This document shows positions 1-31,892 of a DNA stretch of 31,892 nucleotides, piece after piece. Every line of letters begins with the position of its first letter. The stretch's first letter is position 1. This DNA is from a virus, in IMG/VR virus record IMGVR_UViG_3300011013_000050, positions 1 through 31,892 of that record. One strand, given 5' to 3'. The position numbers were made by a program, and so were the translations under genes. The notes beneath the pieces were generated by a model that searched no databases, was not told the DNA's origin, and saw only the letters and a program-made list of their open reading frames with translations.

Positions 1-573
1 AAGAAAACTGTAACTGTATTATTAAATGATTCTGCCAATGGAACATGGGATTTTACTAATGGCCGTGGTTTGGATGTGATTTTCGGCTTGGGTTCAGGAT
101 CAACATATACTACTAGTACGTTAAATACATGGCAAACAGGAAATTTTCTAGCAAGTACAAATCAAGTTAATCATGCAGATTCGACGGCAAATGATTTTGC
201 AATTGCACAAGTTCAATTAGAAATTGGTAGTTTAGAAACTGATTTTGAAGAATCTTCTATTGCCGATACATTAACTAAATGCAAACGATATTATCAAAAA
301 ACTTACGATATAAGTACTGTACCTGGTACAGGGACTACAACTGGTGAAATAGGAGTACGGTCTACTGGTGCTTCTACCTACCCATCTGATTATCGTTGGA
401 TAGAGAAAAGAACAATACCTACGATAACTTTTTATAATCCTGTAACTGGTACAACAGGACAACTTCGGGATGGATCTACCAATAGAGGTGTTACTGCAAA
501 CATTATAGGTACTAAAAATATGGTTAGTATTACTGTAACAAGTTCACCATCAGCAAATGCAATAGAATTATAA
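1..573 (+). CDS. Tail-fibre-type protein, C-terminal part (5' end outside window)
   Basis: The frame is open from the first base, so the gene starts upstream and only its last 190 residues are seen. It shares with the next two genes a C-terminal module: VQLEIGS, an acidic DFE, then CKRYYQKTYDI, VRSTGA, an EKR-x-IPTITFYNPVTGT stretch and GQLRDGSTNRGV, ending in -EL. This module is typical of modular adsorption or tail-fibre proteins of marine and T4-like phages, where it forms beta-rich domains at the distal fibre; the exact fold is inferred. The next gene begins 13 nt after the stop with an AAGGAA-type ribosome site, so the three genes look co-transcribed as late structural genes. An internal TTG at 70 is not needed as a start because the frame upstream is coding and homologous to the 1618-3795 gene. 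Confidence 0.75.
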   Translation, partial: KKTVTVLLNDSANGTWDFTNGRGLDVIFGLGSGSTYTTSTLNTWQTGNFLASTNQVNHADSTANDFAIAQVQLEIGSLETDFEESSIADTLTKCKRYYQKTYDISTVPGTGTTTGEIGVRSTGASTYPSDYRWIEKRTIPTITFYNPVTGTTGQLRDGSTNRGVTANIIGTKNMVSITVTSSPSANAIEL

Positions 574-585
574 AGGAATAAAAGT

Positions 586-1596
586 ATGGGGAAATCAAGA
601 GAACTTTCAGATTATGCAAATAAGCAAACAACAAAGAATACTATTATTAATGGTAATTTCGATATATGGCAACGAGGAACTAGTTTAATTGCTGGTACTG
701 GTACACGATATTTGTCAGATAGATGGGCAAATGAAAGTGTGGGTACAACAATGACCCCATCACGAGAAACTATCCTTCCGGGTGATATACTAAAAGCAAC
801 ACATTTTCATAGAAATATTGTAACTTCTGTAGTAGGCACAGGAAATTATGCATCATTATTAACTAAAATAGAAAATGTTTCTACCCATGCAGGGGAAAAA
901 GTAACTTTATCGTTTTATGCTAAGTCAGATGCCCCCAAAAATATAGCATCAGATTTAAGACAAGAGTTTGGAACTGGTGGAACGCCATCTACTACTATAA
1001 CAGGTATTGGTGTAACAACATATGCATTAACTACGAATTGGCAAAAATTTACTGCAACGTTTAATGTACCATCAATATCAGGAAAAACAATAGGAACTAA
1101 TAATGATAATTTCTTAGAACTAGTATTTTGGTTTGAATCAGGATCTAATAATGATGCAAGAACTAATGCATTAGGACAGCAATCTGGTACATTTGATATT
1201 GCACAAGTTCAAATAGAGAGTGGTGGAATAGCATCTGATTTTGACTTACGTACTTTTACTGAAGAATTAATATTATGTCACCGATATTATGAAAAATCAT
1301 ACGATATCGATCAAATACCTGGCAGTATTGTATCATTGGGGCAATATTCAGTACGATCTACGGGGGCATTTAATTATCCATTTACATATAATTGGTTTGA
1401 AAAAAGAGTTATACCAACCATAACTTTTTATAATCCCGTAACTGGAACACCAGGACAACTTCGTGATAATACTATTAATAGAGGTGTAGTTGGACTTCGA
1501 GTAAATACAAAAAACATGGGTGAAATAAGTGTAACATCTCCACCAACACTTGCAAACGTTTTAATTTTTCATTTAGTAATAGATGCGGAATTATAA
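586..1596 (+). CDS. Tail-fibre-type protein with carbohydrate-binding-like module
   Basis: This 336-residue protein opens with a short polar segment and then the signature NTIINGNFDIWQRGTS (about residues 18-33) followed by a DRW, the start of a beta-sandwich-like module seen in many phage fibre and adsorption proteins. A VQIESGG/DFDLRTF strand pair near residue 210 leads into CHRYYEKSYDI and the same distal block as the preceding gene (VRSTGA, IPTITFYNPVTGT, GQLRD, INRGV), ending in -EL. It is preceded by an AAAGGAATAAAAGT leader with good ribosome-site spacing. It is a paralogue of its neighbours on both sides, and the nucleotide sequence of the distal block is close to that of the first gene, which suggests duplication and recombination of fibre tips. 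Receptor or polysaccharide binding is inferred, not shown. Confidence 0.72.
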   Translation: MGKSRELSDYANKQTTKNTIINGNFDIWQRGTSLIAGTGTRYLSDRWANESVGTTMTPSRETILPGDILKATHFHRNIVTSVVGTGNYASLLTKIENVSTHAGEKVTLSFYAKSDAPKNIASDLRQEFGTGGTPSTTITGIGVTTYALTTNWQKFTATFNVPSISGKTIGTNNDNFLELVFWFESGSNNDARTNALGQQSGTFDIAQVQIESGGIASDFDLRTFTEELILCHRYYEKSYDIDQIPGSIVSLGQYSVRSTGAFNYPFTYNWFEKRVIPTITFYNPVTGTPGQLRDNTINRGVVGLRVNTKNMGEISVTSPPTLANVLIFHLVIDAEL

Positions 1597-1599
1597 ATA
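1592..1599 (+). promoter_or_regulatory. T4-late-type motif TATAAATA
   Basis: TATAAATA overlaps the stop codon of the 586-1596 gene and lies 18 nt before the ATG at 1618. It matches the consensus of T4-family late promoters. At this base composition the octamer is expected several times per strand by chance, so only its position just before a structural gene supports it. Confidence 0.4.
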
Positions 1600-1617
1600 T
1601 AAGATAAAAGGAACACT

Positions 1618-3795
1618 ATGGCAACTCAAATAAAATCAATTCAGTTAGATTTATCCGGTGATGGAACCAGTGGTGTTGGTGCAATCGAAGGTGTATTAAA
1701 ATTTTCTGACTTAACATTAACAGAATATTTGTTCATAGGCGAAAGTCAAGGTTCAAATACAAATGGTTCTGATATTAGAACACTTACTGAATTTTTAGGA
1801 TCTGCCGGAACAGATTATCGCATAAATTATGGTGGTGCTGGTGCATCTGGTGATTTTATCATATCTAAAGGATCATATACATCTACTGCAAATGAAATAT
1901 TAAGAATTAATAATCTTGGTGTAGTCCAACTTTCAACTGCATTAGGTTCACCACCAGTTCCATACATGTTTTTTGGTGAGGGACAAAATGATTCTACTAT
2001 TGCACCTGATTTAAGATTTATAAATGATAGTTTAATAACCACTGACAATACATTATGTATTTTATTTGATAGTACTAATAATAGCACAGGTTCATTTACT
2101 GTAGGTAAAGCCGCAACTAACACATTATTAGCTACTAAACTATTTGAAGTTGAAAATGATGGTACATTATCAGTAGATACCCCAGGATATGAAAATTTGG
2201 TTCTTGATCCTAATGATATCCCTAACAAAGCCTATGTGGACGCTAATAGCGGTGGTGGCGGTGGTTCAAACTTTTTTGAATTTATATTTACGGCTACTGA
2301 TGGACAAACAGCATTTTCTGGATTAGATGATAATAGTAACACATTAACCTATCAAATTGGTAGTGTATCCGTTCATGTTAATGGTATCAAATTACTACCT
2401 ACTGAGTTTGTCGCTACTGATGGATTAGTTGTAACTATAAACGATCCGTTGATAACAGATGATGCAGTTTCTATTGTCGCAGTATCAAGCACAACTCCTG
2501 CACCGATTGCTCCAGACTTTTTCGAATTTATTTATACTGCTGTTCTTGGACAATCAGCATTTTCTGGACTGGATGATAACAGTAACACATTAACCTATCA
2601 AATTGGTAGTGTATCTGTTTACGTTAATGGCATCAAATTAATACCTACTGATTTTGTCGCTACTGATGGATTAGTTGTAACTATAAATGACCCGCTAATA
2701 GCAGATGATGTGGTATCTATTGTCGTAACAACAAGTATAACTCCTTCATTTAATACGGGAGTTAATAACCTTATTATAAATGGTAATTTTGATATATGGC
2801 AACGAGGCACTTCATTTGTTTCAATACCTACTAATACATATAATGCAGATCGTTGGGTATGGGAAACCACAGGAACGCAAGTTATTGACATTAATAGAAG
2901 TGTAGACACCCCAGATGAATCTAGTTTATATTCATCTTTTGTTAATGTAACGACAGCAAATGGTGTTTTAGCACCAACTGATAATGCTAATATAACACAA
3001 AGAATAGAAGGTAATGTATACCGTTCTATAGTAGGACAAACTGCTACATTATCTTTTTGGGTTAAATCTAATAAAATTGGAACATATTGTGTGTCATTTA
3101 AAAATGACGGCCTAGATCGTTCATATGTAGCGGAATATACAATTGACGCTATTAACACATGGGAACAAAAATTTATAACTGTTCCATTTACTGAGACAGG
3201 TGGTACATGGAATTATGATATTGGAATCGGTTTACGTGTAAGTTTTGTATTAACTTCGGGTAGTAGTTTTCAAACAACACCTAATATATGGCAGACAGGA
3301 AATTTTGACCATACAATAAATCAGATTAATCTTAGTGATACTATTAACAATGAATTTCGTTTAACTAAAGTTCAATTAGAAATAGGGAATATTGTTAATG
3401 ATTTTGAACATAGAACATTAACTGAAGAAGTAGCATTATGTCAAAGATATTATGAAAAATCATATGAATTAGAAACTTTAGCACCCACAATAACTACATT
3501 AGGAGTAATAACATCATATGATTCTTCTGTTCTTCTTGTTAATGGTGCAGTACACCTATCACATACATTCAATACAAGAAAACGCGTAATACCAACTTTA
3601 GTAATATATTCACCTTCTTCAACACTTGCTAATAGAATCAGACTTGCACAAGGTACAAATAATGGTAATTATATTGTTAACAGTGTAGTGCCAAGTGTTA
3701 ATGGTATGCGAAATGTAATAATTAATAGCATAGCAATAACTACTGATGATACCAGAGTATGGGAATTACAATTCACGGCAGATTCGGAATTATAA
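1618..3795 (+). CDS. Large modular tail-fibre protein with duplicated domain
   Basis: This 725-residue protein is the largest of the three fibre paralogues. The first 200 residues are beta-rich and end in a DPNDIPNKAYVDA segment, a signature often found before the shaft/tip transition in phage fibres and spikes. A glycine linker (SGGGGGS) follows, then two near-identical modules of 82 residues starting with FFEF at about residues 219 and 301, each containing GLDDNSNTLTYQIGSVSV and VNGIK. From about residue 380 comes LIINGNFDIWQRGTS with DRW, then VQLEIGN, CQRYYEKSYEL and a divergent tip ending in -EL. An AAAAGGA ribosome site precedes the ATG. The architecture (head, linker, tandem modules, shared CBM-like module, variable tip) fits a receptor-binding fibre exposed at the virion surface; the receptor is unknown. 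Confidence 0.78.
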   Translation: MATQIKSIQLDLSGDGTSGVGAIEGVLKFSDLTLTEYLFIGESQGSNTNGSDIRTLTEFLGSAGTDYRINYGGAGASGDFIISKGSYTSTANEILRINNLGVVQLSTALGSPPVPYMFFGEGQNDSTIAPDLRFINDSLITTDNTLCILFDSTNNSTGSFTVGKAATNTLLATKLFEVENDGTLSVDTPGYENLVLDPNDIPNKAYVDANSGGGGGSNFFEFIFTATDGQTAFSGLDDNSNTLTYQIGSVSVHVNGIKLLPTEFVATDGLVVTINDPLITDDAVSIVAVSSTTPAPIAPDFFEFIYTAVLGQSAFSGLDDNSNTLTYQIGSVSVYVNGIKLIPTDFVATDGLVVTINDPLIADDVVSIVVTTSITPSFNTGVNNLIINGNFDIWQRGTSFVSIPTNTYNADRWVWETTGTQVIDINRSVDTPDESSLYSSFVNVTTANGVLAPTDNANITQRIEGNVYRSIVGQTATLSFWVKSNKIGTYCVSFKNDGLDRSYVAEYTIDAINTWEQKFITVPFTETGGTWNYDIGIGLRVSFVLTSGSSFQTTPNIWQTGNFDHTINQINLSDTINNEFRLTKVQLEIGNIVNDFEHRTLTEEVALCQRYYEKSYELETLAPTITTLGVITSYDSSVLLVNGAVHLSHTFNTRKRVIPTLVIYSPSSTLANRIRLAQGTNNGNYIVNSVVPSVNGMRNVIINSIAITTDDTRVWELQFTADSEL
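2272..2763 (+). repeat. Tandem duplication of a 246-nt (82-residue) fibre module
   Basis: Two consecutive copies (about 2272-2517 and 2518-2763) encode near-identical modules beginning FFEF and containing the same GLDDNSNTLTYQIGS core, VNGIK and FVATDGLVVTINDPLI. Long stretches are identical at nucleotide level, indicating fairly recent in-frame duplication. Confidence 0.85.
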
Positions 3796-3806
3796 AAGGA
3801 TAAAAT

Positions 3807-4325
3807 ATGTATTATATAACATTAGATGGTAATATCCGTGATGAAATTAAAAATATCATTATTCCTGATGATATCAATAACCGGGATCGCGTAGAATATC
3901 AAAAATGGTTAGATGCTGGAAATATACCACAAACTGACGCAATTCAATTAATTGATTATAAAACTACAGCTAAATTTGTAATAGAAAATGAATCAGAAAC
4001 TAAAAAACTTGAGTTTATTACTTATGGTTCAGGTAAAGCAATGGCATATACAGATAAATATGAGGAGGCTGTAGATCATAAAGCTGCCGGATATCCTACT
4101 AATCTAGCACCTTATCCTTATATTAATCAAGAATCAACCTTAACTGGAGATTCAGGACAAATTGTAACTGATAGAATTATTGCTGCAAAAACATTATGTG
4201 TTGATAAATTTTCCCAAATAGAAGCTATTACATTCACTGGAAAAAGAGATATTGATGCGGCACTAGATGAATCTAATGTTGATAGTATTAAAGATGCAAC
4301 AATAATATCTATAAAAGCTATTTAA
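3807..4325 (+). CDS. DUF4376-like tail-fibre accessory protein
   Basis: The 172-residue product has a short N-terminal segment (NRDRVEYQKWLDAGN, residues about 25-40) typical of proteins encoded beside fibre genes, then a C-terminal block with SGKAMAYTDKYEEAVDHKAAGYP followed by a D-x-I-(I)-AAK helix and a final K/R-DIDAALDE helix. This pattern matches DUF4376-like domains found in phage fibre-associated or fibre-assembly proteins. It lies 11 nt after the large fibre gene with an AAAGGATAAAAT ribosome site, completing the fibre operon. A second, divergent protein of the same type is encoded at 7146-7697. A chaperone or fibre-attachment role is inferred from family and position. The stop codon abuts a strong hairpin. 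Confidence 0.65.
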   Translation: MYYITLDGNIRDEIKNIIIPDDINNRDRVEYQKWLDAGNIPQTDAIQLIDYKTTAKFVIENESETKKLEFITYGSGKAMAYTDKYEEAVDHKAAGYPTNLAPYPYINQESTLTGDSGQIVTDRIIAAKTLCVDKFSQIEAITFTGKRDIDAALDESNVDSIKDATIISIKAI

Positions 4326-4353
4326 AAAAAAGGGTCACCCAAATTGGTGACCC
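4324..4353 (-). terminator. Intrinsic terminator read on the minus strand
   Basis: GGGTCACC (4332-4339) pairs with GGTGACCC (4346-4353) around a 6-nt loop. On the minus strand the stem is followed by eight T, a canonical Rho-independent terminator. On the plus strand the stem lacks a following T run but directly follows the fibre operon stop, so it may also weakly end that operon. Confidence 0.85.
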
Positions 4354-4510
4354 ATTCGCTCAATAATTAAGCATAATTTAAAAATCATGTGATTTTATAC
4401 TGCAATCCGTAGTAAGTAGCCCCCAACCGTTCGCTCTTACCTACCAGTCCTATATCTGACTGATTTACCCCAATAGCATCCCGCCCTTAGTCATTTAATA
4501 TTAATCTATG
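4324..4510 (-). ncRNA. Candidate independent small RNA, about 187 nt
   Basis: A sigma70-type promoter (4517-4545) and an intrinsic terminator (4324-4353) delimit a minus-strand unit with no ATG-started gene of meaningful length (only a 9-codon frame). Its central part (about 4400-4490) is clearly richer in G+C than the surroundings. Read on the minus strand it can form AUCAGUC/GACUGGU (7 bp with one G-U, 8-nt loop), GGUAAG/CUUACU enclosing a G-rich loop, AAAATCA/TGATTTT (4381-4396), GCTTA/TGAGC, and the terminator hairpin. It lies between convergent gene ends. A regulatory RNA is one reading; the other is that the GC-rich part is a relic of a protein gene (see findings). No known RNA family was recognised, and a tRNA cloverleaf could not be built. 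Confidence 0.45.
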
Positions 4511-4516
4511 TGATAC

Positions 4517-4545
4517 ATTCTACATGATTAAATTTAACATGTCAA
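4517..4545 (-). promoter_or_regulatory. Sigma70-type promoter TTGACA-17-TAGAAT
   Basis: On the minus strand TTGACA (4545-4540) is followed after exactly 17 nt by TAGAAT (4522-4517). It starts 7 nt beyond the porin-like gene's stop, so it cannot serve that gene and instead points at the small unit 4324-4510. Its first 17 nt, TTGACATGTTAAATTTA, are identical to the promoter at 29325. Confidence 0.65.
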
Positions 4546-4551
4546 GTGTTT

Positions 4552-5670
4552 TTAATCCCAATAATAAAAAAGTTGCACAGCACCATAAATCCATTTATTA
4601 TGATTAAATCTTTGTTGCTCTTTTAATGGCAACCAAACCGCACCTTCGACCAGATGAATTTCTGCACCTAAAACAAAATTATTCCAATAAAATTTATTTC
4701 CTATGCTAATATCACGTGCATATAAAGAGTTTATTCTATCATTTTTCGTATCAACAGTCAAGCGAGCATATTTGTTATGTGCCACTTTAAATTGATTATA
4801 TGCTATATATGCTTGCCACCGTTCATTAATATCATAGTCAAGAAATAAAGAAAAAGCATAAGCACTATCAAAGAATTTTTCTTGTGGTATACTAACATTC
4901 ATTACTTCTGCTGAAAAACTCCATCCGTTACCATCGTATATTATACCTAATTGTGTATAATCTTGGTCTGCAACAGAATTAACATTATTTCCAGTAGGTG
5001 ACATCCTTGATATAGTATGATTCCCTCGTATTGTCCAATAACTATTACTAGAACGCCAATTAAAGAAAAAATTCTGTATATCACCAAAATTTTCTGTTAA
5101 TTTTACTTCGTCTGTATTCAACAAAAATCTAGCAACAAGCGAAGAATTGATAACTTTTGGTGAACCTATTGTATATCCTACTTCAAAATCATTATATAAA
5201 ACACTTAAACTTATACCATTAACGCTTTGAAACAAAGAACGTAATGGTTCAAAATATATTCCTTGTGCCGGAATTAATGTAGGACGTAACAATGGGTTAT
5301 TAAGAATTTCATTATATAATCCATGTTGATTTTTAATTCTTCCGGTTCGAAGTTTAATACCCCAATTTTCATCAAATTTATGTGTTAATGTTAAAAACCC
5401 AAATGTTAAAATATCATCTATATTATAAGTATCTTCTAAATTCATAGCTAATGTAAATCGCAACCAATCATGTGGACTATAATTTACAGAAAACCCTGCT
5501 ATTGGTCTAGGTTTTAACGGTCTGCCTGCGGAAGATAATATATATTCATAACCTGCATACGCAAAAAAATCTGTATTACATTTTATATTTTGTAAAAATG
5601 TACTATTACATTCATCAGATAATATATTAAATGGAAATGACAACAACAAAAAAAATATTATTTTTTTCAT
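4552..5670 (-). CDS. Porin-like outer-membrane beta-barrel protein
   Basis: The 372-residue product starts with a clear Sec signal peptide (MKK, hydrophobic IIFFLLLSFPFNIL, cleavage near residue 18). The mature part alternates short polar turns with aromatic-ended beta strands, and contains LRTGRIKNQHGLYNEI followed by RPTLIPAQGIYFEPLRSL, a conserved stretch of bacterial porin-like barrels whose constriction region reads G-R-x-K-x-x-x-G-L-Y-N-E. The C-terminus is aromatic (LFYYWD), as in many barrel proteins, though the last residue is not aromatic. The start overlaps the stop of the upstream PstS-like gene (ATGA), so the pair is translationally coupled. In a phage this would insert into the host outer membrane, altering permeability or receptor access. 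Substrate specificity cannot be read; outer-membrane location is inferred with good confidence. Confidence 0.75.
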   Translation of the reverse strand: MKKIIFFLLLSFPFNILSDECNSTFLQNIKCNTDFFAYAGYEYILSSAGRPLKPRPIAGFSVNYSPHDWLRFTLAMNLEDTYNIDDILTFGFLTLTHKFDENWGIKLRTGRIKNQHGLYNEILNNPLLRPTLIPAQGIYFEPLRSLFQSVNGISLSVLYNDFEVGYTIGSPKVINSSLVARFLLNTDEVKLTENFGDIQNFFFNWRSSNSYWTIRGNHTISRMSPTGNNVNSVADQDYTQLGIIYDGNGWSFSAEVMNVSIPQEKFFDSAYAFSLFLDYDINERWQAYIAYNQFKVAHNKYARLTVDTKNDRINSLYARDISIGNKFYWNNFVLGAEIHLVEGAVWLPLKEQQRFNHNKWIYGAVQLFYYWD

Positions 5671-6131
5671 ATATTATCCAATTTAATTATTGTAATATTT
5701 CCGTGTTCACCATGTATAGCAAATTTATTTAAACTAGATAAATACCCTATAGAAAATGGTGTCAATGAAACTTTTAATAACATTTCGTCATCTGTTTTAG
5801 CAAATTTTACACCAGATGATTGACCCGTATATGTACGTGATTCAAGTAATTGTTTGTATCTATAACTGGTTATTTGAAACCATTCCCATAAAAAATTTTT
5901 ATGAATTATAGAATTAAAAGGTCTAGTATATACGGTAATTATATGTCCATTATACCATTTCGTCATTTTGCGAGTAAATATATTACGCATAATTATAACA
6001 TCCAAATCGTGAAACTGCTGTTTCGGATATATTATATTAGTTGTAGCATATGAAACATTATAATATATAAAAATATTACTTACGATGAGACATACTGCGA
6101 TACATTTCTGAAAGGGTTCTTTCCAATTCAT
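5667..6131 (-). CDS. Short PstS-like periplasmic binding-domain protein
   Basis: The 154-residue protein has a signal peptide (positive MNWKEPFQK, hydrophobic core, SYA cleavage at about residue 29). The rest matches the C-terminal lobe of short phosphate-ABC-transporter-substrate-binding-like proteins: NIFTRKMTKWYNGH, a TRPFNSIIHKNF segment, SYRYKQLLESRTYTGQ and a final SLTPFSIGYL that corresponds to the V-x-x-T-P-G-A-I-G-Y motif of that family. It is much shorter than a full PstS (about 320 residues) but similar to the stand-alone 130-160 residue bacterial versions. The initiation codon lies inside the upstream gene (56-nt overlap), and choosing it gives the complete signal peptide. No permease genes accompany it, so transport is unlikely; a binding or sensing role with the adjacent barrel is inferred. 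Confidence 0.65.
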   Translation of the reverse strand: MNWKEPFQKCIAVCLIVSNIFIYYNVSYATTNIIYPKQQFHDLDVIIMRNIFTRKMTKWYNGHIITVYTRPFNSIIHKNFLWEWFQITSYRYKQLLESRTYTGQSSGVKFAKTDDEMLLKVSLTPFSIGYLSSLNKFAIHGEHGNITIIKLDNI

Positions 6132-6423
6132 TTACTTGATCTTGTAATTCTTTATTTGATTGTGTTTGTTCTTTCATAGATCGTTCTATAAATGTATTTA
6201 TATAACGATCTGTAGTTTTTAATTCTTTAAACCTTGTAGTATTATATTTTTCATTCATAATAACTTTAGTTTCGAGACGTACTTGATTGCTATTTAAGTT
6301 AACCCACCCAGTTACCAACCCTCCTAATCCTATTAAAGTAGAAACTGTTATAGTTAAAATATCCTTAACGGTAATACCACCAGTTTTTTCTTTAATTATC
6401 GTATGTAATTCTTCATTTTTCAT
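6076..6423 (-). CDS. Membrane-anchored coiled-coil protein, unknown function
   Basis: No family was recognised. The 115-residue product has an N-terminal polar helix (residues 1-18), one hydrophobic segment (ILTITVSTLIGLGGLVTGWV, about residues 22-41) and a long charged C-terminal region with heptad-like spacing (QTQSNKELQDQVNELERTLSEM), so a single-span protein with a coiled coil. Its start overlaps the stop of the upstream multispan gene (ATGA) and its end overlaps the PstS-like gene by 56 nt. Topology resembles phage holin-accessory or spanin-like proteins as well as adaptor subunits of membrane sensors; neither can be preferred from sequence alone. Confidence 0.6.
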   Translation of the reverse strand: MKNEELHTIIKEKTGGITVKDILTITVSTLIGLGGLVTGWVNLNSNQVRLETKVIMNEKYNTTRFKELKTTDRYINTFIERSMKEQTQSNKELQDQVNELERTLSEMYRSMSHRK

Positions 6424-7082
6424 AATATGGCCTTGTCAGTTTTTGCCAATTTTAATACTATCCAATAAATACCTATAAGAGAACTATATTCTATAAGTTT
6501 AAATACATGTGCTATTTGAAAACCCAAATCTAAGTTATTAATTGAAGCAAATGCCATAATTGTGTGTAATAATATGCCTAATGACATAAATGGTATAAAC
6601 GTATATGGTGGAAATAAATATATTCTTTTTCTATATAATATAATGGCCGCCCCTATCCACAACAACATTAATATAAAATCAATTGGTCTATGAATAAATT
6701 CATAGTGGTGATATCCAAGATTAAATATATCATATGAGTATAATACAACACCTATAGATAATAAAATTATAGGTAAAACACCAATAAAAAATAATAACAT
6801 AGAATCCCAACTTTGAACTTTTTTTGGTATAATAGATATTGTTAAAAAGCAGAAAATCAACGAAAACCTAGAAAATGTCCATGAAAAAGTACCCCAATAT
6901 TCTGTAGAAAAAATTGATAATATTATATGAATAATATCTGATACAGATGCCGTTAAAAACCCCATTGCCATTATAATAGAATATGCACCTTTTATTTTTT
7001 TATAATTAATATAAAATAAAATCATAAGAAGAAAAACTGAACAAATTTCAAAAATTATATGTGTAATTGCTGCTATTGCCAT
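6420..7082 (-). CDS. Multispan membrane protein resembling MASE-type sensor domains
   Basis: The 220-residue product consists almost entirely of hydrophobic segments, six to seven by eye, separated by short loops. The arrangement of an early H-x-x-F-E helix, a second N-Y-K-K-I-K loop, D-I-I-H-I in the third span and W-T-F-S-R-F-S in the next resembles membrane sensor domains of the MASE3/MASE4 type found at the N-terminus of bacterial signalling proteins. No output domain (GGDEF, kinase, chemotaxis) follows; the protein ends shortly after the last span. It is the first gene of the minus-strand cassette, with an AAAGGGA ribosome site and a TATAAATA motif 21 nt upstream. A sensory role is only inferred from resemblance; a holin-like or transport role is possible. 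Confidence 0.5.
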   Translation of the reverse strand: MAIAAITHIIFEICSVFLLMILFYINYKKIKGAYSIIMAMGFLTASVSDIIHIILSIFSTEYWGTFSWTFSRFSLIFCFLTISIIPKKVQSWDSMLLFFIGVLPIILLSIGVVLYSYDIFNLGYHHYEFIHRPIDFILMLLWIGAAIILYRKRIYLFPPYTFIPFMSLGILLHTIMAFASINNLDLGFQIAHVFKLIEYSSLIGIYWIVLKLAKTDKAIL

Positions 7083-7103
7083 TTTAAATCCCTTTTAAAT
7101 ATA

Positions 7104-7115
7104 TATTTATAAATA
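7104..7115. promoter_or_regulatory. Palindromic bidirectional late-type promoter motif
   Basis: TATTTATAAATA is a perfect 12-nt palindrome and therefore presents TATAAATA, the T4-type late promoter consensus, on both strands. The minus copy lies 21 nt before the start at 7082 and the plus copy 30 nt before the ATG at 7146. Its position between two divergent genes supports function. Confidence 0.5.
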
Positions 7116-7145
7116 AATACATATATTAATTAATAGGAGAACAAA

Positions 7146-7697
7146 ATGGCAAAATATAAATATAATTCCCGTGGCACTACCGTTACTGAACAAGAAGTAA
7201 ATGGTGTTACGGATACAGAAGTAAATAATCGTAGCATTCCAAATGCTCCAGGCAATCGTGATTGGAATGATTATGTGGAATGGCGTGATGTGGGTGCAAA
7301 TACCGCTGATCCATTCATGCTTTTATCTGAAATAAAAGATGCAAAAAAATCAGAACTTAAAGGTGCGTGTCATGATGAAATTATAAGTGGTTTTACTTCA
7401 ACTGTTGTGATTGCTTCTGATGTTGCCTCGCCTTTTGATTATGAAAGTGCACCACAAGATCAACGAAACCTACTTGGTGCCAGTGGTACTACAATTAATA
7501 TAAATTTTACTGTTATGGATGGTGGTATTAAAAAGCGTGTCTCGCATACACCAGTTGAAATCAAAGCAGTATATGATGAAGGTGTTGACCGTATTGGTAA
7601 AATGAAAGATGATTTGTATCTTTATTATGCCGATGTAGATGCTGCCATTGATGAAGCTGCGGTAGACGCAATTGTTTGGGCTTATCCTAAAGTATAA
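7146..7697 (+). CDS. DUF4376-like tail-fibre accessory protein
   Basis: The 183-residue product has an N-terminal half with NRDWNDYVEWRDVGANTADP, a motif usual in short proteins encoded with fibres, and a C-terminal half that looks like DUF4376: a KDAKKSELKGACHDEIISGF helix, a beta segment with FDYESAPQDQRNLLGAS, and a last region with IKAVYDEGVDRIGKMKDDLY and a D-A-A-I-D-E-A helix. It is analogous to the 172-residue gene at 3807 but divergent. An AGGAGAACAAA ribosome site precedes the ATG. It is a single-gene unit between a palindromic late-type promoter and a bidirectional terminator. Fibre assembly or tip function is inferred from the family. Confidence 0.68.
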   Translation: MAKYKYNSRGTTVTEQEVNGVTDTEVNNRSIPNAPGNRDWNDYVEWRDVGANTADPFMLLSEIKDAKKSELKGACHDEIISGFTSTVVIASDVASPFDYESAPQDQRNLLGASGTTININFTVMDGGIKKRVSHTPVEIKAVYDEGVDRIGKMKDDLYLYYADVDAAIDEAAVDAIVWAYPKV

Positions 7698-7700
7698 AAT

Positions 7701-7726
7701 AAATGGGGAGTCATAACTCCCCATTT
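7701..7726. terminator. Bidirectional intrinsic terminator
   Basis: AAATGGGGAGT (7701-7711) and ACTCCCCATTT (7716-7726) form a perfect 11-bp stem around CATA. It sits between convergent genes ending at 7697 and 7738. The A/T ends of the stem supply short T runs in both directions. Confidence 0.85.
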
Positions 7727-7737
7727 ACCCACAACAA

Positions 7738-8028
7738 CTACCTAGTATACCCAGTAACTTCAGCTATTAATGAGTTAGCTTCCGCAATCCGTTTAGAAAC
7801 AATATAAACAGGTCCACGTTGAATATCGTCTAACAAATACGAAAATCTTACTTGAAAATCGTATAATGGTTCGCCAACAACGTTATTCTTACTAGGGAAA
7901 GTACGCATTGCCTTTGCAAAACTATTATTTAAAAAAGATAAAGTTGTAGGCAATGATGCTTCTATTTCTTCTTGTGTTACCATCTTTGGTTTATTACGCC
8001 TAAATGGTTTATTATGTATATCAGACAT
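7738..8028 (-). CDS. Hypothetical 96-residue protein
   Basis: No family was recognised. The N-terminus is basic (PFRRNKPK) and the remainder looks helical and soluble, with an EEIEASLPTTLSFLNNSFAKAM segment and a C-terminal SKRIAEANSLIAEVTGY helix. A TTGGAGTATAATT ribosome site supports the ATG at 8028. It is the last gene of a minus-strand run and ends at the bidirectional terminator. Confidence 0.6.
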   Translation of the reverse strand: MSDIHNKPFRRNKPKMVTQEEIEASLPTTLSFLNNSFAKAMRTFPSKNNVVGEPLYDFQVRFSYLLDDIQRGPVYIVSKRIAEANSLIAEVTGYTR

Positions 8029-8056
8029 AATTATACTCCAATGTCGTATTTTTAAA

Positions 8057-8080
8057 CCCCATATTGCAGTGCAAGGGGGG
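8057..8080 (-). terminator. Possible terminator or attenuator hairpin
   Basis: CCCC (8057-8060) can pair with the G run at 8075-8080 around an inner TTGCA-G-TGCAA palindrome (8064-8074). On the minus strand the hairpin is followed by TTT and an A/T-rich tract. It lies between the RNA ligase and the small downstream gene and could reduce read-through. Confidence 0.4.
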
Positions 8081-8094
8081 ATGTTATAACTTCT

Positions 8095-9117
8095 TTAGAA
8101 TTCTGGAAGTTCTCTTAAGAAGTATTCTTTCGCACGCCGCATAATTTCTTTTGAAACTTCACGCCATGTTAAATTATTAGCTACAATTGTAATCATTTCT
8201 TCTTTTTTACAATCTTGACCAACCCATTTAAGATAGTTGCCAATGTGCTTTATATCAGGTTCGACAGCAACCTTTGTAAAAAGTTCCGTCCACCCTTGTT
8301 CTAAACGTACATTAGTTAAAATAACATCTACACATTGTTCAATATTAGCAACTAATTCAGGATCAACAGGAATTAACTTATTTTCTTTGGTAACTTTATG
8401 TGACGATCCTTTTGTTTTAAAATATAAATTTGTATCTTTTCCATTATCTGGTCGCCAAACAATCCCTTCACCTGGAGCTTCAATATCAAATAATTTACCC
8501 CAAGGACATTTCACATCTACATTTAAAGTAAGTTCTGTTAATTTTTCTGCTGCTATTTCAGGATTATTAAAATCTATTTCTATTTCATATGTATCTGCAT
8601 TCAAAATATTATAAACGGGATATGTCATAATCGGGAATTGAAAAAACTTTTCGTTAGTTAGATAATTGCCAGAATTATTATCATACAAAACATGTATATC
8701 AAATATAACGAATTGTTTAGGATCTAATTTGGATACAGCAACCTTTTTTTGAATACCTTTTCCAATCCACTCACCAAAAATAGTAATTACAACTTTAGTT
8801 GGATCATAATTATTCCATCTATCTATTGTATTAAATAAAGAATCCCAATATTTAATTGGAATTTCACTAACAAATTTAGCAAACCCATAATTATCATCTT
8901 TTATGGTTAAAGGATCATTTCTTCCTTGAGCTTCATAAGAAAATCTATTTGTACTATGATCAAAATATCTACGAACACCTACATTTGTTCCATGTAATTT
9001 TACTGTACCAGTAAAACTAATAGTAGGAAAATTATCATTATCATGATTATATCTATGCCGAATACGAACAGCCTTTACAATATGCTTGAATGATTCAATG
9101 TCAGTAAATTTTTTCAT
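8095..9117 (-). CDS. RNA ligase, T4 Rnl2 family
   Basis: This 340-residue protein is a covalent nucleotidyltransferase that seals RNA ends using ATP. Counting from the ATG at 9117, motif I is GTVKLHGTNVGV with nucleotidylated Lys40, motif III is TIFGEWIGKGIQ, motif IV is EGIVWRP and motif V is FKTKGSSHKVTKENK. The KxHGTN form is characteristic of the Rnl2 branch, and the length fits (T4 Rnl2 is 334 residues). Its expected role is repair of nicked duplex RNA or tRNA, often against host anticodon nucleases. GTG codons at 9129 and 9120 would extend it by 3-4 residues; none of the starts has a strong ribosome site, and ATG is preferred. It belongs to the minus-strand run started by the promoter at 9581. 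Confidence 0.88.
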   Translation of the reverse strand: MKKFTDIESFKHIVKAVRIRHRYNHDNDNFPTISFTGTVKLHGTNVGVRRYFDHSTNRFSYEAQGRNDPLTIKDDNYGFAKFVSEIPIKYWDSLFNTIDRWNNYDPTKVVITIFGEWIGKGIQKKVAVSKLDPKQFVIFDIHVLYDNNSGNYLTNEKFFQFPIMTYPVYNILNADTYEIEIDFNNPEIAAEKLTELTLNVDVKCPWGKLFDIEAPGEGIVWRPDNGKDTNLYFKTKGSSHKVTKENKLIPVDPELVANIEQCVDVILTNVRLEQGWTELFTKVAVEPDIKHIGNYLKWVGQDCKKEEMITIVANNLTWREVSKEIMRRAKEYFLRELPEF

Positions 9118-9139
9118 CACTTTAACCACATAAAAATTT

Positions 9140-9319
9140 TTAATAAGTCCCTATACCACGAATGACAATACTTTCAATATCACCACCCTTAGTCTGTTCA
9201 TTAAACCATGCAATATATTTTTCATAGTTGTTTTGAAAACAGGGTACAGAAAAATTTGTGTCTGTCAATAGTTCTTTTGCTTCATTAAGATGTTTTTCAA
9301 CAATTTCGGTATTATTCAT
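9140..9319 (-). CDS. Hypothetical 59-residue protein
   Basis: A short frame starts with ATG inside the end of the upstream gene (8-nt overlap with 9312-9551) and ends 22 nt before the RNA ligase ATG. The product is mostly acidic and helical at the N-terminus (MNNTEIVEKHLNEAKELL), with a W-F-N-E-Q turn and a C-terminal IVIRGIGTY strand. No family was recognised. Translational coupling to the preceding gene and the filled spacing make it likely real. Confidence 0.55.
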   Translation of the reverse strand: MNNTEIVEKHLNEAKELLTDTNFSVPCFQNNYEKYIAWFNEQTKGGDIESIVIRGIGTY

Positions 9320-9551
9320 AATAATTTGCCACCCAGTTTAGATTATATTTCCTACCATCAATCACAATAGTAGAATCATTAAAAGAAGGAGGATTCTGAA
9401 ACCAACAAATCCGTCGCTCGAAGCGTTCACACATATTATCTTTATATAATACGACCTCACGTTTACGTTTTTTAGGATCAATATTTATCCATACCTCAGT
9501 TGCGTGAAGTGTAGCAAACCCAATAGATGTAACTGCAACTACATTTTCCAT
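9312..9551 (-). CDS. Hypothetical 79-residue protein
   Basis: Not recognised. The product is a small, apparently beta-rich soluble protein with alternating strands (VAVTSIGFATLH, VWINIDP), a basic KKRKREV turn and a C-terminal DGRKYNLNWVANYYE. An AGGATATAAAA ribosome site precedes ATG, and a sigma70-type promoter at 9581-9609 lies immediately upstream, so it is the first gene of a unit continuing into the 59-residue gene and the RNA ligase. Confidence 0.6.
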   Translation of the reverse strand: MENVVAVTSIGFATLHATEVWINIDPKKRKREVVLYKDNMCERFERRICWFQNPPSFNDSTIVIDGRKYNLNWVANYYE

Positions 9552-9580
9552 TTTTATATCCTATGTGTGAAAGAAATTTA

Positions 9581-9609
9581 AGTATAGCAAAAGAATTTAG
9601 TAATGTCAA
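9581..9609 (-). promoter_or_regulatory. Sigma70-type promoter TTGACA-17-TATACT
   Basis: On the minus strand TTGACA (9609-9604) is followed after 17 nt by TATACT (9586-9581), preceded by TGC, an extended -10. It overlaps the last codons of the upstream gene and reads into the 9551-8095 genes. Confidence 0.7.
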
Positions 9610-10007
9610 ATAGAAATTGATGAAAGTTCTGTTGCCTTAAAACTCCATTTCGTGTTGTCGGTTATATTAACGTGTGCTAATATTTTAAATACAAATTGAT
9701 ACGTAGTATTTTCAACATGTTCAACAGTCAATGTTGGTACATGTATTCCTTGAATGCAAGAAGAAAATGCCGTATATCCATATTCTAATTTGCCTTTTTT
9801 AGACCACCATATTGATAAATCATAAGATTTTGACTGTTCCGTGGTATGATTATAAGCTAATACCATAAATTTTTTCGAAAAAGTTAAAAATCCATTTGAT
9901 AAATGTCCATTATACACCAATTGAGCAATTCTTTCTATTCCTATATTACTAACTAATTTTTCGTCAATACTATCATTAAACTCATCTAAACTACTTTTTT
10001 CAGACAT
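9606..10007 (-). CDS. Hypothetical 133-residue protein
   Basis: Not recognised. The start chosen (ATG at 10007, MSEKSSLDEF) has an AGGAATTATT ribosome site and follows a strong promoter; the same frame is open upstream to 10148, but that extension would cross the promoter and contains an implausible hydrophobic stretch. The product has an acidic N-terminus and a beta-rich body (FLTFSKKFMVLAYN, YDLSIWW, YTAFSSCIQGIHVPTLTVEH). It is the first gene on the left of the divergent promoter pair, hence probably expressed with the same timing as nrdA. Confidence 0.6.
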   Translation of the reverse strand: MSEKSSLDEFNDSIDEKLVSNIGIERIAQLVYNGHLSNGFLTFSKKFMVLAYNHTTEQSKSYDLSIWWSKKGKLEYGYTAFSSCIQGIHVPTLTVEHVENTTYQFVFKILAHVNITDNTKWSFKATELSSISI

Positions 10008-10029
10008 AATAATTCCTAAATAAATGATA

Positions 10030-10058
10030 ATTATAGCATATATAATTTTGTACGTCAA
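10030..10058 (-). promoter_or_regulatory. Sigma70-type promoter TTGACG-17-TATAAT (leftward)
   Basis: TTGACG (10058-10053) and TATAAT (10035-10030) on the minus strand are 17 nt apart, with TGC before the -10 (extended -10). It reads into the gene starting at 10007. Confidence 0.75.
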
Positions 10059-10062
10059 GTAT

Positions 10063-10091
10063 TTGACGCAATCAAAAAAAACATGTATAAT
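10063..10091 (+). promoter_or_regulatory. Sigma70-type promoter TTGACG-17-TATAAT (rightward, nrdA)
   Basis: TTGACG (10063-10068) and TATAAT (10086-10091) are 17 nt apart. The -10 lies in the centre of a perfect inverted repeat, CATGTAT-A-ATACATG (10082-10096), a possible operator. The -35 box faces that of the leftward promoter across 4 bp. Confidence 0.75.
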
Positions 10092-10102
10092 ACATGAAAA
10101 AT

Positions 10103-10110
10103 TATAAATA
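10103..10110 (+). promoter_or_regulatory. T4-late-type motif TATAAATA upstream of nrdA
   Basis: TATAAATA lies about 100 nt before the nrdA start, just downstream of the sigma70-type promoter. It could add late transcription, or be a chance match in AT-rich DNA. Confidence 0.25.
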
Positions 10111-10116
10111 GATTTA

Positions 10117-10183
10117 CCTGAAATCGCTAATGGTAGAAACCATACCAAATATAGTAAATAAAAAAACTATAATGATTTCAAGG
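10117..10183 (+). promoter_or_regulatory. Candidate structured leader (three-way junction) of nrdA
   Basis: Within the predicted nrdA leader, CCTGAAATC (10117-10125) pairs with GATTTC-A-AGG (10174-10183, one bulged A). Inside lie two hairpins: ATGGT/ACCAT (10130-10143, 4-nt loop) and TATAGT/ACTATA (10150-10171, 10-nt loop). The ribosome site AAGGAG follows 17 nt later. No known riboswitch class was recognised, and the stems are A/T-rich, so the element is tentative. Confidence 0.35.
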
Positions 10184-10210
10184 ACATAATAATAACAATA
10201 AGGAGAAAAA

Positions 10211-12481
10211 GTGAAAGAAATCAGTATCATAAAGAGAGATGGTAGTCAAGAAACATTAGATATTGAAAAAATTCATAAATGTGTTTTTTGGGCTTGTGAA
10301 GAACTAACAAATGTGTCACCATCAGATATTGAAATGCGTTCGAGCATTCAATTCTGCAACAAAATGAAAACCGAAGATATTCATGAAGTTATGGTTAAAG
10401 CTTCGGCAGATTTAATATCAGAAGAACAACCCAATTATACATATGTCGCCGCAAGATTGCGATTATTTGACCTTAGAAAAAAGATTTTTGGGCAATTTCA
10501 GCCTATTCCACTTCATGAAGTGGTGAAAAATAATACAAAAAGAAAAATTTATGATTCAACTATATTAAACGCATTTAATGATGACGAATGGGGGAAATTA
10601 GATAAAATAATTAAACACAAAAGAGACTTTCATTTTACTTACGCTGGTATAGAACAAGTAATTGGAAAATATCTTGCACAAAATCGTGTGAAAAATACAG
10701 TCTTTGAAACACCACAAATCATGTATATTATGATTGCTATTACATTATTCAAAGATTATCCTATAGATACTAGACTAAAATATATAAAAGAAGCATATGA
10801 TTCTTTTTCTAAATTTGAAATTAGTTTATCTACACCAATATTAGCAGGATTGAGAACACCACAAAAACAATTTAGTAGCTGTGTCACGATTGAAACTGAT
10901 GATAGTTTAGATGGCCTTATAGCTTCGTCAGGTTCTATTGTAAAGTATGTTGCAAGCAAGGCAGGCATTGGTATAGGTGCAGGAAGAATTCGTGCTCTAG
11001 GGTCTTCTATAAGGGCTGGTGATGCATATCATACGGGTATTACACCATTCTATAAATATTTTGAATCTTCAGTTAAATCTGTTAATCAAGGTGGAGTTAG
11101 AAACGCTTCAGCTACACTACATACAATGATATGGCATTATGAGATTGAAGATATCTTAGTTCTTAAAAATAATAAAGGAACCGATGATAATCGTGTTAGA
11201 AAACTGGATTATAGTATTCAAATATGTAGACTATTTTATGAAAGATTATTAAAAAACGAAGATATAACACTATTTTCGCCCCATGAAGTAAAAGATTTAT
11301 ATGAAGCATTCTTTATAGATCAGGATAAGTTCAGAGAATTATACCTTCATTATGAACAAAAAACTGGTATTATGAAGAAAAAAATATCAGCAAAAAAATT
11401 ATTTTCATTATTAGCTACTGAAAGAGCCGAAACTGGGAGAATTTATATAATGAATATTGATCATGCTAATGATCATAGTTCTTTTCTTGACCCGATTCAC
11501 ATGAGTAATTTATGCCAAGAGATTAGCTTGCCTACTACACCAATGAATAATGTAGTTGATCCAGAAGGTGAAATTGGACTTTGTACTTTATGTGCCGTGA
11601 ATCTTGGGATAATAAAAAGTTTAAATGAGTTTGAACGAATTAATGAAATTGCTGTCAGAATATTAGACTCCATACTTTCGTATCAAGATTATCCAGTCCC
11701 AGCAGCAGAAAAAGCAACAAAAAGAAGGTCATTAGGTATTGGGTTCACTAACTTAGCATATTTTTTAGCAAAAAATGATGTTAAATATAGCGATGGTAGG
11801 GCTTTACGTTTGGTTGATGAAGTATCAGAAGCACACCAATATTGGTTAATTAAAGCATCATGTAAATTAGCTAGAGAATTTGGATCATGTGAATATTTTG
11901 ATCGTACCAAATACTCAAAAGGTATATTACCAATAGACACATACAATAAAAATGTCGATGTATTAACTAATGGTAGAAAATATAATTATGATTGGGAAGC
12001 ACTAAGAGATGAAATAAAGGAATCTGGTATGCGTCATTCCACCTTATCATGTCAGATGCCATGTGAAAGTTCTTCATTAGTAATTAATTCTACGAATGGA
12101 ATAGAACCACCCCGTTCATTTATTACCGTAAAACAAATGAAACACGGTGTTTTAAAACAAGTTGTGCCAGATTATATTCATTTAAAAAATAAATATGAAC
12201 TACTTTGGAATATGAAAAGTAATACAGGATATCATCAAATAGTGGCTATTATGCAAAAATATTTTGATCAATCTATTTCATGCAATTTTAATTATGATCC
12301 TAGTAATTATGATGAAGGTAAAATACCAACATCAGAAGTATTAAAAGACATGTTATATGCATACAAAATAGGAATAAAGAATTTTTATTACCATCAAACT
12401 AGAGATTTACGTGAAGAAGTATTAGAGACTTCATCAGAAGATAATAATGATGGATGTGCTGGTGGTGCCTGTGCAATATAA
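10211..12481 (+). CDS. nrdA: Ribonucleoside-diphosphate reductase class Ia, alpha subunit
   Basis: NrdA reduces ribonucleoside diphosphates to deoxyribonucleotides, here supplying phage DNA synthesis with the NrdB encoded 2.5 kb downstream. The 756-residue product has an N-terminal ATP-cone (IIKRDGSQETLDIEKI), substrate-site Cys224 (SSCVT), the catalytic trio Asn433-Cys435-Glu437 in NLCQE, Cys458 in GLCTLCAVNLG, radical-transfer tyrosines Y726/Y727 (NFYYHQTR) and the C-terminal redox pair Cys749/Cys754 in DGCAGGACAI. All E. coli key residues are present, and length is normal (E. coli 761). Translation starts at GTG with an AAGGAG site 5 nt upstream. The gene is uninterrupted by introns, but a homing-endonuclease gene follows after 2 nt. 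Confidence 0.97.
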   Translation: MKEISIIKRDGSQETLDIEKIHKCVFWACEELTNVSPSDIEMRSSIQFCNKMKTEDIHEVMVKASADLISEEQPNYTYVAARLRLFDLRKKIFGQFQPIPLHEVVKNNTKRKIYDSTILNAFNDDEWGKLDKIIKHKRDFHFTYAGIEQVIGKYLAQNRVKNTVFETPQIMYIMIAITLFKDYPIDTRLKYIKEAYDSFSKFEISLSTPILAGLRTPQKQFSSCVTIETDDSLDGLIASSGSIVKYVASKAGIGIGAGRIRALGSSIRAGDAYHTGITPFYKYFESSVKSVNQGGVRNASATLHTMIWHYEIEDILVLKNNKGTDDNRVRKLDYSIQICRLFYERLLKNEDITLFSPHEVKDLYEAFFIDQDKFRELYLHYEQKTGIMKKKISAKKLFSLLATERAETGRIYIMNIDHANDHSSFLDPIHMSNLCQEISLPTTPMNNVVDPEGEIGLCTLCAVNLGIIKSLNEFERINEIAVRILDSILSYQDYPVPAAEKATKRRSLGIGFTNLAYFLAKNDVKYSDGRALRLVDEVSEAHQYWLIKASCKLAREFGSCEYFDRTKYSKGILPIDTYNKNVDVLTNGRKYNYDWEALRDEIKESGMRHSTLSCQMPCESSSLVINSTNGIEPPRSFITVKQMKHGVLKQVVPDYIHLKNKYELLWNMKSNTGYHQIVAIMQKYFDQSISCNFNYDPSNYDEGKIPTSEVLKDMLYAYKIGIKNFYYHQTRDLREEVLETSSEDNNDGCAGGACAI

Positions 12482-12483
12482 TT

Positions 12484-13341
12484 ATGAGAAAGTGGACAAC
12501 AATAGAATTTATCGAAAAAGCATATAATATACATAAAGACAAATATGAATATCCTGATGAATATGTTAATTCTTACACCAAAATAAGAATTATATGCAAA
12601 ACACACGGCGAATTCTGGCAAAGACCTGTATCACATATAACAAATAAACAAGGATGTCCATCATGTGTTAAAAATAAAAAACTATCAACAATAGAATTTA
12701 TCGAAAAAGCATATAATATACATAAAGACAAATATGAATATCCTGATGAATATGTTAATTCTTCAACCAAAATGAGAATTATATGTAAAACACATGGTGC
12801 GTTTTGGCAAACACCAAATCATCATCTATGTGGTCATAATTGCCAAAAATGTACATTAGAAAAATTAGCACTAAATAGAACACATGATACCTCTATTTTT
12901 ATTACAAATGCAAATAACATCCATAATAACAAATATGAATATCCTGATGAATATCATACAAATCAATCAAATGGCTGTCCCAACTGTAATAAACATTATT
13001 ACTCAAAAATTTCTATAAAATGGATGAATAAAATAGCAGAAAAAGAAAATATTCATATTCAACATGCAGAGAATGGTGATGAATATTCAATATCAGGAAC
13101 CAAATATAAAGCAGATGGATATTGTAAAGAAACTAATACCATATATGAATTTTACGGAGATATTTGGCATGGCAATTTAGAAATATATACTGAAGATGAA
13201 CAATGTCATCCATTTTCTGATGAATCTGCCGGTAGCTTATATATAAAAACCATGCAACGTGAACAGAAAATAAAAAACTTAGGATATAATTTAGTAACAA
13301 TTTGGGAAAATGATTATGTGCATTGTCATTTGGGAACATGA
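12484..13341 (+). CDS. Free-standing homing endonuclease, DUF723 repeats plus VSR-like nuclease
   Basis: The 285-residue product has N-terminal repeats of about 63 residues with F-I-E-K-A-x-x-I-H-x-x-K-Y-E-Y-P and I-I-C-K-T-H-G-E-F-W-Q, ending in a CPSC knuckle, the pattern of DUF723, a DNA-binding zinc-type repeat common in phage endonucleases. The C-terminal domain, YKADGYC then YEFYGDIWHGN and a later TIWEND, is a PD-(D/E)xK/VSR-like nuclease. Two repeats are complete and a third has lost its middle. The ATG at 12484, 2 nt after nrdA, is preferred; an upstream ATG at 12454 would overlap nrdA. It has no clear ribosome site and probably depends on coupling to nrdA. Such genes spread by cutting genomes lacking them, at sites near the insertion. 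Confidence 0.85.
   Translation: MRKWTTIEFIEKAYNIHKDKYEYPDEYVNSYTKIRIICKTHGEFWQRPVSHITNKQGCPSCVKNKKLSTIEFIEKAYNIHKDKYEYPDEYVNSSTKMRIICKTHGAFWQTPNHHLCGHNCQKCTLEKLALNRTHDTSIFITNANNIHNNKYEYPDEYHTNQSNGCPNCNKHYYSKISIKWMNKIAEKENIHIQHAENGDEYSISGTKYKADGYCKETNTIYEFYGDIWHGNLEIYTEDEQCHPFSDESAGSLYIKTMQREQKIKNLGYNLVTIWENDYVHCHLGT
12497..12763 (+). repeat. Perfect 78-nt direct repeat within the endonuclease gene
   Basis: Positions 12497-12574 and 12686-12763 are identical over 78 nt and 189 nt (63 codons) apart, encoding the N-terminal part of two consecutive DUF723 repeats. The identity marks a recent in-frame duplication or gene conversion. Confidence 0.9.
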
Positions 13342-13344
13342 TTA

Positions 13345-15003
13345 ATGAAAAATATTCTAATAGAAATATCTAAAGGAAAGCCATTAGGAATGCCTAAAAA
13401 AATATTATCTAATAAAGTATTACATCAATATTTAATAGATAATTCTTCATTTTTATCAAATCCCACAACATTAGAACGATTATATTGTGTGCTTAATAAT
13501 ATAAAAGAAGTTCCTTTATGTACATACTGTAAAGAAAAGCCTGTAACATTTAAGCCGGGATTAAAAGGTCCGCGAAAATATTGTAGTAATGCATGTGTGA
13601 ACAAATCATTGAAAGGTAAAAAAGGTAAAATACGTGCAGAAAAAGCAAATATAACCAAAAATATTCCAAATGAAGAAGGAATAACACCATTACAAATTAA
13701 TACAAAAAATAGATTAAAAACATTATCACAGGTAAATAAAGAGGGTAAAACAGGATTTAAAAAACTTGGCGAAAAAACAAAAAGAACAATGAAAAATACC
13801 ATAATTGATGGAAAAAATTTATATCAAATAAATGGAAAAAATCATTCTACATTAATTAAGAACCAAAAAGAACAATATGGTATAAGTTGTATTGGAATAG
13901 CAAAAAGATTACGTGATAAACCCAATAAAATTTCCTTGTTTGACATGTATAAAAAAAATTTATTAAAGGATGATATAACTGTTTTACTTTCATCTAATGA
14001 ATATGTAGCTAATTATAATACACAAACACTTATAGATTATAAATGTAATATATGTAATTATAAAGATAGTGCATATTTAGAAAATATATTTTGTAAAAAC
14101 TGTCATCCTTCACAATCAAAACAACAAATTCTAATATCAAAATTTTTGCAAGAATTTTATGACAAAAGAATAATTAATAATTGTCGTACTATTCTCGATT
14201 CAAAAAAAGAAATTGATATATTTTTACCCGATATTAATACAGGGATAGAATATAATGGTGTTTTATATCATTCTTATGGAAAAAGTTCATCAGAAAAATT
14301 GAATAATTATTTGATGGAAGATAAATTTTATCATGTAAATAAAACAAAAGAATGTTTAGAAAAAAATATAACTTTATATCATATTTTTGAAAATGAATGG
14401 TTAGATAGTAGAAAGAAAGATATTTGGAAATCTATATTATTAAATAAAATTATAAAAATATCTGAAACAATTTATGCTAGAAAATGTACTATAAATATTG
14501 TTGAAAATAATGAAGCATCTATTTTTTTAGAACTTAATCATTTACAAGGTAAGATAAATGGCAAACATATTGGATTATATTATAAAAATGAATTAATGTC
14601 TATAATGACATTTGGGAAATCCAGATTTAATAAAAAATATGATTGGGAATTGTTACGATTTTGTAATAAAAAATATCATAATGTAGTAGGTGGTGCAAGT
14701 AGATTATTAGCATATTTTAAAAAAACAAAATCGGGGACAATAATAAGTTATTCAGATTTAAAAATAAGTAATGGCAATTTATATAAGAAATTAGGATTCG
14801 AATATATGGGAAATACGCCACCAAATTATTTTTATATAAAATTACCGGATTTAACATTTCATTCTAGGTTAGAATTTCAAAAACATAAATTACAAACAAA
14901 ACTCAAAATATATGATGAAAATGTTTCTGAATTCCATAATATGATAAAAAATAATTATAGAAGAATATGGGATTGTGGAAACCAAATTTGGTGTATAAAT
15001 TAA
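13345..15003 (+). CDS. Free-standing homing endonuclease, large VSR-like type
   Basis: The 552-residue product has a N-terminal zinc knuckle (CTYC ... CSNAC, residues about 59-83), a second Cys4 ribbon (CNIC ... CKNC), a nuclease core with EIDIFLPDINTGIEYNGVLYH and FENEW (VSR/EDxHD-like), and a C-terminal acetyltransferase-like region typical of this family: FLELNHLQGKINGKHIGLYY, MTFGKSRFNKKYDWELLRFC, GGASRLL and SYSDLKISNGNLYKKLGF. This domain order is that of large phage homing endonucleases often placed between phage metabolic genes. It starts 3 nt after the preceding endonuclease gene and ends 18 nt before nrdB. It has very low G+C, lower than nrdA and nrdB. Target site unknown; intron-less nrdA or nrdB alleles of relatives are the obvious candidates. 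Confidence 0.82.
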   Translation: MKNILIEISKGKPLGMPKKILSNKVLHQYLIDNSSFLSNPTTLERLYCVLNNIKEVPLCTYCKEKPVTFKPGLKGPRKYCSNACVNKSLKGKKGKIRAEKANITKNIPNEEGITPLQINTKNRLKTLSQVNKEGKTGFKKLGEKTKRTMKNTIIDGKNLYQINGKNHSTLIKNQKEQYGISCIGIAKRLRDKPNKISLFDMYKKNLLKDDITVLLSSNEYVANYNTQTLIDYKCNICNYKDSAYLENIFCKNCHPSQSKQQILISKFLQEFYDKRIINNCRTILDSKKEIDIFLPDINTGIEYNGVLYHSYGKSSSEKLNNYLMEDKFYHVNKTKECLEKNITLYHIFENEWLDSRKKDIWKSILLNKIIKISETIYARKCTINIVENNEASIFLELNHLQGKINGKHIGLYYKNELMSIMTFGKSRFNKKYDWELLRFCNKKYHNVVGGASRLLAYFKKTKSGTIISYSDLKISNGNLYKKLGFEYMGNTPPNYFYIKLPDLTFHSRLEFQKHKLQTKLKIYDENVSEFHNMIKNNYRRIWDCGNQIWCIN

Positions 15004-15021
15004 ATAGGAACGAAACAAATT

Positions 15022-16164
15022 ATGTATAAAGTATTTGAACAAAATAAAAAATCACATTTAGAACAACCTATATTTTTTGGCGAAACACCAAATATAGCAA
15101 GATATGATGTACAATCATATCCTATTTTTGAAAAATTAATAGATAAATCATTAGGTTTTTTTTGGTTACCACAAGAAGTGGATCTTACCAAAGATCAAAA
15201 AGATTTTAAGGAATTATCTGACGGCGAAAAGCATATCTTTTTATCAAATTTAAAATACCAAATTCTTCTTGATAGCATTCAAGGTAGAGCACCAAATATA
15301 GCATTTTTACCTATTGTTTCTGATCCAACACTTGAAACATTAATAGAAACTTGGTCATTTTTCGAAGGAATACATTCAAGAAGTTATACTCATATTATAA
15401 GAAATTTGATTCCTAATCCCAGTGAAGTATTTGATAATATAACAAATATTAAGGAAATTACAGAAAGAACAGTATCAGTAACAAAATATTATGACGAATT
15501 AATTAAATATTCATCTATGTATAATTTATTTGGCTATGGCTCTTTTACTGTCATGCAAGAAACTGGTAAGTCATTAACTATTACTATAACACCTTATATA
15601 TTGAAAGAATTGTTATATAAAACTATGATATCAGTTAATATACTAGAAGGTATCAGATTTTATGTGTCTTTTGCATGTTCATGGGCATTTTGTGAATTAA
15701 AAAAAATGGAAGGAAATGCTAAAATAATTGAGTTAATTGCTCGTGATGAAAATATACATTTAGCTACAACACAAAACATAATTAAACATTATCGACTTTC
15801 AACCGATACTGATATTATTAAAATCGTTAAAGAAAACGAAAATTTTGTTTATAAAATGTATGATGATGCAATAAATGAAGAAAAAGCATGGGCAAAATAT
15901 TTATTTAAAGATGCTGCCATGATAGGTTTAAATACCGAATTATTATGTGATTATGTAGAATATATGGCAAATAAACGTATGAGAACCATAGGTTTAAAAC
16001 AGCAATATAATCAACCACATAATCCGTTATCTTGGACAAATAACTACTTAAAATCAGATAATAAACAAGTAGCACCCATGGAAACCGAAATCTCAACATA
16101 TATACAAGGAGGTGGTTTAAAATCAGACATCGACGAAAATACATTTGACAATTTCGAATTATAA
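15022..16164 (+). CDS. nrdB: Ribonucleoside-diphosphate reductase class Ia, beta subunit
   Basis: NrdB carries the diiron-tyrosyl radical that NrdA needs. The 380-residue product has iron ligands Asp84, Glu115 and His118 and radical Tyr122 in ETWSFFEGIHSRSYTHIIRN, at exactly the E. coli numbering, and the second ligand set Glu209, Glu243 and His246 in NILEGIRF and ARDENIH. The C-terminus ends DIDENTFDNFEL, an acidic tail with the final aromatic-x-Leu used to bind NrdA. Presence of Tyr122 indicates a tyrosyl-radical class Ia enzyme. An AGGAACG sequence 13 nt before ATG is a weak ribosome site. The gene is separated from nrdA by two endonuclease genes and followed without any gap by a third. 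Confidence 0.97.
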   Translation: MYKVFEQNKKSHLEQPIFFGETPNIARYDVQSYPIFEKLIDKSLGFFWLPQEVDLTKDQKDFKELSDGEKHIFLSNLKYQILLDSIQGRAPNIAFLPIVSDPTLETLIETWSFFEGIHSRSYTHIIRNLIPNPSEVFDNITNIKEITERTVSVTKYYDELIKYSSMYNLFGYGSFTVMQETGKSLTITITPYILKELLYKTMISVNILEGIRFYVSFACSWAFCELKKMEGNAKIIELIARDENIHLATTQNIIKHYRLSTDTDIIKIVKENENFVYKMYDDAINEEKAWAKYLFKDAAMIGLNTELLCDYVEYMANKRMRTIGLKQQYNQPHNPLSWTNNYLKSDNKQVAPMETEISTYIQGGGLKSDIDENTFDNFEL

Positions 16165-17265
16165 ATGAAAACAACAAAACAATTTATTACAGAAGCACAA
16201 ATAAAACATACAAACAAATATGAATATCCAGACCCATATATTAATTCTGCAACTAAAATAAGAATTATATGCAAAAAACATGGCGAGTTTTGGCAAACAC
16301 CTAATAAGCACTTATCAGGATGTGGTTGTAATAAATGTGGTGGTAGTAAAAAATTATCAACAAAAGAATTTATACAAAAAGCAACATTAATACATGGAAA
16401 ACAATATGATTATTCAAAAACAGTTTATATTAATAGTAATACTAAATTAAGAATTATATGTAAAAAACATGGCGAGTTTTGGCAAATTCCCTATAATCAT
16501 TTATTAAATAATAACTGTCCAAAATGCTCTGGCGTTTATAAACCAACAACAAAAGAATTTATACAAAAAGCAAGATTGAGACATAATAACAAATATGAAT
16601 ATCCTGATAAATATGTTAATGCCACTACTAAAATACGAATTATATGTAAAGAACACGGAGAATTTTTACAAACACCAAATTCACATTTAAATAAACAGGG
16701 CTGTCCATTATGTAGTAGACAACATTTAAAAAATAATATACTTTTTAATAGTAAACATTTTATACACAGAGCAAAGTTAATTCATGGTAATAAATATGAA
16801 TATAAAGAAAAATATACAGGTATTAAAAATAAGTTAAAAATTATATGTAAAAAACATGGGGAATTTTTACAAACCCCAGATAGTCATATTAATGGAAAAG
16901 CTAATTGCCCAAAATGTTCAAAAAATACTTATTCACAAAGTTCTATATTTTGGCTAGAAACAATAATGAAAAAAAAGGGAATATTCATTCAGCACGCAGA
17001 GAACAAAGGTGAATATAATATTCCCACTACAAATTATAAAGCTGATGGATATTGTGAAGCCAATAATACAGTTTATGAATTTTATGGTGATTGTTGGCAT
17101 GGCAATTTAGAAATATATAATGAAGATGAACAATGTCATCCATTTTCTGATGAGTGTGCCGGAAATTTATATATAAAAACCATGCAACGTGAACAAAAAA
17201 TTAAAAAATTAGGATATAATTTAGTAACAATTTGGGAAAATGAATTCAAACACATTTCGTTATAA
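16165..17265 (+). CDS. Free-standing homing endonuclease, four DUF723 repeats plus VSR-like nuclease
   Basis: The 366-residue product is a paralogue of the 12484-13341 gene. It has four complete DUF723 repeats (each with F-I-x-x-A, H-x-x-K-Y-x-Y, IICKKHGEFWQ-type and CxxC elements) followed by the same nuclease: NYKADGYC, YEFYGDCWHGNLEIY, EQCHPFSDE and TIWENEF. The last 70 residues are almost identical between the paralogues, the repeats less so. The ATG follows the nrdB stop codon directly (TAA-ATG), so expression relies on nrdB translation. It probably targets the nrdB region of related phages. Compared with this copy, the nrdA-linked one has lost one and a half repeats. Confidence 0.85.
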   Translation: MKTTKQFITEAQIKHTNKYEYPDPYINSATKIRIICKKHGEFWQTPNKHLSGCGCNKCGGSKKLSTKEFIQKATLIHGKQYDYSKTVYINSNTKLRIICKKHGEFWQIPYNHLLNNNCPKCSGVYKPTTKEFIQKARLRHNNKYEYPDKYVNATTKIRIICKEHGEFLQTPNSHLNKQGCPLCSRQHLKNNILFNSKHFIHRAKLIHGNKYEYKEKYTGIKNKLKIICKKHGEFLQTPDSHINGKANCPKCSKNTYSQSSIFWLETIMKKKGIFIQHAENKGEYNIPTTNYKADGYCEANNTVYEFYGDCWHGNLEIYNEDEQCHPFSDECAGNLYIKTMQREQKIKKLGYNLVTIWENEFKHISL

Positions 17266-17268
17266 ATA
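17261..17268 (+). promoter_or_regulatory. T4-late-type motif TATAAATA
   Basis: The motif overlaps the stop codon of the preceding endonuclease gene and lies 74 nt before the next small gene. Chance occurrence is quite possible. Confidence 0.2.
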
Positions 17269-17293
17269 CAATTACGCCATGGCAATAATAATG

Positions 17294-17322
17294 TTGCAAA
17301 GAGACATATTATATGCTATAAT
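17294..17322 (+). promoter_or_regulatory. Sigma70-type promoter TTGCAA-17-TATAAT
   Basis: TTGCAA (17294-17299), 17 nt, TATAAT (17317-17322) with TGC before the -10 (extended -10). It initiates a new rightward unit after the nrd/endonuclease cluster, giving a leader of only about 13 nt before the next ATG. Confidence 0.7.
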
Positions 17323-17342
17323 ACAAAAGTGGAGATTTAAAA

Positions 17343-17426
17343 ATGAAAGATTATTATTGGGATTGGGATTTTAAAGATTATTCATCACCATTATCACATA
17401 GAATGAATTCCGGCCTATGGGTGTGA
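17343..17426 (+). CDS. Possible 27-residue leader peptide or small protein
   Basis: A short frame starts at an ATG with GGAG 9 nt upstream and closely follows the promoter at 17294. The product (MKDYYWDWDFKDYSSPLSHR...GLWV) is unusually rich in Trp, Tyr and Asp. Its TGA is followed 18 nt later by the next ATG. It could be a real micro-protein or a leader peptide; nothing identifies it. Confidence 0.45.
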   Translation: MKDYYWDWDFKDYSSPLSHRMNSGLWV

Positions 17427-17444
17427 TTGGGATACTTAAATATT

Positions 17445-17681
17445 ATGAAAAATGCAGAATTACTTAAAGAAATTTTGACACAACAGACGATATTGATAAC
17501 CAAAATGGATACACTAGAAAAAAAGTTTTTCGATATGGAAAACTCTATTGTGGAAATAAAAAAAGACGTTTGTTTTCAATTAAGTACCATTAAATCTACA
17601 CTAGAACATGTTAATGCACAAATGAATATAATACCAGAACGCGAAACCCGTGTAACATCGTTTTCAAAATATAAGGAATAA
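17445..17681 (+). CDS. Hypothetical coiled-coil protein
   Basis: The 78-residue product is not recognised. Most of it is a single amphipathic helix with heptad spacing (ELLKEILTQQTILITKMDTL and onward to STIKSTLEHVNAQM), so an oligomerising coiled coil is likely. ATG at 17445 is chosen; the frame remains open to a TTG at 17427 directly after the previous stop. The ribosome site is weak. The gene ends 2 nt before the next start, indicating co-translation. Confidence 0.55.
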   Translation: MKNAELLKEILTQQTILITKMDTLEKKFFDMENSIVEIKKDVCFQLSTIKSTLEHVNAQMNIIPERETRVTSFSKYKE

Positions 17682-17683
17682 CA

Positions 17684-18052
17684 ATGTCAAAAATAGCAAC
17701 AGAATTAGAACACATGCTAAAAGAAGAATCTAAAACTGATCCTTTTAAGGCAGAAATATTAAACAGTAACGAAATGAAAGTATGGTTAAAAGGTTTTTTA
17801 GCAGGAAAAAATGGTCAATCATTAACATCTGACGATACTATTAAAATAATTAAAATGATAGAAGCAATGAAAGAAACTATAGATTATAAAATGATTCCTT
17901 TACCATCATTAACATCACCATCATCCCCCTATATACCAACTATAATGCCTGTTGATCCAAATCCTTTGAAAATTGGTGAAAAACCATGGCAACCTAATAT
18001 ATGGTGCACAACAACTAGTAACTCAACAGAAGCTTTAAACGTAAAAAATTAA
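17684..18052 (+). CDS. Hypothetical 122-residue protein
   Basis: Not recognised. The N-terminal half is helical (ATELEHMLKEESKTD, VWLKGFLAGKNGQ, TIKIIKMIEAMKE), and the C-terminal 50 residues are rich in Pro and Ser (LPSLTSPSSPYIPTIMPVDP) and probably unstructured. AAGGAATAACA forms a good ribosome site. It lies between the coiled-coil gene and the decarboxylase gene, in the same rightward unit. Confidence 0.6.
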   Translation: MSKIATELEHMLKEESKTDPFKAEILNSNEMKVWLKGFLAGKNGQSLTSDDTIKIIKMIEAMKETIDYKMIPLPSLTSPSSPYIPTIMPVDPNPLKIGEKPWQPNIWCTTTSNSTEALNVKN

Positions 18053-18094
18053 AATTAACTTTTGCAACGGATTTGCATTATAGGAGCAAATGCC

Positions 18095-19765
18095 ATGTCA
18101 TTAGGACATTTTTTAATTGAACAGCTTAATTTATATGGTGTAGATCATATTTTTGGTATTCCAGGTGATTATACACTTAATTTCATAAATGAAATAGAAA
18201 AAAATCAGCATGTTGAATATGTGGGTGTCTCCCGTGAAGATTCTGCTGGATATGCTGCTGATTCCTATGCTAGGGTAAAAGGATGTGGTGCAGTATGTGT
18301 AACATATTCTGTGGGTGCAATGAATGTTATAAATGCTATAGCCGGTGCATATGCAGAAAGATCGCCAGTAGTAATTATAACAGGTAAACCTTCACAAGAA
18401 GATTTAATCACAAATCCAAATAAACATCATACTATCAATAATGATCTTACACAAAAAGAAATATTTTCTAAAATTACATGTTATGCTATAACATTGGATT
18501 CCACTGATATCCGACAAAATATGCTTATGATTCATACAGCATTAGAATGTATGAAATATAATAGTCGTCCAATTTATATAGAGTTTTCTAATAAAGATAT
18601 TATAAGACCTATTACGCGTCAACAATATGCACAAGTAGTAGATTTTATAACGCCACCACCAGTAGCAAGTTATATGACTGATATAGAACAGACTATAACA
18701 TTAATGCTAAATATTATGCAAAATGCTAAAAATAGAATATTAATTGTTGGACATGAAATATTCAGACTTTCATTAGAAGATGATATCCTTAATTTAATTA
18801 ATAAATGTAATATTCCTATTTTTACTACTATACTAGGTAAATCTACTATAAATGAATATGAAACATTATCATTAGGATGTGTGAGTCAATTATGTTCTAA
18901 TAAAAAAGTATTAAATGCTATACATCAATCAGATTGTATTATTTCTATAGGAATGACAAATACTGATGTGGATGCATTTACATTTACACCACATATTAGT
19001 ATTAATATGGATGAAGGTGTAACGATAAATGGAAAACAACTTGCTACACCAGAATTCCCTAAAATGGTAAAAAGATTTTGCGAAATCTTTAGAAATATAA
19101 TACCACGTCAGGACGACAAAATAATAGAAAATTGGTTTTCATTAATCGGAAAAGATAAATCTGGTATGTGGTTGCCTAAAGTTGATGATGTACCAAATAC
19201 ATTAACTTTAGAATATGTATTTGATATTATAGGACAAAAAATTAATAATGATCATATAGTAATATCTGACATAGGTGAATCTTTATTTGGAATGATTGAT
19301 ATACCTGTTGAACATGGACAATTCTTAAGTATGGCATATTATACTTCTATGGGATTTTCAATTCCAGGAGCACTAGGCATTAAATATGCTAAACCACATA
19401 AACGTCCTATTATAATCGTAGGTGATGGAAGTTTCCAAATGTGTAGTACAGAAATAAGTTCATTTGTTAAATATGATATGAATCCCATTATAATAATCCT
19501 TAATAATAAAGGATACTCTACCGAACGTGCAATAATGGATGGTAATTTTAACGATATACATAATTGGCAATATGAAAAAATAACAAGTTTAATGTGTGGT
19601 GGAACAGGCGTATATATTAATTCGCCTATTCAATTCAAATCTAACATAGATACTGCATTGAATGAAAATGATACATTATTTGTATTCAATGTTCAAATTA
19701 AACAACAAGATATGACACCAGCAATGAAAATGATAGCAGAAAAAATGTGCAAGGAAAATTTATGA
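18095..19765 (+). CDS. ThDP-dependent 2-oxo-acid decarboxylase (pyruvate/indolepyruvate decarboxylase family)
   Basis: The enzyme type removes CO2 from 2-oxo acids such as pyruvate, phenylpyruvate or indolepyruvate, giving aldehydes. The 556-residue product has normal family length and all catalytic residues: Asp25 in GIPGD, Glu48 in SREDSAGYAADSYAR, the His111-His112 pair in KHHT, the ThDP/Mg motif from GDGS (443-446) to Asn470-Asn471, and Glu477 in GYSTERAI. The D25, E48 and HH positions are offset by exactly two from Zymomonas pyruvate decarboxylase, and the following DGNFNDIHNWQY matches its DGPYNNIKNWDY. These residues separate it from acetolactate synthase. The ATG at 18095 follows an AGGAG site by 8 nt; the frame extends to a TTG at 18062. 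Substrate cannot be read. The stop overlaps the next start (ATGA). Confidence 0.9.
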   Translation: MSLGHFLIEQLNLYGVDHIFGIPGDYTLNFINEIEKNQHVEYVGVSREDSAGYAADSYARVKGCGAVCVTYSVGAMNVINAIAGAYAERSPVVIITGKPSQEDLITNPNKHHTINNDLTQKEIFSKITCYAITLDSTDIRQNMLMIHTALECMKYNSRPIYIEFSNKDIIRPITRQQYAQVVDFITPPPVASYMTDIEQTITLMLNIMQNAKNRILIVGHEIFRLSLEDDILNLINKCNIPIFTTILGKSTINEYETLSLGCVSQLCSNKKVLNAIHQSDCIISIGMTNTDVDAFTFTPHISINMDEGVTINGKQLATPEFPKMVKRFCEIFRNIIPRQDDKIIENWFSLIGKDKSGMWLPKVDDVPNTLTLEYVFDIIGQKINNDHIVISDIGESLFGMIDIPVEHGQFLSMAYYTSMGFSIPGALGIKYAKPHKRPIIIVGDGSFQMCSTEISSFVKYDMNPIIIILNNKGYSTERAIMDGNFNDIHNWQYEKITSLMCGGTGVYINSPIQFKSNIDTALNENDTLFVFNVQIKQQDMTPAMKMIAEKMCKENL

Positions 19766-20058
19766 AAGAAAAATTAGAAATAAATATAGATGATAATTTA
19801 ATAGAAGAATTATCAAATGTCGAACATATATCTTGGTCTAAATGGATGGAATCTTTATTTAATAAATCAACTAAGAATGATGATGGTTCTGTTACTATTC
19901 CAAAAGAATTAGTATATCACTGGCAGAGACAAATAGATACTCCTTATGAAGAATTATCAAATGTCGAAAAAAATTCAGATCGTAATGAAGTTAAACGACA
20001 AATTAACGTACTAAGGAAAATCACAAAAATTAACATTTTAAATAAGGAAAAGAAATGA
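19762..20058 (+). CDS. Hypothetical small phage-type protein
   Basis: The 98-residue product is soluble and helical, with a SWSKWMESLF segment, then DGSVTIPKELVYHWQRQIDTPY-like strand-helix and ELSNVEKNSDRNEVKRQINVL. The W-x-x-Q...PY-x-ELS-x-x-E-K-x-S-D-R pattern recurs in small uncharacterised proteins of many phages and bacteria, but the function is unknown. The start overlaps the decarboxylase stop by 4 nt and its own end overlaps the yccA-like start by 4 nt, so the three are coupled. The short motif YEELSNVEK resembles the earlier EELSNVEHI, a small internal repeat. Confidence 0.6.
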   Translation: MKEKLEINIDDNLIEELSNVEHISWSKWMESLFNKSTKNDDGSVTIPKELVYHWQRQIDTPYEELSNVEKNSDRNEVKRQINVLRKITKINILNKEKK

Positions 20059-20711
20059 ATACAATAGAATATACAGAAACACATTTGACAAATGAAGTAT
20101 TAAGAAACACATATAGTTTATTGTCGATGACATTACTATTCAGTACTTTTACAGCATGGTTAGGCATAACTATGAATATAGGTATGTTTAATCCCTTAAC
20201 AACACTTATAGGTTATTTTGCACTACTATTTTTGACATCAAAATTCAGTGATAGCGGACTTGGTATTATCTTTGTTTTTGCTCTAACCGGATTTATAGGC
20301 TTAACTCTTGGGCCTATTTTGTCGCTTTATATGACTACATTCAGTAATGGCTCACAACTGGTTATGACTGCGTTAGGTGGAACTAGCATTATATTCCTTG
20401 GGCTTTCAGGATATGCACTTACTACTCGTAAGGATTTCAGCTTTATCGGCGGGTTTTTAATGGTTGGAATTCTGGTCGCATTTCTGGCTGGAATCGTAGC
20501 CATGTTTGTGCCCAACATGCCAGGTTTGTCCCTGGGTGTATCGGCAATGTTTATTCTGTTGATGTCAGGTTTGATTTTGTACCAGACCAGCGAAATCATT
20601 CACGGTGGTGAAACCAATTACATATTGGCGACCGTTACCTTGTATGTTTCGATATACAATTTGTTTGTGAGTCTTCTTCATATCTTGGCTGCATTTAGTG
20701 GTGATAGATAG
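20055..20711 (+). CDS. yccA: YccA-like Bax-inhibitor-1 family membrane protein
   Basis: E. coli YccA is an inner-membrane substrate and modulator of the FtsH protease, able to protect membrane proteins from degradation. The 218-residue product matches it along its length: NEVLRNTYSLLSMTLLFS, FALTGFIGLTLGPILSLY, ALGGTSIIFLGLSGYALTTRKDFSF, SAMFILLMSGLILYQTS, and EIIHGGETNYILATVTLYVSIYN, with seven hydrophobic spans. Length equals that of E. coli YccA (219). Base composition changes along the gene: by count 18/60 G+C at 20101-20160 but 83/180 (46%) at 20461-20640, well above the phage average. This suggests host origin, with the 3' half more recently acquired. It ends the tightly coupled decarboxylase unit. 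Influence on FtsH during infection is inference. Confidence 0.92.
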   Translation: MNTIEYTETHLTNEVLRNTYSLLSMTLLFSTFTAWLGITMNIGMFNPLTTLIGYFALLFLTSKFSDSGLGIIFVFALTGFIGLTLGPILSLYMTTFSNGSQLVMTALGGTSIIFLGLSGYALTTRKDFSFIGGFLMVGILVAFLAGIVAMFVPNMPGLSLGVSAMFILLMSGLILYQTSEIIHGGETNYILATVTLYVSIYNLFVSLLHILAAFSGDR

Positions 20712-20748
20712 TTTTTCAATTAATTAATTAATATCAATAAATATATAA

Positions 20749-21027
20749 ATGATATTAAGAGAAATTATAGAAGCTGCTGATACTCCTGGCTGGTCTGGTT
20801 CACAAAGACCAGTTCCGGCTGATGAGGATACATTTGATGAAACTAAGTTTTATGAAGAAACACGTGGTATTAATACTACTGCTCGTGCTAGAACTTCACA
20901 TGATGTACGTAAGAAAATAAAACGTACAATAAATGATAGATTACGCGTCCGCAATAAAGTCAAAGAACGAATTCAAAATAGAAGGAGTAAATTGATGACG
21001 GGTAAGCTTAATATAGGAAATCATTAA
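20749..21027 (+). CDS. Hypothetical basic protein, 92 residues
   Basis: Not recognised. It begins MILREIIEAADTPGW, similar in style to the first residues of many T4-like and cyanophage proteins, has an acidic middle (DEDTFDETKFYEE) and a strongly basic C-terminal half (RKKIKRTINDRLRVRNKVKE, RIQNRRSK) that could bind nucleic acid. There is no obvious ribosome site before ATG. It lies 5 nt before the HAD-phosphatase gene and probably shares its transcript. Confidence 0.6.
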   Translation: MILREIIEAADTPGWSGSQRPVPADEDTFDETKFYEETRGINTTARARTSHDVRKKIKRTINDRLRVRNKVKERIQNRRSKLMTGKLNIGNH

Positions 21028-21032
21028 TATTT

Positions 21033-21560
21033 ATGAAACTATTTGAACTAGCTAATAAATACGAAATTATGGTTGACATTGATGGTGTTCTTGCTAACTT
21101 TGCTCAACATGTAGAAGACAAGTTGAACATTAAAGATAATGAAAACCGTCAAAATGATCCTGTAGCACGTAAAATATTTTGGGATAAAATGAATGATTTT
21201 CACCAAAGGGGTGGTCGTTTTTGGGAAGACATACCGTTAATGGATGATGCTATGGAACTATGGAATTTTATAAAACCATATGATCCTACTATAATCACTG
21301 CAACTGGTGTTACTATTGATAATGCCGCTGACCAAAAAGGTGTATGGCTTAAAAAATATTTTCCGGGTGTTCCTTATATAATAACTGGGCATCCAGGTGA
21401 AAAAGGCAATAAACATGCTAAAAAAGGACGTATATTAATAGATGATCGCAAACTTGAAATAGATCCTTGGAAAAAACATGGTGGAATTGGTATATTACAT
21501 ACTAGTGCGGCAAATACTATTAAAAAATTAAAACGTATTAATTTAAAAGATATACCCTAA
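21033..21560 (+). CDS. HAD-superfamily phosphatase (nucleotidase-like)
   Basis: The 175-residue product has the HAD catalytic motif I MVDIDGVLANF with nucleophile Asp15 and Asp17, motif II TATG, a conserved lysine region (GNKHAKKG) and motif IV ILIDDR with paired Asp. Size and the DIDGVLANF form fit small 5'(3')-deoxyribonucleotidase-like enzymes found in phages, which dephosphorylate nucleotides. Exact substrate is not determinable. It is the last rightward gene before a convergent junction, and its 3' end overlaps the oppositely oriented gene 21543-21731 by 18 nt. No terminator hairpin is visible at the junction. Confidence 0.8.
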   Translation: MKLFELANKYEIMVDIDGVLANFAQHVEDKLNIKDNENRQNDPVARKIFWDKMNDFHQRGGRFWEDIPLMDDAMELWNFIKPYDPTIITATGVTIDNAADQKGVWLKKYFPGVPYIITGHPGEKGNKHAKKGRILIDDRKLEIDPWKKHGGIGILHTSAANTIKKLKRINLKDIP

Positions 21561-21731
21561 ATTAAAAATTTTATCAAATAAAATAACATTTAATATCAAA
21601 TTAAATAAAAAAGAACCTATTAGTAACCTGTAATTCAATTTTATTTGAGGAATAATTATTGTTTTATTAAATTTTATATTATTTGCTTCTAATTTTGATG
21701 TATCTATTATATCATCACTATATGATTTCAT
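21543..21731 (-). CDS. Small single-span membrane protein
   Basis: The 62-residue product has a polar N-terminus (MKSYSDDIIDTSKLEANN) and one hydrophobic segment near the C-terminus (LLIGSFLFNLILNVILF). The start overlaps the topoisomerase stop by 4 nt (ATGA), consistent with the coupling seen along this operon. It is the last gene of the leftward operon. Function unknown. Confidence 0.55.
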   Translation of the reverse strand: MKSYSDDIIDTSKLEANNIKFNKTIIIPQIKLNYRLLIGSFLFNLILNVILFDKIFNLGYIF

Positions 21732-23029
21732 TGGTATTTTCCTTTATTTTTATTTTCTAATATTTCTGTCAACTCAGATATATAAATATCACATTGCATT
21801 TGTTTACTATCTAAAATCTTTTTATACTTTTTTTCTAGTTTTAATGCATCAGCTAATTTGTTTCGGGTCTTAATCTTTTCATCTTCAGTAAAACGGTATA
21901 TGCTCAAATCAGCAATATAATCTAAATTAACAATATTAATAGCTTCTAAATATTCTTTTAACTCTGATCTGGATACAGTTTTCTTTGCAGCACCAGCTAC
22001 ATTCTTATTTATAGAATGAATAACATCCTTATAACGCTGTATTTGTTCTTGTAATAAATGTAATAATCGTTCATAACGCTTAATGTACCATGTCAATCTC
22101 CACTCTGAAAACCATTCAATAACAGATTCAAAATTCATATTAACAATCTTATCTTCACATATAATATTCATATTTTCGGTAATAGGACTTTCAAGTTTTA
22201 AAAACTTTTGCATATTTGATATTGCAGCCATATCAGCCCGTTTAAATTTGACAGTTATATTAATTTTATCTTTTGAATCATCTATATAATCTACTATTTT
22301 ACCCGCTTCTTGTAGCTTTATCAGAAAGTTTATATATTTTTCATGTGGAACATCATAAGGTAATGATGTTATCCTTACGGCAGATGAATGTAATTCATCA
22401 TAACTGCCATAAAACATCCATTTATTATCTTCTGTATATTCACCATCCCCACCTAAATTTATCTTAGGGACACAAGGAATAATGGTTTTGCCCTTCAAAT
22501 ATCTAATTTGTTGTGTAATTATATCATTTAATAATCTAGGTAATATTAATGAAGAATAACCAATAGCAATCCCGTGAGATGCATTTAACAATACAATCGG
22601 TATTAATGGTAAAAAATGTTTTGGTTCTTCTAACGTGTTATCATAATTAGGTGTCATAGGAATCAATTCGATATCTTTGAACATTACATCTTTAGTAAAT
22701 CTTGAAACTTTAACACTAGTATATCGAGATGCACCAAAAGAATTCGGGTTCAAACATGTACCAAAAGATCCATATCCTGTTAATAATGGTATATTATTGA
22801 TATAAGATCCAGCTAATGTGTTAATAGACCCCTCTGGAGGGCCATGTGGATGCAATTGAAGACTGGCTCCTGCCAAAGTAGCAGATTTGAATTTTTCGCC
22901 ATTACGTGCTATCCAGATAACTCTACGTGCAGCAGATTTTAAGCCATCAGTTATATGTGGAATCGCACGTTGTCCTAATACATAAAGTGCATAATCTTTA
23001 CGTTGTTGATTTATATATTCAGAACTCAT
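21728..23029 (-). CDS. DNA topoisomerase II medium subunit (GyrA/ParC-like, T4 gp52 type)
   Basis: This 433-residue protein is the DNA-cleaving subunit of a T4-type topoisomerase; T4 gp52 is 441 residues. It has YVLGQRAIPHITDGLKSAAR, equivalent to the GyrA start RALPxxxDGLKPxxRR, the conserved HPHGP segment, the catalytic Tyr103 in GASRYTSVK, and a long coiled-coil (WYIKRYERLLHLLQEQIQRY) that ends the tower region. It lacks the GyrA C-terminal beta-pinwheel, as expected for phage enzymes, so it should relax rather than supercoil DNA. It works with the large subunit encoded at 26274-28160 in the same operon, separated by seven genes including purD. The product probably helps replication initiation and DNA delivery, as in T4. 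Confidence 0.93.
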   Translation of the reverse strand: MSSEYINQQRKDYALYVLGQRAIPHITDGLKSAARRVIWIARNGEKFKSATLAGASLQLHPHGPPEGSINTLAGSYINNIPLLTGYGSFGTCLNPNSFGASRYTSVKVSRFTKDVMFKDIELIPMTPNYDNTLEEPKHFLPLIPIVLLNASHGIAIGYSSLILPRLLNDIITQQIRYLKGKTIIPCVPKINLGGDGEYTEDNKWMFYGSYDELHSSAVRITSLPYDVPHEKYINFLIKLQEAGKIVDYIDDSKDKINITVKFKRADMAAISNMQKFLKLESPITENMNIICEDKIVNMNFESVIEWFSEWRLTWYIKRYERLLHLLQEQIQRYKDVIHSINKNVAGAAKKTVSRSELKEYLEAINIVNLDYIADLSIYRFTEDEKIKTRNKLADALKLEKKYKKILDSKQMQCDIYISELTEILENKNKGKYQ

Positions 23030-23038
23030 TTAATAAGA

Positions 23039-23116
23039 CTACCAACTTCCGCCCATGAAATAATTAACACCATAATAGGTGTGACAAATAATATATAATA
23101 ATGACTCTAATGGCAT
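23039..23116 (-). CDS. Possible 25-residue peptide
   Basis: A short frame (MPLESLLYIICHTYYGVNYF...) begins at an ATG preceded by AAAGGAC at good spacing and ends 9 nt before the topoisomerase ATG. The same stretch in another frame (ending in LIISWAEVGSLIK) is hydrophobic but has no good start. The ribosome site is the only support. Confidence 0.35.
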   Translation of the reverse strand: MPLESLLYIICHTYYGVNYFMGGSW

Positions 23117-23131
23117 AATTCTTGTCCTTTA

Positions 23132-23494
23132 TTAAATCGATGATATGCTATTAAACATTTCATCAGTTGTAATTTCACTATTCCAATATTGAATAATTAT
23201 CTTTTTATTTAACTTTATCCACTTCACTACATTAGAAAATTGTGATTGTGAAATTTTCGCATTTCCTATAATTCTAGGCATACCAAATATTGGTATTGTA
23301 GAACATTCATTAGCATTCCATTTTTTGCCACTACATACTTTCACACGTGCGGCATGTTTAGAACTTTCACCAGAACTAACCCAAACAATAATATCTAACC
23401 CAGTTTTACCAGTGGAAATATTAGCCATCTCCCACAAATTGAAAGTTTCGTTATGTAATAACAAATCCTCTTCAGTTAATTCTGCCATTTTCAT
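23132..23494 (-). CDS. Hypothetical phage-type protein, 120 residues
   Basis: The product has a middle segment KTGLDIIVWVSSGESSKHAARVKV, similar to small phage and bacterial proteins with a T-G-L-x-x-x-I-W-V-S...K-H-x-x-R-I-K-V pattern, whose function is unknown. The C-terminal half is helical (FSNVVKWIKLNKKIIIQYWN). The start overlaps the purD stop by 4 nt. A second in-frame ATG two codons later is also possible. Confidence 0.6.
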   Translation of the reverse strand: MKMAELTEEDLLLHNETFNLWEMANISTGKTGLDIIVWVSSGESSKHAARVKVCSGKKWNANECSTIPIFGMPRIIGNAKISQSQFSNVVKWIKLNKKIIIQYWNSEITTDEMFNSISSI

Positions 23495-24768
23495 ATTTTG
23501 CCAATATCAGACCGCCACCTTATAGGCCCGGCAATTTGTTTACATGTATTTTCTGCATTAACTTCTGCTTGTGATATATTATCACCAATACCAACGATGG
23601 CAATTGCCCGTGAACCACACATACGGTATTCAGTATCATTTATTTTCTCAACTGAAGAAAAGAATACATGAACAGCATCAGTTGCTTCTGGAATATTAGA
23701 CACTAATGCTTCACATTCCGAACTATTTGGATAATCTTCAGGAACAATATATTTACATACAGTGGCCTTGTTTTCAAACTCAATATCATCAGTCAATGTT
23801 TCTTGAACTATAGATTCACAAATATCAATAAAATCAGTTTTCATAATGGGTAATATATTCATTATTTCAGGATCACCGAATCTACAATTATATTCTATTA
23901 CTTTAATCCCGTCAACTGTTTTAATAAACCCTCCATAGATAAATCCTTTATAAGGTGTATCTAAATGTTTATTTAACTCAGTTAAAACTGCACAATTTAT
24001 TAATTTTGCTTCTAATAAATCAAAAACATCTAAAAATGGTAATGTATTATTGTTATATGATATAGACCCCATACCTCCTGTATTTGGTCCTATATCACCT
24101 TCATATGCCCGTTTGTTATCTTGTACGGGGAAAGTATGTTTAATTGTTTTACCATCAGTAAAAGAAATAAGACTAAATTCCTTGCCTATTAACTTTTCTT
24201 CTATAAGAATATCTGATGCAATATTTAACGCATATTCTAATCCTTCATCATCAGTTTCAAAATGGTCACCTTTTACTTGTACACCTTTTCCACCCATCAA
24301 TCCATCTGGTTTAATCACATATTGACCTAACTCGTGCATGTAATCTAAAATTTCTGTTGATTGACTATTACTAAATTGCTTAAATTGTGGTGAAACATAA
24401 AGAAAAGTATCCATTAAAATTTGCCTACAAAAACTCTTACTTGTTTCTATTTTTGCTGCTTCTTTATGTGGTCCAACACATGGATATCCATTTTCTTCTA
24501 ATATATCAACAATACCTGCTTCTAAGGGTTTTTCTGGTCCTATAATAGTAATATCAGGATTTACTGATAATGCAAACTCTAATATAGCATTAGTATTTGA
24601 TAAATCTTGTAATACACAAAATTGTTTACAATAATCTAAATAATGACTATTATTTAAGGTTGAAATTACATATACTTCTGTACATCTTTTACTTCTATGT
24701 ACAGCATTAAGCATACAGTCTAATCTACCAGATGAACCGATAAGTAAAATCTTAAGTGGTGTTTTCAT
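23491..24768 (-). CDS. purD: Phosphoribosylamine-glycine ligase (GAR synthetase)
   Basis: PurD joins glycine to phosphoribosylamine with ATP, an early step of purine biosynthesis. The 425-residue product has normal length (E. coli 429) and the ATP-grasp fold signatures: N-terminal LLIGSSGR, VNPDITIIGPEKPLEAGIVD, YVIKPDGLMGGKGVQV, the DIGPNTGGMGS loop and the metal-binding EYNCRFGDPE, with a C-terminal lid region containing AIAIVGIGDNI. The first glycine-rich loop reads GSSGR where most PurD have G-x-G-G-R-E, so one glycine is replaced. It is embedded in the replication operon between small unknown genes with ATGA overlaps on both sides. No other purine gene is in the window. The role is presumably to raise purine supply during infection. 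Confidence 0.95.
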   Translation of the reverse strand: MKTPLKILLIGSSGRLDCMLNAVHRSKRCTEVYVISTLNNSHYLDYCKQFCVLQDLSNTNAILEFALSVNPDITIIGPEKPLEAGIVDILEENGYPCVGPHKEAAKIETSKSFCRQILMDTFLYVSPQFKQFSNSQSTEILDYMHELGQYVIKPDGLMGGKGVQVKGDHFETDDEGLEYALNIASDILIEEKLIGKEFSLISFTDGKTIKHTFPVQDNKRAYEGDIGPNTGGMGSISYNNNTLPFLDVFDLLEAKLINCAVLTELNKHLDTPYKGFIYGGFIKTVDGIKVIEYNCRFGDPEIMNILPIMKTDFIDICESIVQETLTDDIEFENKATVCKYIVPEDYPNSSECEALVSNIPEATDAVHVFFSSVEKINDTEYRMCGSRAIAIVGIGDNISQAEVNAENTCKQIAGPIRWRSDIGKI

Positions 24769-24974
24769 TTTTGTTTTTGCTTTGGAATATTCATGTTAAA
24801 ATCATCCAATATGTCAATATTATTATATGTTGGTAATTCACCTTCACCACATTTTGGGCATTGAAAATTATCCCAGCATCCAACCCATTCTACTTCACAA
24901 TTATGGCAACACATTAATCTACTATATACCGGGTCAACAGCAGAAAAATCACCTAAATGCTTATATGTGTTCAT
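24765..24974 (-). CDS. Small zinc-ribbon protein
   Basis: The 69-residue product contains CCHNC and CPKC knuckles 16 residues apart, with an intervening EVEWVGCWDNFQ, a classic zinc ribbon. The rest is polar, ending in a basic KQKQK. Its start overlaps the stop of the upstream gene by one base (TAATG), and its stop overlaps the purD start by 4 nt. A nucleic-acid or protein contact role is likely but not specific. Confidence 0.65.
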   Translation of the reverse strand: MNTYKHLGDFSAVDPVYSRLMCCHNCEVEWVGCWDNFQCPKCGEGELPTYNNIDILDDFNMNIPKQKQK

Positions 24975-25270
24975 TATGTCAATTGAATTGCTGTTGTTCG
25001 TTGTAAATATTCATCTAACATTTGTTTCGCCACAAATTCTTCTGGTATTATCGTAATAATAGCATCACGCATTAAAATAATACCTTCTGCTTCTGGACAC
25101 CCCATAATAAATGGAATAAGATCAACCATTGCTTGTCCGGTATTTTTATTTACCCCAGTTACCATAAACTTCAATGGTTTTGAAAGAATAGGATTCTCTA
25201 TGTCTAAATCCGTCTTAGTTAATATTTCTTCGCCCGTATTTAATTTTAATATACAAATTTGTTCAGCCAT
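24974..25270 (-). CDS. Small beta-barrel protein, possibly Sm-like
   Basis: The 98-residue product starts ICILKLNTGEEILTKTD and continues with a ILSKPLKFMV strand, a VDLIPFIMG strand and a final RDAIITIIPEEFVAKQML strand-helix. The opening L-x-T-G-E-E-I and the later proline-hydrophobic strands resemble Sm/Hfq-like small barrels reported in T4-like and cyanophage genomes. The resemblance is weak, and the function is unknown. It is the first of a coupled trio with the zinc ribbon and purD. Confidence 0.5.
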   Translation of the reverse strand: MAEQICILKLNTGEEILTKTDLDIENPILSKPLKFMVTGVNKNTGQAMVDLIPFIMGCPEAEGIILMRDAIITIIPEEFVAKQMLDEYLQRTTAIQLT

Positions 25271-25308
25271 TTTTATTATCCTCTATTTTTATGTTATTCG
25301 AAGTGGTG

Positions 25309-25554
25309 TTATTTATTGATTATACGTTCAAACACAGTTTTATTATTATCTAGTTTTGTATTGATGTAATTAACGGCAGTAAGCTTTATATCTGCTGCAT
25401 CAAAAGATATACCATTTAATGATTTATTATTCATATCTGGGGTTTTTTTACCTTCTACAATAAGCTGCTTAAACCTATTATGAAATTCTTCAAAATTAGT
25501 TTCGCGTTTATATTCAATTTTATTTGTATCATGTAAATATGTTGCTATACTCAT
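25309..25554 (-). CDS. Hypothetical 81-residue protein
   Basis: Not recognised. A charged, largely helical protein (KIEYKRETNFEEFHNRFKQL, AADIKLTAVNYINTKL). The ATG at 25554 is preceded by GAGGAG, which lies in the end of the upstream metallophosphoesterase gene, giving one of the better ribosome sites in the operon. Confidence 0.6.
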   Translation of the reverse strand: MSIATYLHDTNKIEYKRETNFEEFHNRFKQLIVEGKKTPDMNNKSLNGISFDAADIKLTAVNYINTKLDNNKTVFERIINK

Positions 25555-25556
25555 TA

Positions 25557-26255
25557 TTATTTCTCCTCAATAGTTGTTTTTCTTATTTTTGCTATTTCTA
25601 TTATCTTATTCATGCTTAATGGTTTGTATTCCCAAAATTCACAATTAACATTGATATGTTGTATTGATGTATTAATTTTCGTATCAGTACCAGCATGTAC
25701 ATGTCCATGTATATTTATTAATTCTTTTGGTAGGTTATCCATAGGATAATGACTAAAAATCATATCAACTTCATCATAAAAAACATGTTTAATAATAAAT
25801 TGTTGTTCAAAGCACATATTTTTTATTTTTCCTTTACGGAAATCATGATTACCAACTATTAAAATATGGTGACCATTACATGCTTTTAATATAGCATTAG
25901 AATCTTCATTATTACAAAAACTAAAATCACCTATCCAAAAACAATAATCATCTTTTCCCACAATTTCATTATGATTTTCGATCATTATATCTTCCATTTC
26001 TACGATATTTTTAAATGGACGATTTGAATATTTAAGAATATTCTTATGTCTAAAGTGTTGATCTGACCAACACCATACGGGATTATTATAAGTATTTAAG
26101 TTAATACTTTCATTGTGTGTTTCATCAACATTTAACCAATTTTTTGAATGTTTTACTCTTGCACGACGTTGTTTACCATCATATGAGACTAATTTGCTAA
26201 GATCTTCATAATATAATTGTCGTAAATGTTTGTGAAATTGTTCTTCTATATTCAT
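25557..26255 (-). CDS. Calcineurin-like metallophosphoesterase
   Basis: The 232-residue product has all five motifs of the family: D-x-H in WSDQHFRHKNIL (Asp65, His67), GD in WIGDFSF (Asp110), GNHD (135-138), SHYP and the final HGHVH. The HFxHxNIL...SNRPF form is typical of a subgroup of small phage and bacterial phosphoesterases of unknown substrate. It has an N-terminal extension of about 60 residues before motif I, containing a basic QRRARVKHSK stretch. It lies between the topoisomerase large subunit and small genes in the leftward operon. Nucleotide or nucleic-acid phosphoester cleavage is the best general guess. Confidence 0.85.
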   Translation of the reverse strand: MNIEEQFHKHLRQLYYEDLSKLVSYDGKQRRARVKHSKNWLNVDETHNESINLNTYNNPVWCWSDQHFRHKNILKYSNRPFKNIVEMEDIMIENHNEIVGKDDYCFWIGDFSFCNNEDSNAILKACNGHHILIVGNHDFRKGKIKNMCFEQQFIIKHVFYDEVDMIFSHYPMDNLPKELINIHGHVHAGTDTKINTSIQHINVNCEFWEYKPLSMNKIIEIAKIRKTTIEEK

Positions 26256-26273
26256 AGTATACCATATTTGATA

Positions 26274-28160
26274 TTACTGCAACCACTCTTTCCGTGCATT
26301 TACATTATCACTAAACAACAATTCTAATGTTGTATCCATTTTTCCATCATCTTGAATAGGAATAAGATAATTATCTAAATCTTTAATTAACATTTGCCAA
26401 TCAGATTTCCACATAGATCCTAATCCTTTCATGTACTCTACTGCCCAATCATCATATTTCTTAACATGTTTTTTATATTCTGCTAGCGACGGATAATGAA
26501 TTCTTGTTTTTCCTTTAGATACGACTACATTAGGTGCTATAAGTCTAAAAACAATAGGCTTTTTATTCGGATCAAATAATTCCGGCCAAAAATGATAAAA
26601 TGCATTAACTAATAAACAAAAAATATCGCCACCGTCTATGTCTGAATCAGTAGCTAAAATTATTTTTCCATACCGCAATTCGCCTATGGATGCACGTTTC
26701 CCAGGAATTAATCCAATCGCTGTTAATAAATCAGTTATTTTACCTTTTTCTAATAATTGTGCTGGTGTTAATCCATAAACATTGTTTATTTTACCAGTTA
26801 ATGGTAATGAACCATGTAACGCTGGTTCTCGAACATCAACTATTTGTGATGCCGCCGATAAACCTTCAGTAATGAATAGAGAACACTTATATCGTGTTCT
26901 ATTGGTTGCATCAACTAATCCTTTTATTTTCTTCTTAAGCGTCTTCTGATGATTCTTAACAGCCTTTTTATTTTGTGCAGAATGATGTCTTTCAGCGGCA
27001 ACAGACAACACTTCTTCTAACCATAGTTTATTTTGTCTAACAAAAGCCTTCCATCCAGATTCAATCATGACATTAATTTCTTTTTTAAGATCTGGTCCTG
27101 TTAAACGTAACTTAGATTGTGCATCATATACAGGATCACTTATTTTTGCTGATCCTAATACTAACATGTTTCTACGTACATCATTACGATTAATTTCTAT
27201 TTTATCACGTTTGGCTTGTTTACTTAGATATGTAATAGTTTGTGCAATAAAAGTATTCATAAATTGTGTGTTAAGAATACCACCATCAAATAGCATAGAA
27301 CTATTAACCCATGTAAATACTTCTTCATCAACGCTTCTGTTTATACCAAATATAACATAAAACTCCATTTGACATGTACCATTATTATATTCAAACTTGG
27401 TATATGTTGCTGTATCCAACAAGTTTTTTTCAATTACATTTTTTACAACATCTTCAAGACCTTTTTTATATTTAAAATTCTTTTTATTATATGATACTGT
27501 TACACCAGGATTTGTAAAGGCCAATTCCATTGCACGATTTTCTAACATATTTTCTGGAATCGCGACAGAATTTAATACTGAATCATCTAATACGAATGAT
27601 ATAGAAGTTCCTGTACGTTTAGGTCCCTTTGTAATTGATGGTTTAGAAATTTTATTAGCACCATCATAGAATTGTTGTTGATATAATTTACCATCACGAT
27701 TTATAACAACAGAAAACTCTTTTGACAAGTAATTTACGCAAGCGGCACCCACGCCATTCTGCCCTATGACACCGACTTCCTTATTATCAATAAAATTTCT
27801 ACCTGCTCGTAATGATCCTAAAGCTACTTCTGGCGTAAACTTTCCTGTTTCATGTTTATCAATAGGAATGCCACGTCCATTATCAGTTATAGTAAATTTG
27901 CCTAATTCATAAGTTATAGTAACAATTTTATTTTTACTATTAATCTGTAAAATTTCATCAATTGCATTCTCGATTATTTCATTAATAGATTTATAGACAG
28001 CGGGGACGAATATTACATCGGTAACATCAAAATTATCATTAATAAATAATGGATATTTATATGAGCATTCAGACGTATTACCCAAATAAATAGATGTACG
28101 AAGTCTAACATGATCTCTATCACTTAAAACTTTTATATCATTTGTTGTATATTTTTTCAT
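26274..28160 (-). CDS. DNA topoisomerase II large subunit (GyrB/ParE-like, fused T4 gp39-gp60 type)
   Basis: This is the ATPase and TOPRIM subunit. The 628-residue product has GHKL motifs: NEIIENAIDE (Glu61-Asn65 region), TDNGRGIP (residues 92-99) and GQNGVGAACVNYLS (133-146). The TOPRIM domain has LFITEGLSAASQI and LATDSDIDGGDI (DxDxD metal site). In T4 the equivalent is split into genes 39 and 60; here it is one uninterrupted frame, the ancestral arrangement. There is no GyrB-type extra insertion. It starts with a 4-nt overlap with the primase stop and partners the medium subunit at 21728-23029. Confidence 0.94.
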   Translation of the reverse strand: MKKYTTNDIKVLSDRDHVRLRTSIYLGNTSECSYKYPLFINDNFDVTDVIFVPAVYKSINEIIENAIDEILQINSKNKIVTITYELGKFTITDNGRGIPIDKHETGKFTPEVALGSLRAGRNFIDNKEVGVIGQNGVGAACVNYLSKEFSVVINRDGKLYQQQFYDGANKISKPSITKGPKRTGTSISFVLDDSVLNSVAIPENMLENRAMELAFTNPGVTVSYNKKNFKYKKGLEDVVKNVIEKNLLDTATYTKFEYNNGTCQMEFYVIFGINRSVDEEVFTWVNSSMLFDGGILNTQFMNTFIAQTITYLSKQAKRDKIEINRNDVRRNMLVLGSAKISDPVYDAQSKLRLTGPDLKKEINVMIESGWKAFVRQNKLWLEEVLSVAAERHHSAQNKKAVKNHQKTLKKKIKGLVDATNRTRYKCSLFITEGLSAASQIVDVREPALHGSLPLTGKINNVYGLTPAQLLEKGKITDLLTAIGLIPGKRASIGELRYGKIILATDSDIDGGDIFCLLVNAFYHFWPELFDPNKKPIVFRLIAPNVVVSKGKTRIHYPSLAEYKKHVKKYDDWAVEYMKGLGSMWKSDWQMLIKDLDNYLIPIQDDGKMDTTLELLFSDNVNARKEWLQ

Positions 28161-29269
28161 TTATTAAATTTCTGTAATATATTTTCTAATGAGTTAATTT
28201 TTTTAGGTTTTATGTTATTTGAACCATCATTAACAAGATTCCATAAAAACCCTGGACTAATACCTCCAACACGATAGTTATATCCTTGTACATTCTTCCA
28301 GTATTTTCTACAATCACCAGAAGATTTTCCGCCATGAATTCCTTGATGTAACGGATTACCGGCTGATACATATTCTAAATCACCTGATGTATATCCATAT
28401 GTTATCATAGCTGATATCATTTTCCACCATGTATCATAATCAGGTATTCTGGTATTTCTTAATGAATTAAGTAATTCACCTTTTTCTGCATCTGATACAT
28501 GTTCAAACACTGTTGGATCATGAACTATAACAGTATCTTTTTCACATATATTTAATAGATCTAATGTTTTACCTTTATTATGCCATACTTCTGCTTTATC
28601 TATATTCTTTTTAGAACATGATGCCCAATAAAATCCACGAGCTGCCGATAAACAAGTATTGTCAATACCATCACCCAATAATTTTTTAATTGAATTTCTA
28701 CGTATTTGCCAATCTTCATTGGATACGGGATTTTTAAGAAGAATTAATATTCTAAATTTTTCTATTTTATCATCTTTTTTATGATTAAATGATGTATATC
28801 CAATATGTTCCCATTTTTTATATCTATGTTTAGCTTCTTCCATAGATATTCCATCATCAACATCAATAGGAATCATAGACCAATTGAGAATATTAATACC
28901 ATATCTGCCTACATACGAATTACCCAATGCATCAATTTTTGTTTCATTTTCTTTTCCAAGACCTTTTTCTTCATCATATGCAGTATATTTTGCAAATACG
29001 ATTGCTTTATTATTTTTCATACGAAATGAAGCTGGAATAAAAAATACGGCACTTTCCTTATTAGATGCTATTACATGTTTATATTTAGTTAAGACAGTAG
29101 TAAGCATACCCCATGTAGCATTAGGCCCCGATCTCAATGAATCGAAAATACGATTTTCAAATGCAGAATTGATAAACTCATTACTTATTACAGTAAAATC
29201 AATTGGCTTTTGCTCTGGATTATCAGGAAGTTCAGATTTCACAAAACTTTCCAATGTGTCATATGTCAT
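28157..29269 (-). CDS. AEP-type primase with PriCT-2-like C-terminus
   Basis: The 370-residue product looks like an archaeo-eukaryotic primase superfamily protein. Motif I is MIPIDVDDG with Asp136 and Asp138, motif II is YTSFNHK with His163, followed by KFRILILLKNPVS, the usual R-x-R-x-x-L-P-L-like strand, and SAARGFYWAS near residue 210. The C-terminal 110 residues have YDTWWKMISAMITYG, CRKYWKNV and GGISPGFLWNLV, as in the PriCT-2 domain that follows such primases. No helicase domain is attached. It is the first gene of the 7.7-kb leftward operon and overlaps the topoisomerase start. Its ATG is only 7 nt beyond the -10 box with no ribosome site. Primer synthesis is inferred; a DNA-polymerising or inactive role cannot be excluded. 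Confidence 0.7.
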   Translation of the reverse strand: MTYDTLESFVKSELPDNPEQKPIDFTVISNEFINSAFENRIFDSLRSGPNATWGMLTTVLTKYKHVIASNKESAVFFIPASFRMKNNKAIVFAKYTAYDEEKGLGKENETKIDALGNSYVGRYGINILNWSMIPIDVDDGISMEEAKHRYKKWEHIGYTSFNHKKDDKIEKFRILILLKNPVSNEDWQIRRNSIKKLLGDGIDNTCLSAARGFYWASCSKKNIDKAEVWHNKGKTLDLLNICEKDTVIVHDPTVFEHVSDAEKGELLNSLRNTRIPDYDTWWKMISAMITYGYTSGDLEYVSAGNPLHQGIHGGKSSGDCRKYWKNVQGYNYRVGGISPGFLWNLVNDGSNNIKPKKINSLENILQKFNK

Positions 29270-29275
29270 GCATGT

Positions 29276-29304
29276 ATTATATCATGTATGATGTGGTTTT
29301 GCAA
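29276..29304 (-). promoter_or_regulatory. Sigma70-type promoter TTGCAA-17-TATAAT
   Basis: On the minus strand TTGCAA (29304-29299), 17 nt, TATAAT (29281-29276), preceded by TGA (extended -10) and embedded in CATGATATAATACATG. The expected transcription start coincides with the ATG of the primase gene at 29269. Confidence 0.7.
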
Positions 29305-29324
29305 CATTCTTAGTACAAAAAGAG

Positions 29325-29353
29325 TTGACATGTTAAATTTATTTTGTTACACT
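29325..29353 (+). promoter_or_regulatory. Sigma70-type promoter TTGACA-17-TACACT
   Basis: TTGACA (29325-29330), 17 nt, TACACT (29348-29353). It reads into the repeat-protein genes and is divergent from the primase promoter, with 20 bp between the two -35 boxes. Its first 17 nt equal those of the promoter at 4545. Confidence 0.65.
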
Positions 29354-29411
29354 ATTGTAATAATCAGTCAAAGAACCAAATTTTTGAACCAACGAACGGT
29401 GGTGGAGTTAG

Positions 29412-30224
29412 ATGAAAGATGAATTAAATGATATTCGTGATTTGAAATGGCAGTTGATTAGTCGAAATGAACAATTAAGTGAAGAATTTATTGTTGAACA
29501 TAAGGATTTAGTATATTGGTATTATATTAGTCAATATCAAAAATTAAGTGAAGAATTTATTATTGAACATAAGAATTTGATAAAATGGAAATGGATTTGT
29601 ATTAAACAGAAGTTAAGTGAAGAATTTATTCGCGAACATAAAGATTTGGTAGATTGGTATTGGATTAGTATTAAACAGAAGTTAAGTGAAGAATTTATTG
29701 TTGAACATAAGGATTTGGTAAATTGGCATTGGAGTAGTCGATATCAACAATTAAGTGAAGAATTTATTCGCGAACATAAAGATTTGGTAGATTGGCATTC
29801 TATTAGTAAGTATCAAAAATTAAGTGAAGAATTTATAAAAGAATTCGATCTTACTATAAGTGAAGATAATTGGAATTATGTAACTGATGAAATCAAAATT
29901 GAAAAATTAATTGATAGTGGATATGAAGTTAAAGATGGATATACATATGGATATAAATCCGTTCGTGAAGACATGTATTCAGTATATGATTTTAATATAA
30001 GATATGATATTGGAATTATTAATGATTGGCATTATGATCCAATTTGTAATAATGAAACTAGTTTTGGTTTATCAATGTGGTATGATACGAAAAAAGCAAA
30101 AGAATATTATGAATGCGGCAAATTGTTGAAAATTCGGGTTAAGATTTCTGATGTTAAGGCATTAACAACAAAATATAAAAAAGTACGATGTAGTCAATTG
30201 GAAGTCCTTGAAATAATAGATTAA
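29412..30224 (+). CDS. 23-residue-repeat protein with shared C-terminal domain (short paralogue)
   Basis: The 270-residue product contains five complete and one partial repeat of a 23-residue unit with consensus QKLSEEFIREHKDLVDW-x-x-I-S-x-x, about residues 17-145. Regular Leu, Phe, Ile and Trp spacing suggests a helical solenoid. The remaining 125 residues (EDNWNYVTDEIKIEKLIDSG, YGYKSVREDMYSVYDF, SFGLSMWYD, KVRCSQLEVLEI) form a separate domain resembling small domains attached to repeat proteins in phages and giant viruses. A GGTGGAG ribosome site precedes ATG. Function unknown; protein-protein interaction is likely. The longer gene downstream is a paralogue with an almost identical C-terminal domain. 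Confidence 0.75.
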   Translation: MKDELNDIRDLKWQLISRNEQLSEEFIVEHKDLVYWYYISQYQKLSEEFIIEHKNLIKWKWICIKQKLSEEFIREHKDLVDWYWISIKQKLSEEFIVEHKDLVNWHWSSRYQQLSEEFIREHKDLVDWHSISKYQKLSEEFIKEFDLTISEDNWNYVTDEIKIEKLIDSGYEVKDGYTYGYKSVREDMYSVYDFNIRYDIGIINDWHYDPICNNETSFGLSMWYDTKKAKEYYECGKLLKIRVKISDVKALTTKYKKVRCSQLEVLEIID

Positions 30225-30234
30225 TGGTGTAGAT

Positions 30235-30282
30235 ATGAAAGAAGATATGAAAGAAGATATGAAAGAAGATATGAAAGAAGAT
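30235..30282 (+). repeat. 12-nt tandem repeat ATGAAAGAAGAT, four copies
   Basis: Four perfect copies encode MKED four times at the very start of the long repeat protein. Each unit contains an in-frame ATG. Confidence 0.95.
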
Positions 30283-31347
30283 AGTAAGGATTGGGTATCT
30301 ATGAGTATTAAACAACAATTAAGCGAAGGATTTATTCACAAACATAAGGATTTAGTAGAGTGGACTTTTATTAGTCAATTTCAAAAATTAAGTGAAGAAT
30401 TTATTCGGGAACATAAGGATTTGGTAGATTGGGGATCTATGAGTATTAAACAACAATTAAGTGAAGAATTTATTCGGGAACATAAGGATTTAGTAGAGTG
30501 GTCTTTTATTAGTCAATTTCAAAAATTAAGTGAAGAATTTGTTCGCGAACATAAGGATTTGGTAAATTGGAAACAAATTAGTATTAAACAAAAATTAAGT
30601 GAAGAATTTATTCGGGAACATAAGGATTTGGTAGATTGGTTTTTTATTAGTAAGTATCAAAAATTAAGTGAAGAATTTATTCGTGAACATAAGAATTTAA
30701 TGGATTGGGACTATATTTCTCAGTTTCAAAAATTAAGTGAAGAATTTATTATTGAAACTGAGAATTTAGTAAATTGGGAATATATTAGTCAGCAGCAACA
30801 ATTAAGTGAAGAATTTATTCACGAACATAAAGATTTGGTAGATTGGCATTCTATAAGTAAGTATCAACAATTAAGTGAAGAATTTATTCACGAACATAAA
30901 GATTTGGTTAATTGGTATTCTATTAGTGATTATCAACAATTAAGTGAAGAATTTATAAAAGAATTTGGTCTTACTATAAGTGAAGATAATTGGAACTATG
31001 TAACCGATGAAATCAAAATCGAAAAATTAATTGATAGTGGATATGAAGTTAAAGATGGATATGTATACGGATATAAATCTGTTCGTGAAGACATGTATTC
31101 AGTATATGACTTTAATGTAAAATATGATATTGGAATTATAAGTGATTGGAAATATGATCCGATATGCGAGAATGAAAATAGTTTTGGATTATCTATGTGG
31201 TACGATAAAGCAAATGCAAAAGAATATTATGAATATGGCAAATTGTTAAAAATTCGAGCTAAGATTTCTGATGTTAAGGCATTAACAAAATATAAAAAAG
31301 TACGATGTAGTCAATTGGAAGTCCTTGAAATAATAGCATATTTATGA
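30235..31347 (+). CDS. 23-residue-repeat protein with shared C-terminal domain (long paralogue)
   Basis: The 370-residue product begins with a fourfold MKED repeat, then nine complete and one partial copies of the same 23-residue LSEEFI-EHKDLVDW unit as the preceding gene, then the same 125-residue C-terminal domain. Between the paralogues, the C-terminal domains differ at only a few residues (for example TYGYKS and VYGYKS), so the duplication is recent, and the number of repeats has changed since (six versus ten). Four in-frame ATG codons in the MKED tract leave the exact start uncertain; no strong ribosome site is visible. The stop overlaps the next start by 4 nt. Function unknown. Confidence 0.75.
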   Translation: MKEDMKEDMKEDMKEDSKDWVSMSIKQQLSEGFIHKHKDLVEWTFISQFQKLSEEFIREHKDLVDWGSMSIKQQLSEEFIREHKDLVEWSFISQFQKLSEEFVREHKDLVNWKQISIKQKLSEEFIREHKDLVDWFFISKYQKLSEEFIREHKNLMDWDYISQFQKLSEEFIIETENLVNWEYISQQQQLSEEFIHEHKDLVDWHSISKYQQLSEEFIHEHKDLVNWYSISDYQQLSEEFIKEFGLTISEDNWNYVTDEIKIEKLIDSGYEVKDGYVYGYKSVREDMYSVYDFNVKYDIGIISDWKYDPICENENSFGLSMWYDKANAKEYYEYGKLLKIRAKISDVKALTKYKKVRCSQLEVLEIIAYL

Positions 31348-31625
31348 TTAATATTACAACATTTACACCTTGTGAAATACAAGGTACTATTACAGTTAAA
31401 AAATATCCTGAAATTGGATATATAACTGATGTTAAAGGTAACCACTGGGATATCAAAGGAATTATGGGTAAATATGTTCAAGCAGTTCCGGCGAGTAGTT
31501 TACATGCATATTATACAGATACTTCGGGTAATGATGGACAATATTTTGATTGTGGTTCATTTGGATCTAATCTAGTGTCTCAGACATGGAAACCGTATCT
31601 TATTGAAATAGAAGCAGAAGATTAG
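31344..31625 (+). CDS. Hypothetical 93-residue protein
   Basis: Not recognised. The product is acidic at the end (EIEAED) and appears beta-rich (EIQGTITVKKYPEIGYITDV, HWDIKGIMGKYVQAVP). Its ATG overlaps the preceding stop by 4 nt, so it belongs to the same transcript as the repeat proteins. No terminator is visible after it, and a new promoter starts 30 nt downstream. Confidence 0.6.
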   Translation: MINITTFTPCEIQGTITVKKYPEIGYITDVKGNHWDIKGIMGKYVQAVPASSLHAYYTDTSGNDGQYFDCGSFGSNLVSQTWKPYLIEIEAED

Positions 31626-31654
31626 GATAATTAACCATATTTCTTCTGAAAAAT

Positions 31655-31683
31655 TTGACATATATCGCAAAATACAGTATAAT
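31655..31683 (+). promoter_or_regulatory. Consensus sigma70-type promoter TTGACA-17-TATAAT
   Basis: TTGACA (31655-31660), 17 nt, TATAAT (31678-31683): a perfect consensus in both boxes and spacing, the strongest-looking promoter of the window. It drives the gene that begins at 31773. Confidence 0.8.
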
Positions 31684-31709
31684 GTAAGGTGACTAATATA
31701 ATAAAATAG

Positions 31710-31753
31710 AATACAGACATAGATCTGTAATAATACAGACATAGATCTGTAAT
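31710..31753 (+). repeat. Two tandem 22-nt repeats with inner inverted repeats
   Basis: Two perfect 22-nt copies (31710-31731, 31732-31753), each containing ACAGACATAGATCTGT, whose ends ACAGA and TCTGT can pair. An (AAT)n tract follows. They lie in the 5' leader downstream of the consensus promoter and could be an operator or two RNA hairpins. Confidence 0.85.
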
Positions 31754-31772
31754 AATAATAATAATAATAAAA

Positions 31773-31892
31773 ATGAATATAAATGATTGGATATCAGTAT
31801 TAAATTTAGATATAGAAGTATTAACGGCACAAATATATAATAGGTTAAAACAAAAAGGTGTAATGCTTTTTAATGATTGGGAAGAATCATTA
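31773..31892 (+). CDS. Unknown protein, first 40 residues (3' end outside window)
   Basis: The frame starts at ATG 31773 and is still open at the window end. The visible part is MNINDWISVLNLDIEVLTAQ followed by a R-L-K-Q-K-G-V stretch and FNDWEESL. It looks helical with tryptophans. There is no Shine-Dalgarno sequence: the ATG is preceded by the AAT tract. A faint resemblance to the DNA-binding part of phage HNH endonucleases is too weak to name. It is the gene served by the perfect promoter at 31655. Confidence 0.5.
   Translation, partial: MNINDWISVLNLDIEVLTAQIYNRLKQKGVMLFNDWEESL

Follow-up and report, generated by a model that had tools for sequence, protein, structure and literature searches.

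The window analysed here is the IMG/VR record IMGVR_UViG_3300011013_000050, which is 31,892 nt in length and is a fragment of a phage genome. Four overlapping genes, designated A to D, were found on its minus strand between positions 4552 and 7082, as had been claimed in the initial annotation. These genes, their neighbors and an adjoining element are as follows:

6420–7082, minus strand, gene A, 220 aa
6076–6423, minus strand, gene B, 115 aa
5667–6131, minus strand, gene C, 154 aa
4552–5670, minus strand, gene D, 372 aa
3807–4325, plus strand, flanking gene, PHROG 8983
7146–7697, plus strand, flanking gene, DUF4376, tail fibre PHROG 1348
4332–4545, minus strand, directly after D, putative small RNA gene with a TTGACA-17-TAGAAT promoter-like site, a 195-nt fold and an intrinsic terminator

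ATGA overlaps of 4 bases join A to B and C to D, while the frames of B and C share 56 bases. The flanking genes, one of PHROG 8983 and one of DUF4376/tail-fibre type, agree with the earlier description of neighbors on the opposite strand. A late-type motif had also been assigned to the cassette, and a single copy of TATAAATA does lie at 7104–7111, 21 bases upstream of A. However, this motif occurs 13 times in the window against 14.9 ± 4.0 times in shuffled sequence, which is the level expected by chance, and a late promoter over the cassette was dropped as a candidate for this reason. Directly after D, the TTGACA-17-TAGAAT site is the top promoter-like site of the region (11/12), with the strong terminator at 4353–4332. 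The 195-nt stretch gave a fold z of −2.2 and a search of Rfam with it returned nothing above threshold. Judged by these sequence features, the element may encode a small RNA or may instead form a non-coding tail of the cassette.

Elsewhere, the window encodes tail fibres, ribonucleotide reductase, homing endonucleases, topoisomerase II, RNA ligase and RIIB-like proteins, and it apparently belongs to a large lytic phage. Across 12454–17265, the ribonucleotide reductase genes alternate with three HNH/homing-endonuclease-type genes (12454–13341, 13345–15003 and 16165–17265). Two adjoining genes at 29412–31347, which carry repeated stretches of phrog_22019 and, at the C-terminus, a part resembling the RIIB lysis inhibitor, are apparently repeat-bearing paralogues. 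The codon use of the cassette correlates with that of the phage at 0.90 and its GC3 is 0.167 against 0.157. As base composition and codon use thus match those of the phage, the cassette does not resemble a recent acquisition.

Protein D is predicted to be an outer-membrane porin of the general-porin type, and the earlier porin-like reading is upheld by both profile and predicted structure. While its match to Pfam Porin_4 (E = 4.5e-4) lies under the cut-off of Pfam, D is found by a porin profile built from bacteria only, with window sequences excluded, at E = 3.4e-21. The AlphaFold2 model (mean pLDDT 76) has about 15–16 strands, and Foldseek matched it to OmpT of Vibrio cholerae (5oyk, E = 1.2e-10) and to OmpC/OmpF (E about 1e-10 to 1e-9). 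Weaker matches include porins of the OprO/OprP type, and another match is a phage fibre–OmpC complex (9wcb). D thus shows the signal peptide and the 16-strand-type barrel of a general porin, and it retains in part the family loop GRIKNxxGxYN...RP...Q.IYF...RS.

Protein C is predicted, from sequence and model, to be a secreted periplasmic protein with a signal peptide and a single PstS-like lobe. It is found by a bacteria-only PstS-lobe profile, again with window sequences excluded, at E = 1.5e-16 (-Z 1000). The leading Foldseek matches in the PDB for its AlphaFold2 model (pLDDT 84) are phosphate-binding proteins (PstS, E = 1e-4), and the model superimposes on residues 80–190 of 4q8r (PBP-1) with a Z of 12.7 and 2.3 Å over 105 residues. 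The PstS-like reading in the initial annotation therefore holds for the periplasmic-binding-protein fold and not for a complete two-lobe PstS, as the 154 residues of C align to the middle lobe alone. Bacterial members of the lobe family similarly cover 96–187 of the 267 positions of the Pfam profile. No lipobox cysteine was seen in the signal peptides of C or D. An HMMER family alignment to 1twy shows DNxPLHxxF at the usual place of the canonical RxxxSGT phosphate motif and, since the single lobe has no such motif there, the phosphate-type sensing suggested earlier is left unsupported. The conserved WDRxxFSGTG motif of the bacterial family was considered as a PstS phosphate site whose absence from the phage would mean lost phosphate binding; this was dropped when alignment to a solved PstS put the site elsewhere. 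The residues W96, P89 and P108, which show no or almost no variation in bacteria, are missing from the phage protein.

The remaining two proteins are placed at the inner membrane by hydropathy. Protein B has one N-terminal transmembrane segment at about residues 22–40, followed by a probable coiled coil. It gave only coiled-coil-type noise in Pfam and PHROGs and has no relative in the phages or viral contigs searched, making it an orphan. Protein A has about 6–7 transmembrane helices and matches Pfam MASE3 (PF17159) over residues 7–199 at E = 2.9e-5, its 24.2 bits being under the curated cut-off of 31 bits. This match was absent from reversed A and from six shuffles of A, and in a genome-style scan of the record MASE3 was matched solely at A (E = 1e-6). 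With a home-made profile of 30 bacterial MASE3 domains, A ranked first over 500 shuffles, but weakly. Since composition bias makes the profile E-value poor, A is called MASE3-like at most, and it is tentatively read from its sequence as a stand-alone MASE3-like membrane sensor domain. It stops at 220 aa and is not fused to a kinase, a cyclase or any other output domain. Among the bacterial MASE3 matches listed from 299 sampled genomes, the open frames are at least 550 aa, bar a single frame of 320 aa close to the end of a contig, and a stand-alone sensor domain of the size of A is therefore unusual.

A weak plasmid match led to a locus of Halomonas with three genes in a row: a PstS-like gene, a porin gene that it overlaps, and a gene for a GGDEF-EAL protein. 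Pairwise comparison of the proteins of this locus with those of the phage gave E values of 1e-9 for D and 2e-12 for C. A scan of bacterial genomes then yielded 42 loci, with independent matches of C and D to 39 and 43 bacterial ORFs, respectively. Both phage proteins are highly diverged, with identities of about 14–29%. The porin of this trio was present in 28 of the 398 Pseudomonadota genomes sampled (about 7%), and the taxa with the operon include Gammaproteobacteria, Nitrosomonas, purple sulfur bacteria and others. In a set of 73 bacterial loci chosen by porin, a few of which are one locus fetched twice, 68 have a PstS lobe next to the porin and 60 have a third gene of dCache/GGDEF type, for a membrane c-di-GMP enzyme. 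Most of the loci that lack a partner lie where a contig ends or where only a short stretch was fetched. As the porin alone was used to pick the loci, with no regard to lobe or enzyme, this adjacency is an independent result. The usual order is PstS lobe, porin and enzyme, with the first two reversed in a few loci. Pfam analysis of four of the third genes gave dCache_3-(PAS)-GGDEF-EAL, and by its domains such a dCache-GGDEF(-EAL) protein should make or degrade c-di-GMP. One bacterial member of the porin family scored against Porin_O_P (E = 0.0013), and the loop of the bacterial porins is near-invariant (GRIKNPxGxYNxTRDVxxTRPSIxLPQSIYFD). A description of the trio was not found in open-licence literature on porins, PstS or phosphate binding with c-di-GMP or phages, or in that on porins encoded by phages, and it appears to be undescribed so far.

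As in bacteria, the PstS-lobe and porin genes of the phage adjoin on one strand. No GGDEF or EAL domain was detected anywhere in the 31.9-kb record; this is itself a fragment, so the enzyme could be encoded elsewhere in the phage. Because bacteria-only profiles find both C and D, and the two families are adjacent in bacteria, C and D share descent with the conserved trans-envelope c-di-GMP operon. In a tree constructed to find a donor of the cassette, D fell on a very long branch (3.6 changes per site) with no firm placement. As for A, BLAST against 24 genomes with the trio gave no match. MASE3 genes beside a bacterial PstS/porin pair were also sought as a possible ancestral arrangement, and none was present in short stretches around 30 MASE3 matches.

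No close relatives of A to D were detected in viral contigs or phage records, which is weak evidence of absence given that the viral scans required exact short motifs. A joint alignment of the phage and bacterial lobes proved too diverse to be used in a further scan of viral sequence. One further phage, the 258-kb jumbo phage NCTB (LT598654.1, complete genome), surfaced only as a weak match with a bacterial PstS-lobe query. It carries the following pair, joined by an ATGA overlap:

4884–5339 of the NCTB stretch examined, BN7874_180, PstS lobe, 151-aa ORF, bacterial PstS-lobe profile 2.9e-10
BN7874_179, porin, 395-aa ORF, Porin_4 2.1e-5

The trio porin profile gave the NCTB porin a marginal score (0.015); from its position and class, this porin is likely a member of the trio porin family. 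By sequence, the NCTB pair and the C/D pair show no close kinship. A scan of the complete NCTB genome found no GGDEF, EAL or MASE3, as compared with 101, 55 and 1 matches, respectively, in a bacterial control genome. The deposited annotation lists both proteins of the pair as hypothetical, and its start for BN7874_180 (5088) is about 200 bases too late, with the signal peptide lost. It should also be noted that an Acb1-like anti-CBASS gene (PF23474, E = 4e-11; 4424–4873 of the NCTB stretch) lies directly upstream of the pair and may hint at a counter-defence neighborhood. The initial annotation knew of no described phage system with the composition of the cassette. This stands as far as open-licence papers are concerned, in which none was found, and is qualified by NCTB, which carries the pair as hypothetical proteins. 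Unrelated neighbors in all homologous loci would, by the same annotation, have spoken against its reading; the pair was instead found together both in NCTB and in 68 of the 73 porin-selected bacterial loci.

Since C and D match the trio, and NCTB has the pair but no GGDEF, EAL or MASE3, it is tentatively proposed that the cassette represents the input side of a bacterial trans-envelope sensing module, adapted to the phage and lacking the enzyme. The trans-envelope composition and sensing role suggested earlier gain support from the kinship of C and D to an operon with a membrane c-di-GMP enzyme. In the bacterial host, the PstS lobe would pass a signal linked to the porin on to the dCache sensor, much as NspS does to MbaA. 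The phage C/D pair would enter the infected cell's envelope, there competing with or replacing the host pair. Porin input would then be cut off from c-di-GMP output, or be redirected to A and B, with A as a sensor lacking an output and B as a coiled-coil anchor forming a new inner-membrane end. The outcome would be a cell locked in a surface, biofilm or motility state favorable to the phage. Uncoupling or rerouting of the input is proposed because the record holds no GGDEF or EAL protein, and such a decoy or rerouting role is the most likely reading as two phages keep the lobe and the porin but not the enzyme. It should be borne in mind that gene adjacency in bacteria represents association and not mechanism, and that the divergence of C and D, with the loss of W96, P89 and P108, means that partner recognition may be lost. 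A wider proposal, that phages have more than once taken the input half, periplasmic and outer-membrane, of an undescribed porin-coupled c-di-GMP system to rewire or silence host surface sensing without its enzyme, and that A and B extend it here to a four-protein trans-envelope device, is put forward as possible though rather doubtful.

The main rival is superinfection exclusion or outer-membrane remodeling, in which D would enter the outer membrane and C would plug or gate it, altering receptors or DNA entry for competing phages. Porins are common phage receptors, and lambdoid porin genes replace OmpC. The general-porin fold of D, the phage fibre–OmpC complex among its matches and the position of the cassette between tail-fibre-type genes are all in keeping with such a role. 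The tail-gene neighborhood may nevertheless be due to chance, and this reading, which is considered unlikely, explains neither why two phages that lack close kinship both retain a PstS lobe beside the porin nor the presence of A and B. The same PstS fold, with cyanophage PstS structures among the matches, together with the OprO/OprP-type porins and the Porin_O_P score, could instead point to auxiliary genes that boost phosphate or anion supply during infection in the way of cyanophage pstS. This is improbable, since a single lobe would be unable to close around a ligand alone, the family has DNxPLHxxF opposite the phosphate site of PstS, ABC permease genes are absent near by and in bacteria the pair is partnered by a c-di-GMP enzyme and not by a transporter.

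It is equally improbable that the C/D pair was captured from a host and is drifting without a function, A and B being unrelated neighbors. High divergence and the orphan status of B would fit drift, but the four frames are uninterrupted, overlap closely and are fitted to the codon use of the phage, and the same kind of pair is retained by another phage. Least probable, and very much so, is an unusual lysis pathway, an idea also mentioned in the initial annotation, in which A would be a holin-like protein, B an inner-membrane spanin and C/D its outer-membrane partner. Rz/Rz1 genes often overlap, and the inner-membrane anchor and coiled coil of B and the long B/C frame overlap are reminiscent of such a pair. 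However, C has no lipobox as would be seen in the outer-membrane lipoprotein of Rz/Rz1, C and D are kin to a signaling operon, A resembles MASE3 and not a holin family, and no endolysin gene is adjacent, leaving the lysis idea without support.

The decoy or rerouting reading remains the preferred one. An unexplained phage cassette is now tied to a widespread and apparently undescribed bacterial operon. The trio of porin, half-PstS and c-di-GMP enzyme is an obvious candidate for a role in outer-membrane sensing, and the phage cassette would offer a natural enzyme-free version for learning what the bacterial trio senses. If it is true that the phage pair blocks or reroutes the trio, phages would attack c-di-GMP signaling from the exterior of the cell.

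With regard to known systems, the cyanophage PstS proteins (7xg7, 7xg8) share the PstS fold with C; they are two-lobe phosphate binders, whereas C is one lobe lacking the canonical site. The Lc protein of the lambdoid phage PA-2, an outer-membrane porin encoded by a prophage conversion gene, resembles D as a phage-encoded porin and differs, by description only, in having no PstS lobe. Similar in layout to C/D is the NCTB pair, with its ATGA-overlapping PstS-lobe and Porin_4-type genes in a genome without GGDEF, EAL or MASE3, but it has no A or B, adjoins the Acb1-like gene and is distant in sequence. The tripartite YfiBNR/TpbB c-di-GMP system also places one protein in each layer of the envelope around a diguanylate cyclase, and the likeness lies in this arrangement; it is set apart, by description, by its folds, with YfiB being a lipoprotein of OmpA type and YfiR having a fold other than that of PstS. 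In the NspS-MbaA system of Vibrio cholerae, through which polyamines are relayed, a periplasmic binding protein, NspS, associates with the GGDEF-EAL membrane protein MbaA (PMC8967002). The binding protein of the trio differs in being one PstS lobe, with a porin in the middle, and the phage record is without the enzyme, but the bacterial trio likewise pairs a secreted binding-protein-fold gene with a membrane GGDEF-EAL protein that has a periplasmic sensor domain.
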